Shown: positions 1-64,000 of the stretch, piece after piece
How positions within the stretch are numbered: the stretch's first letter is position 1
Layout of the letters: every line of letters starts with the position of its first letter
Origin: Acidilobus sp. 7A
GTDB lineage: Archaea > Thermoproteota > Thermoprotei_A > Sulfolobales > Acidilobaceae
Reading direction: 5' to 3'
Length of the DNA stretch: 64,000 bases
Assembly (NCBI RefSeq): GCF_003431325.1
Contig: NZ_CP010515.1
Coordinates: 434,001 to 498,000 of the forward strand
Notes under the pieces: model-generated
Seen by the model: only the letters and a program-made list of their open reading frames with translations
Database searches by the model: none
What the model was told of the DNA's origin: nothing
Position numbers and translations under genes: made by a program

Positions 1-125
1 CTTGCCTTGTTCATAGTTACTCTGTTACTAGTCTAAACGTACCGGAGGCCCTGACATGCAAGGAGATTGCAAGCGCCAACCCCAGGCTCATCATTGTCGT
101 GCTTTCTTGCGCAACAATATGCTAG
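1..125 (+). other. possible 3' end of a gene cut by the window edge
   Basis: Two plus-strand frames are open at the left edge. Positions 3-125 read through about 40 codons ending in TAG, with plausible codon use and a hydrophobic stretch (RLIIVVLSCATIC). Positions 1-36 read a short hydrophobic tail (LALFIVTLLLV) ending in TAA. Either could be the C-terminus of a gene starting outside the window. The following gene has its own TATA-like element at about 128-134, so transcription restarts here. There is too little sequence to name a product. Confidence 0.25.
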
Positions 126-167
126 GGTTTTAACTTCCTGGCCCTCTTTAACCCGAGGTGAGGCTTC

Positions 168-473
168 GTGTCCCTGACCCCAGATGACACCGAGCCAGGC
201 AAAGAAGACGGCAAAAGACGATGGGTCCTTAAGATGATTAAGAGCGCTAAAAGCCAACACAAGTTGTGCCCATACTATGATAAGAAGACTCAGGTCTGCT
301 TCTTAATGGTAACTATGAACAACCAGCAGGTCAAGTGCGACAGGGAGGGCAGGTTTGACGGGTGCCCCACTTTCACAGGCTTTTTGGAGAGGATTTATGA
401 TGAATACACCGCTAAAAAGAAAGTTCTTCCGAACAGCTTCCAGGACATTATCTGGGGCATAACGTCACTTTAG
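168..473 (+). CDS. small conserved-looking protein, unknown function
   Basis: This is a 101-residue soluble protein with no membrane segment or signal peptide. It has four cysteines (CPYYDKKTQVC near residues 34-44, then C57 and C65), a spacing that could bind a metal but matches no named zinc finger I recognise. The GTG start at 168 is supported by an upstream purine-rich stretch (GAGGTGAGG, 154-162) and a TATA-like TTTTAAC at 128-134. It is isolated: the next gene is on the other strand. I do not recognise the family. Confidence 0.6.
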   Translation: MSLTPDDTEPGKEDGKRRWVLKMIKSAKSQHKLCPYYDKKTQVCFLMVTMNNQQVKCDREGRFDGCPTFTGFLERIYDEYTAKKKVLPNSFQDIIWGITSL

Positions 474-593
474 TGCCAAGGCTCCACTACGAGCTCCTAG
501 CCCTCACCTAAAGGCCCTGAGGCCCCTGGATTAGAAACTCTGCTCAGGCTACTCATGGTATAAAGTCAATATCAAAACACGAGTGCGAATAGT

Positions 594-968
594 TCACTCC
601 GCATCGTTAAGGTTGTCAGAGGCCCCCTCTAGCTCAGACCCGCCGCTGAGCTCCTCCTGCCAGTACTCCTCTGAGCCGAGGAGCTCCGTTAGATAGAAGT
701 AGCCCTGCTTGTCCATAGTAACAACGTCGTTCCTCAGGAGCTCGTTTAGGGCATATCTTATCTTATCCTCGCTGGCTAAGCCCGAAAGATACCTATGAAA
801 GTCCTTGACAGACATCCTTCCATTACGGCGAAGTAGGTTTACCAGGATCTCCTTTAGCTCCTCCTCATTGGGAGCCGTATAGACAATAACGTCGTTATCC
901 TCATAGATTCTTGAAAGTTCATCGGCTATGGAGTACTCTTCCTCCGACCTACCCCTCCCGTCGCTCAT
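594..968 (-). CDS. small winged-helix-like acidic protein
   Basis: This is a 124-residue protein. Residues about 38-90 have the rhythm of a winged helix: a helix (ELKEILVNLLRRNG), a second helix (SVKDFHRYLSG), a third recognition-like helix (SEDKIRYALNELLRND) and a wing strand (VVTMDKQGYFYL). The N-terminus and the tail after residue 95 are strongly acidic and likely disordered, which argues against simple DNA binding through the ends. The ATG at 968 follows a strong Shine-Dalgarno (GGAGGTGT, complement of 977-984) and a TATA-like element near 1005-1014. It could be a transcription regulator or a protein-interaction winged helix; no specific function is claimed. Confidence 0.6.
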   Translation of the reverse strand: MSDGRGRSEEEYSIADELSRIYEDNDVIVYTAPNEEELKEILVNLLRRNGRMSVKDFHRYLSGLASEDKIRYALNELLRNDVVTMDKQGYFYLTELLGSEEYWQEELSGGSELEGASDNLNDAE

Positions 969-1125
969 ATCTCAATACACCTCCTACCTTATTAGCAGCG
1001 GATACCTATAAGTTAACTTGTTTTCTAGTATAGAGGGAAATTAGTTAAACTGTTACAAAGTATGAAAAGCGCAACATTTAATATAACAGCTTACGTGTTG
1101 GGCCTTTCTAGGGAGCCTTCTAATA

Positions 1126-1602
1126 TTAAGCGGGCTTAGCTCCAGGATTTGCCCTTCTCATCAATGAGTAAAGCAGTAGCGAGGCCTCGGCACTGCTGCC
1201 AGCTCTGTATGAGAGCCCCCTTATGTAGATAGGCCTCCCCAGGGAGAGCTCCTGGGGCGTGAATGGGGAGTCGGAGCCGTTGAACACCAGAAGAACGTTC
1301 TCACCCAGCTTGGTGACGTCATCCGAAAGGGGGTCTATGAGATCCTGCGCATGCTCCTTGTCTACTAGGAGCACCTGAAAGCCCCTGTAGACCTCTGCCA
1401 CATCACTCAGCTCAGGAAGAACTACAAGGCCCTTGCCGGACTTGAGTAGAAGCCTGTAGGCCTCTGCTATGCCAGATTGGGCGGCCGCGCCGTAAACCTT
1501 CGTAGTTACCAGCACGTCCATACCTAGGCTAAGCACGACCTTAGCCATATCAACCAGCTTCTGAACGCTGGAAGTGTTATGTAAAACGGGCACGACCCTC
1601 AA
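1126..1602 (-). CDS. conserved archaeal protein of the 'RecB-family nuclease / SpoU-like' annotation group
   Basis: This 158-residue alpha/beta protein opens with MRVVPVLHNTSSVQKLVDMA and has alternating hydrophobic strands (VLSLGMDVLVTTKV, KGLVVLPEL, FQVLLVDKE, NVLLVFNGSD). It resembles a family that databases label RecB-like nuclease or SpoU-like methyltransferase (I think COG4080), but I see no PD-(D/E)xK nuclease motif and no clear SPOUT knot, so the function is open. The GTG start at 1602 lies 12 nt after the stop of thrS, so the two form one transcription unit. Confidence 0.6.
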   Translation of the reverse strand: MRVVPVLHNTSSVQKLVDMAKVVLSLGMDVLVTTKVYGAAAQSGIAEAYRLLLKSGKGLVVLPELSDVAEVYRGFQVLLVDKEHAQDLIDPLSDDVTKLGENVLLVFNGSDSPFTPQELSLGRPIYIRGLSYRAGSSAEASLLLYSLMRRANPGAKPA

Positions 1603-1614
1603 GTCCCATCCCCG

Positions 1615-3018
1615 CTAGAGCTGGTAGCTCAGGTCCCCGGGTATCCTTGGCGCGAAGCCTGCTATCTCCTTCACAGGCTCTTCCAGACCCCTAACAAGCT
1701 CCTCTATGGGGTCCGCCGCCTGAAGTGGATCGTTCGCGCTTACGGAGACCTGCCTCCTGCTGCCCCCCTCATATATGGAGGCAGTCAGGGCGCCCTTCTC
1801 AAGCTCCTTCCTGCCTATGTAAAGTATGACCGCCGGCTTGGCCCCTGACTCAATGAGTCTCACGTCACCCGAGAGCGAGGTCCTCGTGGTCTCCACGTAG
1901 CCTGACCTGAACCCCTTTGCTATCAGCGAGCGGTGGAGTGAGGATGCAAAGTCGATGACCTTCTGATCAAAATTGTCGCCAGCCTTTATCGCAACTACGG
2001 CGAACTGTAAGGGGGCCAGCACGAATGGAAGCCTGCCCTTGTAGTTCTCCAGGTAAGCGCCCAGGAACCTCTCTATGGACCCTATCAGCGCGCGGTGTAT
2101 TATGTAGACGTCCTCGCTGCCGTGGAGCTCCTTGACGGCCTCATAAATCTTGAACCTCCTTGGAAGGTTAAAGTCAAACTGTATTGTGCCAAGCTGCCAC
2201 TCCTTGCTCTCCTGCCCTGAGCCAAGCCTTACCAGGACGTCTATCTTGGGTCCATAGAAGGCTGCCTCACCCTCGGCGGCGACGTACTTAAGCCCGTACT
2301 TCTTAGCTATATTGTCCAGGGCACCCCTTAGGAACTCCTCAGCGTTCTCCCACTCCTCCCTGGTACCCATGAACTCCGTGCCTATCTTGCTCTTATCTGA
2401 GAGGCTCAGCCTTAGGGTCACGGTGTTGGGGTTCATATCTATGTTGAAGAGCTTAGAGTATATTGTGACCATCTCCTCGAACACGGAGGTCACGACGTTG
2501 ACTGCGTCCTTGCCAAAGGTTATTATGTGCGCGTCGTCCTGCGTGAAGCTCCTTGACCTCAGCAGCCCGTAGACGCTGCCGCTGGGCTCGAGTCTGTGAA
2601 CTCTGCCCACCTCGAACACTTTGAAGGGCAGGGACACCTTGTTGCGGCGCCTGGTCAGCTCGCTTAGAAATATCAGTATGTGGAAGGGACAGTTCATCGG
2701 CTTCACAGCGTAGTCTCTGTCCTCAAGCCTGAACACAAACATGTTCTGTCTGTAATAGCCCATGTGTCCAGAGAGCTCGAAAAGGGCACCGCTGCTCACT
2801 ATAGGGGTCTCAGCTATAAAGTACCCTCGTCTTGCGTGAAAGTTTATAAGTACCTGGGAGAGCGCGGCCCTCAGGTAGCCCCCGCCTATGGTGAAGAGCG
2901 GTATGCCATGACCGAGCAGCGAGCCCACGTCAGTCCCAAGCACCGGTATTGCAAGGTCAGGCCTAACGGCCACGTCTAGTTCCTGCGCGTAGTCCATGTG
3001 GTCCTTCTCTTGGCTCAA
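1615..3018 (-). CDS. thrS: threonyl-tRNA synthetase, catalytic form without editing domain
   Basis: This class II synthetase charges tRNA-Thr. The 467 residues start directly at the catalytic core; the TGS and editing domains of full-length ThrRS are absent. Visible signatures are MNCPFH (about 108-113, zinc Cys), motif 2 around VGRVHRLEPSG, QDDAHII (zinc His), YIIHRALIGS (zinc His) and a C-terminal anticodon-binding domain from about residue 340. Several crenarchaea are known to split ThrRS into separate catalytic and editing proteins, and this matches the catalytic one in size and layout. The TTG start follows a purine-rich site. A TATA box (CTTTTAAAGC on the minus strand, about 3052-3061) lies upstream. 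The editing partner is not in the window. Confidence 0.93.
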   Translation of the reverse strand: MSQEKDHMDYAQELDVAVRPDLAIPVLGTDVGSLLGHGIPLFTIGGGYLRAALSQVLINFHARRGYFIAETPIVSSGALFELSGHMGYYRQNMFVFRLEDRDYAVKPMNCPFHILIFLSELTRRRNKVSLPFKVFEVGRVHRLEPSGSVYGLLRSRSFTQDDAHIITFGKDAVNVVTSVFEEMVTIYSKLFNIDMNPNTVTLRLSLSDKSKIGTEFMGTREEWENAEEFLRGALDNIAKKYGLKYVAAEGEAAFYGPKIDVLVRLGSGQESKEWQLGTIQFDFNLPRRFKIYEAVKELHGSEDVYIIHRALIGSIERFLGAYLENYKGRLPFVLAPLQFAVVAIKAGDNFDQKVIDFASSLHRSLIAKGFRSGYVETTRTSLSGDVRLIESGAKPAVILYIGRKELEKGALTASIYEGGSRRQVSVSANDPLQAADPIEELVRGLEEPVKEIAGFAPRIPGDLSYQL

Positions 3019-3055
3019 GCCGCGTCATCACCCTAGCCCTAGGAACATTGAAGCT

Positions 3056-3718
3056 TTAAAAGTTCCTCTGAACCATGGGCTTGCCCACCTCCTTGACGTT
3101 CAAGGTTTCCTTCTCCATGGCTACCGTTACTGCTATCGCCAGACCCAGCGGGCCCAGAGAGGAGACGAGGCCGTAAAGTAGACCTGTCAGTGGTCTCCTA
3201 AAAACTAGAGAAACTAGGACTGCAGCTGCTATAGAGGCGCCTGTATAGATGACTTCACTGATGAATAGCTCGCCTACCAGCGCGTTTAATGGCACTATGG
3301 ACTGAAGGGCCAGCCCTACGGACGCCGAAGCCAGGGGTATTGGGTAGGGGGCACCAGCGCCTACGCTAAGGTGGTGCGCCCCTCTTTGTCCCCTAAGAGT
3401 GATAATTACATATATCATGATGGCTGTCAGGGAACCTGCCACAAAAGAGGCGAGGCCCACTAACAGGTAGCTTAAGGAGGAGGACGCAGAGAGCGGCACA
3501 AGTGATATTATGAGACCTGCGTACGGCGTCCCCGTAACGACGGTCGTAACGGAGACGCTAACCACTATTAAAACTATTTCGGCTATAAATGTAGCTACAA
3601 GATAGACAAAGCCCCCAAGCGTTGTTGGCGGCTTCCCAAAAGGCTTAGCAATCAGGAGCGTAAGGGCCTCGACCAGGGCCGCAGCCACTGCCACTGAGGT
3701 TGCCTTGACCTCGCTCAT
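3056..3718 (-). CDS. polytopic membrane protein, unknown function
   Basis: This 220-residue protein has roughly five or six hydrophobic helices (for example LVATFIAEIVLIVVSVSVTT, AGLIISLVPLSASSSLSYLL and AASIAAAVLVSLVF) and almost no large soluble domain. It has no transporter signature that I recognise. It is transcribed away from valS; the intervening 65 bp contain TATA-like elements for both directions (TATAAG near 3758 and GATTAAAAC near 3766). Its 3' end lies 37 bp upstream of thrS, in the same direction. The function is unknown. Confidence 0.7.
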   Translation of the reverse strand: MSEVKATSVAVAAALVEALTLLIAKPFGKPPTTLGGFVYLVATFIAEIVLIVVSVSVTTVVTGTPYAGLIISLVPLSASSSLSYLLVGLASFVAGSLTAIMIYVIITLRGQRGAHHLSVGAGAPYPIPLASASVGLALQSIVPLNALVGELFISEVIYTGASIAAAVLVSLVFRRPLTGLLYGLVSSLGPLGLAIAVTVAMEKETLNVKEVGKPMVQRNF

Positions 3719-3783
3719 AGCAAATCTTCTCAGCCTACCACAGCTCCTATGTTGCGGTATAAGCGATTAAAACCTATCAGGCG

Positions 3784-6243
3784 TTGGAGATAAAGGTGCG
3801 TCGCTTGAAGCTACAGCCAAAGATAAGTGAGACCAGGTGGGACGTCAACAAGGAGCTGGAGCTCCTTGACATATGGCGAAAGGAGGCCCTGTCGTCGTCC
3901 GGTTCAGCGGAGTGGCGCGACAAGGAGGTGCTAGTGATAGACACGCCGCCGCCCTACGCCAGCGGCAAGTGGCACGTGGGGGGAGCAGCCCACTACGCGC
4001 AGATAGACATGATCGCCAGGTACTTTAGGTTAAAGGGTTACTACGTGCTGGTCCCCTTCTACGCCGACAGAAACGGCCTCCCAGTGGAGGTTCAGGTGGA
4101 GAAGTCCTACGGTATAAACGCTAAGGACATGGCATCAACTCCTGGGGGCAGGAGGAAGTTCCTTGAACTCTGCAGGGAGTACCTTGACAGGGCCGAGGGG
4201 GACCTGGTCGGCGTGTGGACTAGGCTAGGCTGCTCCTTTGAGTACTGGCGTGAGGGGACTGACAGCCCTAAGTACAGGACCCTGACGCAGAGGACCTTCA
4301 TAGAGCTGTTCAGGAGGGGCCTTATCTACGAGGCTGAGAGGCCCGTAAGGTGGTGCCCGCGCTGCGGCACAACGCTGGCTGAGGCTGAAATAGAGTACGA
4401 GGAGAGGGATGACTTCTTGTACTATATAAAGTACAGGCTCGCCGACGCTGGGGAGGAGCTGGTCGTTGCCACCTCTAGGCCTGAGCTCCTGCCCGCCTGC
4501 GCTGCACTAGCATATAACCCGCAGGACAGCAGGTACAGGGGCCTGGCGGGCAGGAAGGCCATAGCACCCCTCTTCGGCAACGAGGTTATCATTGTTGAAC
4601 ATCCGGGCGTCGACATGAACTTCGGCACCGGGCTTGAGATGATCTGCAGCTACGGCGATGAGGACGACGTGAGGCTATTCAGGGAGCTTAACTTGAAGCC
4701 GAAGGTTATAATTAATGAGAAGGGGGTCATGACTCAGGACGCGGGCTTCCTCGCAGGCCTGAGCGTAGAGGAGGCCCGCAGGAAGGTCGCAGAGGAGTTG
4801 GAGAAGCAGGGCCTATTAGTGAAGAAAGAGAGGATCAGGCATAGCGTGCCGATATGCTGGAGGTGCAAGACGCCGCTTCAGATAATAAACAGATCGGAGA
4901 TCTTCCTCAGGCAACTTGACCTGAGGGAGCAGTTGAGGGAGCTTATAAATAAGCTTGACATGAGGCCCGAGTTCCACAAGAAGAAGCTCTTGCAGTGGCT
5001 TGACGCAATAGCGATGGACTGGCCCATATCAAGGGACCGCTACTACGGCACCGAGATACCCCTGTGGCGCTGCACCAAGTGCGGCTCGCTCCTGGTGCCA
5101 GAGCCTGGAAGGTACTATAGGCCATGGGAGGAGCAGCCGCCCTGGGACAGGTGTCCCGTCTGCGGCGCCCCCAAGGAGTACCTTAAGGGTGAGACCCGCG
5201 TCTTCGACACGTGGTTCGACTCCAGCATATCCATGCTCTACGCGACCAAGTGGATGGAGGACCCTGAGTTCTTCAGGAAGGCGTCCTCTAGCGTCCTGAG
5301 GCCGCAGGGCGAAGACATAATAAGGACGTGGCTTTACTACTCACTCCTAAGGGTCTACCAGCTCACGGGGAAGTCAGCTTTCAGATGGGTAAGGATAACC
5401 GGCATGGGGCTCGACCCTAAGGGCAGACCCATGCACAAGAGCCTTGGCAACGTTATAGACCCAGACCCCATAATAGCTAAGTACGGCGCTGACGCCTTCC
5501 GCTTCTGGGCAGCCTCGTCAGCGAGGCTGGGCTACGACTACAGGTATGACGAAAAGAAGGTCGTAACCGGCAGGAACTTTGCAACTAAGCTGTGGAACCT
5601 TGCTAGGTTCATATCATCCTTCCCGGAGCCGCAGGAGGCCAAGCTGAGGCGCATAGACAGCGCCTTCCTGGCCCTCGCGCAGAAGTACATAGATGCGGCC
5701 ATCAGCGGATATGAGAACCTAGACGTGTACGAGCCTGCTGTGCAGCTCTACGAGCTGGCCTGGAATGTCTTCGCGTCACACTATGTCGAGCTAGTCAAGG
5801 ACAGGGCCTACTCTGAGAGCTACCCTGAGGAGGAGAGGGCGTCGGCCTGGTACACGCTGCACAGGATTTACAGGTCCATCATAGTCCTCCTCTCGCCGAT
5901 AATGCCCTTCGTCACGGACTTCATATATAGACAGCTCTACGACAGAAGCGTGCACTCAGAGAGGCTGCCGGGCAAGCTCTTAGAGGGACCTGACGTGGAC
6001 CAGCTGGCGGAGGACGCAAGGCTAATAATGAGCGTCAACAATGCCGTGTGGGCCTACAAAAAGTCCAAGGGGCTTAAGCTCAGCGAGCCCCTGGAGGGCT
6101 CGACAGTAATGATACCTGCGAGGCTGGCCTCCTACATTGAGGACCTGCGGTCATTCCACAAGGTCAACTTTAATACCTACGTCGATGAGAGACCGACAGG
6201 AACGGAGATAGGGCCCGGCATTTATATAACCTCTGCCCAATAA
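3784..6243 (+). CDS. valS: valyl-tRNA synthetase
   Basis: This class Ia synthetase attaches valine to tRNA-Val. The 819 residues show the HIGH-type motif as HVGG at about 64-67, the valine/isoleucine editing (CP1) domain at about 200-340, zinc-like Cys pairs (WCPRCGTT, WRCKTP, CTKCG..CPVCG), the LRPQGEDIIRTW block typical of ValRS, and a KMSKS-type loop written MHKSLGN near 550. The C-terminal helical anticodon domain follows; no C-terminal coiled coil is evident, as is usual in archaea. TTG 3784 gives the longest frame, but GTG 3796 lies about 25 nt from GATTAAAAC (3766-3774) and could be a leaderless start. Confidence 0.95.
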   Translation: MEIKVRRLKLQPKISETRWDVNKELELLDIWRKEALSSSGSAEWRDKEVLVIDTPPPYASGKWHVGGAAHYAQIDMIARYFRLKGYYVLVPFYADRNGLPVEVQVEKSYGINAKDMASTPGGRRKFLELCREYLDRAEGDLVGVWTRLGCSFEYWREGTDSPKYRTLTQRTFIELFRRGLIYEAERPVRWCPRCGTTLAEAEIEYEERDDFLYYIKYRLADAGEELVVATSRPELLPACAALAYNPQDSRYRGLAGRKAIAPLFGNEVIIVEHPGVDMNFGTGLEMICSYGDEDDVRLFRELNLKPKVIINEKGVMTQDAGFLAGLSVEEARRKVAEELEKQGLLVKKERIRHSVPICWRCKTPLQIINRSEIFLRQLDLREQLRELINKLDMRPEFHKKKLLQWLDAIAMDWPISRDRYYGTEIPLWRCTKCGSLLVPEPGRYYRPWEEQPPWDRCPVCGAPKEYLKGETRVFDTWFDSSISMLYATKWMEDPEFFRKASSSVLRPQGEDIIRTWLYYSLLRVYQLTGKSAFRWVRITGMGLDPKGRPMHKSLGNVIDPDPIIAKYGADAFRFWAASSARLGYDYRYDEKKVVTGRNFATKLWNLARFISSFPEPQEAKLRRIDSAFLALAQKYIDAAISGYENLDVYEPAVQLYELAWNVFASHYVELVKDRAYSESYPEEERASAWYTLHRIYRSIIVLLSPIMPFVTDFIYRQLYDRSVHSERLPGKLLEGPDVDQLAEDARLIMSVNNAVWAYKKSKGLKLSEPLEGSTVMIPARLASYIEDLRSFHKVNFNTYVDERPTGTEIGPGIYITSAQ

Positions 6244-6414
6244 GGCCCTTAAGTCCTCAGGGCTTTAGTCTAACTTTGACAGGTCGCCGATGGGCGTTTC
6301 TTTTGACACCCTGGACTTCGTTCTCTGACGTAAGCCTGTTGTAATGGGCTGTTATGAACAACCTGCGTGCAGAGCTTTAGTTCCGATACGTGCATAACTG
6401 AGTGGGACCCATTC

Positions 6415-7341
6415 ATGATAACCGTAGTGGGAGGCGCCGGAAGGGTAGGAGTCACAACAGGCGCCATGATACTTCTTAGGGACCTGGACGATGTGATGCT
6501 TATAGACATAAAGCCCAATGCGCCTCAGGGTGAGGCGCTGGACCTGAATCACATGACCGCGGTCCTAGGCATCTCAAGGAGGGCCTACGGCTCCAACGAC
6601 TACAAGGACATGGCGGGATCTGACGTAGTTATAGTTACGGCTGGCTTCCCAAGGAAGGCTGGTCAGACCAGGGAGGAACTGCTCAAGGTAAACGCTGACG
6701 TCATGAAGCAGGTAGCCGACAACATAAAGGAGTACGCGCCTAACTCGAAGGTCCTGGTCCTCACGAATCCCTCGGACGCCATGACCTATGTCATGTATAA
6801 GAAGTTGGGCTTCCCGAGGGAGAGGGTGATAGGCTTCAGCGGCATCCTAGACTCGCCAAGGCTGGCCTACTACGCCTCCGTCAAGCTTAACATATCGGCT
6901 GCCTCAATACAGCCTATAGTCCTCGGTATGCATGGCGAGAATATGTTCCCAGCGCCTAGGCTCTCCACTGTTGGCGGCGTTCCTCTGACCTCGCTCATGA
7001 GCCAGAAGGACATAGACGAGATAGTGAAGCAGACCATAAACGCGGGCGCCGATATAATAAAGCTGAGGGGCTACAGCAGCAACTGGGCCCCTGCGGCCGG
7101 CCTGGCCCTGATGGCTGAGGCCATAAAGAAGGACCAGCGCAAGGTCTACATAGTTAGCGCCTACCTCAATGGCGAGTACGGCTATCGCGATGTAATAGCT
7201 GAGGTGCCAGCCGTCCTCGGGCGCAACGGGATCGAGAAGATACTTGAGCTCCCGCTCAACGAGGAGGAGAAGAAAGGTCTCGACAAGAGCATCAGCGCGG
7301 TCAGGGACCTGATTAACGCCCTTCCGCCAGAGTACAAGTGA
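6415..7341 (+). CDS. mdh: malate dehydrogenase
   Basis: This NAD(P)-dependent enzyme oxidises L-malate to oxaloacetate in the citric acid cycle. The 308 residues from ATG 6415 start MITVVGGAGRVG, the Rossmann glycine motif. The substrate loop FPRKAGQTR carries an Arg where lactate dehydrogenases have Gln, favouring malate. The catalytic Asp (SGILDSPRLA) and His (GMHGENM) are present. An upstream in-frame ATG at 6367 would add 16 residues with no family resemblance, so 6415 is preferred. It is a monocistronic gene between valS and a small unknown gene. Confidence 0.93.
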   Translation: MITVVGGAGRVGVTTGAMILLRDLDDVMLIDIKPNAPQGEALDLNHMTAVLGISRRAYGSNDYKDMAGSDVVIVTAGFPRKAGQTREELLKVNADVMKQVADNIKEYAPNSKVLVLTNPSDAMTYVMYKKLGFPRERVIGFSGILDSPRLAYYASVKLNISAASIQPIVLGMHGENMFPAPRLSTVGGVPLTSLMSQKDIDEIVKQTINAGADIIKLRGYSSNWAPAAGLALMAEAIKKDQRKVYIVSAYLNGEYGYRDVIAEVPAVLGRNGIEKILELPLNEEEKKGLDKSISAVRDLINALPPEYK

Positions 7342-7429
7342 AGGTCCTATTTTAACAGCCCTTTATTTATCGCCTAATATCGTTTTTAAGGCCTCTCCGC
7401 GAGGCGTAATCTAGGTAAGGCGAGCCGAG

Positions 7430-7666
7430 TTGGCCTCCAGCGCTCAGCTTCCTAAGAAGGTGTTCTACGTTAACATATTTCAGCTGAACTACAGGCCCTC
7501 GTCCCAATGCGAGTTCTTCGAATCCTACGACATCGGAGGGTCCTACATTGCCTACTGTAAGGTCCTCGAGAGCTACATAGCGAGATCAAAGGTGCGCAAG
7601 TGCGAGATATCATACCAGGACTGTCCATACAGGAGGGTTGGACTCAAGGCCCTCACTCCCGGCTGA
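7430..7666 (+). CDS. small cysteine-containing protein, unknown
   Basis: This 78-residue protein contains five cysteines: C27, C42 and C57 widely spaced, then CEISYQDC at the end. The N-terminal strand KKVFYVNIFQLNY and a core YIAYCKVLESYIARS suggest a compact alpha/beta fold. The TTG start at 7430 is about 40 nt after a clean TATA box (TTTTTAAG, 7383-7390). It precedes the MBF1 operon, which has its own TATA box. A metal-binding role is possible but not shown; I do not recognise the family. Confidence 0.65.
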   Translation: MASSAQLPKKVFYVNIFQLNYRPSSQCEFFESYDIGGSYIAYCKVLESYIARSKVRKCEISYQDCPYRRVGLKALTPG

Positions 7667-7742
7667 GGCCCTACTGCTCGCAACTCGCATTTTTAAGATC
7701 TCCCAGCACGCACTAACCTGTTGAGCCGGCTGGGGGTTAAGC

Positions 7743-8222
7743 TTGCCCGAACTTTACTGCGAGGTGTGCGGCAAGCCGATCGTCGGGAGCGGGCACAGAG
7801 TTATCATGGATGGCGCAGAGCTCCTCGTATGCGATGACTGCTTTATGAAGCTCACCAGGAGCGGCCGCGCTGTGCCCGTCACCGCGAAACCAAGGGAGGT
7901 TAAACTAAAGCCGAGGAGGCAGGCCAAGGAGGAGGTCCTTGAGGTTGTCGATAACTACCCTGACATAATAAGGGGCGCCAGGGAGTCGAAGGGGTGGACC
8001 CAGGCAGCCCTGGCCCAGAGGCTTAAGGTCAGTGAGGCGCTCATCAAGAAGATAGAGAGCGGCAAGTACAAGCCTACCGTGGAGCTGGCGAGGAAGATAG
8101 AGGCCCTCCTAAATGTTAAGCTGCTCCAGCCCATTGAGAGCGAGGGTGAAGGCGAGGAGCCTCCTGAGGACGCCCTGACCTTTGGCGATGTGGCTGTGGT
8201 TAGGAGGGACAGAAGTTCTTGA
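7743..8222 (+). CDS. mbf1: MBF1-type HTH protein (multiprotein bridging factor 1 homologue)
   Basis: This 159-residue protein has an N-terminal zinc ribbon (CEVCGKP near residues 6-12 and CDDC near 31-34), a basic linker and a Cro/C1-type helix-turn-helix at about 75-130 (IIRGARESKGWTQAALAQRL.. followed by KKIESGKYKPTVELARKIE). This layout is that of archaeal MBF1, a ribosome- and transcription-associated factor. The TTG start is preceded by a TATA box at 7690-7698. Its stop overlaps the hflX start (TTGA), so it heads an operon with hflX, trm56, tfe and the DNA methyltransferase gene. Confidence 0.9.
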   Translation: MPELYCEVCGKPIVGSGHRVIMDGAELLVCDDCFMKLTRSGRAVPVTAKPREVKLKPRRQAKEEVLEVVDNYPDIIRGARESKGWTQAALAQRLKVSEALIKKIESGKYKPTVELARKIEALLNVKLLQPIESEGEGEEPPEDALTFGDVAVVRRDRSS

Positions 8223-9379
8223 GCTTAGCTAAGGGGGCTGGGGCCAGGAGGGCTCTCCTAGTCATCTCGCGCGACCACATAAGCCACCTGGAGGAGGCCT
8301 TAGCTATAGCGGAGAGCGCTAGCTATGAGGTCGTTGACATAATAAGGAGGCCCAAGCCTGGCAGGAGGCTCAGCGACGAGGCCGTGAAAAACATCAGTGC
8401 GAGGGCTCAGGAGCTCGGCGTCGATGCCATCATATACTACGGCAACCTGGAGCCCTCCTCCATGTATAAGCTTGAGAGGGCCTCAAAGGTCAAGGTGCTT
8501 GACAGAGTCCTTATCATACTTGAGATATTCGCGCTTCACGCAGGGTCCAAGGAGGCTAAGCTTCAGATCGAGATGGCCAGGCTGAAGCACGAGCTCCCCC
8601 TGGTAAGGGAGTACATAAGGAGGGCTAAGCTCGGGGAACAGGTGGACTTCCTGGGCCCTGGCAGGTACGCCTTCGAGTCCTATGAGAAGTACATGATAAG
8701 CAGGATAGCCAGGATACGCAGGGAGCTCGACGAGCTCAGGCGAAGGGTGAGGACTCAGGAGCTGGCCAGGAGGGACAGCGGCTTCATACTGGCCTCGATA
8801 GTGGGCTACGCGTCCGCTGGGAAGACCTCCATATTCAATGCCATAACCGGTGAGAGGCAGCCCACAGGGCCCGAGTACTTCACGACCCTCTTCGCCAAGC
8901 ATAAGCTTGTGGATTACAGGGGGGCTAAGATAATGCTGATAGACACCGTTGGCTTTGTGAGGGATGTGCCGGCGGAGATCATAGAGTCCTTCTACTCCAC
9001 GCTTCAGGAGGCGGCCCTCGCCGACGTCCTGATATTTGTGATAGACTCCTCTGAGGATAGCGACACAATTAAGGAGAAGCTGCAGGCCGGCATCTCTGTT
9101 CTGAGCAAGCTAAATGCAATCAACAAGCCCATAATATTGGCGCTTAACAAGGTGGACCTCGTGCCTGAGGTGGAGCTGGGCGCCAAGGAGTCCACGGTGA
9201 GCAAGCTGGCGGCCCTGGCGGGCCTCAGGGCCCAAGTTGTTAGGGTCTCAGCGCTTAAGGGCCTCAACCTTGACCTACTGCTTGAGAAGGTGGCCAGCAG
9301 TGTCGGAAGGCCTGGAGAGCCTACCGAGGCAGTACGGCAGGGTGTACGTGCTAAGGCTGGGACACAGGCCGGCGCGTGA
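8219..9379 (+). CDS. hflX: HflX-type ribosome-associated GTPase
   Basis: This 386-residue protein has the HflX N-terminal alpha/beta domain (1-110), a coiled linker rich in Arg/Glu (about 120-185), then a GTPase domain with G1 GYASAGKTS (about 197-205), G3 DTVGFV (about 241-246) and G4 NKVDL. Members bind ribosomes and help rescue or split stalled subunits. The TTG start overlaps the mbf1 stop in a TTGA arrangement. The last codons overlap the start region of trm56, showing tight translational coupling. Confidence 0.93.
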
Positions 9380-9872
9380 CAAGCGCGTCACGACTCACGT
9401 GGCCTTAGTGGCTAGGGCCTTTGGAGCTAACGGCTTCGTCCTAGAGGGCGTGTGCGACGACTCCGTCTACAGCTCGTTGGCTAAGGCCTCTAAGACCTGG
9501 GGCGGCATGATAAGTTACGAGTGCGGCGTTGATGGCCATGAATACGTAAAGGTGTGGAAGGCCTCAGGTGGCGAGATCATACACCTGACTATGTATGGCC
9601 TTCCACTTGATGACGTTATAGGCAAAGTCTCCTCCTCGCCCAAGCCTAAGCTGGTAGTCGTTGGCTCGCAGAAGGTCGAGTCGTTCTACTACATGAACTC
9701 TGACTACAACGTGGCGGTGGGGTGGCAGCCCCACAGCGAGGTGGCGGCCCTTGCACTGTTCTTGGATAGATTATTTAAAGGTCGGGAGCTCTATTACTAC
9801 TATTCGGACGCCACAGCTATCATAATGCCGAGCGAGAGAGGGAAGAGGGTTGAGCGGAGAGAACGGAAATGA
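9342..9872 (+). CDS. trm56: tRNA (cytidine(56)-2'-O)-methyltransferase, Trm56-like
   Basis: This archaeal SPOUT enzyme 2'-O-methylates C56 in the tRNA T-loop. The conserved opening [15 protein letters not shown] is followed by [13 protein letters not shown] and later by [11 protein letters not shown] and [20 protein letters not shown], which form the knotted cofactor site. Family members start only one or two residues before VLRLGHR, so GTG 9342 is chosen; GTG 9300 is a possible longer start (plus 14 residues). It overlaps hflX by 38 nt and tfe by 23 nt, with all genes in the same direction. Confidence 0.88.
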
Positions 9873-10431
9873 AGAGGAGAGCAGGGGCCTTAAGAGCCTC
9901 AGGCAGCTCATAAGGATACTGTCAGTGAAGTCTGGCATTGATGAGGCTATGGCTGACGATCTCTTCGACTTCCTGCTCACAGTTGACCCTGAGAAGGGGA
10001 TAAGCGACGAGGAGGTCGAGCAGATAAAGGGGTACAAACAGGCAGACGTAAGGAAGGTGTTCAGGATATTTTATGATTTAAGGATAGCTTCGTACCGCCG
10101 TGGGAAGCACCCTGACACAGGGGCCACGAGGTACTACTGGTACCTCGACTCAAGGGACGCGGACCTGGCGCTCCTCAGGCGTAAGCTACAGGTGCTTGAG
10201 AAGCTCAAGATGAGACTAAAGTATGAGAAGGAGAACGAGTTCTACGTCTGCCCAAAGGACGGGGCCAGGTACACCTTTGACTACGCCTACGAGTACCAGT
10301 TCACCTGCCCCAAGTGCGGCACTATGCTTGTACCTGACGACAACAGCAAATATGTAAAGGTGCTGGAGGACCGCATATCAAGGCTTGAGGAGGAGATCAA
10401 GAAGGATGAGAGGCGGGTTTTTGGCCGTTGA
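9850..10431 (+). CDS. tfe: transcription factor E, alpha subunit (TFE)
   Basis: This archaeal homologue of TFIIE-alpha assists promoter opening by RNA polymerase. The 193 residues have an N-terminal extended winged helix (about 12-110, including [20 protein letters not shown] and [17 protein letters not shown]) and a C-terminal zinc ribbon (CPKDG near 133 and CPKCG near 155), then a charged coiled tail. TTG 9850 overlaps the trm56 end. Its own tail overlaps the methyltransferase frame, placing a general transcription factor and a DNA methyltransferase in one transcript. Confidence 0.93.
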
Positions 10432-11383
10432 CCTCTTCTCGGGGGCCGGAGGCTTCTCAAGGGGCTTTGAGCTGGCAGGCTTTAACGTTGCTGTCGCTGT
10501 TGAGAATGACCCGCCCGTCGCCAAGACATATAAGGCGAACTTCCCTCACACCTACCTCATAGCTGACGACGTTAAGGATGTGAGCGAGGTCACGATTAAG
10601 GACGTGAGCGGCCTGGGAAGGGGCGACTTTGACGTTGTTATAGCGAGCCCCCCCTGTGAGCCCTTCACACCAACCAACAGAAAGAGGATGCAGGACCCCA
10701 CCGACAGGATACTAACTGACCCCATCGGCCAGCTCTACCTTCACGCCATAAGGCTGATAGGCGAGCTGAAGCCCAAGTACTTCGTCATAGAGAACGTGAG
10801 CGGCGTCGCGGAGGGCCCCATAAAGAAGGTCATTGAGGGCGAGCTGAGGCGCAACGGCTACGAGAGCATATACTTTAATATAGTGCACTCCGAGAAGCAC
10901 GGCGCCCCCAACGAGAGGGTCAGGGCCTTCGTGTCTAACGTGGAGCTGAGGCTCAAGCGGTCAGCGCCCGTCACTGTTGAGGAGGCCCTAAGGGGTCTCC
11001 CTGAGCCGGGGAGCCCCTGGCCTCCTAACCATGACTATCCTCAGCCGCTCAGCAGGAGGCTCGAGAGGAAGGTGAGCAGGGTAGCGTGGGGTAGGGCGAT
11101 GATAACCTTCGAGGGCGCCGACTCCAGGAGGTTCCGTAACTTCATAAGACTCAACCCCAACAGGCCGGCCCCCACGGTTATGGGATCCTCCAGGTTCATA
11201 CACCCATACGAGGATAGGCTGCTCACAGTGAGGGAACAGGCCAGGCTCATGGGCTTCCCAGACTACCACGTGTTCCTGGGCGGCAGGGACTCACAGTACA
11301 ACATGGTAGGCGAGGCTGTCCCCGTGCCGCTCGCCAGGAACATAGCGGATTACCTTATGGGGCTCCTCAAAGAAGGTGATTAG
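10406..11383 (+). CDS. DNA (cytosine-5) methyltransferase, solitary
   Basis: This enzyme transfers methyl from SAM to C5 of cytosine in DNA. The motifs appear in the usual order: [14 protein letters not shown] (about 9-21), [10 protein letters not shown] with the catalytic Cys, [33 protein letters not shown] and [17 protein letters not shown]. The target-recognition segment between VIII and IX is short, so the site is probably short. ATG 10406 is chosen because purine-rich GAGGAG lies at 10388-10393; ATG 10385 would add seven residues. No restriction endonuclease is adjacent, so it looks solitary. Its stop codon overlaps that of pan on the other strand. Confidence 0.9.
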
Positions 11384-12546
11384 ATGTGAGTTCCGAATAT
11401 CTGCTTCCTCTTCTCCATCCTGTTGCGGACCTTCTCAACAGACTTTAACAGGTGCTCCTGTGAGACGTAGTTCTTCCCGTCCCTAATTGCAAAGAACCCG
11501 GCCTCTGTGACGACCGCCTTAAGCTCAGCGCCTGAGAAGCCCTCCGTTATGGCGGCTACCTCCTCGAGGTCCACGTCCTTCAACTTCATGCTCCTCGTGT
11601 GTATCTTTAATATCTCAAGCCTCCCCTTCTTGTCAGGCAGGGGTATCTCTATCAGCCTGTCAAACCTGCCGGGCCTCAGGAGCGCTGGGTCTAGGAGGTC
11701 TATCCTATTTGTGGCCGCCACAACCTTGACGCCCTCCAGCGGGTCGAAGCCGTCCATCTCGGCCAACAGCTGCAACATAGTTCTCTGGACCTCCCTGTCC
11801 CCGCTGGTGCCCAGGTCTACTCTCCTAGAGCCTATGGCATCTATCTCATCAATGAATATTATCGAAGGTTTCTTCTCCTTAGCCAGCCTGAAGACCTCCC
11901 TAACTATCCTGGCCCCCTCACCTATGAACTTGTTGACGAACTGGCTGGCGACCACCCTTATGAAAGTGGCCTTTGCCTCCCCGGCCAGTGCCCTAGCCAG
12001 CAGCGTCTTGCCGGTGCCAGGCGGACCGTAGAGGAGCACGCCCTTAGGCGGCTCAACGCCTATCTCATTAAAGAGCTCAGGCTTTATGAGGGGCAGACCC
12101 ACGACCTCGTAGATCTCCCTTATCTGGCTCTCAAGCCCTCCCACGTCATTGAAGCTCGCTGAGGGCTTCTCCTCTACCTCCATGGCCTCCACGAGCGGGT
12201 CGTGAATAGAGGGTAGCACTTCAACGATTGTTGAGCCCTTGTTGTTGAGTGCCACGGAGGCGCCCGGCCTCAGCTTGCCCGCGTCAACGTTCGAGGCCAC
12301 CTTAACCACCAGGTTGGGCCCCGTCGAGCTCTTAACCACGGCCCTCCCATCCGAGAGCACCTCCAGTACCATGGCCTCTATGTAAGGCGGCTCCAGGAGC
12401 TTGTTAAGCTCCTGTTTATAGAACTCCAGGTCCTTCTCCAGGTTCATGTTTAGCTGGGTCAGGTACCTGACCTTCTCCCTGAGCAACGCCAGCTCGTCCT
12501 CATCTGGCTTGTCCTTAGCGCTCCTGCCTGACTCGCTTATGGACAA
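11380..12546 (-). CDS. pan: proteasome-activating nucleotidase (PAN)
   Basis: This hexameric AAA+ ATPase unfolds substrates and feeds them to the 20S proteasome. The 388 residues contain an N-terminal coiled coil (about 15-52), an OB domain (about 55-115), Walker A GPPGTGKT (about 175-182), Walker B IIFIDEID, the second region of homology (RPGRFDR) and the AAA lid. The C-terminus reads QIFGTHI, so the usual hydrophobic-Tyr-X motif that docks PAN on the proteasome is missing. The start is TTG 12546, with a TATA box (CTTAAAAA on the minus strand, 12583-12592) upstream. The proteasome beta gene lies at 32080. Confidence 0.95.
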
Positions 12547-12582
12547 CTACGCTACCCCGTTCCCCATTATCTTAGCCTATGC

Positions 12583-12592
12583 GTTTTTAAGG
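12583..12592 (-). promoter_or_regulatory. TATA box of pan
   Basis: The minus strand reads CCTTAAAAAC about 36-46 nt upstream of the TTG start of pan, which is the right distance for a short leader. It marks the left boundary of the non-coding block that follows. Confidence 0.55.
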
Positions 12593-12875
12593 AGCTTAGC
12601 CTAGTCCTCTGTCCGGCCTCCTCGCAGCCGCTGCCAGGCGTCTTCACTCCACATAGTTCTCGTTTATATTAAATTTCACACATAGGCTACAGGTCCTCGG
12701 CCGTCGCCCTTACTCCTCGCTGCGGGGAGCAGCCCATTCATGGATCCCAGGGAATCGAGTATGTACTTGCGCGGGGACGCCTACACATCTGGCGCGCCAC
12801 TACGGCCTCCCTATATGCGCTCTCAAAACTTAAGCTTAATCAATTTTAAACTTTACCGCCTGAAGGGCAGCTTGT

Positions 12876-12900
12876 CCCCTTTGTTAACTCCCCGGTTAAC
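12876..12900 (-). repeat. ORB-like dyad, copy 1
   Basis: The minus strand reads GTTAAC-CGGGGA-GTTAAC followed by AAAGGGG. The inverted GTTAAC halves are separated by six bases, and the trailing AACAAAGGGG recalls the G-run side of archaeal origin recognition boxes. A second element of the same layout lies at 13914-13936. An origin-binding or operator role is inferred from layout only. Confidence 0.45.
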
Positions 12901-12978
12901 TAGAGCCCTAGCTACTACTACGAGACAAGGGGCGCTGCTACAAGAGGGCGGGGGCCCCTAGGTGGTGTAATACTACTA

Positions 12979-13040
12979 CCTTTATACAAACGGTATTATC
13001 AAGAGAGCTAGCGCGCTGGGCGCTAGGGTCGGCTGACCCG
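12979..13040 (+). ncRNA. possible small RNA with two tandem hairpins
   Basis: A TATA-like TTTATACAAA at 12980-12989 lies about 25 nt before a perfect 7-bp hairpin (CTAGCGC-GCTGG-GCGCTAG, 13008-13026), immediately followed by a second (GGGTC-GGCT-GACCC, 13026-13039). Transcription on the plus strand would start near the first hairpin and run antisense into the end of the WhiP-like gene. The same hairpins could instead act as a terminator for a minus-strand transcript or as an origin element. Confidence 0.3.
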
Positions 13041-13069
13041 TCAATAATAGCGAGTCAGTATAGTAGAAG

Positions 13070-13795
13070 CTAATGCTGGCACTGCCTGAAGAGCTCCTTT
13101 ACTGACTTTGAAAATCCAACCCTTATTCCAAGCCTTGGGTCTGTGTAGATGTAGACTATACCCTTGCTCTGGAGGTCCCTCACCCTCCTGAGCAGCCACT
13201 CATAGTCAGCCTTGAGCCTCTCCGCAAGCTGATCGACGTACATATAGGTGACGCCGTACTTGGAGTAGTGGCTCAGGAGCTCCATAACAACCTCGCTCTC
13301 CTCGTCGGTCACCTTGTCCTTGAGGAGCTGCAGGACGCAGGCGGCATTAGAGACTCTTCCCTCTTGTTGTTTCTTGTCCGATTTATTAGTTAGGTTTGCA
13401 ATGAATGACTGAACGTCGCTGCCCTCGCTCTCCTCGGCACGAGCCCTCTTGTTGTTTCTTGTCTGACTGGCAGAGCTCATCAGCCTCTGGGCTAAGGCCA
13501 TGAACTCATTGAACCTCTCGTCTCGCTGGGCCTCAGCCACCTGCCTGGCATAGTCCTCCCCTTTGGGCGTTAGGTACCACATGCCGAGGTCGTAGTCCAC
13601 ATAGCCCCTCGACTTCCAGTACGAGAGGTAGCTGGAGACGTACTTGGGCTCCTTACTTAGGACCTCCGCTATCTCAGCGGCCTTCATAGGCCTGGCGAGG
13701 AGGAGCACCAGTATGGCGTCAACGAGCTTGCTCCTGGGTCCTCCCTTCTCCTTCAGCGACTCCAGCGGCTGCAGCTCATCAGTGCTCTTCCTCAT
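13070..13795 (-). CDS. whiP: two-winged-helix DNA-binding protein, WhiP-like replication initiator candidate
   Basis: The 241 residues contain two winged-helix domains. The first (about 20-86) begins GPRSKLVDAILVLLLARPMK and ends with a strand GMWYLTPKGEDYA; the second (about 150-238) holds a recognition-like helix and a wing IVYIYTDPRLGIRVGFSK. A charged, low-complexity linker (about 105-148) separates them. This layout matches my memory of crenarchaeal WhiP, a Cdt1-related initiator known to sit beside an origin in Sulfolobus. Flanking non-coding DNA carries paired dyads on both sides (12876-12900 and 13914-13936), supporting an origin-linked or autoregulatory role. It could instead be an ordinary regulator. 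Confidence 0.65.
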   Translation of the reverse strand: MRKSTDELQPLESLKEKGGPRSKLVDAILVLLLARPMKAAEIAEVLSKEPKYVSSYLSYWKSRGYVDYDLGMWYLTPKGEDYARQVAEAQRDERFNEFMALAQRLMSSASQTRNNKRARAEESEGSDVQSFIANLTNKSDKKQQEGRVSNAACVLQLLKDKVTDEESEVVMELLSHYSKYGVTYMYVDQLAERLKADYEWLLRRVRDLQSKGIVYIYTDPRLGIRVGFSKSVKELFRQCQH

Positions 13796-13912
13796 GGCTC
13801 CCCAGGCTCTGAGTTACACTATGAGAAGTTTCCTTCGGGAGAGCTAAGTAATACTAGCCTCTCCCAGCGCCCTGAGTCATCACCAAAGGCATGCAGCTGG
13901 CCCGCGACGCTC

Positions 13913-13936
13913 TGTAAACTGGGGGGTTTACAAAGG
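13913..13936 (+). repeat. ORB-like dyad, copy 2
   Basis: The plus strand reads TGTAAAC-TGGGGG-GTTTACA followed by AAGG: a perfect 7-bp dyad with a six-base spacer. Compared with 12876-12900 (minus strand), both fit GTWAAC-YGGGGR-GTTWACAAAGG. It lies about 120 bp upstream of the WhiP-like start and about 36 bp after the stop of the next gene, so an operator, an origin box or a terminator hairpin are all possible. Confidence 0.45.
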
Positions 13937-13968
13937 CTTGACCTAGAGGCGGGCTCCGTTTAAGACGT

Positions 13969-14559
13969 TTAAGCGCCAAGGCCGCAGGCTCTCGCTATAA
14001 TATCAACGACGGCGTTAACCAGCGCCGGACCGCACGCGGAGGGCACGACTATCACTGTTCCCTTCCCTGCGCCGCTGACCCCTGTTGACGTCACCGCCCT
14101 ACCTATGGCCTCCTCAAGCTGGGCTGGGAGCCCAGGGAAGCCGAGCTTCGGAGGGTCCAGGTAGCCGACAACTACCAGCCTACAGCCCTCTGCAACCACG
14201 TAGTCCCTTATCTCGTAGACCTGCGTGAGGTCCCTTGGAGGCTCAAGGCTCAAGGTTATAAACAGGCAGCTCCTCAGGTCGCCCAGCTCGGTCACCGAGC
14301 ACTCCCTTGGACTTATGAGGCTCTCCAGGGCAGACAGAAGCCTCAGGCCTCTGTCGGTTGTCCTGCTCCCGAAGTCGCCCTTTGTTATGAGGCTCTCCCC
14401 AAGGAGTCTCCTGATGAGGGTCTTGGTGGAGGCCTCGGTCAGACCGAGCTCCCTGCTCAGGGCTATCCTGCCGAGCTCGTACCTTGACAGCCTCCTCAGG
14501 GCCTCAACGACGTGCCACGATGTGAAGCCAGGCCTTCCGCCCCTCTCAGCGGCTGTCAC
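13969..14559 (-). CDS. helix-turn-helix regulator with C-terminal sensor-like domain (DUF4443-like)
   Basis: Residues about 10-75 form a winged helix (HVVEALRRLSRYELGR, LSRELGLTEASTKTLIRRLL, GESLITKGDFGSRTTDRG). The C-terminal half is alpha/beta, with the strands RLVVVGYLDPP and KGTVIVVPSACGPALVNAVV, resembling the DUF4443 group of archaeal regulators. GTG 14559 is preferred because it overlaps the preceding gene by only 14 nt; ATG 14625 would add 22 unconserved-looking residues and an 80-nt overlap. It is probably co-transcribed with the 98-residue gene upstream. Confidence 0.65.
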   Translation of the reverse strand: MTAAERGGRPGFTSWHVVEALRRLSRYELGRIALSRELGLTEASTKTLIRRLLGESLITKGDFGSRTTDRGLRLLSALESLISPRECSVTELGDLRSCLFITLSLEPPRDLTQVYEIRDYVVAEGCRLVVVGYLDPPKLGFPGLPAQLEEAIGRAVTSTGVSGAGKGTVIVVPSACGPALVNAVVDIIARACGLGA

Positions 14560-14842
14560 CCTCTTCAGGACCGCTACTGCCTCGCAGCCTCCTTGGAGCT
14601 GGTAGGACGTCCCAGGCTCCCTCATCAGGAGTTACACCCTCGTCTATCATGAATGTAGCTACGTCCTGGGGTAGTATCTCGTCGCTGGAGATTATAACCC
14701 TTTTAACGTCATCCCAGCTCCTCTTAGCCCTCAGGCCAAAATCGTCCCAAAGCCACTCAATGATATCATCGAGGGACACCTTGCCCTTCAGCTGGCTCAG
14801 CAGGGCCTCCTTAATTGCCTTGTTCCTTAAGTTGTCGTGCAC
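14546..14842 (-). CDS. small helical protein, unknown
   Basis: The 98-residue protein has an N-terminal helical part (NKAIKEALLSQLKGKVSLDDIIEWLWDDFG) and a Pro/Gly/Arg-rich tail that overlaps the next gene. Its start is GTG 14842. The gene looks genuine because its frame stays open and its end overlaps the start of the regulator at 13969-14559 in the way neighbouring operon genes do here. I see no known domain. It could be a partner or co-regulator of that protein. Confidence 0.5.
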   Translation of the reverse strand: MHDNLRNKAIKEALLSQLKGKVSLDDIIEWLWDDFGLRAKRSWDDVKRVIISSDEILPQDVATFMIDEGVTPDEGAWDVLPAPRRLRGSSGPEEGDSR

Positions 14843-15014
14843 CCAGGGCCCCCAGCAGCCTTCGACCTAGTGACTTAATTAGCACATTGTCTCCAACCCT
14901 GACTAAATCGGTCCTACGAGGAGAAGTGAGCCAGCTAACCTAGACCTTGCTACCATGGGACAAGTGATAAGAGCCTCGGACTATTCACTAAGGTAAGGTG
15001 GCGACGGCCTGCTA

Positions 15015-16544
15015 ATGCCCGAGAGGCCCCAGGCCAACGTTAAGCTGCTGGAGAGCTACCCAGTAATGGGTATGCCGAAGGTAGAGGTTGACATCTATGA
15101 GGACAGTGAGGGCAGGCGCTACTACGAGGCCGTGGAGCCTCCTCTTAGCACTGACGTGAGGCGCGCGGCCTACAGGGAGCTCCTGGACCTCACATCAAAG
15201 GACGTGGGCCTCCTGGACTCCCTAACAAGGGTTGACAGCGTTGAGAAGGCGTTTGGAATCCTCAGGCCTTACGCGGAGCAGATAGTCATGAGGTTAGTTA
15301 AAGGGAGGAGAGTTAAGGTTGATGACGCTGTCACAGCCGTGGCCTACCACGCAGCCAGGGACCTGGTGGGATACGGCCCCATAGAGCCCCTCATGAGGGA
15401 CCCCTACATAGAGGACATATCATGTAATGGCGTCGGTATACCGATATTTGTATACCACACCAGGTACGAGTGGCTCACCACGAACGTGGTTCTTCAGACC
15501 CACGACGAGCTCAACTCGCTGGTCGCAAAGCTTGGCGTCAGGAGCGGCAAGGAGCCGTCGGTGGCAACACCAATAGTGGAGGGGGTCCTTAAGCGCGAGG
15601 GCTACAGGGTTAACATAGTGCTTGACGTCGTGTCGCGCCACGGCTCACAGTTCACCATAAGGAAGTTCAGGGCAGAGCCCTTCACTATAGTGGAGCTGCT
15701 GAGGTCAAGGACTCTGGACCCGCTTGTGGCGGCCATTCTTTGGATAGCTGTCTCCAACAAGCAGGGGGTGGTCTTCTACGGGCCCACGGGCAGCGGCAAA
15801 ACAACGCTCCTCAACGCTGTCACCATGCTCGTGCCAACCGAGTACAAGATAGTTACCGTTGAGGACACGCCGGAGGTCTTCCTGCCGTTCCATGAGAACT
15901 GGGGAGGCATGACATCAAGGCCCTCCACGGACCCAAGGGTTGAGAACGTGACACTGCAGAGCCAGGTCGAGGCGGCGCTGAGGCAGAGGCCTGACGTCAT
16001 AATAGTAGGCGAGATAAGGTCGAGGGAGGCCTTCGCGTTCTTCCAGGCCCTGGCGACAGGGCATGGGGGGCTCACAACGGTCCACGCCGAGTCAGCCGAC
16101 GTGCTTGTGAAGAGGCTGACATCACCCCCAATGAACGTGCCTGCAAGCCTCGTCTCAACGGCTAAGCTCTTCGTTAATATACTTCGCGTTGAGAGAGGGG
16201 GCCGCGTTTCAAGGAGAGTGACGAGGGTGCACGAGTCGAGGGGGTACGAGCCCTCGACGGATACCATAAACCTAGCTGAGATAGTCGTGTGGGACCCCGA
16301 TAGGGACATCTGGAGGCTAACTAGCGATAAGATAGAGCTACTTAAGATCGTTGCCGACCTTAGGCTGACGACCTACGAGAAGGCCTACGAGGACGTGCTG
16401 CGCAGGGCCACAGTCCTTGATTGGCTCGCCAAGAAGAACGCTGACGTAACGGTGCTTCACACCGTGACCAGGCTCTACGAGCGCGACCCGGACGCGATCT
16501 ATAACGAGGCCCTTAAGGAGGTGAAGCGCTTTGAGCCGCCGTAG
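15015..16544 (+). CDS. type IV pilus assembly / secretion ATPase (GspE/VirB11 family)
   Basis: This cytoplasmic hexameric ATPase powers pilus or archaellum assembly. The 509 residues have an N-terminal domain (1-170), then Walker A GPTGSGKTT (about 256-264), an Asp box VTVEDTPE, Walker B RPDVIIVGEIRSREA and the His box TGHGGLTTVHAES, in the standard order. It begins a five-gene cluster with two membrane platform proteins and two proteins with class III signal peptides. The pilin neighbours and the absence of archaellin or ArlCDE/FGH genes point to an adhesive or surface type IV pilus rather than an archaellum. Confidence 0.93.
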   Translation: MPERPQANVKLLESYPVMGMPKVEVDIYEDSEGRRYYEAVEPPLSTDVRRAAYRELLDLTSKDVGLLDSLTRVDSVEKAFGILRPYAEQIVMRLVKGRRVKVDDAVTAVAYHAARDLVGYGPIEPLMRDPYIEDISCNGVGIPIFVYHTRYEWLTTNVVLQTHDELNSLVAKLGVRSGKEPSVATPIVEGVLKREGYRVNIVLDVVSRHGSQFTIRKFRAEPFTIVELLRSRTLDPLVAAILWIAVSNKQGVVFYGPTGSGKTTLLNAVTMLVPTEYKIVTVEDTPEVFLPFHENWGGMTSRPSTDPRVENVTLQSQVEAALRQRPDVIIVGEIRSREAFAFFQALATGHGGLTTVHAESADVLVKRLTSPPMNVPASLVSTAKLFVNILRVERGGRVSRRVTRVHESRGYEPSTDTINLAEIVVWDPDRDIWRLTSDKIELLKIVADLRLTTYEKAYEDVLRRATVLDWLAKKNADVTVLHTVTRLYERDPDAIYNEALKEVKRFEPP

Positions 16545-17403
16545 GCCAGATGGGCTCCACCTTGAGCCCCTCTGTGGCCTTCTTAGGAGGCTCAGCCCTA
16601 ACATAGATTACCTTGTCATAGGCTCCGGCATGGCAAGGGGCCTCAGGGAGTACTGCGCCAGGAGGGTCACATTGATTTTGGTGTCCATGACGCTGCTGCC
16701 GCCGCTCCTCGCGGCCCCTGTAGCAGTCAAGCTCAGGCTGGGGGCGGCCCTTGAGGCGCTCCTCATAGCCTCAGCTGCAGCCACGGGCTTCATGGCGTCG
16801 CTGGGGCTGGCGGTAGGGCTGCCAGCCTTCAGCTACACATCAAGGGCTGACTACCTGGAGGCGAAGTTCCACGTCTTTGCGTCAACCCTGGCCTCCCTCC
16901 TGGCGGGTGGCCAGAACCTCTCGGAGGCTCTAGAGGGCCTGGCGAGGTACGCCGACGATCTAAAGGAGTTTAAGGTTGAGATAAACTACATAACGTTGAT
17001 GACATCCCTCTCGCAGGACCCGACGTTTATCCTGAGCGAGCTGGCTAAGATAACGCCCTCGAGCAGCCTCAAGACGCTGGCAGACTCCTTAGCTAAGGGC
17101 GTGGCTACGGGCTCGGACCTGCTCTCTATAGTAAGGTATCAGCTTGAGACCTACACCAGCTACTACTACAGCCTGGTGGATAAGGTCACGGCCTCCGTTG
17201 GCTCCCTCCTCGAGATGTTCCTCTCCATAGGCATGATAATGCCCATCATGGTAACTATAATGGGGATACTGTTCTCTGTCTACCCTATACATGGCATCTC
17301 GTTTGTTTCCCTGGTAGTGCTGGCGATATTCATACTCATGCCGATACTATCGTTTATGACAGTGGTCCTCATAGATAACCAGGTGTCTAAGGTAAAGCTC
17401 TAG
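16531..17403 (+). CDS. TadC/GspF-like pilus platform protein, first
   Basis: The 290-residue membrane protein has two N-terminal helices (about 45-90), a cytoplasmic GspF-like segment (about 105-225, with AEALARY-type amphipathic helices such as LSEALEGLARYADDL), and two C-terminal helices (about 228-282). It forms the inner-membrane platform that works with the ATPase. TTG 16531 overlaps the ATPase gene by 14 nt and is preceded by a strong Shine-Dalgarno (GGAGGTGA, within 16517-16526). The platform is divided between this gene and the next. Confidence 0.85.
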   Translation: MSRRRPDGLHLEPLCGLLRRLSPNIDYLVIGSGMARGLREYCARRVTLILVSMTLLPPLLAAPVAVKLRLGAALEALLIASAAATGFMASLGLAVGLPAFSYTSRADYLEAKFHVFASTLASLLAGGQNLSEALEGLARYADDLKEFKVEINYITLMTSLSQDPTFILSELAKITPSSSLKTLADSLAKGVATGSDLLSIVRYQLETYTSYYYSLVDKVTASVGSLLEMFLSIGMIMPIMVTIMGILFSVYPIHGISFVSLVVLAIFILMPILSFMTVVLIDNQVSKVKL

Positions 17404-18384
17404 GTGACAGCCATGGCCACAAGGAGGGCTAAGCTCTTCTATGCTGCTCTTGCCGCTGCGATAGCGCTTGACGAGTACGTCGTGGTGTTCATGATAATTA
17501 AGCACGTAGCTTTCAGGGCATTCGACGGTATACCCGTCCCAATGGGGATACCATCAATAATAGCCTCAGACGTCATAATATTTGGCCCCCTGCTCCCGGC
17601 CGCCTTTGTGCTCAGTAGGAGGCAGAGCATTAACAAGAGGCTGAAGGCGCAGAGCAGGGTCTTCCTTCAGGTGTTCCCTAGCATAGCGGCATCGAGCGAG
17701 TCCATGGCCGACGCGCTCAGCGCTGCTGCAGCCCTGAGCGACAGGCCCCTCAGGGACTACATAAAGGCCTTCAGTGAGCTCTACAGGGTCACGGGGGACG
17801 CCGAGGGCTCCTTCAGGAGGATCTTCTCAAGGGTTCCAAGGGAGGTGAGGCTCCTGCTCTCATCCATAGTTGTCGCCGAGAGGAGCGGGGGCAGGGCGAG
17901 GGACGTCCTGGAGATAGTTAGCAGGTACGCAGCCGAGCTTGACAGGATGGAGTTCTCGCTCTACAACAGGCTGAGGTCGTACACGATGATAATATACTTG
18001 GGAGTCGCCGTCTATGGGACTGCGAGCGGCATAGGGCTATCCATAGCCAGGTCCCTCTCGGCGACCCCGGTGACACTAGGAGCGTCCCAGCTGTCGGAGG
18101 CGACGCTCCTGGCCATCATTGGCTTCCTCTACTACGCGCTCATAGTGCTCTCCCTCGCCTCGGCCTACGTCATGGCTAAGGCCATAGATGACTACCCGCC
18201 CAAGACGGTGGTCAACTTCCTCGTGCTCCTGGCCATAGGGTCAGCCACGTTAATCGTATCACTGATCCTAATGCACGGGCCGGGGTATAACAGTTCGATT
18301 AATAAGAAAGAAAAGGAAAATAAAAACGCTGAACGGATAGCACAGATAGCGGGTGCGAGGTGCGCAGGGGCATCAGTGACATAG
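17404..18384 (+). CDS. TadC/GspF-like pilus platform protein, second
   Basis: The 326 residues have the same plan as the preceding gene: two N-terminal helices (about 10-32 and 48-70), a GspF cytoplasmic domain (about 80-180, with FRRIFSRVPREVRLLLSSIVV) and several C-terminal helices (about 195-300), then a charged tail. It is probably the second half of a platform pair. The GTG start directly abuts the previous stop. The Lys/Asn-rich tail (KKEKENKNAER) and the 25-nt overlap with the pilin gene are unusual in base composition compared with the rest of the gene. Confidence 0.85.
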   Translation: MTAMATRRAKLFYAALAAAIALDEYVVVFMIIKHVAFRAFDGIPVPMGIPSIIASDVIIFGPLLPAAFVLSRRQSINKRLKAQSRVFLQVFPSIAASSESMADALSAAAALSDRPLRDYIKAFSELYRVTGDAEGSFRRIFSRVPREVRLLLSSIVVAERSGGRARDVLEIVSRYAAELDRMEFSLYNRLRSYTMIIYLGVAVYGTASGIGLSIARSLSATPVTLGASQLSEATLLAIIGFLYYALIVLSLASAYVMAKAIDDYPPKTVVNFLVLLAIGSATLIVSLILMHGPGYNSSINKKEKENKNAERIAQIAGARCAGASVT

Positions 18385-18767
18385 CGGCCGAGCTAACGCT
18401 TATACTTGTGGTGCTCGCTGTGGGAGGAGCCTTCCTCAGCTATTACTACGCCGCGCTCTCGCGCTACGAGACGGCGCTGGGGAACGGCTATGAGTACCTG
18501 CAGTACATAGTTCCCGTGTCGGCCTGGTCAAGCGGAGGTCGCGTCTACGCGACCTTCGCGGTGGGCCCCTACGGGGCCAGGCTCGTTAGCGTGCTCGTGA
18601 ACTCGAGCGTTACAAGCTGCAACGTCACAGTCAACGGCGCGGCTTACAGGCTGCCAGCTGACCTGCCCGCTAACGCCATCGGCTACGTTTCCTGCAGCTG
18701 GAGCGGCCCTGGGGTGGTGACCCTGGCGACAACGTCCGGGGAGGTGAGCGTCTACGCGGGGCCGTAG
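18360..18767 (+). CDS. small type IV pilin-like protein with class III signal peptide
   Basis: The 135 residues start MRRGISDIAAELTLILVVLAVGGAFL. A short basic leader ending RRG precedes ISD and a hydrophobic helix, as in substrates of the archaeal prepilin peptidase PibD, cutting after Gly4. The remainder is a beta-rich Ser/Thr/Val domain with N-glycosylation sequons (NSS, NVT). The GTG start at 18360 overlaps the platform gene by 25 nt and has purine-rich sequence upstream. It is a likely structural pilin of this locus. Confidence 0.85.
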   Translation: MRRGISDIAAELTLILVVLAVGGAFLSYYYAALSRYETALGNGYEYLQYIVPVSAWSSGGRVYATFAVGPYGARLVSVLVNSSVTSCNVTVNGAAYRLPADLPANAIGYVSCSWSGPGVVTLATTSGEVSVYAGP

Positions 18768-20769
18768 GTCTCAGGCCGCAATAGTCGGGGGCCTAATAAT
18801 AGCGCTGGCCGTGCTGGCCTCCATAGCGGCGCTGATCTACGTCATGGATCAGTACAGGCTGAGGGCTCAGTACGCCGCAGAGAGGGAGCAGGATCTGCAG
18901 ATGGCGCAGGAGCTGCAGCAGACGACGAGCGCCTACCTAGTCTACTTCAACGGGACCTACATAGAGGTCAGGCTTCAGTCCCAGTTCCCCTACTCGTACG
19001 AGGTCGTGGGGCTCTCGATAAGGTTAGCCAACGGCTCCCCCCTCGTAGTGACAGGCTCAGGGCCCAGCGCGAACGTCACGGTGGTGGGGCCCTACGGCAT
19101 AATATACGGCCTCCCGGCCTCGGCTGGGCCGGCGCAGCAACTCATGGTAATAGTCAAGCTTACTCAGGGCCTAGTGGTCAGCCAGGCTAACATGGCCGTG
19201 ATCCTTAGGAGTGGTGACGCCGTGACCGCGGTGCCCGTGACCGTCTACTTGCCGCCTGGCACTTCCAGGGGCGTGAGCGTCAACGTCAACAACGAGACCT
19301 CCGTTATGGAGCTCATAAAGACCAAGGTAATAACCAACCTCGTGCTAATAGTAAGCCCGAGCATGAAGATAGCTATACCCAAGGCTTACACCGTTGTGAA
19401 CCTCACTCCAATAGTACTCTACAACCCGACAGGCGACCCCACGCCCACGGGGCTCACGGTTAACTTCACGATAAACCTGAGCAGCGGGATCGTGAAGAGG
19501 AACGCCATATCAGCTAAGGATGGGACGGGCGTCGTGCCCCTCGCTAACGTGCTCTTCGCGATATGGAATGGCACCGGCTGGGACCCGCTCGACGGCTGGA
19601 TAGAGTTCTACAACTCGACCGCGGCAGAGGTCTGGGTAAAGCTTGACAGGTCAATAGAGCCCTACGGCAACCAGACTATATTCATGCTCTTCTTGAACGG
19701 CTCAGCTCTGGGCACCATAAACTGGGGAGTTAACAGTTACTACACCAAAAACCTCAGCACTGATAACATAGGCTATGTCATGCAGAGCGGCGTCCTCTAC
19801 CAGGTATACGTTGATGAGAATGGGACGCTGTTTGACTCTGTATACAGTTGGTGGAGATCAGGCGGGCAGGTGTTGGCAGACTACTGCTCTGATAAATACA
19901 AATACCAAGGCACCATGGTAGGATTTTCTTATGGAGGTCTAGCCGGGTTCCTCTACTCGCTTCCATTATATGACGTTACATCAAACTTCAGCGCAAGCTA
20001 TGGCTACTGCGTTGTTTACAATGGGCCTTTGCAGGAGCCCATGCTTTATTACTCGCCACAAAACCCCTCCATAATGTATTACAATAATTCAGCTGAAGAG
20101 GTCTATAACGGTTTTTCGGCAGCACCCGTTTTAGCTAACGGGACATTCATATCCTATGGTGAGCCGTCAGTGGCAGTTCCTAGCGACGAACCTGTATACG
20201 ACTGGCAGAATTATCTTATAGAAGGCTATGATGTTATCTTTAACTATCAGAACGAATTCATAGGGGGTCAGCCATGGCCATATGGCCTCTACGAGGCTCA
20301 GCATGAGATATCATGGCTTGTTAAGGGCGTGGGTTGGGCCCAAGTAATTAATCCTAATGTAACAATAGCTACTACAACAGATGACGGCACATTAATCTTG
20401 CTGAAGAACAGCACCGGCGGAGGCTCCTTTACGAGCTGGCTTGGCAGTTCTTGGAGGAAATATGAGCTTCTGCCCGTGTGGGCAACAGACTACGACGATG
20501 ATTGGAATAGCCCTGTAACTTTTGAGGCTCCGCTTAACTCCATACTGACGAGAATAGGTGATTACAGGGTAGAGGTACTTTATTACCAGGACATAGGCAC
20601 AGACACCTACTTTGCTGTCTTCGTGCCAAGCTCCTCTATGGCGCCTTACCTAATCTGGTACGCCCCGGTCTTCCCGCCAGGAGGCTCATACCCCTACGCG
20701 TTTGCCCCCCTTGCCCCAGGGCTGCTGCTAGGACCCCCGGCGCCCGTTCAGGGCTGGATAGTAGGCTGA
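18754..20769 (+). CDS. large pilin-like surface protein (DUF2341-like), non-canonical start
   Basis: A 671-residue reading has a class III signal-like N-terminus: basic RGRRSQ followed by a hydrophobic helix AAIVGGLIIALAVLASIAAL. No ATG, GTG or TTG exists between the in-frame stop at 18745-18747 and GTG 18811, which would cut the helix in half. A strong Shine-Dalgarno (GGGGAGGTGA, 18738-18747) sits six bases before ACG 18754, the candidate start. Later parts are beta-rich with many N-glycosylation sequons and a DUF2341-like region (about 270-360, WIEFYNSTAAEVWVKLD). It is likely a minor or tip pilin/adhesin. Codon use shifts to AT-rich in the central third. Confidence 0.75.
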   Translation, partial: TRGRRSQAAIVGGLIIALAVLASIAALIYVMDQYRLRAQYAAEREQDLQMAQELQQTTSAYLVYFNGTYIEVRLQSQFPYSYEVVGLSIRLANGSPLVVTGSGPSANVTVVGPYGIIYGLPASAGPAQQLMVIVKLTQGLVVSQANMAVILRSGDAVTAVPVTVYLPPGTSRGVSVNVNNETSVMELIKTKVITNLVLIVSPSMKIAIPKAYTVVNLTPIVLYNPTGDPTPTGLTVNFTINLSSGIVKRNAISAKDGTGVVPLANVLFAIWNGTGWDPLDGWIEFYNSTAAEVWVKLDRSIEPYGNQTIFMLFLNGSALGTINWGVNSYYTKNLSTDNIGYVMQSGVLYQVYVDENGTLFDSVYSWWRSGGQVLADYCSDKYKYQGTMVGFSYGGLAGFLYSLPLYDVTSNFSASYGYCVVYNGPLQEPMLYYSPQNPSIMYYNNSAEEVYNGFSAAPVLANGTFISYGEPSVAVPSDEPVYDWQNYLIEGYDVIFNYQNEFIGGQPWPYGLYEAQHEISWLVKGVGWAQVINPNVTIATTTDDGTLILLKNSTGGGSFTSWLGSSWRKYELLPVWATDYDDDWNSPVTFEAPLNSILTRIGDYRVEVLYYQDIGTDTYFAVFVPSSSMAPYLIWYAPVFPPGGSYPYAFAPLAPGLLLGPPAPVQGWIVG

Positions 20770-21122
20770 AGGTCAGGGGTGCAGGAGGCCAGGGCTATGT
20801 CCTTAAGGTAGGTCAGCACGGGCCTCAGCTCCATGAACACTGGGTCGTTGGGATTAGAGCTAATTATAACCCTGCTCACTAGGTCGGCCAGGGCGCAGCT
20901 GTCTATGGAGGCTGCCAGCTTGTTGCCCCTCCTGGCCTCCTCGTAGGTCTCCTTGGCCTTGGCTATTATCCTCAGGAGGGAGGCCTTCCAAGACTTGTAG
21001 AGCATCACGCTGGCTATTGCTGAGGGGCTCTCCACGTCCTTTATTCTCTTCTCGCTCCTCTCCAGGCTCTCAACGTGGGACATCAGGACGTCGATGATGC
21101 CTCCCAGCACCTCGTAGCTCAA
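20748..21122 (-). CDS. helical protein, unknown
   Basis: The 124-residue protein is predicted to be almost entirely alpha-helical (EVLGGIIDVLMSHVESLERSE, ASVMLYKSWKASLLRIIAKA, YEEARRGNKLAASIDS, DPVFMELRPVLTYLKDIALAS). It has no membrane segment or known motif. Its 3' end overlaps the large pilin gene by 22 bp on the opposite strand. It lies downstream of argF in the same direction, but a hairpin terminator sits between them. The family is not recognised. Confidence 0.55.
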   Translation of the reverse strand: MSYEVLGGIIDVLMSHVESLERSEKRIKDVESPSAIASVMLYKSWKASLLRIIAKAKETYEEARRGNKLAASIDSCALADLVSRVIISSNPNDPVFMELRPVLTYLKDIALASCTPDLQPTIQP

Positions 21123-21167
21123 GGGCTATACCCCAAAAGGCCTAGGCTGGCCGGAGTTAAGAGGTAA

Positions 21168-21185
21168 AGGGCCCCTCAGGGCCCT
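21168..21185 (-). terminator. hairpin after argF
   Basis: The minus strand reads AGGGCCC-TGAG-GGGCCCT followed by TTACCTCTT, a perfect 7-bp stem with a four-base loop 14 nt after the argF stop. It fits a terminator or mRNA 3'-end stabiliser; the T-run is weak. Confidence 0.4.
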
Positions 21186-21198
21186 GTAAGGCTTAAAG

Positions 21199-22173
21199 CT
21201 AGGGTATTAGGGCAGCCAAGACCGCCTTCTCCGTGTGGAGCCTGTTCTCGGCCTCGTCCCAGACCACGGACCACGGGCCCTCTATGACGTCGTCTGTGAC
21301 CTCCTCGCCGCGGTGGGCCGGCAGGCAGTGCATGAATATTGCCCTGCTTGAGGCCCTTTCCATCAGCTTTGAGTTTACCTGGTAGGGCGACAACAGCCTC
21401 CTCTTCTCCTCAGCCATGCTCTCCTGCCCCATGCTTACCCAGACGTCGGTGTAAACAACGTCAGCGCCATCAACAGCCTCCTCGGGCCTCTCCGTGAACT
21501 TTATCTCAGCCCCGCTGACCTCAGCGTCGCTGAGGGCCGCCTTGAGTATCTGCTCGCTTGGCTTAAGGGAGGCCGGGGAGGCCACGTATATGCTCACGCC
21601 CAGCTTCGCCCCGGCCACCATGAGGCTGTGGAGCATGTTGTCACTCCCGTCGCCGACGAAGGCGAGCTTAAGTCCCTTGAACTTGCCCTTCTTCTCATAT
21701 ATGGTCAGGTAGTCAGCAAGTGCCTGGAGCGGGTGGGAGAGGTCGCTCAGGGCGTTTATAACGGGGACCGTGGCGTGCCTGGCAAGCGTCACGAGGTCGC
21801 CGTGGTTCCTGACCCTGGCCGTTATGGCGTCAACAAACCTTGACAGCGTCCTGGCGGTGTCCGGCACGGTCTCTCCGCGGCCCAGCTGGAGCTCGCTGGA
21901 GCTCAGCATTATGGGCAGGGCGCCCAGCTGGTAGGCGGCAACCTCAAGGCTCACCCTGGTCCTCGTTGAGGGCTTCTCAAAGATCATCGCTATGCTCCTT
22001 CCCCTTAGAACGTCGAGCACCCTCTCGCCGGCGTAGAAGCGCTCCTTCATCTGCCTGGACAGGTCCAGGAGGAAGTTAACCTGCTCAGTTGAGTAGTCCG
22101 TGAGGCACAGGAGGTCCTTGCCCTTCAGCTCATGCGGGGAGACCAAGTTAATCGCCTGGTCACCAGGCATCAT
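21199..22173 (-). CDS. argF: ornithine carbamoyltransferase
   Basis: This enzyme makes citrulline from ornithine and carbamoyl phosphate (arginine synthesis, or the reverse in catabolism). The 324 residues carry the carbamoyl-phosphate loop STRTR (about 70-74), HPLQALADY, and the ornithine loop [11 protein letters not shown] near 290. TTG 22146 is an attractive alternative start, because the only TATA-like element (GCTTTTAAAC on the minus strand, 22179-22188) is too close to ATG 22173. Carbamate kinase is encoded at 26436-27362, so the two may share carbamoyl phosphate. Confidence 0.93.
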
Positions 22174-22222
22174 GACAGTTTAAAAGCTTACAAAGAGCCA
22201 GACTCCTGGTCTGGGGACCGCC

Positions 22223-22681
22223 TTGCCTCCAAGACATGCCACCCAGAGCGAGCTGGCTCAGATAAGCTACCTCCTGGCGCTGCAGTTCAACTGGGACGTG
22301 GCCAGGTCCATAGTTTCGCTACCCCTCCAGGTGGAGCTCAGGAGGGGCAAGATAAGGTACGTCTACTATAATGGCGTCAGGCTCATGACGCTGAGGCCCA
22401 AGGACTTCACATTCAGCATATCCTATGAGGCTGGCAAGATTATAAGGGACTCCGCGAGACCCCCAAGGTTTAGGGTTGTTGTGAGCGGTGACCTGAAGAG
22501 TGGCGTGAGGGGGGAGCACGTAGTCAACTCAGACCCGCTAATAAGGCCAGGCGACGAGATCCTGATAGTTGACCCGGGCGACAGACTGCTGGGCGTCGGC
22601 AAGGCCAAGGCACCCGGGTTCCTTATGCGCGACCTTGGCGATCAGGAAGTGGTGAGGCTTAGGGGAGGTGCTGAGGAGTGA
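22223..22681 (+). CDS. PUA-domain RNA-binding protein
   Basis: The 152 residues have an N-terminal domain (LALQFNWDVARSIVSL, YYNGVRLMTLRPKDFTFSIS) and a C-terminal PUA domain from about 78 to 148 (VVVSGDLKSGVRGEHVVNSD, GDEILIVDPGDRLLGVGKA). PUA domains bind structured RNA in modification enzymes and ribosome biogenesis factors, but no catalytic domain is present here. The TTG start at 22223 is about 35 nt after TTTAAAAGC (22180-22188). The stop overlaps the next gene (GTGA), so it is co-transcribed with the PAC2 gene. Confidence 0.75.
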   Translation: MPPRHATQSELAQISYLLALQFNWDVARSIVSLPLQVELRRGKIRYVYYNGVRLMTLRPKDFTFSISYEAGKIIRDSARPPRFRVVVSGDLKSGVRGEHVVNSDPLIRPGDEILIVDPGDRLLGVGKAKAPGFLMRDLGDQEVVRLRGGAEE

Positions 22682-23418
22682 AGGCGCGGAGCGTCACAAT
22701 AGTGGTCAGGCAGCCCCCTGAGTACTTCAAGGGGTCCGTCCTGGTGGCCGGCTTCCCTGGCTTTGGGAGAGTTGGCCACGTTATACCTCGCTATCTTGCT
22801 TCGGCGCTTTCATTAAACAAGGTGGGCTACGTGCTCACGCCGAAGCTGCCGTCTATGATAGTGATGGAGGATGACGGCATAGGCTTCCCCTTTGAGCTGT
22901 ACGCGGGGAAGGGCGTCGTCTCTGTGGTCAACAGGGCTGTGCCTGAGCCCGCCGACCAGAACGCCTACTGTAACGAACTGGCCCTGTGGGCCTCCCAGGT
23001 TGGGGTGAGGATGGCGGTGCTGGTGGGCGGCCTCAGCAGGGAGTACGAGCAGCAGGACGAGAAGTACGGCTACAGGTGGCTCCACAACAGCCTCTACAGC
23101 GCTCCCAAGCTCTCGGCCCCGCTTATGGAGGAGGGACTTGGCGTCGTTGGCCCTCTGGCTCTGCTCCACATATACCTTGAGCACTACGGAGTCCCATCGG
23201 TGATGGTCCTCCCGTACTCCGCCGTGGAGGCCGTTGACTATGACGCGGCCCTTGTAGGCATGAAGGTGATAGTTAACGAGGTACTGGGGATCCAGGCCTC
23301 CATGGAGGAGCTTGAGAAGCTCGCTGAGAAGCAGAAGGAGGAGCTTGAGAAGATCACAGAGCTGCTGGCGTCGCAGGCAAGGGAGGGGAGGCAGGGAGGC
23401 ACTAACATATTTATGTAA
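22678..23418 (+). CDS. PAC2-family protein (proteasome assembly chaperone-like)
   Basis: The 246 residues start with VLVAGFPGFGRVGHVIPRYLA, then include AVLVGGLSREYEQQD and PLALLHIYLEHYGVPSVMVL, the pattern of the archaeal PAC2 family. Eukaryotic relatives help assemble proteasomes; the archaeal function is not settled. The last about 35 residues form a charged coiled coil (MEELEKLAEKQKEELEK). Its GTG start overlaps the PUA gene stop by 4 nt. The proteasome beta gene and pan are elsewhere in the window, so no operon link supports a proteasome role here. Confidence 0.82.
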   Translation: MKARSVTIVVRQPPEYFKGSVLVAGFPGFGRVGHVIPRYLASALSLNKVGYVLTPKLPSMIVMEDDGIGFPFELYAGKGVVSVVNRAVPEPADQNAYCNELALWASQVGVRMAVLVGGLSREYEQQDEKYGYRWLHNSLYSAPKLSAPLMEEGLGVVGPLALLHIYLEHYGVPSVMVLPYSAVEAVDYDAALVGMKVIVNEVLGIQASMEELEKLAEKQKEELEKITELLASQAREGRQGGTNIFM

Positions 23419-23435
23419 GCCCGCCCTGCCGGAAC

Positions 23436-25004
23436 CTAGGTTTCAAGGGCTCTCGCTTGACCTTCACTGCCAAAGGGGGAGTTGCCGGCGCTCTTCCCTG
23501 GCGCCGCGTCTAGGCCAGAGACAGGGAAGCCCAGCCGGCCCAGCTCCCTTCCAACCTCAACGCTCCACGACTTCCTCTGGGCGACCTCCACAGCTACTGT
23601 GTAGCCCTCAGACCTGAGCCTTATGGCTAAAGATCTCATAAAGTTGACTAGGTCCCTGACTACATCTCCAGGCACCGGCTCGGCGTAGCTGAACTGGGCA
23701 GTGGGGTAGGCCCCGCAGAGCTCCGCTGGCACAACGCCTAGGTAGGGCAGGTAGTAGGCCACCCCCTCGCCCCTCAGCCTGGGGCACATGCCGGTGCGGC
23801 TGAGGAGCGGCACGAGCTTAACGGAGCGCGCTGCCGGCCTGTAGTTGAGGAGTACCCACGTCCTCAGCCTGAGCACCCTGGGGTTCCAGGTGCTCTCCAG
23901 AGAGGTGAACCTGACCCCCCTGAGGTTGCCCTTGCTGGTGGGCGTGAAGGACTCCATGTACTTATAGTGCTTGCTTATGGCCCTGAGGGCCTCCTTAGCC
24001 TCGGGGCGATAGTTTGAGATCTCCACCAGCAGCTCCCAGAGCCTCCCCTCCCTGATGCTCTGCTTCACCCTCTCTATGGCCCTCCTTATCATGTAGAGGT
24101 TGTGTATGGCCAGCAGCTTCCTCCTCTGGGCAGGCGGCATCTCTAGCAGGTCCCTCGGGGTGTACTTGATGCAGACCGGGCAGGAGCAGGGGAAGTACTC
24201 CAGGTCCTGCAGCTTGACAGTGCCATAGTCCGTTATGTACCTGTCGTCCCTGGCGTAGAGCATGTATGAGGCGGAGTCGAACGTGTCGATCCCGAGGGCC
24301 ACGGCGAACGGGAATATAAGTGGGTGGCCGGCGCCGAAGAGGTGGACGGGCCTCTCTGGCCTCAGGAACCTCTTAGCCGTGCCTATCATGTCAATGACTA
24401 CATTGTAGTTGTACTTCTCCATAAAGACAGTAGGACTCCCTATGCCGTACATGGGGTAAGGGAGCTCTGCCGATTCCTTGGCGCTCCTGGCCACGAGGTC
24501 AAGGTACCTGCCGCCCTGTATAGGGAGCACCCATACAGGCCCGTCGGAGCCTATGTACCCCAGCGCCTCCTTAGCGTTTCGAAGGGTCTCGTTAACGCTC
24601 TCCTCCGCAAGCCTCCTGCTCACGTCGCCCGTGGGGTGGTCGAGGATAACAGCTATGTCGGACCCTATCTCCCTCTCAAAGCTCACTATGGTCTCCTGCT
24701 TGATATCTATCTTGCCGTATTCAAGGAGCTGGTAGGCCCCCGAGTCTGTCATAATGACTCCATCGAAGCCTAGGACGGAGTGGACGTTAACCTCCTTCGC
24801 CTTCTCCCCGAACCTCTTGAAAAGGAGGTAAGCGTTAGTTATGACCTGATTAAAGCCGACTTCCTTAATCTCCTGGGGCGTTACGTCCTGCCTTAGGGGG
24901 TCAATCACGGGGAAAAACGCTGGCGTCTCAACGCGTCCTGACTTTGTCTCAAGGACCCCTATCCTACCTGCGAGCTCGAAGTCCTTTACTTTGAAGGTAC
25001 CCAT
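23436..25004 (-). CDS. tgtA: archaeosine tRNA-guanine transglycosylase
   Basis: This enzyme exchanges guanine 15 of archaeal tRNA for preQ0, the first step to archaeosine. The 522 residues contain the TIM-barrel catalytic domain with FFPVIDPLRQDVTP, MTDSGAYQLL, the nucleophile region HPTGD and the zinc site CSCPVC..H near 273-310. A C-terminal archaeal extension follows (about 340-522), but I see no clear PUA domain at its end, so the protein is shorter than three-domain relatives. The start overlaps the upstream Sm-like gene by one base, so the two are one operon. Confidence 0.92.
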   Translation of the reverse strand: MGTFKVKDFELAGRIGVLETKSGRVETPAFFPVIDPLRQDVTPQEIKEVGFNQVITNAYLLFKRFGEKAKEVNVHSVLGFDGVIMTDSGAYQLLEYGKIDIKQETIVSFEREIGSDIAVILDHPTGDVSRRLAEESVNETLRNAKEALGYIGSDGPVWVLPIQGGRYLDLVARSAKESAELPYPMYGIGSPTVFMEKYNYNVVIDMIGTAKRFLRPERPVHLFGAGHPLIFPFAVALGIDTFDSASYMLYARDDRYITDYGTVKLQDLEYFPCSCPVCIKYTPRDLLEMPPAQRRKLLAIHNLYMIRRAIERVKQSIREGRLWELLVEISNYRPEAKEALRAISKHYKYMESFTPTSKGNLRGVRFTSLESTWNPRVLRLRTWVLLNYRPAARSVKLVPLLSRTGMCPRLRGEGVAYYLPYLGVVPAELCGAYPTAQFSYAEPVPGDVVRDLVNFMRSLAIRLRSEGYTVAVEVAQRKSWSVEVGRELGRLGFPVSGLDAAPGKSAGNSPFGSEGQARALET

Positions 25005-25453
25005 CAGCTCACCGTTACCCCCTTTGTCCTGAGGTACTCCCTGTAGAGCGTGTTAAGCTTCTGAGCCAGCGGGCCTGAGCCCTCAACGCCGTTCTTCGAG
25101 ACCCTTATGGTCCTGCTAACCTCGACAACGTTGGCATCCTCGTACACCTTGACCTGTGACCTGTCTATGTTGCCGAACCTCAGCAGGAACTCCATGAACT
25201 CCTTCGCGTTGAAGACCTCGGACTCCCCAACCCTTATTTCCGCGAGGCGGCCTCCGCTTATTATTACCATAGGCCATGCTGAGCCTGAGGAGTCCTTGGC
25301 CTCCTCTATGATTACGGAGAGCGTGGCAGGATCAAAGCCCGTGAGCTTGCCCACGTACGTCTTGCCGTCTACTGTGGTGACGTTGACCACGTGATCGATC
25401 AGGCTGTTCAGCTTTGCAGTAAATCTTCGCGCGGGCTCCGTCGCTATTGACAT
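25004..25453 (-). CDS. Sm-like archaeal protein with C-terminal domain (SmAP3-type)
   Basis: The 149 residues have an Sm fold at about 10-80 (FTAKLNSLIDHVVNVTTVDGKTYVGKL is the Sm1-like part; MVIISGGRLAEIRV the Sm2-like part) and a C-terminal alpha/beta extension (about 85-149). This long form resembles crenarchaeal SmAP3 rather than the usual 75-90-residue SmAP1/2. Such proteins form rings that bind RNA. It heads an operon with tgtA, which suggests tRNA metabolism. TATA-like CTTTTATTCC (minus strand, 25491-25500) lies about 40 nt before the ATG. Confidence 0.8.
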   Translation of the reverse strand: MSIATEPARRFTAKLNSLIDHVVNVTTVDGKTYVGKLTGFDPATLSVIIEEAKDSSGSAWPMVIISGGRLAEIRVGESEVFNAKEFMEFLLRFGNIDRSQVKVYEDANVVEVSRTIRVSKNGVEGSGPLAQKLNTLYREYLRTKGVTVS

Positions 25454-25684
25454 CCGCCTTTACACCTAGCGTTAAACTCTGTGGGTTGAGGGAATAAAAG
25501 CACTGACATTCATCAAGTGAAGCCCGGGCCTCGGTCGTGTGCCTGGGCATCGACCCTCGGCCATATAGCAATTCTCGCTTTTTAAAGAAAGTTAAGAAGC
25601 GGGCTTTCCATGGTATGATCGCGGGGAGAACTACCCTCTAAAAATTACTATGATGCAGGGTTTGGGGAAAACCCTTCGCGACCT

Positions 25685-25902
25685 TAAAAAGGGCCGGCGA
25701 CACCGTTTGCCCCTACGCTCTCACTTCAACATCTTGCCTTCATTCACTATCGGGCGCAGGGACCCCACCTCGCTCGCGCCTCATAGGCAATCAGCGTGGG
25801 CTCATGGGCGGCCGTCAGGCCGGCGGCGCGGGGCCCCCATCTACGGCCTAATCCCCTCGCCCCTGGGGCATAGCCCCATCAGGCGGGGGTCACCCGCTTA
25901 GC
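25685..25902 (-). ncRNA. candidate structured non-coding RNA
   Basis: No protein frame explains this block. On the minus strand a TATA box (CTCTATATAG, about 25919-25928) lies about 25 nt before a very GC-rich run. It can form a GCGGG/CCCGC hairpin (25883-25897) and a TGGGGC/GCCCCA hairpin (25864-25878); CCCCCGCC can alternatively pair with GGGGCGAGGGG to enclose the second. Further GGCC-rich palindromes lie at 25808-25824. The run ends in GGCC followed by TTTTT (25686-25690), like a terminator. I checked for RNase P, SRP and 5S RNA landmarks and did not find them. Exact ends are estimates. Confidence 0.4.
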
Positions 25903-25918
25903 CTGTCATGGGCGTAAT

Positions 25919-25928
25919 ACTATATAGA
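25919..25928 (-). promoter_or_regulatory. TATA box for the candidate ncRNA
   Basis: The minus strand reads CTCTATATAG. The nearest downstream feature on this strand is the GC-rich structured block beginning about 25 nt away; no protein start follows within 400 bp. A separate plus-strand TATA-like ATTAAAAAAG (25943-25952) serves the thioesterase gene. Confidence 0.5.
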
Positions 25929-25992
25929 GAATCTCTATTGGCATTAAAAAAGATTAAGCCCTTAGCGCCGGCCTTGAAATGGTGAGCTGAGG

Positions 25993-26439
25993 TTGGCCCC
26001 AGGCCGTATATTTTCAGCTACTTACAGGGTCTACTGGAGTGAGACGGACGCGGCCTGCATGATGCACTTCTCTAACTACTTCAGAGTCTGTGAGAGGACC
26101 GAGGAGGAGTTCCTGACCAGGCTGGGCTTTAGCCAGAGGGCAGAGCCCGGCAAGAGAATTATAATGCCGAGAGTCAGCGCCAGCTGCGACTACAAGAGCC
26201 CGCTGGGACCGGGCCACTCGTACAGGGTTGACATAGTTGACATAGTGATAGGCAGAAGCAGCATAACATACGTGTATGAGATTTTTAATGAGACTACCCA
26301 GAGACTGTCTGCAGCCTGCACTATAGTAGCGGTGGCCTATGATGAGGCCTCAGGCAGGTCCGTGGAGGTCCCAGTCGAGCTTAAGGAGAAGCTCTTAGCG
26401 GCCGGCGCGAGGCTCCGCGATGAAAGGGCTACCGGCTAA
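25993..26439 (+). CDS. acyl-CoA thioesterase, YbgC/4HBT hotdog family
   Basis: The 148-residue single hotdog protein opens with a strand (FSATYRVYWSETDAACMMHFSNYFRVCERTEEEF split over the active site), where SETDAA..HFSNY replaces the family D-x-x-G-x-V-H-x-x-x-Y pattern; the catalytic Asp is present. It likely hydrolyses acyl-CoA thioesters, with substrate unknown. The TTG start at 25993 has GGTGAGCTGAGG just before it and TATA-like sequence at 25943-25952. It overlaps the carbamate kinase gene by 4 nt, end to end. Confidence 0.8.
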   Translation: MAPGRIFSATYRVYWSETDAACMMHFSNYFRVCERTEEEFLTRLGFSQRAEPGKRIIMPRVSASCDYKSPLGPGHSYRVDIVDIVIGRSSITYVYEIFNETTQRLSAACTIVAVAYDEASGRSVEVPVELKEKLLAAGARLRDERATG

Positions 26440-27362
26440 GGCTTCACAGCGGTGCCCGATGCCCCCCTCAGCATCTCGGGCAACTCGTCGAGGCTGCCTA
26501 TAATAGCTGTTCTCCTGGTTGCGCTGACGTATTTGATGGCGGCAAGTACCTTGGGGCCCATGGAGCCTGGCGGGAACTCGCCCCTTCTATAGTAACTCTC
26601 AAGCTCGTCAGCCCTAACCTCTCTCAGCCACAGCTCGCCGGGCTTCCCAAAGTTAATTGCGACCCCCTTAACGTCGGTCAATATTATAAAGAGGTCAGCC
26701 TTAAGCTTGACCGCCAGGAGGGAGCTCGCCAGGTCCTTGTCTACCACGGCCTCCACGGGCCTCAGGCCTTCGGAGGTCTTAATTACAGGGATACCGCCCC
26801 CGCCCGTCGATATCACTATCACCCCGCTCTTTACAAGGCCGTCTATTATGTCGGACTCTAAGATGTCCATAGGCTCAGGGCTTGGGACCACCCTTCTGTA
26901 GCCTCCCCTCGGGTCCTCCTTGAACACCCACCCGAACTCAGCTGAAAGCTTAGAGGCCTCCTCCTTGCTGAAGTAGCCGCCGACGTACTTAGTCGGGTTC
27001 TTAAATGAGGGGTCCTGGGGGCTTACGAGCGTCCTCGTTATTAGTGTGACGGCTCTCCGGGTTCCCTTGAAGGCGTCCTCCACGGCCGCCTGAAGCATGA
27101 AGCCCAGCCAGCCCTGAGTCATGGCATTGGCCAAGTCCATAGATTGCGCGGGGTAACCCTTGGCCAAGTTCATTATTTCAAGCAGGTAGCCGACCTGAGG
27201 ACCATTGCCGTGGGTTATTATTACCTCATCGTTAGGGAAGGTGCTCGCTATGAGGGAGGCCGTCCTCCTGATGTTTCTCCACTGCTCCTCCGGCCTTCCG
27301 CTCTCCCCCTTCCTTAATATGGCGTTGCCCCCGAGAGCTATGACCACGCGCAATAGCGACAC
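26436..27362 (-). CDS. arcC: carbamate kinase
   Basis: This enzyme interconverts carbamate plus ATP and carbamoyl phosphate plus ADP. The 308 residues show ALGGNAIL (about 9-16), the ITHGNGPQVG loop (about 49-58), STGGGGIPVI and the DKDLASSLLAVKL helix, all typical of the amino acid kinase fold. The GTG start lies 23 nt after the ubiquitin-like/PRTase fusion gene, so S17e, the fusion and arcC form one minus-strand run. With OTC at 21199-22173 it may supply or use carbamoyl phosphate; some hyperthermophile homologues work in the synthetic direction. Confidence 0.92.
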   Translation of the reverse strand: MSLLRVVIALGGNAILRKGESGRPEEQWRNIRRTASLIASTFPNDEVIITHGNGPQVGYLLEIMNLAKGYPAQSMDLANAMTQGWLGFMLQAAVEDAFKGTRRAVTLITRTLVSPQDPSFKNPTKYVGGYFSKEEASKLSAEFGWVFKEDPRGGYRRVVPSPEPMDILESDIIDGLVKSGVIVISTGGGGIPVIKTSEGLRPVEAVVDKDLASSLLAVKLKADLFIILTDVKGVAINFGKPGELWLREVRADELESYYRRGEFPPGSMGPKVLAAIKYVSATRRTAIIGSLDELPEMLRGASGTAVKP

Positions 27363-27385
27363 CGCTAACCTTACGTAAGGCCTGG

Positions 27386-28138
27386 CTATTTTGAGCTATT
27401 CTTATTGTTACTTTCCCTCTTAAACTCGCCTACCTCCCACGGAAATATTATCCACTTGTTAACCTGCTCTGCGTAATAGTCAGGGACCAGCTTAGTCCAG
27501 GGCTTCACGTAGAGCGCCGCCGTCCTGATGTCTGATGGCATGTAAAGCGAGAGCGCCTGCACAGCGAACTGCAGGGTGAGGCCAGAGTCGCTTACGTCGT
27601 CAACAAGCAGGACTTTCCGGTCCTTTATTGGGAGCGTGAGGGGCTGCCTGAGGAAGGGCCTCTCCATCCTCTGTCCCGGGGATATGTAGAGCTTAACCTC
27701 TATGGTGCCTATGTCATCAATCCCAAGCCTGTCAGCCAGTAGCCTACCAGGTATGAGGCCACCCCTCATTATACACACTATAGCGTCAGGCCTAAAGCTG
27801 GAGGCCCCAATGCCCTCAGCTATCTTGTTGACGGCCTCGTCCACCTGAGACCATGTTATCAATTGAAACTTCTCGTTCCCGCCATGATTTATAGGCAGGA
27901 TAACCACCTCGTTGGCAGGGCGGCCCCTCTCAAGGAGCCTGCTGTCGACGCCGTCAACGAAGGCCAGGAACCCAGGCTTCGGCATTCCGTCCTGCGACAC
28001 GGCAGAGGAGAGCCCTGGGTAGCGTGCTATAAGGGCCCTCAGGGCTTCAGTCCAGCTGACACCCTCCACAAGTATCTCAGCCTTACCATCCGCGAGATCC
28101 TTTAGAGCCCCCAGTAGCTTAACCTTGACCTTAGTCAA
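27386..28138 (-). CDS. MoaD/ThiS-like ubiquitin-fold domain fused to a phosphoribosyltransferase
   Basis: Residues 1-87 form a beta-grasp domain of MoaD/ThiS type (KVKVKLLGALKDLADGKAEI, WTEALRALIARYPGL, FLAFVDGVDS, NEVVILPINHGG) ending exactly in the Gly-Gly that such proteins normally carry at their C-terminus. Two residues later a type I phosphoribosyltransferase begins (KFQLITWSQVDEAVNKIAEG) with its PRPP loop VLLVDDVSDSGLT at about 176-188 and VCIMRGGLIPGRLLAD at 121-135, like xanthine/guanine PRTases. The frame is continuous. The start is TTG 28138, 13 nt after rps17e. Whether the Gly-Gly is cleaved, as in polyubiquitin-type precursors, is unknown. Confidence 0.85.
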   Translation of the reverse strand: MTKVKVKLLGALKDLADGKAEILVEGVSWTEALRALIARYPGLSSAVSQDGMPKPGFLAFVDGVDSRLLERGRPANEVVILPINHGGNEKFQLITWSQVDEAVNKIAEGIGASSFRPDAIVCIMRGGLIPGRLLADRLGIDDIGTIEVKLYISPGQRMERPFLRQPLTLPIKDRKVLLVDDVSDSGLTLQFAVQALSLYMPSDIRTAALYVKPWTKLVPDYYAEQVNKWIIFPWEVGEFKRESNNKNSSK

Positions 28139-28151
28139 GGGGTTGAGCCCC

Positions 28152-28379
28152 TTATGCAGCCTTGGCCTCCTCAGCCGCGCGCCTCTGCCTCTCCTTATTT
28201 ATCTTTACGAGGCTTGTTATGTACCCTGCCACCTGGTTTCTGAGCTTCTTGGAGGACCAGTTCGTGAGCTGGGAGACGACCTTCTTGTTGTTTTCAAAGC
28301 TCTCATTGAAGAGGTTTGGGTACTTGGTCAGCAGCTCCCTAGCAGTTCTCTTAACTAGAGTTGTCCTGACCTTGCCCAT
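28152..28379 (-). CDS. rps17e: ribosomal protein S17e
   Basis: This is a small-subunit protein shared by archaea and eukaryotes. The 75 residues begin MGKVRTTLVKRTARELLTKY and contain SKKLRNQVAGYITSLVK, both diagnostic for S17e; the tail is Ala/Glu-rich. ATG 28379 follows a GGTGG site; an in-frame TTG four codons upstream is less likely. A TATA box (GCTTTTAATG on the minus strand, 28411-28420) lies upstream. It heads the run with the UbL-PRTase fusion and carbamate kinase. Confidence 0.95.
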   Translation of the reverse strand: MGKVRTTLVKRTARELLTKYPNLFNESFENNKKVVSQLTNWSSKKLRNQVAGYITSLVKINKERQRRAAEEAKAA

Positions 28380-28450
28380 TTTTACCACCAAGGACTGTGA
28401 GGGGCTCGGGCATTAAAAGCATTAGGAAGAGCCCGTAAGTCGTAAGAAAA

Positions 28451-28460
28451 GCTTTTATAG
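28451..28460 (+). promoter_or_regulatory. TATA box of the thermosome gene
   Basis: GCTTTTATAG lies about 48 nt upstream of the ATG at 28508. Together with GCTTTTAATG on the other strand (28411-28420), it forms back-to-back promoters for the thermosome and rps17e. Confidence 0.6.
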
Positions 28461-28507
28461 AAGCACTCCCACGTAACTCTAAGGAGCATTAAGTCGGGTG
28501 ACTACAT

Positions 28508-30193
28508 ATGGCCTCGCAGATAGAAAACATGGGAGTTCCAGTAATTATACTCAAGGAGGGTAGTCAGAGGACTACTGGCAGGGAGGCCCTGCGCAACAAC
28601 ATGATGGCAGCCATAGCTGTGGCCGAGATCCTCAAGACGACCTACGGGCCAAAGGGTATGGACAAAATGCTTGTTGACAGCCTGGGTGACGTAACTATAA
28701 CCAACGACGGAGCTACCATACTCGACAAGATGGACATACAGCACCCAGCCGGCAAGATGCTAGTCCAGGCCGCTAAGGGGCAGGATGAGGAGGCTGGCGA
28801 CGGCACTAAGACCTCGGTCATATTCGCTGGGGAGCTTCTGAGGCAAGCCGAGGACCTCATAGACAGGAACATACACCCAACCATAATTATCCAGGGCTAC
28901 AAGACTGCCGTTGACAAGGCTGTCGAGGTGCTTAACAGCATAGCTGAGCCCGTGTCCATAGACGACACCGAGAAGCTGATAAAGGTTGCTATGACAAGCC
29001 TTAACAGCAAGGCCGTAGGTGAGGCAAGGGAGTACTTCGCCAAGATAGTTGTTGATGCCGCCAGGGCCGTCGCTGAGATGAGGGGTGACAAGCAGTACTA
29101 CGTTGACATAAACAACGTCCAGATAGTGAAGAAGCACGGCGGAGCTCTGACGGACACGCAGCTGGTTAACGGCATAGTCATAGACAAGGAGGTAGTCCAC
29201 CCTGACATGCCGAAGAGGGTTGAGAAGGCTAGGATAGCACTCCTTGACGCCCCGCTTGAGATACAGAAGCCTGAGATAGACATGGAGATAAGCATATCAT
29301 CACCTGACTCCATCAAGAGGCTCCTTGACAAGCAGGAGAAGATTCTGCAGGACAAGGTCGAGAAGATAGCCGCCACTGGCGCAAATGTTGTGATCACCCA
29401 GAAGGGCATTGACGACATTGCCCAGCACTTCCTGGCCAAGAAGGGCATACTGGCCGTCAGGAGGGTCAAGAGGAGCGACATAGAGAAGCTCGCCAAGGCC
29501 ACTGGAGCTAAGATAGTTACAAACCTTGATGACCTAAAGCCTGAGGACCTAGGGTACGCTGACCTCGTCGAGGAGAGGAAGGTAGGCGAGGACAAGATGG
29601 TCTTCGTAGAGGGTGCCAAGAACCCGAAGAGCGTGACTATACTGGTAAGGGCCGGCTTCGAGAGGATGGTTGATGAGGCTGAGAGGGCCATCCATGACGC
29701 ACTGAGCTCCGTCGCCGACGCAATAATGGATGGCAAGATAGTCGCTGGCGGAGGCGCCGTCGAGGCGGAGGTCGCTAAGTCGCTCAGGGAGTGGTCAAAA
29801 GGCGTCCCAGGCAAGGTGCAGCTGGCCGTGGAGGCTTTCGTGAAGGCCCTTGAGGCCCTCCCACAGACGCTGGCCACCAACGCTGGCTACGACCCCATAG
29901 ACATATTAATGAAGCTCAGAAGCACCCACTCTGACCAATCAAAGAAGTGGTACGGTATAGACCTCAACACAGGCAACATAGTTGACATGTGGGCTAAGGG
30001 CGTAGTTGAGCCGCTGAGGGTTAAGGTGAACGCCTACAAGGCGGGCACGGAGGCTGCAACGCTGATACTCAGGATAGACGACATGGTAGCTGCCAAGAGG
30101 AGCACCACAGGCGGGCCAAGCGGCAAGAAGGAGGGCGGCAAGGAGGAGGAAGAGTCCTCACCTTCAACATCTTCAAGCGGCTCAAGCGACTAA
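28508..30193 (+). CDS. thermosome subunit (group II chaperonin)
   Basis: The 561-residue CCT/TCP-1-type chaperonin refolds proteins in a closed double ring. Signatures are [29 protein letters not shown] spread over about 43-72 (in shorter motifs [10 protein letters not shown] and TNDGATIL), the GDGTK ATPase motif at about 97-101, and [10 protein letters not shown] near 416-425. The C-terminus is a Gly/Lys/Ser-rich tail without the common GGM repeats. The ATG is preceded by GGGTGA and a TATA box at 28451-28460. Alpha or beta type cannot be assigned from this sequence alone. Confidence 0.96.
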
Positions 30194-30440
30194 CACCACA
30201 TAACGTTTTAGTGCATGTAATAGGCTGTTCTTTTGTGTATGTTGACAATTTTATTACTTTTAGCCAGAAGGAAGAGGTAAGTTTTCCATCGGGCTGTAAA
30301 GAGTTGCTGAGGCGCTAGAAGCAGGTGCTAAGTCAAGACGTGAGGCAAAGAGCGGCGCTATAAGTTAGTTCAAGGGCACAACGCCTTCCGCAGCTGTTTT
30401 GAGCTTCATATAATGTCTTTAAGGTTAATTATACTGCATA
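30194..30440. other. non-coding stretch after thermosome
   Basis: A T-rich run (30228-30262, including TTTTATTACTTTTAG) follows the thermosome stop and fits an archaeal T-tract terminator. The remaining bases up to 30440 hold no frame or structure I can support; the sequence is more AT-rich than the genes around it. Confidence 0.4.
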
Positions 30441-30590
30441 TGCTCATCGGCGGGATCCCCTGTGAGGGATGAAGGGCCTGGCGGCTCCCCCGAGGCTACT
30501 CAAGGTGTGAGGCCCCCGGGGTTTAACCCTGAGCGCCCCAGGCCCTATGAGACCCGAGCGGGGCGCGGGGGAATAAGGATGAGGCTCTGA
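30441..30590 (+). pseudogene. probable 3' remnant of a TnpB (IS605-family) gene
   Basis: The frame with codons from 30441 to the TGA at 30588-30590 reads a Pro/Gly/Arg-rich tail (GPGGSPEATQGVRPPGFNPE, then RPRPYETRAGRGG) of the kind found at TnpB C-termini, where coding sequence overlaps the guide-RNA scaffold. In-frame stops lie just upstream (30420, 30426), and no catalytic part is present, so at most about 50 codons survive. Downstream lie two inverted copies of an IS605-type right end, the second in the right orientation for this tnpB. Identification rests on composition and context, not on catalytic motifs. Confidence 0.45.
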
Positions 30591-30647
30591 CCGTAAAACA
30601 GTGTGAACTCATGTAGGAGCTGAACCCCTGAGCGAGATCTCACACAT

Positions 30648-30692
30648 CTGAACTCCTCCCTACCCCTGAGGGGCGAGGCTTTCAGTTGTAAG
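30648..30692 (-). repeat. inverted copy A of IS605-type end
   Basis: The 45-bp arm is nearly the reverse complement of 30801-30844 (two substitutions and one indel). On the minus strand it reads from CTTACAACTG through AAGCCTCGCCCCTCAGGGG to GGGAGGAGTTCAG. The internal GCCCCTCAGGGG hairpin and GGAGGAGTTCA end resemble right ends/guide-RNA 3' ends of archaeal IS200/IS605 elements. Confidence 0.6.
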
Positions 30693-30800
30693 AGCCCTAT
30701 AATATGCCATGGTGCTCGATAAACAACAGACTGCTTAACGCGCTAACAATTCACATAACCTCTCTATGAAAGTTGCCCTGAAGCGCCTAGCGCTCAACCC

Positions 30801-30844
30801 CTTACAACCGAAAGCCTCGCCCCTCAGGGCAGGGAGGAGTTCAG
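30801..30844 (+). repeat. inverted copy B of IS605-type end
   Basis: The 44-bp arm pairs with copy A across a 108-bp spacer, giving a 197-bp palindromic unit. It reads CTTACAACCG.. AAGCCTCGCCCCTCAGGGC.. GGGAGGAGTTCAG on the plus strand, the orientation expected downstream of the tnpB remnant. It ends about 45 bp before the TATA box of the next gene. Confidence 0.6.
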
Positions 30845-30888
30845 TTCGGATCGACGTAAAAGTATGGCTTAGGATTATGGCTAAGATG

Positions 30889-30898
30889 CTTTTTAATT
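30889..30898 (+). promoter_or_regulatory. TATA box of G1P dehydrogenase gene
   Basis: GCTTTTTAAT lies about 62-71 nt upstream of GTG 30960. The resulting leader includes a strong Shine-Dalgarno (GGAGGT, 30949-30954) five bases before that GTG, which decides the start. Confidence 0.55.
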
Positions 30899-30959
30899 TA
30901 ACCTGTCAATCCATAAGGCCTTTATGTCAGTACTCCTAGCTCATAAACGGAGGTTAGTT

Positions 30960-32015
30960 GTGGAACAACATGTAATAGAGTTGCCCAAGAGAGTGGTGGT
31001 CGGCGATGGAGTCCTGAAGAGCATAGGGGCTCACATGAAGGAGATGTTTAAAGGAGGGTCCGCCGTCCTTGTTGTCACAGGCCCCCACGTTCTCAACACC
31101 CTGTACAACGAGGTCAAGGAGCTTCTTGAGGACAGTGGGTTCAGTGTCTCCTACACCCTGGCCGGGCCCGCCACCGTAGAGGAGGCCGTGAGGCTCGCCG
31201 AGGAGGCCTCGAGGGAGAAGGTGGACGTGCTCCTTGGCCTTGGGGGCGGCAGGAGCATAGACCTTGCTAAGTACGCTGCCGCGGAGTCCGGGAAGGAGTT
31301 TGTGAGCGTCCCTACAGCCCCGAGCCACGACGGCATAACAAGCCCATTCGCTACGCTGCACGGCTTCGAGAGGCCGTACTCAAAGCTGGCCAAGCCGCCA
31401 AAGCTGCTACTTCTAGATATAGACGTTATTTCGTCTGCCCCCAGGAGGCTGGCCTCGGCCGGCTTTGGGGACCTAATAGGGAAGTACACAGCCGTCCTTG
31501 ACTGGAAGCTCGCGCACAACCTGAGGGGTGAGTATTACGGAGCCTATGCGGCCAGCTTGGCGCTGATGAGCGCGAAGCACGTAAGCGCTTACGCTAAGAA
31601 GATAGGCCTTGGTAGCAAGGACGGCGTCAGGGCCCTTGTCGAGGCCCTCGTGAGCAGCGGGGTCGCTATGTGTATAGCTGGCAGTAGCAGGCCCGCCAGC
31701 GGCTCAGAGCACCTCTTTGCCCACGCCCTGGAGACTATAAGTGAAAGCCCGCCTCTTCACGGCGAGGCTGTAGGCGTTGGCACTATACTCATGTCATACC
31801 TCTATGGGATGAGGTGGAAGGAAATAAGGAGGTTGTTGAAGGAGGCAGGGGCCCCTGTCAACGCTAAGGAACTCGGAGTTAACAATGATGAGGTCATAGA
31901 GGCGCTTGTGAGGGCGGCGTCGATAAGGCCTGAGAGGTACACCATACTGGGCGAGAGAGGCCTGACTAGGGAGGCTGCTGAGGAGCTTGCAACGAAGACT
32001 ATGGTCATTGAGTGA
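30960..32015 (+). CDS. egsA: glycerol-1-phosphate dehydrogenase
   Basis: This enzyme makes sn-glycerol-1-phosphate from dihydroxyacetone phosphate, setting the stereochemistry of archaeal lipids. From GTG 30960 the 351 residues open EQHVIELPKRVVVG, as in the family. The NAD site GLGGGRSIDLAK (about 90-101) and the zinc ligands in SHDGI (about 121), EHLFAH (about 250) and LHGEAVG (about 266) are present. A longer frame from ATG 30924 is disfavoured because GGAGGT sits just before 30960. GGPP synthase and IPP isomerase genes at 48.6-50.8 kb serve the same pathway. Confidence 0.94.
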   Translation: MEQHVIELPKRVVVGDGVLKSIGAHMKEMFKGGSAVLVVTGPHVLNTLYNEVKELLEDSGFSVSYTLAGPATVEEAVRLAEEASREKVDVLLGLGGGRSIDLAKYAAAESGKEFVSVPTAPSHDGITSPFATLHGFERPYSKLAKPPKLLLLDIDVISSAPRRLASAGFGDLIGKYTAVLDWKLAHNLRGEYYGAYAASLALMSAKHVSAYAKKIGLGSKDGVRALVEALVSSGVAMCIAGSSRPASGSEHLFAHALETISESPPLHGEAVGVGTILMSYLYGMRWKEIRRLLKEAGAPVNAKELGVNNDEVIEALVRAASIRPERYTILGERGLTREAAEELATKTMVIE

Positions 32016-32079
32016 CAGCGCGGCCTTATACGAAATCTTGATTGTATCTTTAAAAGCTTGCAGGGGCCCCACAGCTCAG

Positions 32080-32715
32080 GTGTGGGACTTGTTGAGCAAC
32101 TACATGGACAAGCTCAGCAGGGGCTGGCATGGTACAACTACGGTAGGCATTATAGCTGGCGACTATGTTGTGCTAGCCGCCGACAAGAGAGCTACTGCTG
32201 GGACCATGATAGCTAGTCGCACAGTGAAGAAGATAGTGAAGCTCACGGACTATGCAGCAATGACTATATCGGGTCTCGTCGCTGATGCGCAGGTTCTGGC
32301 TGACGCCGTGAGGGAGGAGGCTAGGTTTTATGAGCTTGACACGGGCAAGAGGCTGAGCGTATATAGCATGGCAACGCTTCTTGCTAACATATTGTCATCA
32401 AGTAAGTACTTCCCTTACCTGGTCCAGCTGATAGTTGGAGGCTATGACGCAGCGCCAAGGCTATATGCCATAGATCCATACGGAGGCGTCACTGAGGAGA
32501 GAGTCACATCATCAGGCTCAGGCTCCCCAGTAGCCCTGGGGGTCCTTGAGAGGGGCTATAATGAAAAGCTGTCTCTAGACGACGCGATTAACTTGGCGGC
32601 CGAAGCCGTAAGGTCAGCCATATTAAGGGACTCTGCCACAGGTGACGGCATAGATATCACCGTAATAGGGCGCTCCACGTATCAGGAAAAGTTTATACCT
32701 TTTCAGCAACATTAA
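32080..32715 (+). CDS. psmB: proteasome beta subunit
   Basis: This is a catalytic subunit of the 20S proteasome. From GTG 32080, a propeptide of 18 residues ends in WHG and precedes the active-site Thr of TTTVGIIAGDYVVLAADKRAT, which includes the catalytic Lys (ADKR). GSGSPVALGVLE is the usual late motif. A TATA box (TCTTTAAAAG, 32047-32056) lies about 25 nt before GTG 32080, suggesting a leaderless transcript; the longer frame from 31987 includes the promoter and is rejected. The PAN ATPase is encoded at 11380-12546. Confidence 0.94.
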   Translation: MWDLLSNYMDKLSRGWHGTTTVGIIAGDYVVLAADKRATAGTMIASRTVKKIVKLTDYAAMTISGLVADAQVLADAVREEARFYELDTGKRLSVYSMATLLANILSSSKYFPYLVQLIVGGYDAAPRLYAIDPYGGVTEERVTSSGSGSPVALGVLERGYNEKLSLDDAINLAAEAVRSAILRDSATGDGIDITVIGRSTYQEKFIPFQQH

Positions 32716-32759
32716 AATTGCATAGGCGTTAACTGTCTGCCTCCTACGGTGAAACAGCT

Positions 32760-34784
32760 TTGGAGAGTGAGTTCGGCTCTGGCGAAGAGAGGCGTCTGGT
32801 GTCGGGGCTTGAGCTACGCAGGCGAATAGTGGAGGAGATCTACAAGAACCTTGGTGACGCCGAGATATCAAAGATAGAGTTTGAGGGGCCAGAGATAGCG
32901 ATCTATGTAAAGAACCCGAGGTGGATGCTAGAGGGCGAGGAGAAGGTAAAGGAGCTTGCGAAGCTTCTAAGGAAGAGGATAGTGGTAAGGAGTGATCCCA
33001 AGTCAAGGGCTACGAGAGAGTTCACTATAAAGTACATACTGGAGAATGCACCTGAAGGCGTGTCAATAGATCCAAGCGACGTACAGTTTGACGAAGTCCT
33101 TGGGGAGGTGAGGGTGCTCACAGACAAGCCCGGAAAGCTCATGGGGAAGGGGAAGACGTTCAGGAACCAGGTCCTGGCGGAGACTGGCTGGAGGCTTGAG
33201 GTTCAGAGGAAGCCGCCGTTAGTTAGCAAGACGTTGACGTCACTGAACACGCTTTACCTAATGGCCTCAGCAGAGAGGAGGAGGGCGCTTAGGGAGGTAG
33301 GCGAGAGGATCTATAGGGACATGATATCAGGGCCCCGCTACATCAGGATAACAGGTCTCGGCAGCTTCGGCGAGGTTGGAAGGTCGTGTATACTGGTAGA
33401 CACTTCTGAGAGTAAGATACTGCTCGACGTGGGCTTTGCGCAGAGCGGCTTCGGGCCTGACGCCTACCCACTGTTCGACGCGCCGGAGTTCAGGCTTGAC
33501 GAGCTGGACGCCGTTGTCATATCACACGCTCACATGGATCATGTAGGCTTGGCCCCTATGCTCTACAAGTACGGCTACAGGGGGCCCATATACATGACTC
33601 CGGCCACCCGCGATATAGCAACCCTCATGCTTCAGGACTTCATAAATCTCTACACAAAGGAGGGCAGGGAGCCCCCTTACACCCAGAAGGACCTGATAAC
33701 AATGCTTAACCGCACAATAACCGTAAACTACGACGTTGTGACTGACCTGTCGCCTGACGCCAAGCTGACGTTCAGCAACGCCGGGCACATACTGGGCTCC
33801 GCCTTGGTTCATATACACATAGGCCAGGGACTTTACAACATACTTTACACTGGCGACCTTAAGTACTACAGCATAAAGGATAACAAGGCCCTTAGGCTTC
33901 AGCCACCTGCCAACACGGAGTTCCACAGGGTCGAAGCACTAATAATGGAGAGCACATACGGCGCCACTGAGACGCCAACACGCGAGGAGGCTGAGCAGCA
34001 GCTCTTTGACATAATAAACAGAACCTATCAGAGGGGCGGCAAGGTTATGATACCAGTCATGGCTGTTGGCAGGGCCCAGGACATGATGGTGCTTCTCAAC
34101 AAAGCCATGCAGGAGAAGAAGATACCGGAGATGCCGATATACATAGATGGCCTCATATATGAGGTCACGGCAATCTATACCGCTTACCCTGAGCTACTCT
34201 CAAAGGACATCAGGGACCAGATACTCAACGAGGGGGCCAACCCATTCATAGGACCCCAGATGGTCTTTGTCAATGACCAGAGCAAGAGGGATGAGGCCAT
34301 ATACTCCCAGAGCCCAGCGATAATAGTGTCTACAAGCGGCATGATGGTTGGTGGACCTATACTTGAGTACTTCAAGGCTCTGGCTGGCGATGCTAGGAAC
34401 TCGCTCGTGTTCGTCAGCTACCAGGCCTCCGGGACCCTGGGCAGGAGGATAGCTGATGGCGAGCGCGAGGTGCAGTTGGAGGATGAGAACAGGCTGAAGA
34501 CCTACAAGGTCAACTTGGAGGTGGACAGTGTTGAGGGCTTTTCAGGCCACGCGAGCAGAAGTGAACTGCTCTCGTTCCTAAGGAGGCTCACGCCAAAGCC
34601 AAGGACTATAATACTTAATCATGGTGAGCACGCTGGCCTCTCGGCGCTTGCCTCAACCATAAAGAGCAGGTGGGACAAGCTCAGCTTCGAGGGTGCCCCA
34701 GAGGTCATAGTCCCAGAGAACCTAGAGACCGTAAAGGTGTACCCCAGAGCCTCAAAGCTGCACAGCGCCCTACTGTATGGATGA
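32760..34784 (+). CDS. fttA: archaeal CPSF1 ribonuclease / termination factor FttA
   Basis: This beta-CASP metallo-beta-lactamase cleaves RNA and acts in archaeal transcription termination. The 674 residues have two N-terminal KH domains (about 20-165), the MBL core with SHAHMDH (about 255-261), GHILGSA and TGDLKY, then the beta-CASP domain with ESTYG and GMMVGGP, and a final SGHASRSELLSF and NHGEH. A TATA-like ATTAAAATTG (32711-32720) lies in the psmB stop region, and GGTGAA precedes the TTG start. Its end overlaps nreA by 8 nt. Confidence 0.95.
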   Translation: MESEFGSGEERRLVSGLELRRRIVEEIYKNLGDAEISKIEFEGPEIAIYVKNPRWMLEGEEKVKELAKLLRKRIVVRSDPKSRATREFTIKYILENAPEGVSIDPSDVQFDEVLGEVRVLTDKPGKLMGKGKTFRNQVLAETGWRLEVQRKPPLVSKTLTSLNTLYLMASAERRRALREVGERIYRDMISGPRYIRITGLGSFGEVGRSCILVDTSESKILLDVGFAQSGFGPDAYPLFDAPEFRLDELDAVVISHAHMDHVGLAPMLYKYGYRGPIYMTPATRDIATLMLQDFINLYTKEGREPPYTQKDLITMLNRTITVNYDVVTDLSPDAKLTFSNAGHILGSALVHIHIGQGLYNILYTGDLKYYSIKDNKALRLQPPANTEFHRVEALIMESTYGATETPTREEAEQQLFDIINRTYQRGGKVMIPVMAVGRAQDMMVLLNKAMQEKKIPEMPIYIDGLIYEVTAIYTAYPELLSKDIRDQILNEGANPFIGPQMVFVNDQSKRDEAIYSQSPAIIVSTSGMMVGGPILEYFKALAGDARNSLVFVSYQASGTLGRRIADGEREVQLEDENRLKTYKVNLEVDSVEGFSGHASRSELLSFLRRLTPKPRTIILNHGEHAGLSALASTIKSRWDKLSFEGAPEVIVPENLETVKVYPRASKLHSALLYG

Positions 34785-36030
34785 GGGTGGCGGCTTGCCC
34801 TCAATACCGCCAGAGCTCTGCGCCAGGTGCAAGGGCTACAAGCTCCTCTGCGGCCTGCCAAGGTGCCCCATACTCGAGAGGTTCAGGGTCCAGGTGGGTG
34901 CCCTGCAGAGAATTACTGGAAGGAATGTCAACGGCGCCACTCCCCCCAGCGTCCTTGTAGGGGAGTATGGTTACCCCAAGGTATCCTTCTACTACATGGT
35001 TCCCCCAGGCAAGGAGGGCGAGGAGGCCACATACTACGATGCGCCTAGGCTCTGGGCTGAGAGGAAGGAGAGCCTGGGCAACATAGTGAAGTTGAGGAGT
35101 GAGACGGTCTCAGCCTACCTGAGATTAGATGTAAGTGAGCCCTGGAGGCTCTATGAGACTGAGCTAGGCCTTGCCTCGCTGTCAGAGAGGCCTGTAGACA
35201 GCGATGTAGTGCTCAGGAGGCTTCCGCTGCCTCAGCTGAGGTTTGACGGCATGACAAAGCCTGTGGGACCAAGGGCCCCCGCAGAGAGAATAGTCGTGGG
35301 AAGCTCGCCTAAGCTGACGAGGAAGATGGACGAGGCCATATGGGACGACGCCAAGGCTGAGGATATTATATGGGAGCTCTACAGGTCCGGCGTTGATATC
35401 TATAAGATACAGGACATGATGAGCCTTGGGTTCCTTGGAAGGCTTCACGGGAGGAGGCTGGTGCCCACCAGGTGGGCTATAACCGCGGTGGACGACATTA
35501 TATCGAAGAGGCTCAGGCAGGGGCTGAGGGGCCTGGCCTCCGTGGACTCCGTGGAGGCCAGGGAGGCTGAGTACCTGGGCAACAGGTTCCTAGTCATTAT
35601 CATGCCCGGCGAGGGGACATTCGAGTGGGTGGAGGTCTGGCATCCAAGGGGACTTTGGACCGAGCGCGCTGAGAGACCCATCATAGAGAGGGTCGAGGAG
35701 GACCCCCTGGGTAGGGCGTCAACTATGGACGGGGGCTTCTCTGCTGCCCGCCTAGCAGTTCTTGAGGGGCTCAGCTCTATGGGCAGGAAAGCTGACGTAG
35801 TTATACTTAGGGAGGTCCTACCCTCCTACTACGCGCCCGTGGGTAATTGGCACATAAGGGAGTCCGTCAGGGAGGCCATGCAGAGGCCACCATCAGTTAG
35901 AGGCTCGCTTGAGGAGGTTGTCGACTACGCTAGGAGGTGGCTTAAGGCTGACCCTGGCAACGTGCTGAGGTATAGCTCCCTTCTGGGCTTCAGGCCTAGG
36001 GCTAAGAGGCTAACAGAGTTCATAAGGTGA
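34777..36030 (+). CDS. nreA: NreA-type DNA repair protein
   Basis: The 417 residues belong to the archaeal Nre family, implicated in DNA-damage repair with PCNA in haloarchaea. The N-terminal cysteine cluster CARCKGYKLLCGLPRCPI (about 16-33) is the zinc finger. Conserved blocks follow: VLVGEYGYPKVSFYYMVPPG, SSSPK-type VVGSSPKLTRKMDE and WHIRESVREAM. The C-terminus (AKRLTEFIR) lacks an obvious PCNA-binding box seen in some relatives. ATG 34777 overlaps the fttA end, so the two are co-transcribed. Confidence 0.88.
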   Translation: MDEGGGLPSIPPELCARCKGYKLLCGLPRCPILERFRVQVGALQRITGRNVNGATPPSVLVGEYGYPKVSFYYMVPPGKEGEEATYYDAPRLWAERKESLGNIVKLRSETVSAYLRLDVSEPWRLYETELGLASLSERPVDSDVVLRRLPLPQLRFDGMTKPVGPRAPAERIVVGSSPKLTRKMDEAIWDDAKAEDIIWELYRSGVDIYKIQDMMSLGFLGRLHGRRLVPTRWAITAVDDIISKRLRQGLRGLASVDSVEAREAEYLGNRFLVIIMPGEGTFEWVEVWHPRGLWTERAERPIIERVEEDPLGRASTMDGGFSAARLAVLEGLSSMGRKADVVILREVLPSYYAPVGNWHIRESVREAMQRPPSVRGSLEEVVDYARRWLKADPGNVLRYSSLLGFRPRAKRLTEFIR

Positions 36031-36082
36031 TTAAAAAGCACATAGAAAGGGAATGAATGGAGCGAACATTAGTAGTAAGACG

Positions 36083-36096
36083 TTAAATATAAAAAC
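36083..36096 (+). promoter_or_regulatory. TATA box of the Fur-family gene
   Basis: GTTAAATATAAAAA lies about 40-50 nt upstream of ATG 36135. It is one of the strongest TATA-like sequences in the window, consistent with an independently regulated gene. Confidence 0.6.
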
Positions 36097-36134
36097 TCTT
36101 TTCAACCGTAATACTGTACTAGGATGCGCTGACC

Positions 36135-36587
36135 ATGCCTGATATCAAGGAGGACGAGTGGGTTAAAGATAAGTTGCAGGACGTGTTGAATAGGATAAGC
36201 TTACAGGAGAAGAGGATAACGCCGCAGAGGGTGCTGTTAACGAAGCTGATCCTGTCAAAGGTTAAGGAGCACGCGTCGCTTAAGGACCTCTTCGACGCCG
36301 CCCAGCAGGAGCTGCCCCGCGTGGGCATATCTACGGTATATAATACCATTAAGATGCTGGAGGGCATGGGGATAATAGATACGTTCATAGTTGGCGACAA
36401 GTTGAGGATAGACCAGCCAACACCACACATAAACGTCTTCTGCCTGGACTCAGAGAGGATATTCGACGTAGATGGCGACGTGGCATCCTTTGTCATGGAT
36501 GCCCTGAAGTCAAAGGGGCTTCATGTAAAGAAGATAGTTGTGGAGGCTAACTGCTCGGCCAGCGAGGCAGGCACTGCTGGCAGGTAA
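36135..36587 (+). CDS. Fur-family metalloregulator
   Basis: The 150 residues have the Fur winged helix at about 28-85 (KRITPQRVLLTKLILS, ISTVYNTIKMLEGMGI) and a small dimerisation domain with metal-ligand-like residues in PTPHINVFC and a late Cys (EANCSA). The tail is shorter than in canonical Fur, with no paired CxxC zinc motif, so it may sense peroxide or metals differently. It stands alone with its own TATA box. Its targets cannot be read from the sequence. Confidence 0.82.
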   Translation: MPDIKEDEWVKDKLQDVLNRISLQEKRITPQRVLLTKLILSKVKEHASLKDLFDAAQQELPRVGISTVYNTIKMLEGMGIIDTFIVGDKLRIDQPTPHINVFCLDSERIFDVDGDVASFVMDALKSKGLHVKKIVVEANCSASEAGTAGR

Positions 36588-36666
36588 CCAAGAGGCCTTC
36601 GCTCATCTATCAAGGCCCTGCACAATTATATAGCGCCCCACCCCCTGTTGCATTTGGTGGCCTCAA

Positions 36667-37704
36667 ATGTCTAGGCCTAACTGTGAAAGGACTCTGTCGC
36701 CCATGCAGACGCTGATGACATCAATATTTCAGGTCCTACCAATGCACGCTAACCCCCTTGGGATGCTGTTTGGAGGCGTGATGGAGGACTGGATGGTACA
36801 GGTCTCTAACATGGAGGCAACGCGCGTCGCCAGGAGGCCAACGCTGCTGGCCAGCCTTGAGAACATTTACTTCCTCTCCCCCGTTCTCGTGGGTGAGAAC
36901 GCTATGATAACGGCCTGGGTCGACTACGTTGGCACCAGCAGCATAGACGTCAGCCTCCTTGTGGAGGCCGAGAACCCAATAATGAACGAGAGGCGCCTCA
37001 CCACGTTAGCTCACATGACCTATGTGGCGGTTGGGAGGGATCTGAGGCCAGCCCCCGTGGGGTTCTGCATAGAGCCCAGGACGCCTGAGGAGGAAGCGCT
37101 GTATGAGGACGCCTTAAGGATAAGGAAGGCCAGGGAGGAGAGGATAAAGGACAGAAGGCAGAAGGTCTTTGATACCTTGCCCCCAAAGGGGCTGTTGGAC
37201 GCCTACACAGTCGTCACAAACAAGGTGGTTATGCCAGAGGACGTGATGCAGAGCAACGCGCTGTTCGCTGGGAGGCTCATGAGACTCCTCGACGAGATCA
37301 CGGCCCTTGTCGCCACCAGGTATGCTAAGGGCCCAGTGGTGACGGCCTCCGTTGACAGCACAGACTTCTACACGCCCATACTGCTAGGAGAGACCATAGT
37401 CGCATATAGCACGTTAACATATGTGGGCAAGTCCAGCATGGAGGTGGTGGCTAAGGTCATAAAGCGCGATGAAATAACTGGGGAGGAGAAGCACACCACC
37501 ACTAGCTACTTCACGCTGGTCCACGTGGGCCCCACGGGCAGGAGCGAGCCCATAGAGCTCTTCAAGCCTACCGAGGACTGGCAGAAGAAGATGTTGGAGG
37601 AGGCAGAGGCTAGGAGGGACGCGAGGCTGAGAGCCCTTCAGGCCTTCAGGGAAAACGCTGAGAAGGTCAGGGAGCTGTTATCAAAGAGGAATGCAATGCC
37701 ATAA
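36667..37704 (+). CDS. acyl-CoA thioesterase with two hotdog domains
   Basis: The 345 residues have two tandem 4HBT domains: about 10-125 (HANPLGMLFGGVMEDWMVQVSN) and about 185-305 (MQSNALFAGRLMRLLDEITALVATRY). This is the BFIT/YciA-like double-hotdog arrangement of acyl-CoA hydrolases. A TATA box (AATTATATAG, 36624-36633) lies about 35 nt before the ATG. It converges with a thiolase gene only 9 bp away, so acyl-CoA metabolism is a shared theme. The substrate chain length cannot be inferred. Confidence 0.85.
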   Translation: MSRPNCERTLSPMQTLMTSIFQVLPMHANPLGMLFGGVMEDWMVQVSNMEATRVARRPTLLASLENIYFLSPVLVGENAMITAWVDYVGTSSIDVSLLVEAENPIMNERRLTTLAHMTYVAVGRDLRPAPVGFCIEPRTPEEEALYEDALRIRKAREERIKDRRQKVFDTLPPKGLLDAYTVVTNKVVMPEDVMQSNALFAGRLMRLLDEITALVATRYAKGPVVTASVDSTDFYTPILLGETIVAYSTLTYVGKSSMEVVAKVIKRDEITGEEKHTTTSYFTLVHVGPTGRSEPIELFKPTEDWQKKMLEEAEARRDARLRALQAFRENAEKVRELLSKRNAMP

Positions 37705-37713
37705 CCCATAGCC

Positions 37714-38907
37714 TTAAACGAGCTCTATAGCTATCGAGGCCGCGCCTCCTAGGCCGTGGCAAATAGATGCGACGCCCCTCCTGCCGCCGTGCCCTCTCAA
37801 CACGTTTATAAGTTCAAGAGTTACCCTGGCCCCGCTCATGCCTAGAGGGTGGCCAATAGCTATTGCACCTCCATGCACGTTCATTCTATCATATGGTATA
37901 CCCAACTCCTTGTGCATTATGTAGCTGTTGACGGCGAATGCTTCGTTGTTCTCCCAATAGTCGACCATATCAATAGACCACCCGACGTCCTCCAGCAACT
38001 TCTTTACGGCCCCCACTGGAGCGGCAGGGAACCTCCACGTCTCAACGCCATGATAGGCAAAACCGACTATGCGGGCTATAGGCTTAAGCCCAAGGGTCTT
38101 CACGGCCTCCTCGCTGGCTATGAGCAGGGTGGCGGCGCCGTCGCTCAGCTGGCTGCTGGAGCCTGCGGTGTGCGGCCCATTTGGGCTGAAGGCATAGGGT
38201 AGCGACTTGAGCTTCTCTACGCTAGTGTCCCTCCTAATGCCCTCGTCGCGGTCGAGCAGCATCTTACCATTTCTCTCATAGGGCACGACGAAGTCCTTCA
38301 TCTCGTTATTATCCCATGCCTTGGCTGCGCGCACGTGGCTCTCATAGGATATCCTGTCAAGCTCATCTCTAGGAGCCTTGTACTCGGCCGCCGTCATATC
38401 AGCCTCCTCACCCATGACCTTGTTCAGCAGCACGTCCCACAGGCCGTCGTAAACCATGGCATCAAGAATCTGCCACTCCCTGCCTATAAGGTGCTTCATG
38501 CCCCACCTCGCCGACGACTGAATTATGAAGGGAGCCATGCTCATGGACTCCATGCCGCCGGCCGCCACCAAGTTGTAGGAGCCAGCGGAGATGTAGTTGG
38601 CAGCCGTTATAATTGCAGCCATGCCGCTTGCGCATACCATGTCAACAGTCATAGAGTCTATGTGGTATGGGACCCCCGCCTTTATGGCAACCTGCCTGGC
38701 AGTGTCCATGCCTGTCCCAGCCCTTATTACGTGCCCATAAACTAACATGTCAAGATCTTCCGGCTTCAGGCCCGTTCTTTCAAGGGCCTCCTTGAGCGTG
38801 AAAGTCGCTAGGTCAGCGGCTGGCACATCCTTATAGGCGCCACCGAACCTTCCAACGGGCACCCTCACGCCGTCAACTATGTACACGGGCTGCTTGAGCT
38901 TAGGCAC
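37714..38907 (-). CDS. thiolase, acetyl-CoA acetyltransferase type
   Basis: This enzyme condenses or cleaves acyl-CoA chains. From GTG 38907 the 397 residues open PKLKQPVYIVDGVRVPVGRF. The nucleophile Cys is in DMVCASGM (about 90), the catalytic His in GGAIAIGHPLGMSG (about 348-361) and the second Cys in SICHGLGG, while ENNEAFA matches the NEAF motif. GTG 38907 is preferred because a TATA box (CATTTTAACC on the minus strand, 38939-38948) lies inside the longer frame from 38958. It could work in acetoacetyl-CoA formation for mevalonate or in fatty-acid metabolism. Confidence 0.92.
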   Translation of the reverse strand: MPKLKQPVYIVDGVRVPVGRFGGAYKDVPAADLATFTLKEALERTGLKPEDLDMLVYGHVIRAGTGMDTARQVAIKAGVPYHIDSMTVDMVCASGMAAIITAANYISAGSYNLVAAGGMESMSMAPFIIQSSARWGMKHLIGREWQILDAMVYDGLWDVLLNKVMGEEADMTAAEYKAPRDELDRISYESHVRAAKAWDNNEMKDFVVPYERNGKMLLDRDEGIRRDTSVEKLKSLPYAFSPNGPHTAGSSSQLSDGAATLLIASEEAVKTLGLKPIARIVGFAYHGVETWRFPAAPVGAVKKLLEDVGWSIDMVDYWENNEAFAVNSYIMHKELGIPYDRMNVHGGAIAIGHPLGMSGARVTLELINVLRGHGGRRGVASICHGLGGAASIAIELV

Positions 38908-39060
38908 CCCGCTCGCCTGGAGCTGAGGCCCCTGCAAGGTTAAAATGCAGAACAACACAAGACGTTAAAGTGGTTGGATCGTGTTCTTCGCGGAGCGGGG
39001 CAAAGCAGGGACCTTAGGCTTAAAATAGTTGACATCACAGATAGCGGGGGCGTCAACTCC

Positions 39061-40035
39061 ATGGAAGTTTGGTCAATGATTCTTGGGGGCTTCCCAAGAA
39101 CAAAGGAGGTGAGGCACGCCCTAAGGGATCTAGAGAGGGGCTCCAGGTCCTACGTTGACATAGACTGGTGGATCAGGGCAGCGTCAGCGGCCATTATAGG
39201 GGCTCAGGAGACCCTGGGCTTCAGGTATGTTACTGATGGCATGGTTGACTGGCACGACATATTTAGGCCTTTCGTTTTAGCCTGGAGGAACGTCTCGGCC
39301 AGCGGTCTTCTGAGGTATTTCGATAACAACTTCTTCTACAGGGTTCCAGTGTTCACCGATAGGCCGGATCCTGACCACTTCGTGTGGCCGCCTCGCATAA
39401 GGGCCCTTTCAGACATTGCCGAGCCCAGCCCGCTGAAGGCTGTGTTGCCGGGGCCCACGACATTTCTATTGATGTCCAAGAACCTAAGCGGGCTGAGCAA
39501 GGAGGACCTCGGCGAGAGCATAGCCTCGGCCCTAGCCATGGAGGCAGAGGCCGCCCAGCAGGCTGGCGCTGGAGCCGTTCAGATAGACGAGCCATTCTTG
39601 ACTGACCAGGAGATCTCAAGGGACGACGCTGAGCTCGGGGTCCAGCTTATAAATGTTATAACCTCAAGGCTTAAGGTGCCTGCTATAGTGTCGCTCTACT
39701 TTGATGTACCAAAGGATGAGGTCTACGAGGCCTTGCTTAACGTAAAGGCTGACTACATATCGCTGGACGTCGCTGACGCTCCCTCGAGGGCGCTCTCGCT
39801 GATAGCGAGGAAAGGCCTTGGTGGCCATAAAGCTGTGCTGGGCGTAATAGACGCCAGGAGGATAGAGGACGACCAGGTTGATAAGGTTAATGACTGGGTC
39901 TCCCAGGCGACAAAGTCCGCGGGGCTCAACGAGGTAGGCCTGACGACCACCACCTGGTTCGACGTGATACCCTACAGGTACAGCCTTAGAAAGGCCTTCC
40001 TCCTCTCGCTCGCGGCGGAGAGGCTGAGGGGGTGA
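39061..40035 (+). CDS. MetE-family protein lacking zinc ligands (N-terminal-half paralogue)
   Basis: The 324-residue TIM barrel is related to cobalamin-independent methionine synthase (PLKAVLPGPTTFLLMSKN, AGAGAVQIDEPFL, DYISLDVADA). The positions that carry the zinc His-x-Cys and final Cys in the next gene are replaced (IVSLYFD and VGLTTTTWF), so it likely lacks the metal site and acts as the partner half. ATG 39061 follows TATA-like CTTAAAATAG (39019-39028); a longer frame from ATG 38974 contains that TATA. The catalytic half starts 6 nt after its stop. Confidence 0.82.
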   Translation: MEVWSMILGGFPRTKEVRHALRDLERGSRSYVDIDWWIRAASAAIIGAQETLGFRYVTDGMVDWHDIFRPFVLAWRNVSASGLLRYFDNNFFYRVPVFTDRPDPDHFVWPPRIRALSDIAEPSPLKAVLPGPTTFLLMSKNLSGLSKEDLGESIASALAMEAEAAQQAGAGAVQIDEPFLTDQEISRDDAELGVQLINVITSRLKVPAIVSLYFDVPKDEVYEALLNVKADYISLDVADAPSRALSLIARKGLGGHKAVLGVIDARRIEDDQVDKVNDWVSQATKSAGLNEVGLTTTTWFDVIPYRYSLRKAFLLSLAAERLRG

Positions 40036-40041
40036 GCAGGG

Positions 40042-41034
40042 ATGAGCTACCACCTGCCCAGGAAGTTCCCAACTACGGTGATAGGCAGCTACCCGAAGCT
40101 CCCAGAGGCCAATGAGCTGATAAAGAGGAGGGACCGCGGGGAGATCTCTGAGGAGGAGTTTCACAGGCTCATAAAGGGCCCCATATCTGAGGTCGTGAAG
40201 GACTACATAGAGGCTGGAGTTGACATAATAAGTGACGGGGAGCAGTCGCGCGAGGACATGGTTGTCTACTTCGCCCAGAGGGTCCAGGGCTACAGCGAGG
40301 GGGAGTGGGTCAGGATATACGATAACATGTACTTCAGGAAGCCGGTTATAGTTGGACCCCTGGCCAGGACCTCAAGGCTGGCCGTTGATGACTGGCTTTT
40401 CACAACATCAATAAGCGGTGGAAGGCCTGTCAAGTTCATAATAACAGGCCCCTACACAATGATGGAGTGGAGCTTCAACACTTACTACAGGGACAGGAGA
40501 GAGCTCATAATGGCGCTGGCAAAGGTTATAAGGGAGGAGATTTTAGACGCCGTGAAGGCCGGGGCCCAGTACGTTCAGGTCGACGAGCCAGCCCTGTCAA
40601 CTAGGCCGTGGAAGGAGGAGGCGGAGCTGGCCGGGGAGGCCCTCAGCTACGTGCTCTCAGGCGTTGAGGCTAAGCGCATAGTCCACATATGCTATGGTAG
40701 GCTTGAGAGGATACTGCCATATATACTGGACTACCCGGTCGATCAGTTCGCGCTTGAGTTCAAGAACAGCAACTTCAGGCTGCTCCCGTACCTTAAGGAG
40801 TACGGCTACAACAAGGAGCTCGGCTACGGGGTGGTCGACGTCCACAGCATGCAGGTAGAGACTGTGAAGGAGATAAAGGACGCGATAGAGAAGCTAATGA
40901 AGCTTGACGTCCTGCCGCCAGAGAAAGTCTTCATAAACCCTGACTGCGGCCTCAAGCCGCTGCCTCGTGAGGTCGCGAAGGCGAAGTTGATCAACATGGT
41001 CAGGGCCACCTCGGAGGCAAGGAAGGAATGGTAG
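40042..41034 (+). CDS. metE: cobalamin-independent methionine synthase, catalytic part
   Basis: This enzyme transfers a methyl group to homocysteine. The 330 residues correspond to the C-terminal barrel of Met[43 protein letters not shown], zinc ligands HICYG (about 215-219) and [11 protein letters not shown] (Cys about 302). Archaeal core MetE enzymes of this size are known to use methylcobalamin or other corrinoid donors. It forms an operon with the zinc-less paralogue upstream and overlaps the AIR-synthase-like gene by 7 nt downstream. Confidence 0.9.
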
Positions 41035-42086
41035 ACGGTGGGGAGCTCTATGAGGGCGGCTGGGTCGGGAAGCTCCCCCAGGAGACCCTTGAGCAGGTGG
41101 TGCTCTCAAAGGCTAGAAGGTTTTCATGGGCCTCAACCCTGATGGGCCCAGCCATAGGGGAGGACGCAGCGCTTATAGACTTGGGCAACTGCGTTCTCGC
41201 TGCCCACAGCGACCCCATTACCGAGTCCCGCTTCAGGGTTGGGTCCCTAGCTGTTGACGTGGCGTCAAATGACGTTGCTGTGAGGGGCGTTAGGCCTCAG
41301 TGGATGATAGTTGACGTTCTCATGCCAGCGGGCTCCCTGCTCTCGTCTCTCAGCGCCATAATTGATGACGTGGTTACCGAGGCACAGAGGCTTGGCATAG
41401 AGCTTGTCGGCGGCCACACCGAGGCTACACCTGGGATAAGTCACCCAATAGTTGTTGTCACAGTTATGGGGTGCGGCGAGCGGGGCCATGTCATCATGAC
41501 TGGGGCGGCCTCGGAAGGGGACCTGCTACTTCAGGTGGGCCCAACGGCCATGGAGGCCACGGCAATTATAGCTAATGACTTTAGGGACCTGCTTGTTGAT
41601 GCTGGCTTAAGCGAGGACTACATAGCAGAGGCCTCAAGGCTAATCGAGAGAGCCAGCGTGGCTCATTACGCGCTGGCTCTCGCCGAGAGGGGGCTTGTAA
41701 CTTCAATGCACGATGTCACTGAGGGGGGACTTATAGGCGCCGTCTATGAACTTGCCAGAGCCTCAGGTCACGACGTGACAGTTAATGCCGAGGCTGTTAT
41801 AGTTGAGGACGTCACAAGGATAATATTCAGCAGGCTGGGGGCTGACCCACTAAAGGCTATGGGCAGCGGCTCCTTCATAGCAGCCCTTAGGCCTAATCAG
41901 AAGGACGAGGCCCTTGGACTGCTAAAGGAGCTGGGCGTCAAGGCATCAGTCATAGGCAGGGTAGAGGGCAGCTCGTCAAAGCCCAGGCTTAAGCTCCTGA
42001 GGGGAAGCTCTGTGGAGGAGTACATCTCACCGCCAGAGGACGAGGTGGCAAGACTTTGGTCTGCAAGGGCGAAGTCACATGGATGA
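41028..42086 (+). CDS. AIR synthase-related protein (HypE/PurM superfamily)
   Basis: The 352 residues have the PurM-type N-terminal domain ([52 protein letters not shown]) and C-terminal domain ([18 protein letters not shown]). It resembles HypE, which modifies a carbamoyl group in hydrogenase maturation, but HypE's C-terminal Cys is not present here (the end reads WSARAKSHG). No hydrogenase or hyp genes are nearby, so its role is probably different. ATG 41028 overlaps metE by 7 nt and its end overlaps the AK6-like gene by 8 nt. Confidence 0.82.
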
Positions 42087-42699
42087 CACAACAGCAATTA
42101 TAGTTGCTGGGACACCTGGCGTGGGTAAGTCCACAATCTCCTCCATGCTCCTCACCGAGCTCGGCTGCAACAACGTTGTAGAACCCTCTGAGGTCGCGGT
42201 TAGGGAGGGCCTTGGAAGGCCTGACCCCGAGAGGCCTGGGACCCTCATAATTGACGAGGAGGGCCTTCTAAGGGCCGTGGCCTCAAGGCTGATGGGACCC
42301 TGCACGTTAATCCCAACGCACTACCCGTCGCTGTTCCTTGATTGGGAGGAGTTTAATGTAAACGTCCCTTTCGTGCTTCTCCTTCGCCTAAACCCGCTAG
42401 TCCTTGAGGAGAGGCTGATGTCAAGGGGATGGCAGAGGAGGAAGGTGCTGGAGAACGTCATGGCTGAGGCCCTGGGCTCCGTTGCCGAGGAGTTGCTGGA
42501 CTACAGCGACATGACTGTCGAGGTTGATACAACATGGCTGAGCCCTGAGGAGGTGCTCGAGAGGTCGCTTGGGGCGCTCTCAGAGTGGAGAGTTGGCATT
42601 ACCATTGACTGGCTCTCTGACGACAGGGTTGCTGAGGCCGTTGCGGCGTGGGGAAGAGAGCTTGACCTTTACTATGACAGGGTTAACTATGGTGGGTGA
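42079..42699 (+). CDS. AK6/Fap7-like nucleoside kinase
   Basis: The 206 residues begin with a P-loop (VAGTPGVGKST, about 9-19) and have the AK6-type middle (GTLIIDEEGLLRAV; LIPTHYPSLF) and lid-like RGWQRRKVLENVMAEAL. Eukaryotic and archaeal relatives combine adenylate-kinase activity with small-subunit ribosome maturation. ATG 42079 overlaps the previous gene (ATGGATGA). The last 120 bp overlap the 3' end of a convergent HerA-like gene; both frames look genuine, which is an unusually long overlap. Confidence 0.75.
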   Translation: MDDTTAIIVAGTPGVGKSTISSMLLTELGCNNVVEPSEVAVREGLGRPDPERPGTLIIDEEGLLRAVASRLMGPCTLIPTHYPSLFLDWEEFNVNVPFVLLLRLNPLVLEERLMSRGWQRRKVLENVMAEALGSVAEELLDYSDMTVEVDTTWLSPEEVLERSLGALSEWRVGITIDWLSDDRVAEAVAAWGRELDLYYDRVNYGG

Positions 42700-44229
42700 C
42701 TGAACAATGGCCTCGCCAGGCTCAAGCTTGTCAAGAGCGTTGGTCATATCGTAGGGCAGGTTCATGCTCTGTGCTATGACTTCCTTATCCCTTAGGCTCC
42801 TCAGCGCGTGCACTACCTTAGTGTTGGCGTTGAGGAGCACAGAGTTAGGTACGGCAGAGGGGCTCTGGGTGGCCAGGGCCACATAGAGGCCGTACTTCCT
42901 AGACTCTGCCATTATGTGTCCGACAAGGTCATTGTCCTCGTTGAAGAGGTTGTGCGCCTCATCTATAGCAACGACCACGGGCCTCTCCCTGGTCCTGCGG
43001 GCGAACATAGCTGCAAGAAGCACCAGGGCGTAAGCCTTCCTCACGGTAAAGCTCTCTATCTCATCAAGCTTGACAACTAGGGGCCTGGACTCGAGCTCGT
43101 CAAGCTCGACTGATCCGTTGAAGAGGCCCGAGAACTTACTGTTAGCTAGTATCGCAACCTTCCTCAGGAGCCCCCTCTTTACGTCCCTGTCCCACCTGGC
43201 CTCCTCAGGGTAAGACTCTATGGCCTCCTTAAGCTCCCTGAAGCTCCTCGGCATGTCATCATTAAACACTCTCATAACTATGTAGCTCTGCGGCTGCGTC
43301 AGGTCGAGGGCGCTGCTGAGGACGTCAAGCAGGAGCTCTGGGGACGACCTAAGGTCACCATCGGTGAACGGGTTTATGCCACCGTCATTTATAGGGCTCC
43401 ACGTAGTCGCATTGTCAATTAACTTGCTAAGCTCGCCGGCCCAGTCAAGCGCAATGAAGTTAACGCCAAGGCTTGGAAGGCCTGAAAGTACGGTGGCAAG
43501 CGTAGTAGTCTTTCCCGTGCCCGTGGAGCCGAAGACAGCTATATGCCCCCTTATGTCTTCAAGTGTCAGCTCCACGGGCCTCTGAAAAGCTCCCTCAAAG
43601 GCAGTCCCTAGCGCAAGGCCTCCGACCCCGCTGCCCTGTAGCGTTACAGGGATGGAGCCCCTAGATGGTTCCACCACTACAGGCTCCCCCCTGCCCCTGG
43701 GCTCAAGCGCTTCAAGGCCCCTCAGCAGCTGCTCTGGCACCTCCTTTGGCTCGCTCAGCCTGGCGCCCCTCACGTTCATCGATATGAGGGTCTTGAGTAT
43801 CTCCGCTTCAATGTCCACCTGCACCGGGTCGGGGTTCATTATGCCTATGAGCGTCCTGCTGAAGCCGCCCTGTAAGGTGGATATCACCGCGTACCTCGCC
43901 CTTCCGGCCTTAGCCCTCTCCTTCACTATTGACGCCAGGGCCTGGGCCGCCGTCACCCTCTCCTCTGCGGCCCCTGACGTTATGACCTCTATGACGCGCA
44001 CCTTCATGCTGCTACCCCTTGCCGAGGGCCTGCCTCTCCTCAGGAGCGCGACGGCCCCAGCTGCGGCCGAGGCCGCTAGGGCTGTCGCCGCCGCAGCCTC
44101 AACGGCGTGGGGCGGCGCCCTTAAGATGCCCGCGTCAAGCAACAACTTAGCTATTATGGCGGCGCTCGGCAACGACGCGAGCGGCCTGTACCTCCTTGGG
44201 ATGCCGTCAATAACCTTCCTAAGCTCCAT
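42580..44229 (-). CDS. membrane-anchored HerA/VirB4-type ATPase
   Basis: From ATG 44229 the 549 residues start with two hydrophobic segments (about 15-62, AAIIAKLLLDAGI.. and AAATALAASAAAGAVALL), then a middle domain, then an ATPase with Walker A GSTGTGKTTT (about 232-241), Walker B VVVAIDEAHN (about 415-424) and a late arginine-containing block (ALRSLRDKEVI). HerA-family proteins translocate DNA, but the membrane anchor resembles conjugation or secretion ATPases. No nurA is nearby. ATG 44229 is about 25 nt from TATA-like sequence at 44250-44259, suggesting a leaderless transcript. Confidence 0.8.
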   Translation of the reverse strand: MELRKVIDGIPRRYRPLASLPSAAIIAKLLLDAGILRAPPHAVEAAAATALAASAAAGAVALLRRGRPSARGSSMKVRVIEVITSGAAEERVTAAQALASIVKERAKAGRARYAVISTLQGGFSRTLIGIMNPDPVQVDIEAEILKTLISMNVRGARLSEPKEVPEQLLRGLEALEPRGRGEPVVVEPSRGSIPVTLQGSGVGGLALGTAFEGAFQRPVELTLEDIRGHIAVFGSTGTGKTTTLATVLSGLPSLGVNFIALDWAGELSKLIDNATTWSPINDGGINPFTDGDLRSSPELLLDVLSSALDLTQPQSYIVMRVFNDDMPRSFRELKEAIESYPEEARWDRDVKRGLLRKVAILANSKFSGLFNGSVELDELESRPLVVKLDEIESFTVRKAYALVLLAAMFARRTRERPVVVAIDEAHNLFNEDNDLVGHIMAESRKYGLYVALATQSPSAVPNSVLLNANTKVVHALRSLRDKEVIAQSMNLPYDMTNALDKLEPGEAIVQSPTIVNPVIVKVKLSSPRRNGLSNPVVREPVNGNANSPL

Positions 44230-44249
44230 TCTTCCCCGCAAGTGCTCCT

Positions 44250-44259
44250 GCTTAAATGC
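44250..44259. promoter_or_regulatory. possible shared TATA element between divergent genes
   Basis: GCTTAAATGC reads as a TATA-like element on both strands. It lies about 25 nt from ATG 44229 on the minus strand and about 30 nt from ATG 44288 on the plus strand. If used in both directions it would couple the HerA-like and molybdopterin oxidoreductase genes. Confidence 0.35.
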
Positions 44260-44287
44260 CTGGGCCGCCCTGTGCCGGAGGACTGCA

Positions 44288-45304
44288 ATGAGCGGCGTAC
44301 AGGGCATCATAGGCTGTAAGGCGTACCTAAGCAGGAGGCTCGCGCAGATAGGCATGCCTGTGGTCTTTGAGTGCTCCTCGACAGACAAGCTAACATCGCT
44401 TGATGATGTGAAGGCCGAGGCCCTCGCGGGCCTCAGGGTGCTCTCGGAGCTCACGGAATCAGGCGGACTCATGATAATCTACTCAGGGCATGAGCTCATA
44501 GGCAGGTCCTTTGACCTCTTCTCATTCAGAATCGTGAGTGGCCAGAGCGAGGTAGGCAACCTGAGGATTGTCACTAGGAAATCTACGTTCGTGAACCTGA
44601 CAGGCGTCATGTTCACCAACGCCCTGCCCCTGCTCCCTGCCGAGAGCGACCTACTGATGAGAGGCTATGTATCATCAGGGGAGGTAATGGACCGCTTGAT
44701 GGCAACGAGGGACTGCCCCTCGGCCGACGTGCCTGTAGGGCAGGTGACGATACCGAAGTTCGTCATATACTCAGCAGAGGGCGAGATACCAAGGATTGAG
44801 AGGGGGTCGTGGAAGTTAAGACTTAAGGGGCTTGACGGCGACCAGGTGGAGCTCAGCCTTGCAGAGGTTATGGAGCTCTCAAGGGATCTGGGCGACGAGG
44901 ACTTCCACTGCGTCACCGGCTGGAGCGTCAGGGGAAGGAGATATCTCGGGATCCCACTTAAGGAGCTTCTCAAGGGGCTGAGCGGCCTTGACGAGGCCAA
45001 GTGGGTCTACTCGTGGAGCGTCTCAGGCTACTCCTCTGTCATGCCCACGGATGTCGCGCTTGACAGCGCCGCGCTCATAGCTGGCATGGATGGCAAGGCG
45101 CTCCCAGACGAGAATGGTGGGCCTGCAAGGATCTTCAGCCCGCTCCTCTATGGATGGAAAGGCACCAAGTGGGTCACCACAATAGAGCTACTAAAGGATT
45201 ATGAGGACGGTTACTGGGAGGCCCTGGCATACCACGAAAGAGGGCTTGTCTCACGGAATGAGAGGTTTAAGATAAGGAATCCGTTGCTAACCGACCTCTG
45301 CTAG
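44288..45304 (+). CDS. molybdopterin-dependent oxidoreductase, sulfite-oxidase fold
   Basis: The 338 residues have an N-terminal part (1-135) with alpha/beta strands including GGLMIIYSGHELIGRSFDLF that I do not recognise, followed by a SUOX/YedY-type domain (about 150-330). The latter has the Mo-ligand Cys in DEDFHCVTGWS (about 207), RYLGIPLKELL and YSWSVSGYSSVMPTD. No twin-arginine signal is present, so it is probably cytoplasmic. ATG 44288 is chosen because a longer open frame from 43652 is only antisense to the HerA-like gene. Its physiological substrate is unknown. Confidence 0.82.
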   Translation: MSGVQGIIGCKAYLSRRLAQIGMPVVFECSSTDKLTSLDDVKAEALAGLRVLSELTESGGLMIIYSGHELIGRSFDLFSFRIVSGQSEVGNLRIVTRKSTFVNLTGVMFTNALPLLPAESDLLMRGYVSSGEVMDRLMATRDCPSADVPVGQVTIPKFVIYSAEGEIPRIERGSWKLRLKGLDGDQVELSLAEVMELSRDLGDEDFHCVTGWSVRGRRYLGIPLKELLKGLSGLDEAKWVYSWSVSGYSSVMPTDVALDSAALIAGMDGKALPDENGGPARIFSPLLYGWKGTKWVTTIELLKDYEDGYWEALAYHERGLVSRNERFKIRNPLLTDLC

Positions 45305-45308
45305 AATT

Positions 45309-45361
45309 GGCCTTTATCATTGTTAATGGTTGCTTAACGACTATTAGTCACAATGAAGGCC
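45309..45361. terminator. imperfect inverted repeat between convergent genes
   Basis: GGCCTTTATCATTGT (45309-45323) can pair with ACAATGAAGGCC (45350-45361), leaving a three-base bulge. It sits just after the oxidoreductase stop and before the convergent methyltransferase pseudogene, so a bidirectional terminator is possible. The rest of 45305-45474 shows nothing else. Confidence 0.3.
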
Positions 45362-45474
45362 GAACTCTATTAATCGTTGGGAGTTAGGAACGAATAAGGC
45401 AAAGGAGAGCTGTGCGAAGGCGCTACAGGCTCTAGCGTTGCTGGCCTTTCAATCGTCAAGTGAACCAAGCTAGA

Positions 45475-46031
45475 CTATTTCTTGGCTATAACTAGGTAAT
45501 GGGTGTTAGCAACATCTATGGGCTCACTGACGGCTGTAAGACCTGCTGCCCTTAGCTCTTCAACGACTCTGTCAGGAACGACTCTCAGCCAGGGAGGTGG
45601 ACCGAAGCTGGTGAGGCCAGGCTTAAACTCAAAGACGGCAACTCTGCCGCCTGGCTTCAGCAGGCGCTTGACGTTAGACAGGACTACCTGAGAGGCCCCC
45701 TCGTGGATGAAGTCATGCAAGACGTTTGCAAGAAGTGCAAGGTCGGCCAAGCCCTCGGGAAGCGGTATCCCCTTGGTCACGTCGGCTCTCACAACATTCA
45801 CGTTGGTCATACCCTCCTCCTTTGCCCTCCTCTGCAGCTCCTCAAGAGAATCTTCGTCAACGTCTATTGCATAAACCTCGCCGGGGCTATTAACTTAGCG
45901 ATAGGTATTGTAAACCTTCCAGGCCCAGAGCCGATGTCGACAACTGTCATGCCGGGCCTCAGCTCGAGAGGTCTGAGCAGAGTGTTTACCTGTCCTCCAA
46001 ACCCATGCGCATGCCATTTACGAAATACCAT
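45475..46031 (-). pseudogene. SAM-dependent methyltransferase interrupted by a frameshift
   Basis: The N-terminal part, starting ATG 46031 (MVFRKWHAHGFGGQ), carries motif I VVDIGSGPGRFTIPIAKL, then runs into a stop (IAPARFMQ). Shifting by one base near 45893-45896 restores NSPGEVYAIDVDEDSLEEL and continues to GMTNVNVVRADVTKG, LADLALLANVLHDF and a normal C-terminus at 45475. The product would be a class I methyltransferase of about 185 residues. Either a base was lost, the sequence has an error, or a minus-one frameshift occurs. A strong TATA-like ATTTTTAAAAATGC lies at 46062-46075 (minus strand). Confidence 0.75.
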
Positions 46032-46150
46032 TATCGGATACCCAACGATCGATTGACAGCAAGCATTTTTAAAAATTTCCAAAGTTAAAGTGCGGAGGGT
46101 TGTCAAACGAATAAAACGGTCTCTGAGTACGTAGTTCTGCAGGTAGCCCT

Positions 46151-46567
46151 ATGACTTCCAGCCCTCAGGAGTCTTTACTAGTCAGGCGCTTGCTGGTGGC
46201 GGTAGTAGGGGTGCTGTCTGCGATAGCAGCTCTGCTGGGGGCCCTCTTATCTATGACTGCCAGCAGGGTCACCGTCGGGGCCTCAGCAGCGCTCTCGCTG
46301 CTACTCTACATATTATTCTTAGTCCTCTATCCAAGTTTGAGGTTTCTATTCCTTGGCTTTATGGCGGGCGTCGACGTGGGCTCGTTTATATACGATGTTA
46401 GGATTCTTCATGCAAAGGTCACGGTTTACCCCATGTTCTTCCTGCTGACAAGCAGCCTTGGCAAGGTCTCGTTAAACGTAGACGTTGTACAGGTCATAAT
46501 AGTACTGGAAGTCGTGTATTTCATAGTAAAGAGGGTAGGGGTCCGCAAGGCGTCGCACTCTAGCTAG
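46151..46567 (+). CDS. small membrane protein, unknown
   Basis: The 138 residues contain about four transmembrane helices (LLVAVVGVLSAIAALLGALL, LSLLLYILFLVLYPSLRFLF, MFFLLTSSLGKVSL, VDVVQVIIVLEVVYFIV) and a short cytoplasmic tail. No family motif is seen. ATG 46151 is preceded by GGTAG and a TATA-like ATAAAAC near 46111. It stands between a broken methyltransferase gene and a convergent unknown gene, with AT-richer surroundings than the housekeeping blocks. Confidence 0.6.
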   Translation: MTSSPQESLLVRRLLVAVVGVLSAIAALLGALLSMTASRVTVGASAALSLLLYILFLVLYPSLRFLFLGFMAGVDVGSFIYDVRILHAKVTVYPMFFLLTSSLGKVSLNVDVVQVIIVLEVVYFIVKRVGVRKASHSS

Positions 46568-46596
46568 AATGGTAGACGAAATAGTGGCATGAGGTG

Positions 46597-47058
46597 TCAT
46601 ATTGAAAGATACTTTGACAGAAGAGGGTACAGTATGTCGTTGCCGACGCTCTCTGAGAGCTCAGGCTCGAAATGTCTGCAGAGCGCCACTAGGCCGGCCA
46701 GCCTTATGATCTCGTTTCTAATTACTGCGCTAGTCTCGGCCATCTGAAACGTGAGGGAGGCCTCAAGGGAGGAGGCGTGCACCAGAAGCTGACGAACCCT
46801 TGCGCAGTCGTCAGGCTTAACATTTACGTCAAGGCTAACGTCGCCACCGAGCTGAAGACCTTCGGTTGACGCCTCCTCTAGTTGAGAGAAGTAATCAGGG
46901 GCATGAAGCCTTAGACATGATATAAGGTTGGCTTCTGCATTAATGACCTTCCGAAGGTCATCTAATATGTCCTTGAGAGACCCCTCAAGATCTTTAATTT
47001 TCTCCCTAGTTTCCACAAGTCTATCGTAGAGCTCGTTACAGCCATCCATAGCCAGCAC
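46597..47058 (-). CDS. helical coiled-coil protein, unknown
   Basis: The 153 residues begin with a coiled coil (YDRLVETREKIKDLEGSLKDILDDLRKVI, about 11-40) and continue as amphipathic helices (ARVRQLLVHASSLEASLTFQMAE). There is no membrane segment and no known motif. Starts at ATG 47058 or ATG 47049 are equally possible. It is divergent from the amino acid permease gene, sharing the 47-bp intergenic region. I do not recognise the family. Confidence 0.55.
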   Translation of the reverse strand: MLAMDGCNELYDRLVETREKIKDLEGSLKDILDDLRKVINAEANLISCLRLHAPDYFSQLEEASTEGLQLGGDVSLDVNVKPDDCARVRQLLVHASSLEASLTFQMAETSAVIRNEIIRLAGLVALCRHFEPELSESVGNDILYPLLSKYLSI

Positions 47059-47105
47059 CGATTTTAAACCTAGACGCTTATCCTGCGAGAGGGGTTAAAA
47101 CTCAT

Positions 47106-48512
47106 ATGACAACGACAGAGGCCACTCAAGGCAGCCTGTTAGCTAGGAGACTAGGCCTGCTAGACCTGGTGTTCCTCTCGTTCGGAGGTCAGGCAGCCCT
47201 GCTATCACTGTTGACATACGCAACCGGCGTGATTTCATATACGAGGGGCTTCGCTCCAGTCGTAGTTGTGATAGGAACTCTTCTGGTACTTTTCAACGCA
47301 GCGGTCGTTTATGGCCTCTCAAAGAGGTACGGCGAGGCAGGCGGATATTATATATATGCCTTCTACAGCCTAACTAGAAGGCTAGGCCTTGAGACGGGAT
47401 GGCTTTATATACTATACTCCACGGTGTACGGTTCGGCCTACGTACTTGGAGCTGCCTACGTGCTTTTTTATGTTCTTCACGTGAGCCCCTTAGCGGCAGC
47501 GGCCCTAATTTTCGTTCCCGCAGCCATTTTCCTAGTACTTGGCATAAGGCCCTCCGCAAAGTATGCTGAGATAGCATCTATAGTTGAGCTTGTGGTCTTG
47601 GTTTATATAACGCTCATAAACTTAGCCATCGCAGGCTTTCACTTCTACAACCCCTTCTCGCGAAGTGAATCATCAATACCGCTATCAATGTTGGCGGCTG
47701 GCATACTCTTTGCAATAGGTATACCAACTGGCTATGGATCAATAACGCCACTTGGGGGCGAGGCGTTAAAAAAGGAGGACATCGGCAAGGCCGCGCTTAT
47801 AGTTGTAGTAGCTGGTGGCCTTCTTGGAGCACTTGTCGTTTACTCCATTATTGACGCCTCGATTATGAGAGGGCAGGTTAACTTCATACTGGCTGCTAGG
47901 ATACCAGTTATAGACTTTATGAGGAAGTTCTACGGTGACATTTATGCTGCACCACTGATATTTGCAGCGTTTAATGATGGCATACTCGCACCGCTCTCAT
48001 TTATGGCAGCTACCTCCAGGACCATTTATGCTATGGCAAGAAATGAGATGCTGCCAAGGAGCCTTGCTATTATAAGGTGGGGTCATCCATTTAACTCCGT
48101 CTTAACTACAGCGGTGCTCTATGCAGCCGTCACGTTCCCGGCGCTACTGGTTTATGATAAACCATTTGCCCTCTTCCTTGTCTATGGAAGCCTGGCGGGC
48201 CTAGCCAACCTGTTTGTGCACCTCTCTGCCAACTTCTCCTACATACTTGAAGGGGTCAGAAGCCTCAAGAGGGCAGCCATGTTCAGCTCGCTAAGAGCGA
48301 CGAGATGGATAGCGCGTAAGGTAGGCGACATTATAATAGGCGTTGTGGCGACCCTTATCTCGCTCTGGGCTACGTCGATAAGCTTTCTGTCAAAGAGCCT
48401 GCAGCTACAGGTCGACTTGTTTGTGATGTGGATCATAGTTGGCTTCATATACGCCGAGGTTCTAGAGGAGCTTAAGGCTATAAGTCGCCCTGATAGTAAG
48501 GAGGTCGCATAG
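47106..48512 (+). CDS. APC-superfamily amino acid permease
   Basis: The 468 residues have about 12 hydrophobic helices, with the first two helices containing LVFLSFGGQAALLSLLTYATG and the helix-6/7 region IPTGYGSITPLGGEALKKEDIGKA, typical of amino acid/polyamine transporters (APC fold). The substrate cannot be called. A TATA-like ATTTTAAACC (47062-47071) and GAGAGGGG near 47089 precede ATG 47106. The gene is monocistronic. Confidence 0.85.
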   Translation: MTTTEATQGSLLARRLGLLDLVFLSFGGQAALLSLLTYATGVISYTRGFAPVVVVIGTLLVLFNAAVVYGLSKRYGEAGGYYIYAFYSLTRRLGLETGWLYILYSTVYGSAYVLGAAYVLFYVLHVSPLAAAALIFVPAAIFLVLGIRPSAKYAEIASIVELVVLVYITLINLAIAGFHFYNPFSRSESSIPLSMLAAGILFAIGIPTGYGSITPLGGEALKKEDIGKAALIVVVAGGLLGALVVYSIIDASIMRGQVNFILAARIPVIDFMRKFYGDIYAAPLIFAAFNDGILAPLSFMAATSRTIYAMARNEMLPRSLAIIRWGHPFNSVLTTAVLYAAVTFPALLVYDKPFALFLVYGSLAGLANLFVHLSANFSYILEGVRSLKRAAMFSSLRATRWIARKVGDIIIGVVATLISLWATSISFLSKSLQLQVDLFVMWIIVGFIYAEVLEELKAISRPDSKEVA

Positions 48513-48640
48513 GCCCTGGGCTAGCTACCATGCGGTGGGTTATGTAGCCTACGACAAGGATAAAAGAGGCCCTTTCATCAACTGGCCCTCTCCTTTATAA
48601 GGCCCTCTCCTAACTTCAGCCTGGCAATGGAGAGACTATC

Positions 48641-49774
48641 ATGACGCTGACCAGTAACCGTAAGTTAGAGCATATAGATATCGTGAGAAGAGGTGGAGTA
48701 GAGCCAGAGAGATCCACGCTTCTTGAATATGTGAGGATAGTGCACAGGTCGCTTCCAGAGGTAGACCTTGATGGAATAGACTTAAGCGTAGAGTTCTGTG
48801 GCCATGAGCTGGGGGCGCCACTAATAATAACTGGCATGACGGGTGGACACCCTGACGCAGAGCCTATAAATGCGGCTATAGCCAAGGCCGCGGAGAAGTT
48901 TAACATAGCTATGGGGGTTGGCAGCCAGAGAGCTGCTCTGGAGGACCCCTCTCTAATTCACACGTTCTCGGTTGTCAGGGAGAGGGCGCCTCACGCCTTC
49001 ATAGTAGCTAACCTAGGTGGAGCTCAGCTCGTCAAGGGCTATGGGGTTAAGGAGGCCCTAAAGGCTATAGAGATGATCAGGGCCGACGCAATAGCGATAC
49101 ATCTAAATGTCGGGCAGGAGCTATTTCAGGATGAAGGGGATACGCGCTTTGAGGGTATACTTCAGATCGCGGGCGAGCTTGCGGACGAGCTGGCGGTGCC
49201 TGTGATTGTTAAGGAGGTCGGCACGGGCCTCAGCGCTGAGGACGTCAGCCTGCTGAGGTCTATTGGAGTTAAATGCTTTGACGTCGCTGGGCTTGGTGGG
49301 ACTAACTGGATAAAGATAGAGACCCTGAGGTCCAGGGCAAAGCATGGCTACCCGCTCAGGGACCCAGGTAGTATTGCCGAGCAGTGGGGTAACCCCACTG
49401 CTGTGTCAATAGTCGAGGCGCGCAGCGCTGCGCCTGACGCCTACATCATAGGTAGCGGGGGCCTAAGGGACGGCCTAGATGTGGCGAAGGCTATAGCTCT
49501 TGGCGCTGACATAGGTGGGTTCGCGGCGCCTGCGCTGAGGGCCCTCTCCTCCGGGCAGGAGGGCCTGGAGAGGTACCTGGCCGACGTTCTGTACCAGCTC
49601 AAGTCAGTCCTAGTGATGACAGGGGCTAGGAGGCCTCACGATCTTTGGAGTGCCAGCGTAACCGTCTGGGGTGAGCTGATGGAGGAGCTTAAAGTGAGAA
49701 ACGTGGACGTCACTAGCTACTTAAATAGCAGAGTTATGACCTTACTTTGGAGGCGGCGGAGCAGTGGCATATGA
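48641..49774 (+). CDS. fni: isopentenyl-diphosphate isomerase, type 2
   Basis: This FMN-dependent enzyme converts IPP to DMAPP for archaeal lipid side chains. The 377 residues open with NRKLEHIDIVRRGGVEPERS and include PLIITGMTGGHPDAEPINAA, MGVGSQRAAL, HLNVGQELFQDEGD, VIVKEVGTGLS and GLGGTNWIKIE, all characteristic of type 2 IDI. A TATA box (CCTTTATAAG, 48591-48600) and GGAGAG (48629-48634) precede the ATG. The GGPP synthase gene follows with an 11-nt overlap. Confidence 0.94.
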   Translation: MTLTSNRKLEHIDIVRRGGVEPERSTLLEYVRIVHRSLPEVDLDGIDLSVEFCGHELGAPLIITGMTGGHPDAEPINAAIAKAAEKFNIAMGVGSQRAALEDPSLIHTFSVVRERAPHAFIVANLGGAQLVKGYGVKEALKAIEMIRADAIAIHLNVGQELFQDEGDTRFEGILQIAGELADELAVPVIVKEVGTGLSAEDVSLLRSIGVKCFDVAGLGGTNWIKIETLRSRAKHGYPLRDPGSIAEQWGNPTAVSIVEARSAAPDAYIIGSGGLRDGLDVAKAIALGADIGGFAAPALRALSSGQEGLERYLADVLYQLKSVLVMTGARRPHDLWSASVTVWGELMEELKVRNVDVTSYLNSRVMTLLWRRRSSGI

Positions 49775-50780
49775 GAGCATGGACGAGCTCGTCGACAGGT
49801 ATGTGCCCCTCGTGAACTCAGAAATATATAACATACTAAGGGGCGCGCCCGAGGAGCTCTACAGAGCCTCGGCGCACTTAATAAAGGCGGGGGGCAAGAG
49901 ACTGAGGCCGCTGGTAGTCCTCGCCACAGCAAGGGCCCTCGGCTCTCTTGAGGCGGAGTCCCGCGCCCTGCCTTTGGCGTCGGCCGTAGAGATTTTCCAT
50001 AACTTCACGCTTGTGCATGACGATATAATGGATAATGATGACTTCAGAAGGGGCGTGCCAACGGTCCACAAGGTCTACGGCGTTCCTTTAGCTATAACCG
50101 CTGGGGACCTCATGTTCTCTCTATCATATGTGGCTATCCTGAAGAGCAGGGAGACAGGGCTAGAGGATGAATACGTGGTCAAAGCCGTGAGAGCGCTTAC
50201 AGAGGCCTCACAAAAGGTTGCTGAGGGGCAGGGCTATGACCTGCTCTTTGAGAGGAGCTGGGACGTCGACGCAGAGGACTACCTTAAGATGATCTACCTT
50301 AAGACGGGGGCCCTCATAGAGGCCTCAGCGAAGCTTGGCGCTATAGCTGCAAGGGCGAAGGACGAAGTGATTGAGGCTATGGGCGAGTACGGAAGGCTCG
50401 TGGGCCTGGCCTTCCAGATAAGGGATGATATACTTGGCACCTTCGGCGACCCCTCGAAGACAGGTAAGCCCATATACAGCGACTTAAGGCGTGGCAAAAA
50501 GACTATACTTGTAATAAAGGTTGCGAGGAGCAGCGAGAGCGCCAAGAAGCTCTTGATGGAGATCTTCTCCGGCAAAGCCAGCGAGGACAAGCTGAGTGAG
50601 GCTGCAGAGCTGATGAAGAGTCTAGGCGTTCTAGAATACGCACAGAAGTTGGCCGAGAGCTACTCGCAGCTTGCCGTGGAGAAGCTTGAGTTGCTTAGAG
50701 GAGCAGGGCTTGTAGTTGATGAGAAGGCTTACAGGGCTCTTAAGGACCTGGCGCTCTTCAGCGCCCAGAGGGAGAAATGA
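49764..50780 (+). CDS. gds: geranylgeranyl diphosphate synthase (polyprenyl synthase)
   Basis: This enzyme elongates allylic diphosphates for archaeal lipids. The 338 residues show AGGKRLRPLVVLA, the first Asp-rich motif VHDDIMDNDDFRRG (about 86-97), GQGYDLLFE, the TGALIEASA helix and the second Asp-rich motif RDDILGTFGD (about 219-228). The GTG start at 49764 overlaps fni by 11 nt and lies about 8 nt after GGAGGCGG. The chain length (C20 versus C25) is not decidable by eye. gltX follows one base after its stop. Confidence 0.93.
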   Translation: MAYESMDELVDRYVPLVNSEIYNILRGAPEELYRASAHLIKAGGKRLRPLVVLATARALGSLEAESRALPLASAVEIFHNFTLVHDDIMDNDDFRRGVPTVHKVYGVPLAITAGDLMFSLSYVAILKSRETGLEDEYVVKAVRALTEASQKVAEGQGYDLLFERSWDVDAEDYLKMIYLKTGALIEASAKLGAIAARAKDEVIEAMGEYGRLVGLAFQIRDDILGTFGDPSKTGKPIYSDLRRGKKTILVIKVARSSESAKKLLMEIFSGKASEDKLSEAAELMKSLGVLEYAQKLAESYSQLAVEKLELLRGAGLVVDEKAYRALKDLALFSAQREK

Positions 50781-50781
50781 G

Positions 50782-52509
50782 ATGAGCTCTGAGGACCTGA
50801 GAACACTCGTTTACAGGGCAACTCTCAGGAACGCTGTTCAGCATGAGGGAAAGGCGCAGGTAAACAGCGTCATGTCGTCACTTATGGCTGAGAAGCCAGA
50901 GCTCAGGAGGAATGCTAGGGAGCTGGCGCAGCTAGTTAAGGAGATGGTCGACAAGGTAAACTCTATGAGCCTTGACGAGCAGCGCGAGGCCTTAGAGAGG
51001 GAGTTCGGCGAGGTTGCCGAGGGGAAGAGGAGGCAGGAGACGGAACGCAAGTCACTGCCTCCCCTGCCAAACGCTGAAGAGGGCAAGGTTGTGACGAGGT
51101 TTGCACCCAACCCTGACTTCGCCATACACATAGGGAACGCGAGGCCTGCGATACTCAGCTACGAGTACGCCAGGATTTACAAGGGCAGGATGGTCCTCAG
51201 ATTTGAGGACACGGACCCCAGGACTAAGACGCCGATGAAGGAAGCCTATGATATGATAAGGGAGGACCTGAGGTGGCTCGGCATAAAGTGGGACGAGGAG
51301 TACATACAGAGCCTTCGCATGGAGATATTCTACTCAACGATAAGGGAGGCGCTGTCGAAGGGATGTGCCTATGTTGACCTAGGTAAGGATGAGAGCAAGA
51401 AGCTCATAGCTGAGAAGGGGGCCCCAGAGTACAGGAACATGCAAGCGGAGTGGCAGCTTGAGCAGTTCGACAAGATGCTCTCAGGTCACTATAAGGAGGG
51501 TGACGCCGTCATAAGGTTTAAGACGAACCTGGAGGACCCTAACCCGAGCCTCAGGGACTGGGTTGCCTTCAGGATAATAGACACGTCGCAGCACCCGCAC
51601 CCGCTAACTGGTGACAAGTATATAGTGTGGCCTACCTATAACTTCGCCGTGAGCGTTGACGACCACTTAATGGGCATAACCCACGTCCTCAGAGGGAAGG
51701 AGCACCAGCTCAACACAGTAAAGCAGAGCTACGTTTACAGGTGCTTCGGGTGGCAGGAGCCTACTTACATCCACTTTGGGAGGCTGAAGCTGGAGGGCTT
51801 CATAATGAGCAAGAGCTACATTAAGAAGATTATGAGCGAGAGCTCAGGCGAGTTCATGGGACTTGATGACCCAAGGTTTGGAACTATTGCAGGACTCAGA
51901 AGACGCGGCATACTGCCCGAGTCCATAAGGGACGTGATACTTGACGTTGGTGTGAGGCCTGGGGATGCCAAGCTCAGCTGGGCCAACCTGGCCGCCACTA
52001 ATAGAAAGAAGCTAGACTCTATGGCTGACAGGCTTATGTTCGTCGAGACCTCTCAGGGCAGAGGCGTGAGGGTCAGGCTGAGCCAGCAGGGCTGCGTTAC
52101 AGCGAAGATACCGCTTCATCCTAACAGGCCCCAGGCGGTGCGCGAGATAAAGGTATGCGATGGCGATAACATATATGTGCCCGCTGACGATCTTAAGTCT
52201 TCGGCCGTGAGGTTAGCAGGCCTTGGGAACTACACCGTGAGACTAAGCGATGGCATGCTAGTGTTTAAGAATGACAGCCTTGATGAGGCGAGAAGGGAAG
52301 GTTACCCAATTATCCAGTGGGTCCCCGAGAGGAGCGCCGTAAACATAAGGGTCCTGGAGCCCGACGGCTTAAAGCTAGTGGTTCACGAAGGCCTTGTTGA
52401 GGGCTACGTAGGCAACTACACGAAGGGCTCAAGGCTGCAGTTTATACGCTTCGGCTTTGTAATAATAGACTCTATCAAGCCCCTAACGGCCATACTGACG
52501 CACCGCTAG
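50782..52509 (+). CDS. gltX: glutamyl-tRNA synthetase, archaeal type
   Basis: This class Ib enzyme charges tRNA-Glu (and probably tRNA-Gln for later amidation). The 575 residues have an archaeal helical N-terminal extension (1-100), a HIGH-type motif PNPDFAIHIGNARPA (about 108-122), the class core RFEDTDPRTKTP and a KMSKS loop EGFIMSKSYIKK (about 338-349), then beta-barrel anticodon domains. ATG 50782 is one base after the gds stop; the longer frame from 50716 runs inside gds and is rejected. It forms an operon with fni and gds. Confidence 0.95.
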   Translation: MSSEDLRTLVYRATLRNAVQHEGKAQVNSVMSSLMAEKPELRRNARELAQLVKEMVDKVNSMSLDEQREALEREFGEVAEGKRRQETERKSLPPLPNAEEGKVVTRFAPNPDFAIHIGNARPAILSYEYARIYKGRMVLRFEDTDPRTKTPMKEAYDMIREDLRWLGIKWDEEYIQSLRMEIFYSTIREALSKGCAYVDLGKDESKKLIAEKGAPEYRNMQAEWQLEQFDKMLSGHYKEGDAVIRFKTNLEDPNPSLRDWVAFRIIDTSQHPHPLTGDKYIVWPTYNFAVSVDDHLMGITHVLRGKEHQLNTVKQSYVYRCFGWQEPTYIHFGRLKLEGFIMSKSYIKKIMSESSGEFMGLDDPRFGTIAGLRRRGILPESIRDVILDVGVRPGDAKLSWANLAATNRKKLDSMADRLMFVETSQGRGVRVRLSQQGCVTAKIPLHPNRPQAVREIKVCDGDNIYVPADDLKSSAVRLAGLGNYTVRLSDGMLVFKNDSLDEARREGYPIIQWVPERSAVNIRVLEPDGLKLVVHEGLVEGYVGNYTKGSRLQFIRFGFVIIDSIKPLTAILTHR

Positions 52510-53732
52510 GCTAGACTCCTAATTAAGCTGACTAAACGGTCATTGCCATCCCTGTACCTGAGCAGCGCGTTGAGCGGCACATAGTGGTACCCGGTGCGCG
52601 CAGCTATCTCATAAACAGCCTCATAGCTAGCTCTCTCCACTAGCCAGAAGAAGAGGGCCCCGATCCCGTCGTAAAGGTTGCCAAGGCCCCTTGAGTTGGC
52701 CTCGGATACATATGAGTCTAGGATTACTTTAAACGTCTCGCTCTCCCATGTGAGCAGGTCCTCAGGAGGCCAGGAGGTTACCTGAAGCAAGGACCCCCCA
52801 GTCCTAAGCTGCTCACCCATCATGCCAGCATAGTCCAAGCTCCTGGCTAGGGCTGCCAGGTCCCTCACCGCGGGCTCCTTCTCAAGTCTGCTTGCAGGCG
52901 TCTTATACGGCTCACCGCCAAAGTCTATGAAATAGACGTTATCATTGGAGTCCTTCATCACCTGATAGAGGTGGAGGTCCCCATGAATCCTCATCTTGGG
53001 GGTTCCCATGAGCCTCTCAGCTAAGGGCTCTAAGTCACCTGCTAGCTCTTCAAGGGAGTCCGCAGCCTCTGAGAGAAGCGCTCTGTCGTGGGAGGGAAGC
53101 ATGTGAGGGGCCTTTTCCCTCAGCCATGCTGCCCTCCAGCTTAATCTCCTTAACCACGACCTTATATCATTCTCGCTTATGGGTTCAGGCCTGCACCACG
53201 CAGCGTCGCACTCCAAAAGCGTTGCATGCAGATCCACTAATGTCTTGCCTATGTTTGAGCCTAACGCCTTTGTGCTCTCGACAGACCTTGTAAATGAGCT
53301 GCTGACGTATTCGGTTGCCGCTGGAAGGCCTTCTATGAATTTTGTTATCAGCAAATATGGCGCGCCGTCAAAGAGCACGGAGCAGAGAAGCTGTGGGGAC
53401 CACCTGAAGTTCTTTTCTGTAAGGTAGTCGAGCACTAAGTGCTCGGCGTTGTCAGGCTCATGACGTCTTAAGGCCTTTATGAGAACTTTTTCGTCATTGC
53501 TTGCATAAGCTTCATACTCTACGGACCTCTGCCCTGAGCTCAAAACCCTAATTCCTCTTATCCTTGTAGTGACACGACAATTAACCTTAAGCCTCCCTGG
53601 GAGGCTTGCGCCGCCTCCAAGGGCCGCGTTCAGCCACTCCTCATTGGAGTCGAGCTCGCTCAGAGCCTTGCCGTCAGCCGTCAGCGACAGAGGTGCAAAG
53701 GCCTTCTCACCACAGCCTTCAACTATAAACAT
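52506..53732 (-). CDS. maltokinase-like phosphotransferase
   Basis: The 408 residues resemble maltokinases and aminoglycoside phosphotransferase folds. The catalytic loop is IHGDLHLYQVMK (about 249-260), with the metal-binding FIDFGGEP soon after; the N-terminal part includes VLIKALRR with a possible ATP-binding Lys. Maltokinase makes maltose 1-phosphate. A glucoamylase gene lies just upstream on the same strand, supporting a role in maltodextrin use. The 3' end overlaps gltX by 4 nt. Trehalose or another sugar could also be the acceptor. Confidence 0.75.
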   Translation of the reverse strand: MFIVEGCGEKAFAPLSLTADGKALSELDSNEEWLNAALGGGASLPGRLKVNCRVTTRIRGIRVLSSGQRSVEYEAYASNDEKVLIKALRRHEPDNAEHLVLDYLTEKNFRWSPQLLCSVLFDGAPYLLITKFIEGLPAATEYVSSSFTRSVESTKALGSNIGKTLVDLHATLLECDAAWCRPEPISENDIRSWLRRLSWRAAWLREKAPHMLPSHDRALLSEAADSLEELAGDLEPLAERLMGTPKMRIHGDLHLYQVMKDSNDNVYFIDFGGEPYKTPASRLEKEPAVRDLAALARSLDYAGMMGEQLRTGGSLLQVTSWPPEDLLTWESETFKVILDSYVSEANSRGLGNLYDGIGALFFWLVERASYEAVYEIAARTGYHYVPLNALLRYRDGNDRLVSLIRSLA

Positions 53733-53905
53733 GAACCCACCGCTTATAGGCTCGCAATAATACCTGCTCTCATCGCAGTGAAGTGCCCATGGCCTAGCGG
53801 CGTACCATTTGAGGGTCTCCTGGCTGCAGACGCTAGCTAAGGCCGTGCACCTTCTTGATATTAAGGGCTGCGAGGTTTAAAGTGCTCCATATTCAACTCT
53901 AAGTT

Positions 53906-55747
53906 TTACTGCTTAGGCGGCATGAAGCTTCCTCCATTAAGCATAACATGGGTCTTCACATACTCGGCATGGCTCCAGGCGAGCGGCATGACCGAGAGCG
54001 GCACAGAGTCAAAGGGGCTCACCTGCTCAGGTAGCATGCCGGTTGGCGACGCCACGCCGTTAACCCATGACACTAGCTGCTTTGCAGCGTCAAGGTTGCC
54101 CTGCAACATGTAGGCTTGCGCAAGCCAGAGGGTAGTGATGATCCATGGGTTGCCAGGTATGCCGGAGTAGTCAGCGCTGATTCTCTGATAATAGTCATTC
54201 TCATATCTTGCAAGGCCTCCTACCCTGTTGACCCACAGTTTATCCTTAACCACTTTCACTGTGCTATCAAACATGGGATCTGAGGGTTCCACAAGGCCAA
54301 AGAGGCCGGCCGCCAGGATAGAGGAGTCCACGGTCTTATCAACGTCGACGACCTTCTCCTTGTCTATTATTATCATCCTGTAGAAGTAGCCTCCATCTTT
54401 GTTAAACATATGCTCCCTGAAGCCGTTCTGAAATACCTTGGCTAAGCGTCCCCACTTATCCTCCTTACTCCACACGCCAAGCCTCCTAGCTATATCTGCA
54501 GCGCTCTTCATGGCGGCGTAAAGGGCAGCGACAGTGTACGTGTGAACTCCTAACCTCTCCTCCCAGAGATCGTAGCTCATCAAGGGCAGGGACAGCTTCT
54601 CATTAATGAAACTTGCCATGAAGTCTGCTGCTCTCTCTAAGTTCTCATAAACTTCACGTAACAGGAAATAGTCATTAGCTTTCACTATATGATACCAAAA
54701 ACCGTAGACCGCTAGGGCAGTCTCATCTTCCTGTATGTTCTTGCTGACCTCCGTTTCAGAGGTCCACGGGTGCCACGTGCTCCCGAAGGTACCATCAGCG
54801 TTATATTTCTGATAAAGGTAGCCTTCAGGGGTCATCAGCTCAGTGAAGAGCTTCTCATAGAACCTCCTGGTGAAGGACCAGTAACCTATGGAGTCAAGGG
54901 CCATGGCTACGTGAACGGCGTCCCTTGGCCATGTATATGCATATGTGTCAAGGTTAAACTTAAGTATGCTTGTATCCAGCGAGGCAGGCACCTCGCCGCT
55001 ATTACCCATGTGTCCGAGAAGCACGGCTATACTTTGCTTCAAGATCTTTGCATCCTTGAAAGGCTCGGTGAGAACGCTCCAGTACTTGCTATCACGCTCA
55101 AAGTGCTCGCCAGGCTCGGCCCTTAGGTCTTTCACAGACTCCACAAGGTCGTTGTAGCTCTTCCCAGCGACTATGTAGAGATAGAATTCCTTGGCAGCTA
55201 TGGAGATGGCACTGTCAACAGAGCCCTGGGCTATTGGGTTTTTACCCAGCGTGCCATCCTGGCAGTCATTAAGCACACTACCTTGATCTCTCCTTCCAGT
55301 AGTATACTCGTAAAGCTTATGTGACGAGGTGACCGCGAACCAGGTACTTCCCTTGTAATGGACGACGGCGTCAAGATGGGGGTCATAGAGCGCCGTGTCA
55401 CCGAGCTCGCTGTTGTTAAGCCTGAAGTCATTGTATTGTATGAATCTAAAGAGCCCCTCACCTCTTATGCTTACCTTAGTTATTATTGCCGGCCTCGTTT
55501 GAGAAGCCAACGAAGTAAGCTCTACAGTTGCATCACCTAACCTAAAAACGGCCCTGGCTATCAGGTTGTCCATTGAAATGGACTTGTCCACGTTCTCAAG
55601 CCATATCATTTGGCCGTCCTTCCACAGGCCTATCTTAAAGGCGCCGTTCACTGAGTGGTTATGATGTTGGTCAAGCATAGGATAGTAAATGCTCCTTATG
55701 TAAAAGTTGCCATCATAGAGCGCTGCTATGTTTCCGTTGCTAACCAT
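53906..55747 (-). CDS. glucoamylase (GH15 family)
   Basis: The 613-residue inverting glucosidase releases glucose from maltodextrins or starch. It has an N-terminal beta-sandwich domain (about 1-260) and an (alpha/alpha)6 barrel. The catalytic acid lies in NIQEDETALAVYGFW (about 335-350), the base in LPEQVSPFDSVPLS (about 571-584), and YTWPRDAVHVAMAL marks the barrel start. There is no signal peptide, so the enzyme is probably cytoplasmic. TATA-like TTTAAATTTAAATATG (minus strand, about 55795-55810) lies upstream. The maltokinase-like gene is 173 bp downstream. Confidence 0.9.
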   Translation of the reverse strand: MVSNGNIAALYDGNFYIRSIYYPMLDQHHNHSVNGAFKIGLWKDGQMIWLENVDKSISMDNLIARAVFRLGDATVELTSLASQTRPAIITKVSIRGEGLFRFIQYNDFRLNNSELGDTALYDPHLDAVVHYKGSTWFAVTSSHKLYEYTTGRRDQGSVLNDCQDGTLGKNPIAQGSVDSAISIAAKEFYLYIVAGKSYNDLVESVKDLRAEPGEHFERDSKYWSVLTEPFKDAKILKQSIAVLLGHMGNSGEVPASLDTSILKFNLDTYAYTWPRDAVHVAMALDSIGYWSFTRRFYEKLFTELMTPEGYLYQKYNADGTFGSTWHPWTSETEVSKNIQEDETALAVYGFWYHIVKANDYFLLREVYENLERAADFMASFINEKLSLPLMSYDLWEERLGVHTYTVAALYAAMKSAADIARRLGVWSKEDKWGRLAKVFQNGFREHMFNKDGGYFYRMIIIDKEKVVDVDKTVDSSILAAGLFGLVEPSDPMFDSTVKVVKDKLWVNRVGGLARYENDYYQRISADYSGIPGNPWIITTLWLAQAYMLQGNLDAAKQLVSWVNGVASPTGMLPEQVSPFDSVPLSVMPLAWSHAEYVKTHVMLNGGSFMPPKQ

Positions 55748-55910
55748 TGCAAGTCTTGCCGTCTTCGCTCGCCATAAATTTAGAACAGTGCCTACATATT
55801 TAAATTTAAACTTGAGAAAGGTTTTTTACTTTATAAAGACATACGCCTGTACGAGATAGCCTACCTACATTACATTGCGTGATATCGATAATAAAGGGTT
55901 CTTTAACTCT

Positions 55911-56729
55911 TCAGTCGCCGCAGCCTATCTTAGGCAGCTCTTCCACCTTTCCTTCAGCAACAGCAAAGACGTTATGCGGGTGTATGCTCTCTAGGCTATA
56001 GATCTCTGCTTTAAGTACAGTATCCTTAGGGAGGTTCTCATCAACTAGGCACCTGAGCCTCCTCACGGCTTCCCTAACGGCGTCTTCAGCAAACCTTGGG
56101 TTTCTGTGGGCACCGAAGACTAGTCTCGCCTCCTGAGGTCTTTTAAGTAACGTAAAGGCTGGTGCTGAGAGCGAAGCCCAGAGCGCGGAAGCTATATCGT
56201 CAATACTAATGATGTGAAGCTTGCGAGATATCACGGAACCCCTAAGCATCACCTTCTGACTATGGCTGGGCGCTGTGGAACTGTAGTTAAACATATCAGC
56301 TATAGTTCTCTGCGCACTGGGGCATACAGTGAAGCCTTTAACCGAGACGCTGGTCAGGAAGGTTTTTTTGCTTCTGCCTCCCACTACAGCAACTTTAACT
56401 CTAACGGGCTCTAGGGACTCTATATCCTCGAAAGCGGCCCTAGCCCAGTACGTTGTGTATAGCTCAACGCCAGCGCTGTCGCTGTAGCCGTGGAGGTTTA
56501 GAAGCTGGTCATGAATGCTCTCCGCGAGGCCCTCGAGGCTCCACGATTCCTGAGGAAAGGAGTCCAGAATCTGCATGGCGTCAACGTTGCGGGATAGGTG
56601 GGCGCCCTTTCTGTTAGATGAAAGGTCAACGTAGACATTAATTTTTGCGTCAAAGGCGAAGAGTCCTTGAGGCGACTTTATTAGGATCCTCTTCAGGACG
56701 CCTCTGAAGCCTATTCTCTTAACTGGCAC
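55911..56729 (-). CDS. mptA: GTP cyclohydrolase MptA / FolE2 type
   Basis: This enzyme opens GTP to make dihydroneopterin cyclic phosphate for tetrahydromethanopterin-type cofactors. The 272 residues match the T-fold FolE2/MptA family: INVYVDLSSNRKGAHLSRNVDA, TVCPSAQ (metal-ligand Cys about 135), and ESIHPHNVFA (His about 248). It is the last gene of a minus-strand run pheS - pheT - mptA, separated from pheT by 7 nt. The combination is probably historical rather than functional. Confidence 0.88.
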   Translation of the reverse strand: MPVKRIGFRGVLKRILIKSPQGLFAFDAKINVYVDLSSNRKGAHLSRNVDAMQILDSFPQESWSLEGLAESIHDQLLNLHGYSDSAGVELYTTYWARAAFEDIESLEPVRVKVAVVGGRSKKTFLTSVSVKGFTVCPSAQRTIADMFNYSSTAPSHSQKVMLRGSVISRKLHIISIDDIASALWASLSAPAFTLLKRPQEARLVFGAHRNPRFAEDAVREAVRRLRCLVDENLPKDTVLKAEIYSLESIHPHNVFAVAEGKVEELPKIGCGD

Positions 56730-56736
56730 AGGGTAA

Positions 56737-58413
56737 TCAGGGCTTCTGTCCTGCAGCTCCAGCCCTTATCACCTTTAGGAGCTCCGTTAACGAGAGTTCA
56801 AAAATGGCCACCGGATACGTAATATTGAGCTTACCTAGCACAACAGGGTTGACCTCGCCAATAATTCCTATCTCGTGACTGTTGGCCAGAAGCGAGGCAG
56901 ACCTGCCTAGGAGGAGCCAACTAATCGTGATAGGCCTAGCGCCGGGTCTGAGACCAAAGGACCTTATGAACGCGTAAGCGACGGACTGGATATCCTCATA
57001 ACTTACAGAGTCGTCCATAATGGCCGCGGCTAGCTTTAAGTCCTCCACTGCTTCTGGGCCTACCTTTTTAACAGTCTTGCCTATCTCAAAGACATTAACA
57101 GGTTTAGTCTTGCTGACGTTGAAATACATAAACTGAAGTAGCTGGGGTATGAGAGAGGGCCTTAGGGCGTCTAACTCCTCCTGCACAGGATTTTTGAGCT
57201 TTACTACGTCATTTATTATATCAAAAAGCTTCAGCAGGGAGGAGCTAGTCAATATATAGCTCATAACTTCCGTGAAACCAAGCCCTACCATTATGTCGCG
57301 CGCTGTCCTTGAAAGCATCGTGTGGTCTAGTAATGATCCTCTGGCATCGTTTATGTACCTGCTTGGCGAAAGCTTAGGAGAGTCATATCCCATGGCCATG
57401 GCAATGTCTTCCACAAGGTCTATCTCAGATATTATGTCATAGCGGAACGGGGGCACCACGACTTTGACACGACTGTTCTCAGGCAAGGCGTTATGCCTCA
57501 TCTTAAGTAACGAGATTGCTGCCTCGTCAACCGTTAGATCCGCGCCTAGGACCCTGTTTACATAATTTACATCAAGGCTCAGCTCCCTGCCCTTAAGCAA
57601 TGGCGTATGTAAAGGCTCCTCCGCCCTCGAGGCTATCTTAACGAGACCTATGCGGGCACCTCTTCTCTCAGCTAGGTTAAGCGTTATGATGTCTAGAACT
57701 TTAAGTACAGTTGCAAGGTCCGTTCCGGTGACGTCTATTAGAAGATCCCTAGTACCAACCTCAACCCTGGTAACTTCTGAATTTACCACAGGGGGTAGAG
57801 AGAGCACAGCTCCATCATCTTCTGTAAATGCTGGATGGAAGCCTTCAGTCAAGCTTATGTTACCGTATTTTACTCCCTGCTCCGTGCTTCTTAGAACCTC
57901 TGCTATCGACACAGGTTTTCCGCCGCCAAGGGGTATCATGGTGTTCTCAAGCGGCAGCATGCCATACCTGAGCCTCTTACTTTTAATCTTAGTCAGATCG
58001 TGGAATCCTATGGCTACCTTTCTTCTTCTCCTTCCTACAGTGTCATGGAGTTTCTCCTGAAACTGAACGAGCTCTTCAAGGAAGGACTCAGAATCAACGT
58101 TTACATTATATACCACAGCGGCAGCTATGTAGGGCCTGGTTTCTGGCATCTCGTTGACAAGCTCCAGGCCGCTATCCTGGATATTTCCACTTAAGGACTT
58201 CCAGCCAAGCTCTAGGGACTCTATACCTCTGACAGCCCTTGCTATGCCTTCAGAGATGAACATATCTGGCCTGTCTGGGTTTACCTCAACCGAAAGGTAG
58301 TCGCTGTCAAGTTCGGTCTCGCACTTTAATTTGAAGAGAGCCTCCTCAACTATGTCTAGATCTAGGCCTGTAGTCTCTACCAGTCTCTCGGGCTTAAACC
58401 TAAGCGTCACCAT
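56737..58413 (-). CDS. pheT: phenylalanyl-tRNA synthetase, beta subunit
   Basis: This is the tRNA-binding and editing subunit of the heterotetrameric PheRS. The archaeal-length 558 residues start MVTLRFKPERLVETTGLDLD and include the B3/B4 editing region (VNPDRPDMFISEGIARAVRG; VNSEVTRVEVGTRDLLIDVTG), the B5 domain (LTVDEAAISLLKMRHNA) and VEDIAMAMGYDS. ATG 58413 is 4 nt after the pheS stop and follows GAGGTG; the longer start at 58428 overlaps pheS and lacks its own site. Confidence 0.95.
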   Translation of the reverse strand: MVTLRFKPERLVETTGLDLDIVEEALFKLKCETELDSDYLSVEVNPDRPDMFISEGIARAVRGIESLELGWKSLSGNIQDSGLELVNEMPETRPYIAAAVVYNVNVDSESFLEELVQFQEKLHDTVGRRRRKVAIGFHDLTKIKSKRLRYGMLPLENTMIPLGGGKPVSIAEVLRSTEQGVKYGNISLTEGFHPAFTEDDGAVLSLPPVVNSEVTRVEVGTRDLLIDVTGTDLATVLKVLDIITLNLAERRGARIGLVKIASRAEEPLHTPLLKGRELSLDVNYVNRVLGADLTVDEAAISLLKMRHNALPENSRVKVVVPPFRYDIISEIDLVEDIAMAMGYDSPKLSPSRYINDARGSLLDHTMLSRTARDIMVGLGFTEVMSYILTSSSLLKLFDIINDVVKLKNPVQEELDALRPSLIPQLLQFMYFNVSKTKPVNVFEIGKTVKKVGPEAVEDLKLAAAIMDDSVSYEDIQSVAYAFIRSFGLRPGARPITISWLLLGRSASLLANSHEIGIIGEVNPVVLGKLNITYPVAIFELSLTELLKVIRAGAAGQKP

Positions 58414-58417
58414 GGCT

Positions 58418-59863
58418 TTACACCTCAACTTTAAACGATCTTAGAAAGTCGTAGTCTTTAGAGTAGAGGTCTCTTACATCATGGAGCCCAAAGCGGGCCA
58501 GGGCCAGCCTCTCAACGCCCATGCCCCAAGCCCCTACTTGGTATTCAACGCCAGCGATCCTGAGAACCTCCGGCCTGAAGAGGCCCGCGCCAAAGACTTC
58601 AACCATGTTATCTCCTATTCTCGCATAGCCCTCCACGCTGGGCTCTGTAAACGGGAAGTAAGCAGGCTTAAACTTAAGCTCTAGGCCGAGCCTTTTGCCA
58701 AACTCGCTTAAGAACCCAAGTAGGTCCCTGAATGTGAAGTCTTCCCAGCCCATAATTCCATCTAGCTGATGGAAGTCTGATAGGTGGGTGGCATCAACAG
58801 GATCTGCCCTGAAGACCTTATCTACAGTGAAGAACCTAACCGGAGGCCTAGGCCTGGAGGCGAGAACCCTTATAGTTACTGACGTGGTCTGGCTCCTCAG
58901 AATTCTTCTTGAAGCTACGTTCTCATCCCACCGATATCCCCAGCCACGTTCATGTTCATGCTTAACCCTAGCAACTATGTCAGCGTAATCCTTTAGGTCT
59001 GTTGGCGGTAGATCGGGCCAGAACGTATCATGCATCTCTCTGGCTGGGTGATCCTGGGGCTGGAAGAGCGCATCGAAGTTGAATAGCTCTAACTCCACTA
59101 AGGGACCGCTCACCTCAGCGAAGCCCATTTCCTTCATGAGGTCTTTAAGTTCCTCTATGAACTCTGCAAAGAAGTGCTTCCTTGCAGGCATCCTTAATGG
59201 CGGTTCAGTTGTGACGTCATAGGGCCTTAAGGTGTACTCTCTCCACCTGCCGGTGGCTATAAGTTCGTGGGATAACTTTGCTATGCTTGGCTTAGCTGTT
59301 ACTAGCGAGAGTCCCTGAGGCAGTAGTCTTATGCTCATCAGGTTTTTCTGTTCAACCTTTACAAGCCCTCTGCTTCTCAGGACATCGACTATATTCTCAC
59401 TTACAGGCCCTCCCTCCTTTATGCTCCTAAGACCCTCCTTTAGGTTGTTTACGCTGGCTCTGAAACCTTCACGGTCTACTAGAGTTGCCACGCCATTGAC
59501 TACCTTTATGTGGCCGGCTTTTGCAGCAATTCCGATGGCTACATTGAAATCACTTCCAAGGGAGTTCCTAGCTAAATCAACTGTTACTGAGCCATTGTTC
59601 GCCTCCAACAGCTTGAGAAGCTTCTCCTCAGGTAACCCATCCTTTAAGGCTTCTTCACCTCTCTCTGTCAGAAGCACCCTGGTGACCGTCTTTCTGTCAA
59701 TCTTGACAAGTCCCTTCGTCTCGAGGAGGCTTGCTAGGCTCACGGCACTGCTAGTAGGTACGCCTATAAGTTCTTCAGACTTCTCGGCGTCTAGCGGCTC
59801 ACCAAGTTTTGCAAGCTTTTTGAGGAACTCTAGCTCGCTGGGGCTCAGCTGCTCGGCAGCCAT
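58418..59863 (-). CDS. pheS: phenylalanyl-tRNA synthetase, alpha subunit
   Basis: This is the catalytic class II subunit of PheRS. The 481 residues have an N-terminal region with winged-helix repeats (1-180, for example VTRVLLTERGEEALKDG), then the catalytic core: motif 1-like FAEFIEELKDLMKEMGFAEV, QPQDHPAREMHDTFW, motif 2 DKVFRADPVDATHLSDFHQ and motif 3 GMGVERLALARFGL. A strong Shine-Dalgarno (CAGGAGG on the minus strand, 59871-59877) and TATA-like GATTTATTTG (about 59898-59907) precede the ATG. pheT follows at once. Confidence 0.95.
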   Translation of the reverse strand: MAAEQLSPSELEFLKKLAKLGEPLDAEKSEELIGVPTSSAVSLASLLETKGLVKIDRKTVTRVLLTERGEEALKDGLPEEKLLKLLEANNGSVTVDLARNSLGSDFNVAIGIAAKAGHIKVVNGVATLVDREGFRASVNNLKEGLRSIKEGGPVSENIVDVLRSRGLVKVEQKNLMSIRLLPQGLSLVTAKPSIAKLSHELIATGRWREYTLRPYDVTTEPPLRMPARKHFFAEFIEELKDLMKEMGFAEVSGPLVELELFNFDALFQPQDHPAREMHDTFWPDLPPTDLKDYADIVARVKHEHERGWGYRWDENVASRRILRSQTTSVTIRVLASRPRPPVRFFTVDKVFRADPVDATHLSDFHQLDGIMGWEDFTFRDLLGFLSEFGKRLGLELKFKPAYFPFTEPSVEGYARIGDNMVEVFGAGLFRPEVLRIAGVEYQVGAWGMGVERLALARFGLHDVRDLYSKDYDFLRSFKVEV

Positions 59864-59979
59864 GGTTGGCCTCCTGTGATTGACTTAAGGTTGAACAAAT
59901 AAATCTTTGACTCAGTGATGGGAGATCTTAGTAAACTTAGTAAACTTATTATCCTCCCTCAGTTAGGCTTCATATCTCG

Positions 59980-60903
59980 ATGATTGCTGTGGGGGCCACC
60001 AGGGCCATTCTGAGGCTTGTAAAGCAGAGAATTGGCGAGTCATCCTTAAGGAAGTTTGAGCCTCCAAAGGGCTTTCTCTTTGCAACTTCGCAGGAAAGCG
60101 TGGACGTAACTATATATCCCGTGTCGCTGGACTATCTTTTAGTGCAGCCTGAAGGATACTCTGACGTCTTTAAGTACACGTCAGAGCTTGAGATAGCTCA
60201 AGAGCCGTGGCAGTCATACTGTCAGTGGCACAACGGCCCCTTGGATGAGGCCGACGATCCCCTTAAGAGGCTTTACTGCCCAGTTGCAGCCGAGGGCTTC
60301 TGTCCAAAGCACAGGAGATCGGAGAGAGCCCTTTACACGCTCTGCCTTGACTCAAGGTCTGAGAAGGCGCTCGAAGCATGCAAGTACATAGATAGCCTAG
60401 TGAAGGGGGAGTACGTGGTTTATATGGTAGACTATGGCGGTGACAAGCCGAAGGTCGGCACGACTAGGAGGTTTAGGCTGCTTGAGAGGATAGCTGAGCA
60501 ACCGCATACGCTTGCCACGGTCATAATGGAGACTGGCAGCCTACTTGAGGCCAGGAGGGCTGAGATTAACATATCAAGGAGCGGCATTGCTGTGGAGAGC
60601 TGGAGACATAAGCTCCTGATGCCACAGGACCACTACTTTGCGTCGTTTAGGCTCAGCGAGGCGGCCTCCCGGGCCTCTAAGCTTCTTGGAGTTCAATGGG
60701 ATGAGAAGATCTTCGCCATAACGTCGGAGCAGTTCACAACAGCAAGGCCAAGGGTTATTGATGTAGAGAAGCTGGCTGGGGCGGAGCTCTTGCCAGTCGC
60801 CTCATGGGGAGGCTTTTTAATGTTTAAGGACAAAACTGGGCAGAGCCTAGCAGTTAAGGCCTCCCAGCTCATGCACAGGAACTCGATAATAGTAAGCTTT
60901 TGA
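59980..60903 (+). CDS. DUF2797-like protein
   Basis: The 307 residues contain a Cys/His cluster (YCQWHNG near 80-86; YCPVAAEGFCPKHRRS near 103-118) and later VYMVDYGGDKPKVGTTRRFRLLERI, a GIY-YIG-like or DUF2797-like block (KVGTT..R..R..EQ). This arrangement is found in an uncharacterised archaeal family. The cluster may bind zinc. The promoter area has a tandem AGTAAACTT repeat (59933-59950) and AT-rich TATTATC. The gene is divergent from pheS. The function is unknown. Confidence 0.65.
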   Translation: MIAVGATRAILRLVKQRIGESSLRKFEPPKGFLFATSQESVDVTIYPVSLDYLLVQPEGYSDVFKYTSELEIAQEPWQSYCQWHNGPLDEADDPLKRLYCPVAAEGFCPKHRRSERALYTLCLDSRSEKALEACKYIDSLVKGEYVVYMVDYGGDKPKVGTTRRFRLLERIAEQPHTLATVIMETGSLLEARRAEINISRSGIAVESWRHKLLMPQDHYFASFRLSEAASRASKLLGVQWDEKIFAITSEQFTTARPRVIDVEKLAGAELLPVASWGGFLMFKDKTGQSLAVKASQLMHRNSIIVSF

Positions 60904-60921
60904 CAGCCTTAATGAATACCG

Positions 60922-61614
60922 TCAAGATGTCAGTACCTCCAGCGAGACCCTAGCGGCCTCCATAAGCCCCTGGTCAACCAGCTCCTCATTGCTCTCAGCT
61001 GACCCCACGTAGTTACTAATAACCAGGAGACAGGAAGCTTTAACACCTCTAACGTTTGCTATCGCCGTTACCGTGGCGCACTCCATTTCAACAGCCCTAA
61101 AGTTAAGGCCTCTGAGCGTTTCAACTAATGCTGACTCTGCATAGAAGGAGTCGCTTGAGAATACAGGGCCCTCGTAGAACTTAGCCCCCTTCTTGGCCAG
61201 CCTTGAGAGGATCTCATAGGTTAGCCGCGGGTCTGGCGACGACGAGGGGCACACGTGTCCAAAGTAAAGCCCTAGCCCGGCACCGCCATATGTTGATGAA
61301 AGCGCCGTGGCCACTACCAAGTCGCCCGGCCTGAGGTCTGGCGCGAGGGCGCCGGCTGTACCGACCCTGATAAGCTTCCTGGCACCTATTCTAATTAGCT
61401 CCTCAACCACTATTGCAGCGCTTGGCCCTCCCATCCCATGGGCTGCTATAGCCACCTCCTTGCCGTTGAAGCGTCCCACGTAAACTTTGAGCAGCCTGTT
61501 TTCGTTTACAAGCTCAGCTCTGTCAAGTAGCTTTGCAAACCTGTCAACCCTCAGGGGGTCGCCGGTTATGAGGACGCCCTCTGGAACCCTCTCAGTCCTT
61601 ATGTGGTATGGCAA
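60922..61614 (-). CDS. purine/uridine nucleoside phosphorylase (PNP/UDP family)
   Basis: The 230-residue enzyme of nucleoside phosphorylase family 1 cleaves nucleosides with phosphate. The motifs are VLITGDPLRVDRFAKLLD, AAHGMGGPSAAIVVEEL, RVGTAGALAPDLRPGDLVVA and NFRAVEMECATVTAIANVRG. Purine versus uridine preference cannot be separated by eye. The TTG start at 61614 overlaps the argS stop region and is preceded by AGGAGGATG inside argS, so the two are translationally coupled. Confidence 0.9.
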   Translation of the reverse strand: MPYHIRTERVPEGVLITGDPLRVDRFAKLLDRAELVNENRLLKVYVGRFNGKEVAIAAHGMGGPSAAIVVEELIRIGARKLIRVGTAGALAPDLRPGDLVVATALSSTYGGAGLGLYFGHVCPSSSPDPRLTYEILSRLAKKGAKFYEGPVFSSDSFYAESALVETLRGLNFRAVEMECATVTAIANVRGVKASCLLVISNYVGSAESNEELVDQGLMEAARVSLEVLTS

Positions 61615-61615
61615 C

Positions 61616-63529
61616 TCACATCCTCCTCAGCGTTGGGATGCCGAGGGCCTCCATACCTAACCCCATGGCGTCCTGCACAAGCTTCACAATTACGGCTTTC
61701 AGCTCCCTTGCGCCTATGTCAGGCTCCCTGACGACGCTGTCCTGCTCGTACCACGCGTTGAACAGGTCGGCGAGCTCTACCAAGTGGGTGACAAGGTCCT
61801 CGGGGGCCAGATCGTCAGCTGCTTTTGCGACGACGAGCGGCGTCTTAAGCGCCTTCACTAGCAGCCTTCTCCTCTCTGCTGTGCACTTAGCGGGCTCAGC
61901 CAGGTCAACGTCTATGGGTCCATGTTTTTCAAGTATGTTGGCAGCCCTGACGTAGGTGTACTGGAGGTAGGGGCCACTGTTGCCCTTCAGGCTGAGGGCC
62001 TTCTCAACATTGAACGTGAGAGGCTTGCTGGCGCTCATCTGAACCATGAAGAACCTTATGGCGCCGACGCCTATGCCCATAGCGATGGACTCCACCTCGT
62101 CCTTTGACATCGAGGAGTTCCTCTCCGCGACCTCCTTCGTGGCCCTGGCAGTTAGGTCTGAGAGAAGCGAGTCAAGGGTGACGTACTCGCCCCTTCTGCC
62201 GTGCATGCTTCCAGTAGTTAGCCTCACGATCTCGTAATCATAGTGAATCATGTTAAGCGCCTCCTTCCGGTGGCCCAGGCCTAACAGGGCTACCCTGAGC
62301 TGAAGCTGCGGGAGCCTCTGGTCGGCGCCTATCACATTTATCACCCTGTCGGCCTGGGTCTGGGAGAACTTGTAGACGCTGTACGCGAGGTCCCTTGTAG
62401 TGTACAAAGTGGTGCCGTCGCTCCTGAGCAGAATTAACGGCGGAAGGGCGAAGCCCTTCGGTAACTCTATTAGCTTTGACGCCTCCTTGTCATGGCTTAA
62501 GATCTCTGAGACTATCCTTGGTATGTCAATGGCGTCAGCGTCCTTATGCCTGGTGTAGAACGCGCTGGCCCTTGCCTCATCCAAAATTTTACTCACAAGG
62601 CCGTCCCACACCAGGTCGCTCTCCCAGTCCCAGGAGTCAAAGCTGACGCCTAGGAGTGTGAGGCTCTGCTTAAACCCCTCGAGGACAGCGAGGACCATCG
62701 ACCTGACTAAGCTCCTCTCTGGCTCAAGCCCCTTCTCATACCTGTTATTTAGTTCCGCCACTTCCTTTTCGGGGTCCTCTAGGGATAGTATGGCATTGAA
62801 GAGGGCGTCGAAGAAGTTCCCAGGATCCTGAGACTTAAGTCTCATCAACGTGGCTCCAAGCTTCTCAGCCTCCTCTAAGTTACCGGACTTCTTAGCGCTT
62901 AACATATCTATGGTTGTGCTGGTGACAGCGTAGATCCAGCCTACCAGGGCGTCCGGCTTCAATGATAGCCTCCGCGACTCCTCCATGACGTTTATCTTCA
63001 GGAGCTTAACGCCCAGGGCGGCTATTGCAACCTGTCTGCCCATGTCGTCAATGTAGAACCTTGTTATAACCCTGTGCCCTCTCAACCTTAGGAGCCTGGC
63101 CAAGGAGTCACCTATGCAGGCGTTCCTGACATGGCCTATGTGAAGCGGGTGTATGGGATTAGCGCTGGTGTGCTCTACGACGACGGTAAGCGGCTGCGGA
63201 GACCTCGGAACGCTCAGCCTACTGTCTTCCTTTAACCACGACTTTACGGCGGCGGCGAGTTCCTGGCACTTAAAGCTTATGTTAGTGAAGCCGTTGACGT
63301 TGTTTACAGAGACGTAACTTACAGAATAATCAGCTGCAAGTCTCTCAAAGAGGTCCTTAGCGACGCCCTCAGGGTTCTTCGAGTACCTTACAGCGGGGAA
63401 TGAGGCGTCGCCATACTCTTCCTTGATGGGCTCCATGAGTTCCCTGAAGGCCGTCTGCTCGTTCACACTGACTAGCTTCGAAAGTATTTGTGAGGCACCT
63501 ACAATAGCCTGTGTGACTGGGTCCAGCAA
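61616..63529 (-). CDS. argS: arginyl-tRNA synthetase
   Basis: This class I enzyme charges tRNA-Arg. The 637 residues have the ArgRS-specific N-terminal Add-1 domain (1-110), a HIGH-type motif in ANPIHPLHIGHVRNACIGD (about 121-139), DDMGRQVA, LRSDGTTLYTTRDLAYSVYK, GADQRLPQLQLR and the DALR anticodon domain at the C-terminus (QYTYVRAANILEKH). No canonical KMSK loop is visible; MHGRRGEYVTLDSLL occupies its position, as in many ArgRS. The TTG start lies 34 nt after the VWA gene stop. Confidence 0.95.
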   Translation of the reverse strand: MLDPVTQAIVGASQILSKLVSVNEQTAFRELMEPIKEEYGDASFPAVRYSKNPEGVAKDLFERLAADYSVSYVSVNNVNGFTNISFKCQELAAAVKSWLKEDSRLSVPRSPQPLTVVVEHTSANPIHPLHIGHVRNACIGDSLARLLRLRGHRVITRFYIDDMGRQVAIAALGVKLLKINVMEESRRLSLKPDALVGWIYAVTSTTIDMLSAKKSGNLEEAEKLGATLMRLKSQDPGNFFDALFNAILSLEDPEKEVAELNNRYEKGLEPERSLVRSMVLAVLEGFKQSLTLLGVSFDSWDWESDLVWDGLVSKILDEARASAFYTRHKDADAIDIPRIVSEILSHDKEASKLIELPKGFALPPLILLRSDGTTLYTTRDLAYSVYKFSQTQADRVINVIGADQRLPQLQLRVALLGLGHRKEALNMIHYDYEIVRLTTGSMHGRRGEYVTLDSLLSDLTARATKEVAERNSSMSKDEVESIAMGIGVGAIRFFMVQMSASKPLTFNVEKALSLKGNSGPYLQYTYVRAANILEKHGPIDVDLAEPAKCTAERRRLLVKALKTPLVVAKAADDLAPEDLVTHLVELADLFNAWYEQDSVVREPDIGARELKAVIVKLVQDAMGLGMEALGIPTLRRM

Positions 63530-63563
63530 CCCTCAGCCCAGCGTGAACTAGCTATACAAGGCC

Positions 63564-64000
63564 TTAAGCTTTCCTGATTATTCTTGAGATCTTAGTTGGC
63601 ATGACGCTGTCCTCCTCTATCACGTTAATGCGGGCCCCACAGGCACTGAGATCCGTCAGCTCTGCGACGTTAACTGTTGGCGGTGATATCACCGTCACTC
63701 TTGTGCCGCCCTTTATAAGCCTACAGGCAGTCTCTGAAGGTCTGGGCCCTGCTACCGTCTGCCTTAGGTCAGATACTACAACAACCCTTCTGCTGCCGCG
63801 CGCCTGCAAAAGAGCTCCCGAGAGGTTTGTGAAGCCTTCAAACCTGAGCGATACCAATAGCCTTATTAGCGCGCCCTCACTTAAAGGGCCCTTCAAGGCG
63901 TTTATCCTGTCGTTGAAGAGTATCAGCCTATCAATGGTCCTTGAGGCCATGGCCGCTGAGGCAAGTGCCATGGAGGAGTAGTGCCTCATGGAGCCACTTA
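63564..64000 (-). CDS. von Willebrand A domain protein, 5' end outside the window
   Basis: The frame continues to the right edge. The last codons before ATG 63989 read S-G-S, giving SGSMRHYSS, the end of a DxSGS MIDAS metal site, so the true start lies beyond 64000. The visible 145 residues form the rest of the VWA fold: RLILFNDRINAL, the conserved Thr in FEGFTNLSGALLQA, RRVVVVSDLRQTV and GGTRVTVISPPT. CoxE-like VWA proteins usually pair with a MoxR AAA+ ATPase, which would be expected upstream. It is in the same direction as argS. Confidence 0.8.
   Translation of the reverse strand, partial: SGSMRHYSSMALASAAMASRTIDRLILFNDRINALKGPLSEGALIRLLVSLRFEGFTNLSGALLQARGSRRVVVVSDLRQTVAGPRPSETACRLIKGGTRVTVISPPTVNVAELTDLSACGARINVIEEDSVMPTKISRIIRKA

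Follow-up and report, generated by a model that had tools for sequence, protein, structure and literature searches.

What becomes of a ubiquitin-like (Ubl) protein when translation runs past its terminal double glycine into a complete enzyme? This question is raised by one open reading frame in the window, the 64,000-nucleotide stretch of Acidilobus sp. 7A analyzed here, in which a Urm1-type domain continues into a purine phosphoribosyltransferase of the HGXPRT type. The unchanged double glycine at the join strongly suggests that a protease cuts Urm1 from the enzyme, in the manner of the eukaryotic ubiquitin-ribosomal protein fusions. With a probability of roughly 0.7, the Urm1-HGXPRT protein is a precursor that would be matured by a JAMM cut after Gly87; we infer that the protein is cleaved, where and by which protease, and that both products are active.

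The fusion gene and its two domains

The features of the locus are summarized in Table 1. The initial annotation had recognized the open reading frame and the LPINHGG segment at residues 81 to 87, and both are confirmed with a correction of the strand to minus; the plus strand over positions 27386 to 28138 is full of stops. The complete phosphoribosyltransferase described behind the double glycine was likewise borne out, with both the transferase fold and the PRPP loop present in the C-terminal half of the fusion. This half matches Pfam Pribosyltran with an E value of 5e-21, and its best solved relative is the HGXPRT GpT-2 from S. solfataricus (4z1o, E value of 4e-40; Foldseek E value of 2.6e-20). 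Specificity for the 6-oxopurines hypoxanthine, guanine, and xanthine is predicted from these closest structures.

Table 1. Coordinates of the Urm1-HGXPRT fusion and its neighbors in the window
Feature	Position	Strand	Remarks
Urm1-HGXPRT fusion gene	27386..28138	minus	250 aa; TTG start at 28138; stop 27386-27388; 43 fused orthologs
Urm1 domain, residues 1-87	27878..28138	minus	Ubiquitin-like β-grasp fold; NCBIfam Urm1_like, fold matches including 4wwm, S17e synteny
HGG, residues 85-87	27878..27886	minus	Junction without variation; JAMM is predicted to cut after Gly87
HGXPRT domain, residues 91-245 (approximate)	27404..27868	minus	PF00156; 4z1o, E value 4e-40; Foldseek ranks 1-12 all SsHGXPRT
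PRPP-binding loop LLVDDVSDSGLTL, residues 177-189	27572..27610	minus	No variation in the VDD, SD, G, and L columns across fused orthologs
Ribosomal protein S17e gene	28152..28391	minus	Immediately upstream of the fusion; PF00833
Thermosome subunit	28508..30193	plus	Divergent; same conserved neighborhood as Sulfolobus Urm1

The N-terminal half shows no Pfam match at an E value of ≤0.001 and only a weak match to the NCBIfam model Urm1_like (NF053661; 27.3 bits, with a cut-off of 70). PF09138 is above its cut-off in several Urm1 orthologs, not in the window protein. The fold matches SAMP1, MoaD-like, and Urm1 structures, including 4wwm, with Foldseek TM scores of 0.65 to 0.81, a search that by itself cannot tell Urm1 from SAMP1 or MoaD. 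The domain had first been labeled MoaD/ThiS-like, an identity that was dropped in favor of Urm1; it appears to be an ortholog of the Sulfolobus Urm1 because of its S17e synteny and its HGG ending, which decide the assignment. The MoaD/ThiS label also does not fit, since the window genome encodes a separate MoaD-MoaE fusion and no Mo/W cofactor or thiamine genes lie beside the Urm1-HGXPRT gene, whose neighbors are S17e, the thermosome, and an amino-acid-kinase-family (carbamate-kinase-like) gene.

The S17e gene is the immediate neighbor of Urm1 in about 95% of the loci inspected within the order (Sulfolobales in the GTDB sense). For Sulfolobales, Makarova and Koonin have described the same operon of S17e and Urm1, accompanied by a divergent thermosome gene (PMC2948915). 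The S17e neighbor, which the initial annotation had considered perhaps coincidental, is a case of conserved synteny that by itself says nothing about the fusion.

Further genes of Ubl pathways are encoded in the window genome: one ThiF-type E1 above the Pfam cut-off, two PP-loop ATPases of the tRNA-thiolating kind, the MoaD-MoaE fusion, a ThiS-family protein ending in HGG-SLSI (L142:775-1074, minus strand), whose short tail would need trimming, and another ThiS-family protein ending in GGG. The order-wide homology search gave no second Urm1 match in this genome, so that any Urm1 used there has to come from the fusion. A second HGXPRT of the same subfamily was likewise not found in the window genome; the other match is a more distant transferase with 37% identity over residues 92 to 234.

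Conservation of the junction and origin of the fusion

Searches of first 60 related genomes and then the whole order found the full-length fusion throughout the Acidilobaceae (f1), in 43 genomes of 14 genera. The taxa bearing it include Acidilobus, Caldisphaera, and Aeropyrum, with fused records also in Thermodiscus and Candidatus Hestiella. Among the best 80 loci of a scan of 84,980 species, full-length fusions belong to the Acidilobaceae only, and two other full-length alignments among these 80 loci are adjacent genes rather than fusions.

Together with two species carrying a split version, the 43 fused genes that were read form a family set of 45. HGG is kept in all 45 members, the two with split genes included, and in 124 of the 126 Urm1 loci overall, with C termini read in 126 genomes of the order. 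Conservation of the double glycine in the same fusion of related genomes had been named as a check at the outset, and the outcome is that the fusion exists in 43 genomes, none of which has lost the Gly-Gly. The 43 fused orthologs in one family and the HGG in 45 of 45 members argue that the fusion is not due to chance.

The invariant positions of the N-terminal domain amount to a handful (L, F, G, D, R, P, H, G, and G), and the residue right after HGG is only 37% identical across the family. In the window protein, 8 residues separate the double glycine from Trp96, the first invariant transferase residue, and this distance ranges from 5 to 15 residues across the family. The earlier description of a fusion without a linker is correct insofar as the joint is short, but it holds only roughly. 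All four glycine codons are used at each of the two glycine positions, which indicates selection on the amino acids, at the protein level. AlphaFold, run on an alignment of 26 fused proteins, models two confident domains (mean pLDDT of 90.5; 95.5 for the Urm1 domain with AF2) and leaves their arrangement unfixed (pTM of 0.68). The sole segment with a pLDDT below 50 comprises residues 85 to 87, the HGG itself, and its conservation is therefore not one of structural packing. Conservation in the joint is highest in the tripeptide with the least predicted structure, which fits a motif that an enzyme recognizes, not a packing element.

Elsewhere in the order, the Urm1 ortholog ends exactly in HGG-stop, and an exposed C-terminal glycine is found in the families f4, f8, f10, and f11. 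A transferase gene follows or overlaps the HGG-stop Urm1 gene in another frame in f4, f8, f10, and one f7 genome, and a contig scan added two more records with the same unfused pair (L184 and L215). Since unfused HGG-stop Urm1 genes adjoin or overlap the transferase gene in these other families, the simplest origin of the fusion would be an ancestral tail-to-head operon whose frame break was lost. Two sister species within the Acidilobaceae, G027 (L034) and G069 (L119), have returned to two overlapping frames through a +1 shift immediately behind HGG; here, the Urm1 frame ends in HGGVFGG-stop and HGGMLGG-stop, respectively, and the transferase frame is open from a TTG codon. Because this shift recurs in both assemblies, a real fission is more probable than a random error, with a shared programmed frameshift as a possible alternative.

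Extended Urm1 proteins and JAMM proteases

A precursor would need a protease to liberate its Gly-Gly end, which is the reason for comparing Urm1 C termini with JAMM. Archaeal JAMM proteases cleave SAMP precursors as well as linear fusions of SAMPs, and a bacterial JAMM releases MoaD from MoaD-MoaE (PMC6043591; PMC8832034). A JAMM protease, which the initial annotation had proposed to look for, is encoded in the window genome on contig C1 (1125062-1125436, minus strand) with HTHPDGDAAPSQMD intact and matches PfJAMM1 (5lda, E value of 1.7e-17). JAMM is above the Pfam cut-off in nearly all reasonably complete Acidilobaceae genomes.

The Urm1 C terminus read in 126 genomes was set against the presence of JAMM as detected with a custom profile, with counts given for genomes that are at least 75% complete. 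JAMM is present in 57 of the 62 genomes in which Urm1 extends past HGG, in 22/22 of those outside the Acidilobaceae, and in 30 of the 55 genomes with an exposed HGG. The five JAMM-negative genomes with extended Urm1 are Acidilobaceae drafts of 75 to 92% completeness. The association is significant by Fisher's test at the genus level (P = 0.0004; P = 0.006 without the Acidilobaceae) and by permutation within families (P = 0.026), statistics that overstate independence, given that the genomes are related and about four to five origins of extensions lie behind the association. The extensions are of several kinds, comprising HGXPRT in the Acidilobaceae, Cgi121-type domains in f2 and f5, and tails of 1 to 14 seemingly meaningless residues in f3, f5, and f2. 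Cgi121 fusions and short tails show the same association as the HGXPRT fusion; what the extended Urm1 proteins have in common is JAMM, not the partner.

The association is one-directional: an extension implies JAMM, not the reverse. The Sulfolobaceae have an exposed HGG, yet they carry a short, divergent JAMM homolog with HxH..PS..D, and JAMM is likewise present in several genomes of f2 and f3 whose HGG is exposed, which indicates that JAMM has other jobs. A strict rule of JAMM occurring only where Urm1 is extended, derived from the Pfam JAMM model, was softened after the custom profile found the Sulfolobaceae homologs. These homologs (L260 to L273) lie below the Pfam Prok-JAB cut-off or are missed by it, with the proline of HTHP mostly replaced (HTHS and HTHE), and they may represent an uncharacterized Sulfolobus JAMM.

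With regard to other substrates, the MoaD-MoaE fusion as the sole reason to keep JAMM was weakened by a ThiS search in 40 genomes. There, the JAMM-positive genomes G006, G008, G010, G014, G016, G018, and G022 gave no ThiS match in an open reading frame of MoaD-MoaE size, and G040 gave such a match without a JAMM match. Free ThiS-family proteins with tails are possible JAMM substrates, and the MoaD-MoaE fusion and the HGG-SLSI protein are further candidates in the window genome. In G051 (C1:214620-216533), an E1, a Ubl-containing open reading frame, and a JAMM gene lie side by side as a compact Ubl cassette.

The Urm1-Cgi121 fusions have an internal HGG, lie beside S17e, and occur in L080 to L088 (f2 genera g56, g57, and g58) and in L052 (f5, G039). 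Their C-terminal domain measures ∼160 to 185 amino acids; a CGI-121 Pfam match was obtained for two of five such proteins scanned (L087 and L052), and the others are similar in sequence. These fusions are independent of the HGXPRT fusion. Within genus g16 of f3 (L103 to L115), the tails after HGG vary between related species, from none through SI, LA, AI, KE, LSN, and LTLLLG to 14 residues, as if such variation were neutral in a JAMM-positive background.

Maturation, alternative readings, and known systems

In the proposed mechanism, the gene would yield a Urm1-HGXPRT precursor that is cut after Gly87, once translated, by the PfJAMM1-like JAMM metalloprotease encoded elsewhere in the genome. 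The cut would free a mature Urm1 with an HGG tail that the ThiF-type E1 could adenylate, leading to sulfur transfer, protein conjugation, or both, and the free HGXPRT would salvage purines. The fusion would go back to a urm1 gene (HGG-stop) and an overlapping transferase gene that lost their frame break, an event presumably tolerated because JAMM could restore the Gly-Gly end. The initial annotation had left open a precursor, a permanent regulatory fusion, and a sulfur carrier tied to nucleotide metabolism. It is the precursor, with cleavage as a prediction, that is supported by the invariant Gly-Gly in a disordered junction, the HGG-stop orthologs in the ancestral operon, and the JAMM accompanying extended Urm1 proteins. 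For the order as a whole, we cautiously favor the view that Urm1 C termini are free to gain tails or enzymes wherever JAMM is present, which would make JAMM an obligatory Urm1 maturase there; in the Acidilobaceae, the sole Urm1 source would be tied one-to-one to the synthesis of a purine-salvage enzyme, as an archaeal parallel to the ubiquitin-ribosomal protein genes.

Urm1 might instead stay attached permanently, as a proteasome-recognition or allosteric domain of a bifunctional or regulated purine-salvage enzyme. The Sulfolobus 20S proteasome with PAN does recognize artificial N-terminal Urm1 fusions (PMC4569737), and the fact that the two genes are paired in operons of several families leaves room for a functional tie. 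This reading is nevertheless unlikely: it leaves unexplained why HGG never varies in a disordered joint whose downstream sequence does, as well as the same pattern of extension and JAMM with unrelated partners (Cgi121 and random tails), and the gene has been split again in two sister species. Quite unlikely, too, is a mixed use in which part of the protein is cut to supply Urm1 and the uncut fusion is also functional, e.g., with a Urm1 tag keeping the transferase inactive or unstable until cleavage. It can draw on the old and recurrent adjacency of Urm1 and transferase and on a precedent reported for Haloferax, of an enzyme (SAMP1-modified MPT synthase) reversibly inhibited by an attached Ubl and released by HvJAMM1 (PMC4443979). 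No inhibitory interface is evident in the sequence, however, and the AlphaFold model with its pTM of 0.68 does not fix the arrangement of the domains.

Separate synthesis of the transferase by internal initiation or frameshifting, with the fusion as one of several products, is very improbable. The frame break in G027 and G069 with a transferase frame open from TTG would suit it, but an in-frame ATG, GTG, or TTG between the double glycine and the transferase start occurs in only 19 of the 43 fused genes, and internal initiation would provide no free Urm1 tail; with start codons at the joint not conserved, internal initiation was rejected. A false join of two genes in sequencing or assembly, for which the separate, overlapping genes of other families might speak, is hardly conceivable and was ruled out by the same in-frame fusion in 43 genomes. 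These include single-contig genomes, which we take to be those of Acidilobus saccharovorans, Caldisphaera lagunensis, and Aeropyrum pernix.

The preferred precursor reading bears on Urm1 biology in general. Urm1 is viewed as primitive and as linking sulfur carriers with ubiquitin, and we know of no report of eukaryotic Urm1 being made from a precursor. An enzyme reversing Urm1 conjugation has not been identified so far (PMC12625751). The family-wide fusion with its intact Gly-Gly, the co-occurrence of JAMM, and the repeated independent Cgi121 fusions point to JAMM as the Urm1 maturase, and a possible de-urmylase, in these archaea. This idea is directly testable with one purified protein pair.

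Both halves of the fusion have known free-standing counterparts. The Sulfolobales Urm1 (arCOG00540; 4wwm; Saci and SiRe Urm1) shares the fold, the HGG ending, and the S17e and divergent thermosome neighbors; in Sulfolobus, it ends in HGG-stop, whereas 163 enzyme residues follow HGG in the window gene. The S. solfataricus HGXPRT GpT-2 (4z1o, 4zfn, and 5bqp) shares the whole transferase domain with the PRPP loop and is free-standing without a link to Urm1, unlike the window HGXPRT. The literature searched contains no earlier report of a Urm1-HGXPRT fusion, and the main texts of the two main archaeal Ubl surveys and of the archaeal fusion/fission survey do not mention it. Aeropyrum pernix was part of the data set of one survey; arCOG00540 was at that time called Sulfolobales specific.

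Ubl proteins with sequence beyond the Gly-Gly are known from the eukaryotic ubiquitin-ribosomal protein fusions and from the archaeal ubiquitin/SAMP precursors cut by Rpn11/JAMM (C. subterraneum). In contrast to these precursors, the partner in the window protein is a metabolic enzyme, the Ubl is Urm1, and the cleavage is predicted. The Thaumarchaeota Ubl-Cgi121 fusion (PMC2948915), which the Urm1-Cgi121 fusions in f2 and f5 resemble, also joins a Ubl to an unrelated protein near S17e but differs in the partner domain. The closest mechanistic precedent is the MoaD-MoaE fusion cut by JAMM in Deinococcus (DR0402), a linear Ubl-enzyme fusion with an internal Gly-Gly and a JAMM in the genome; MoaE, however, uses the MoaD tail in one active site, and HGXPRT is not known to share any chemistry of this kind. 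Both Ubl precursors and fusions of a Ubl to an enzyme that are cut by JAMM are already known; within these kinds, the proposed Urm1-HGXPRT precursor and the rule connecting Urm1 tails with JAMM are new. The Acidilobaceae fusion, together with the JAMM co-occurrence and the Cgi121 fusions, also suggests that archaea repeatedly evolved precursor fusions of a Ubl to a partner, of the ubiquitin-ribosomal protein type.
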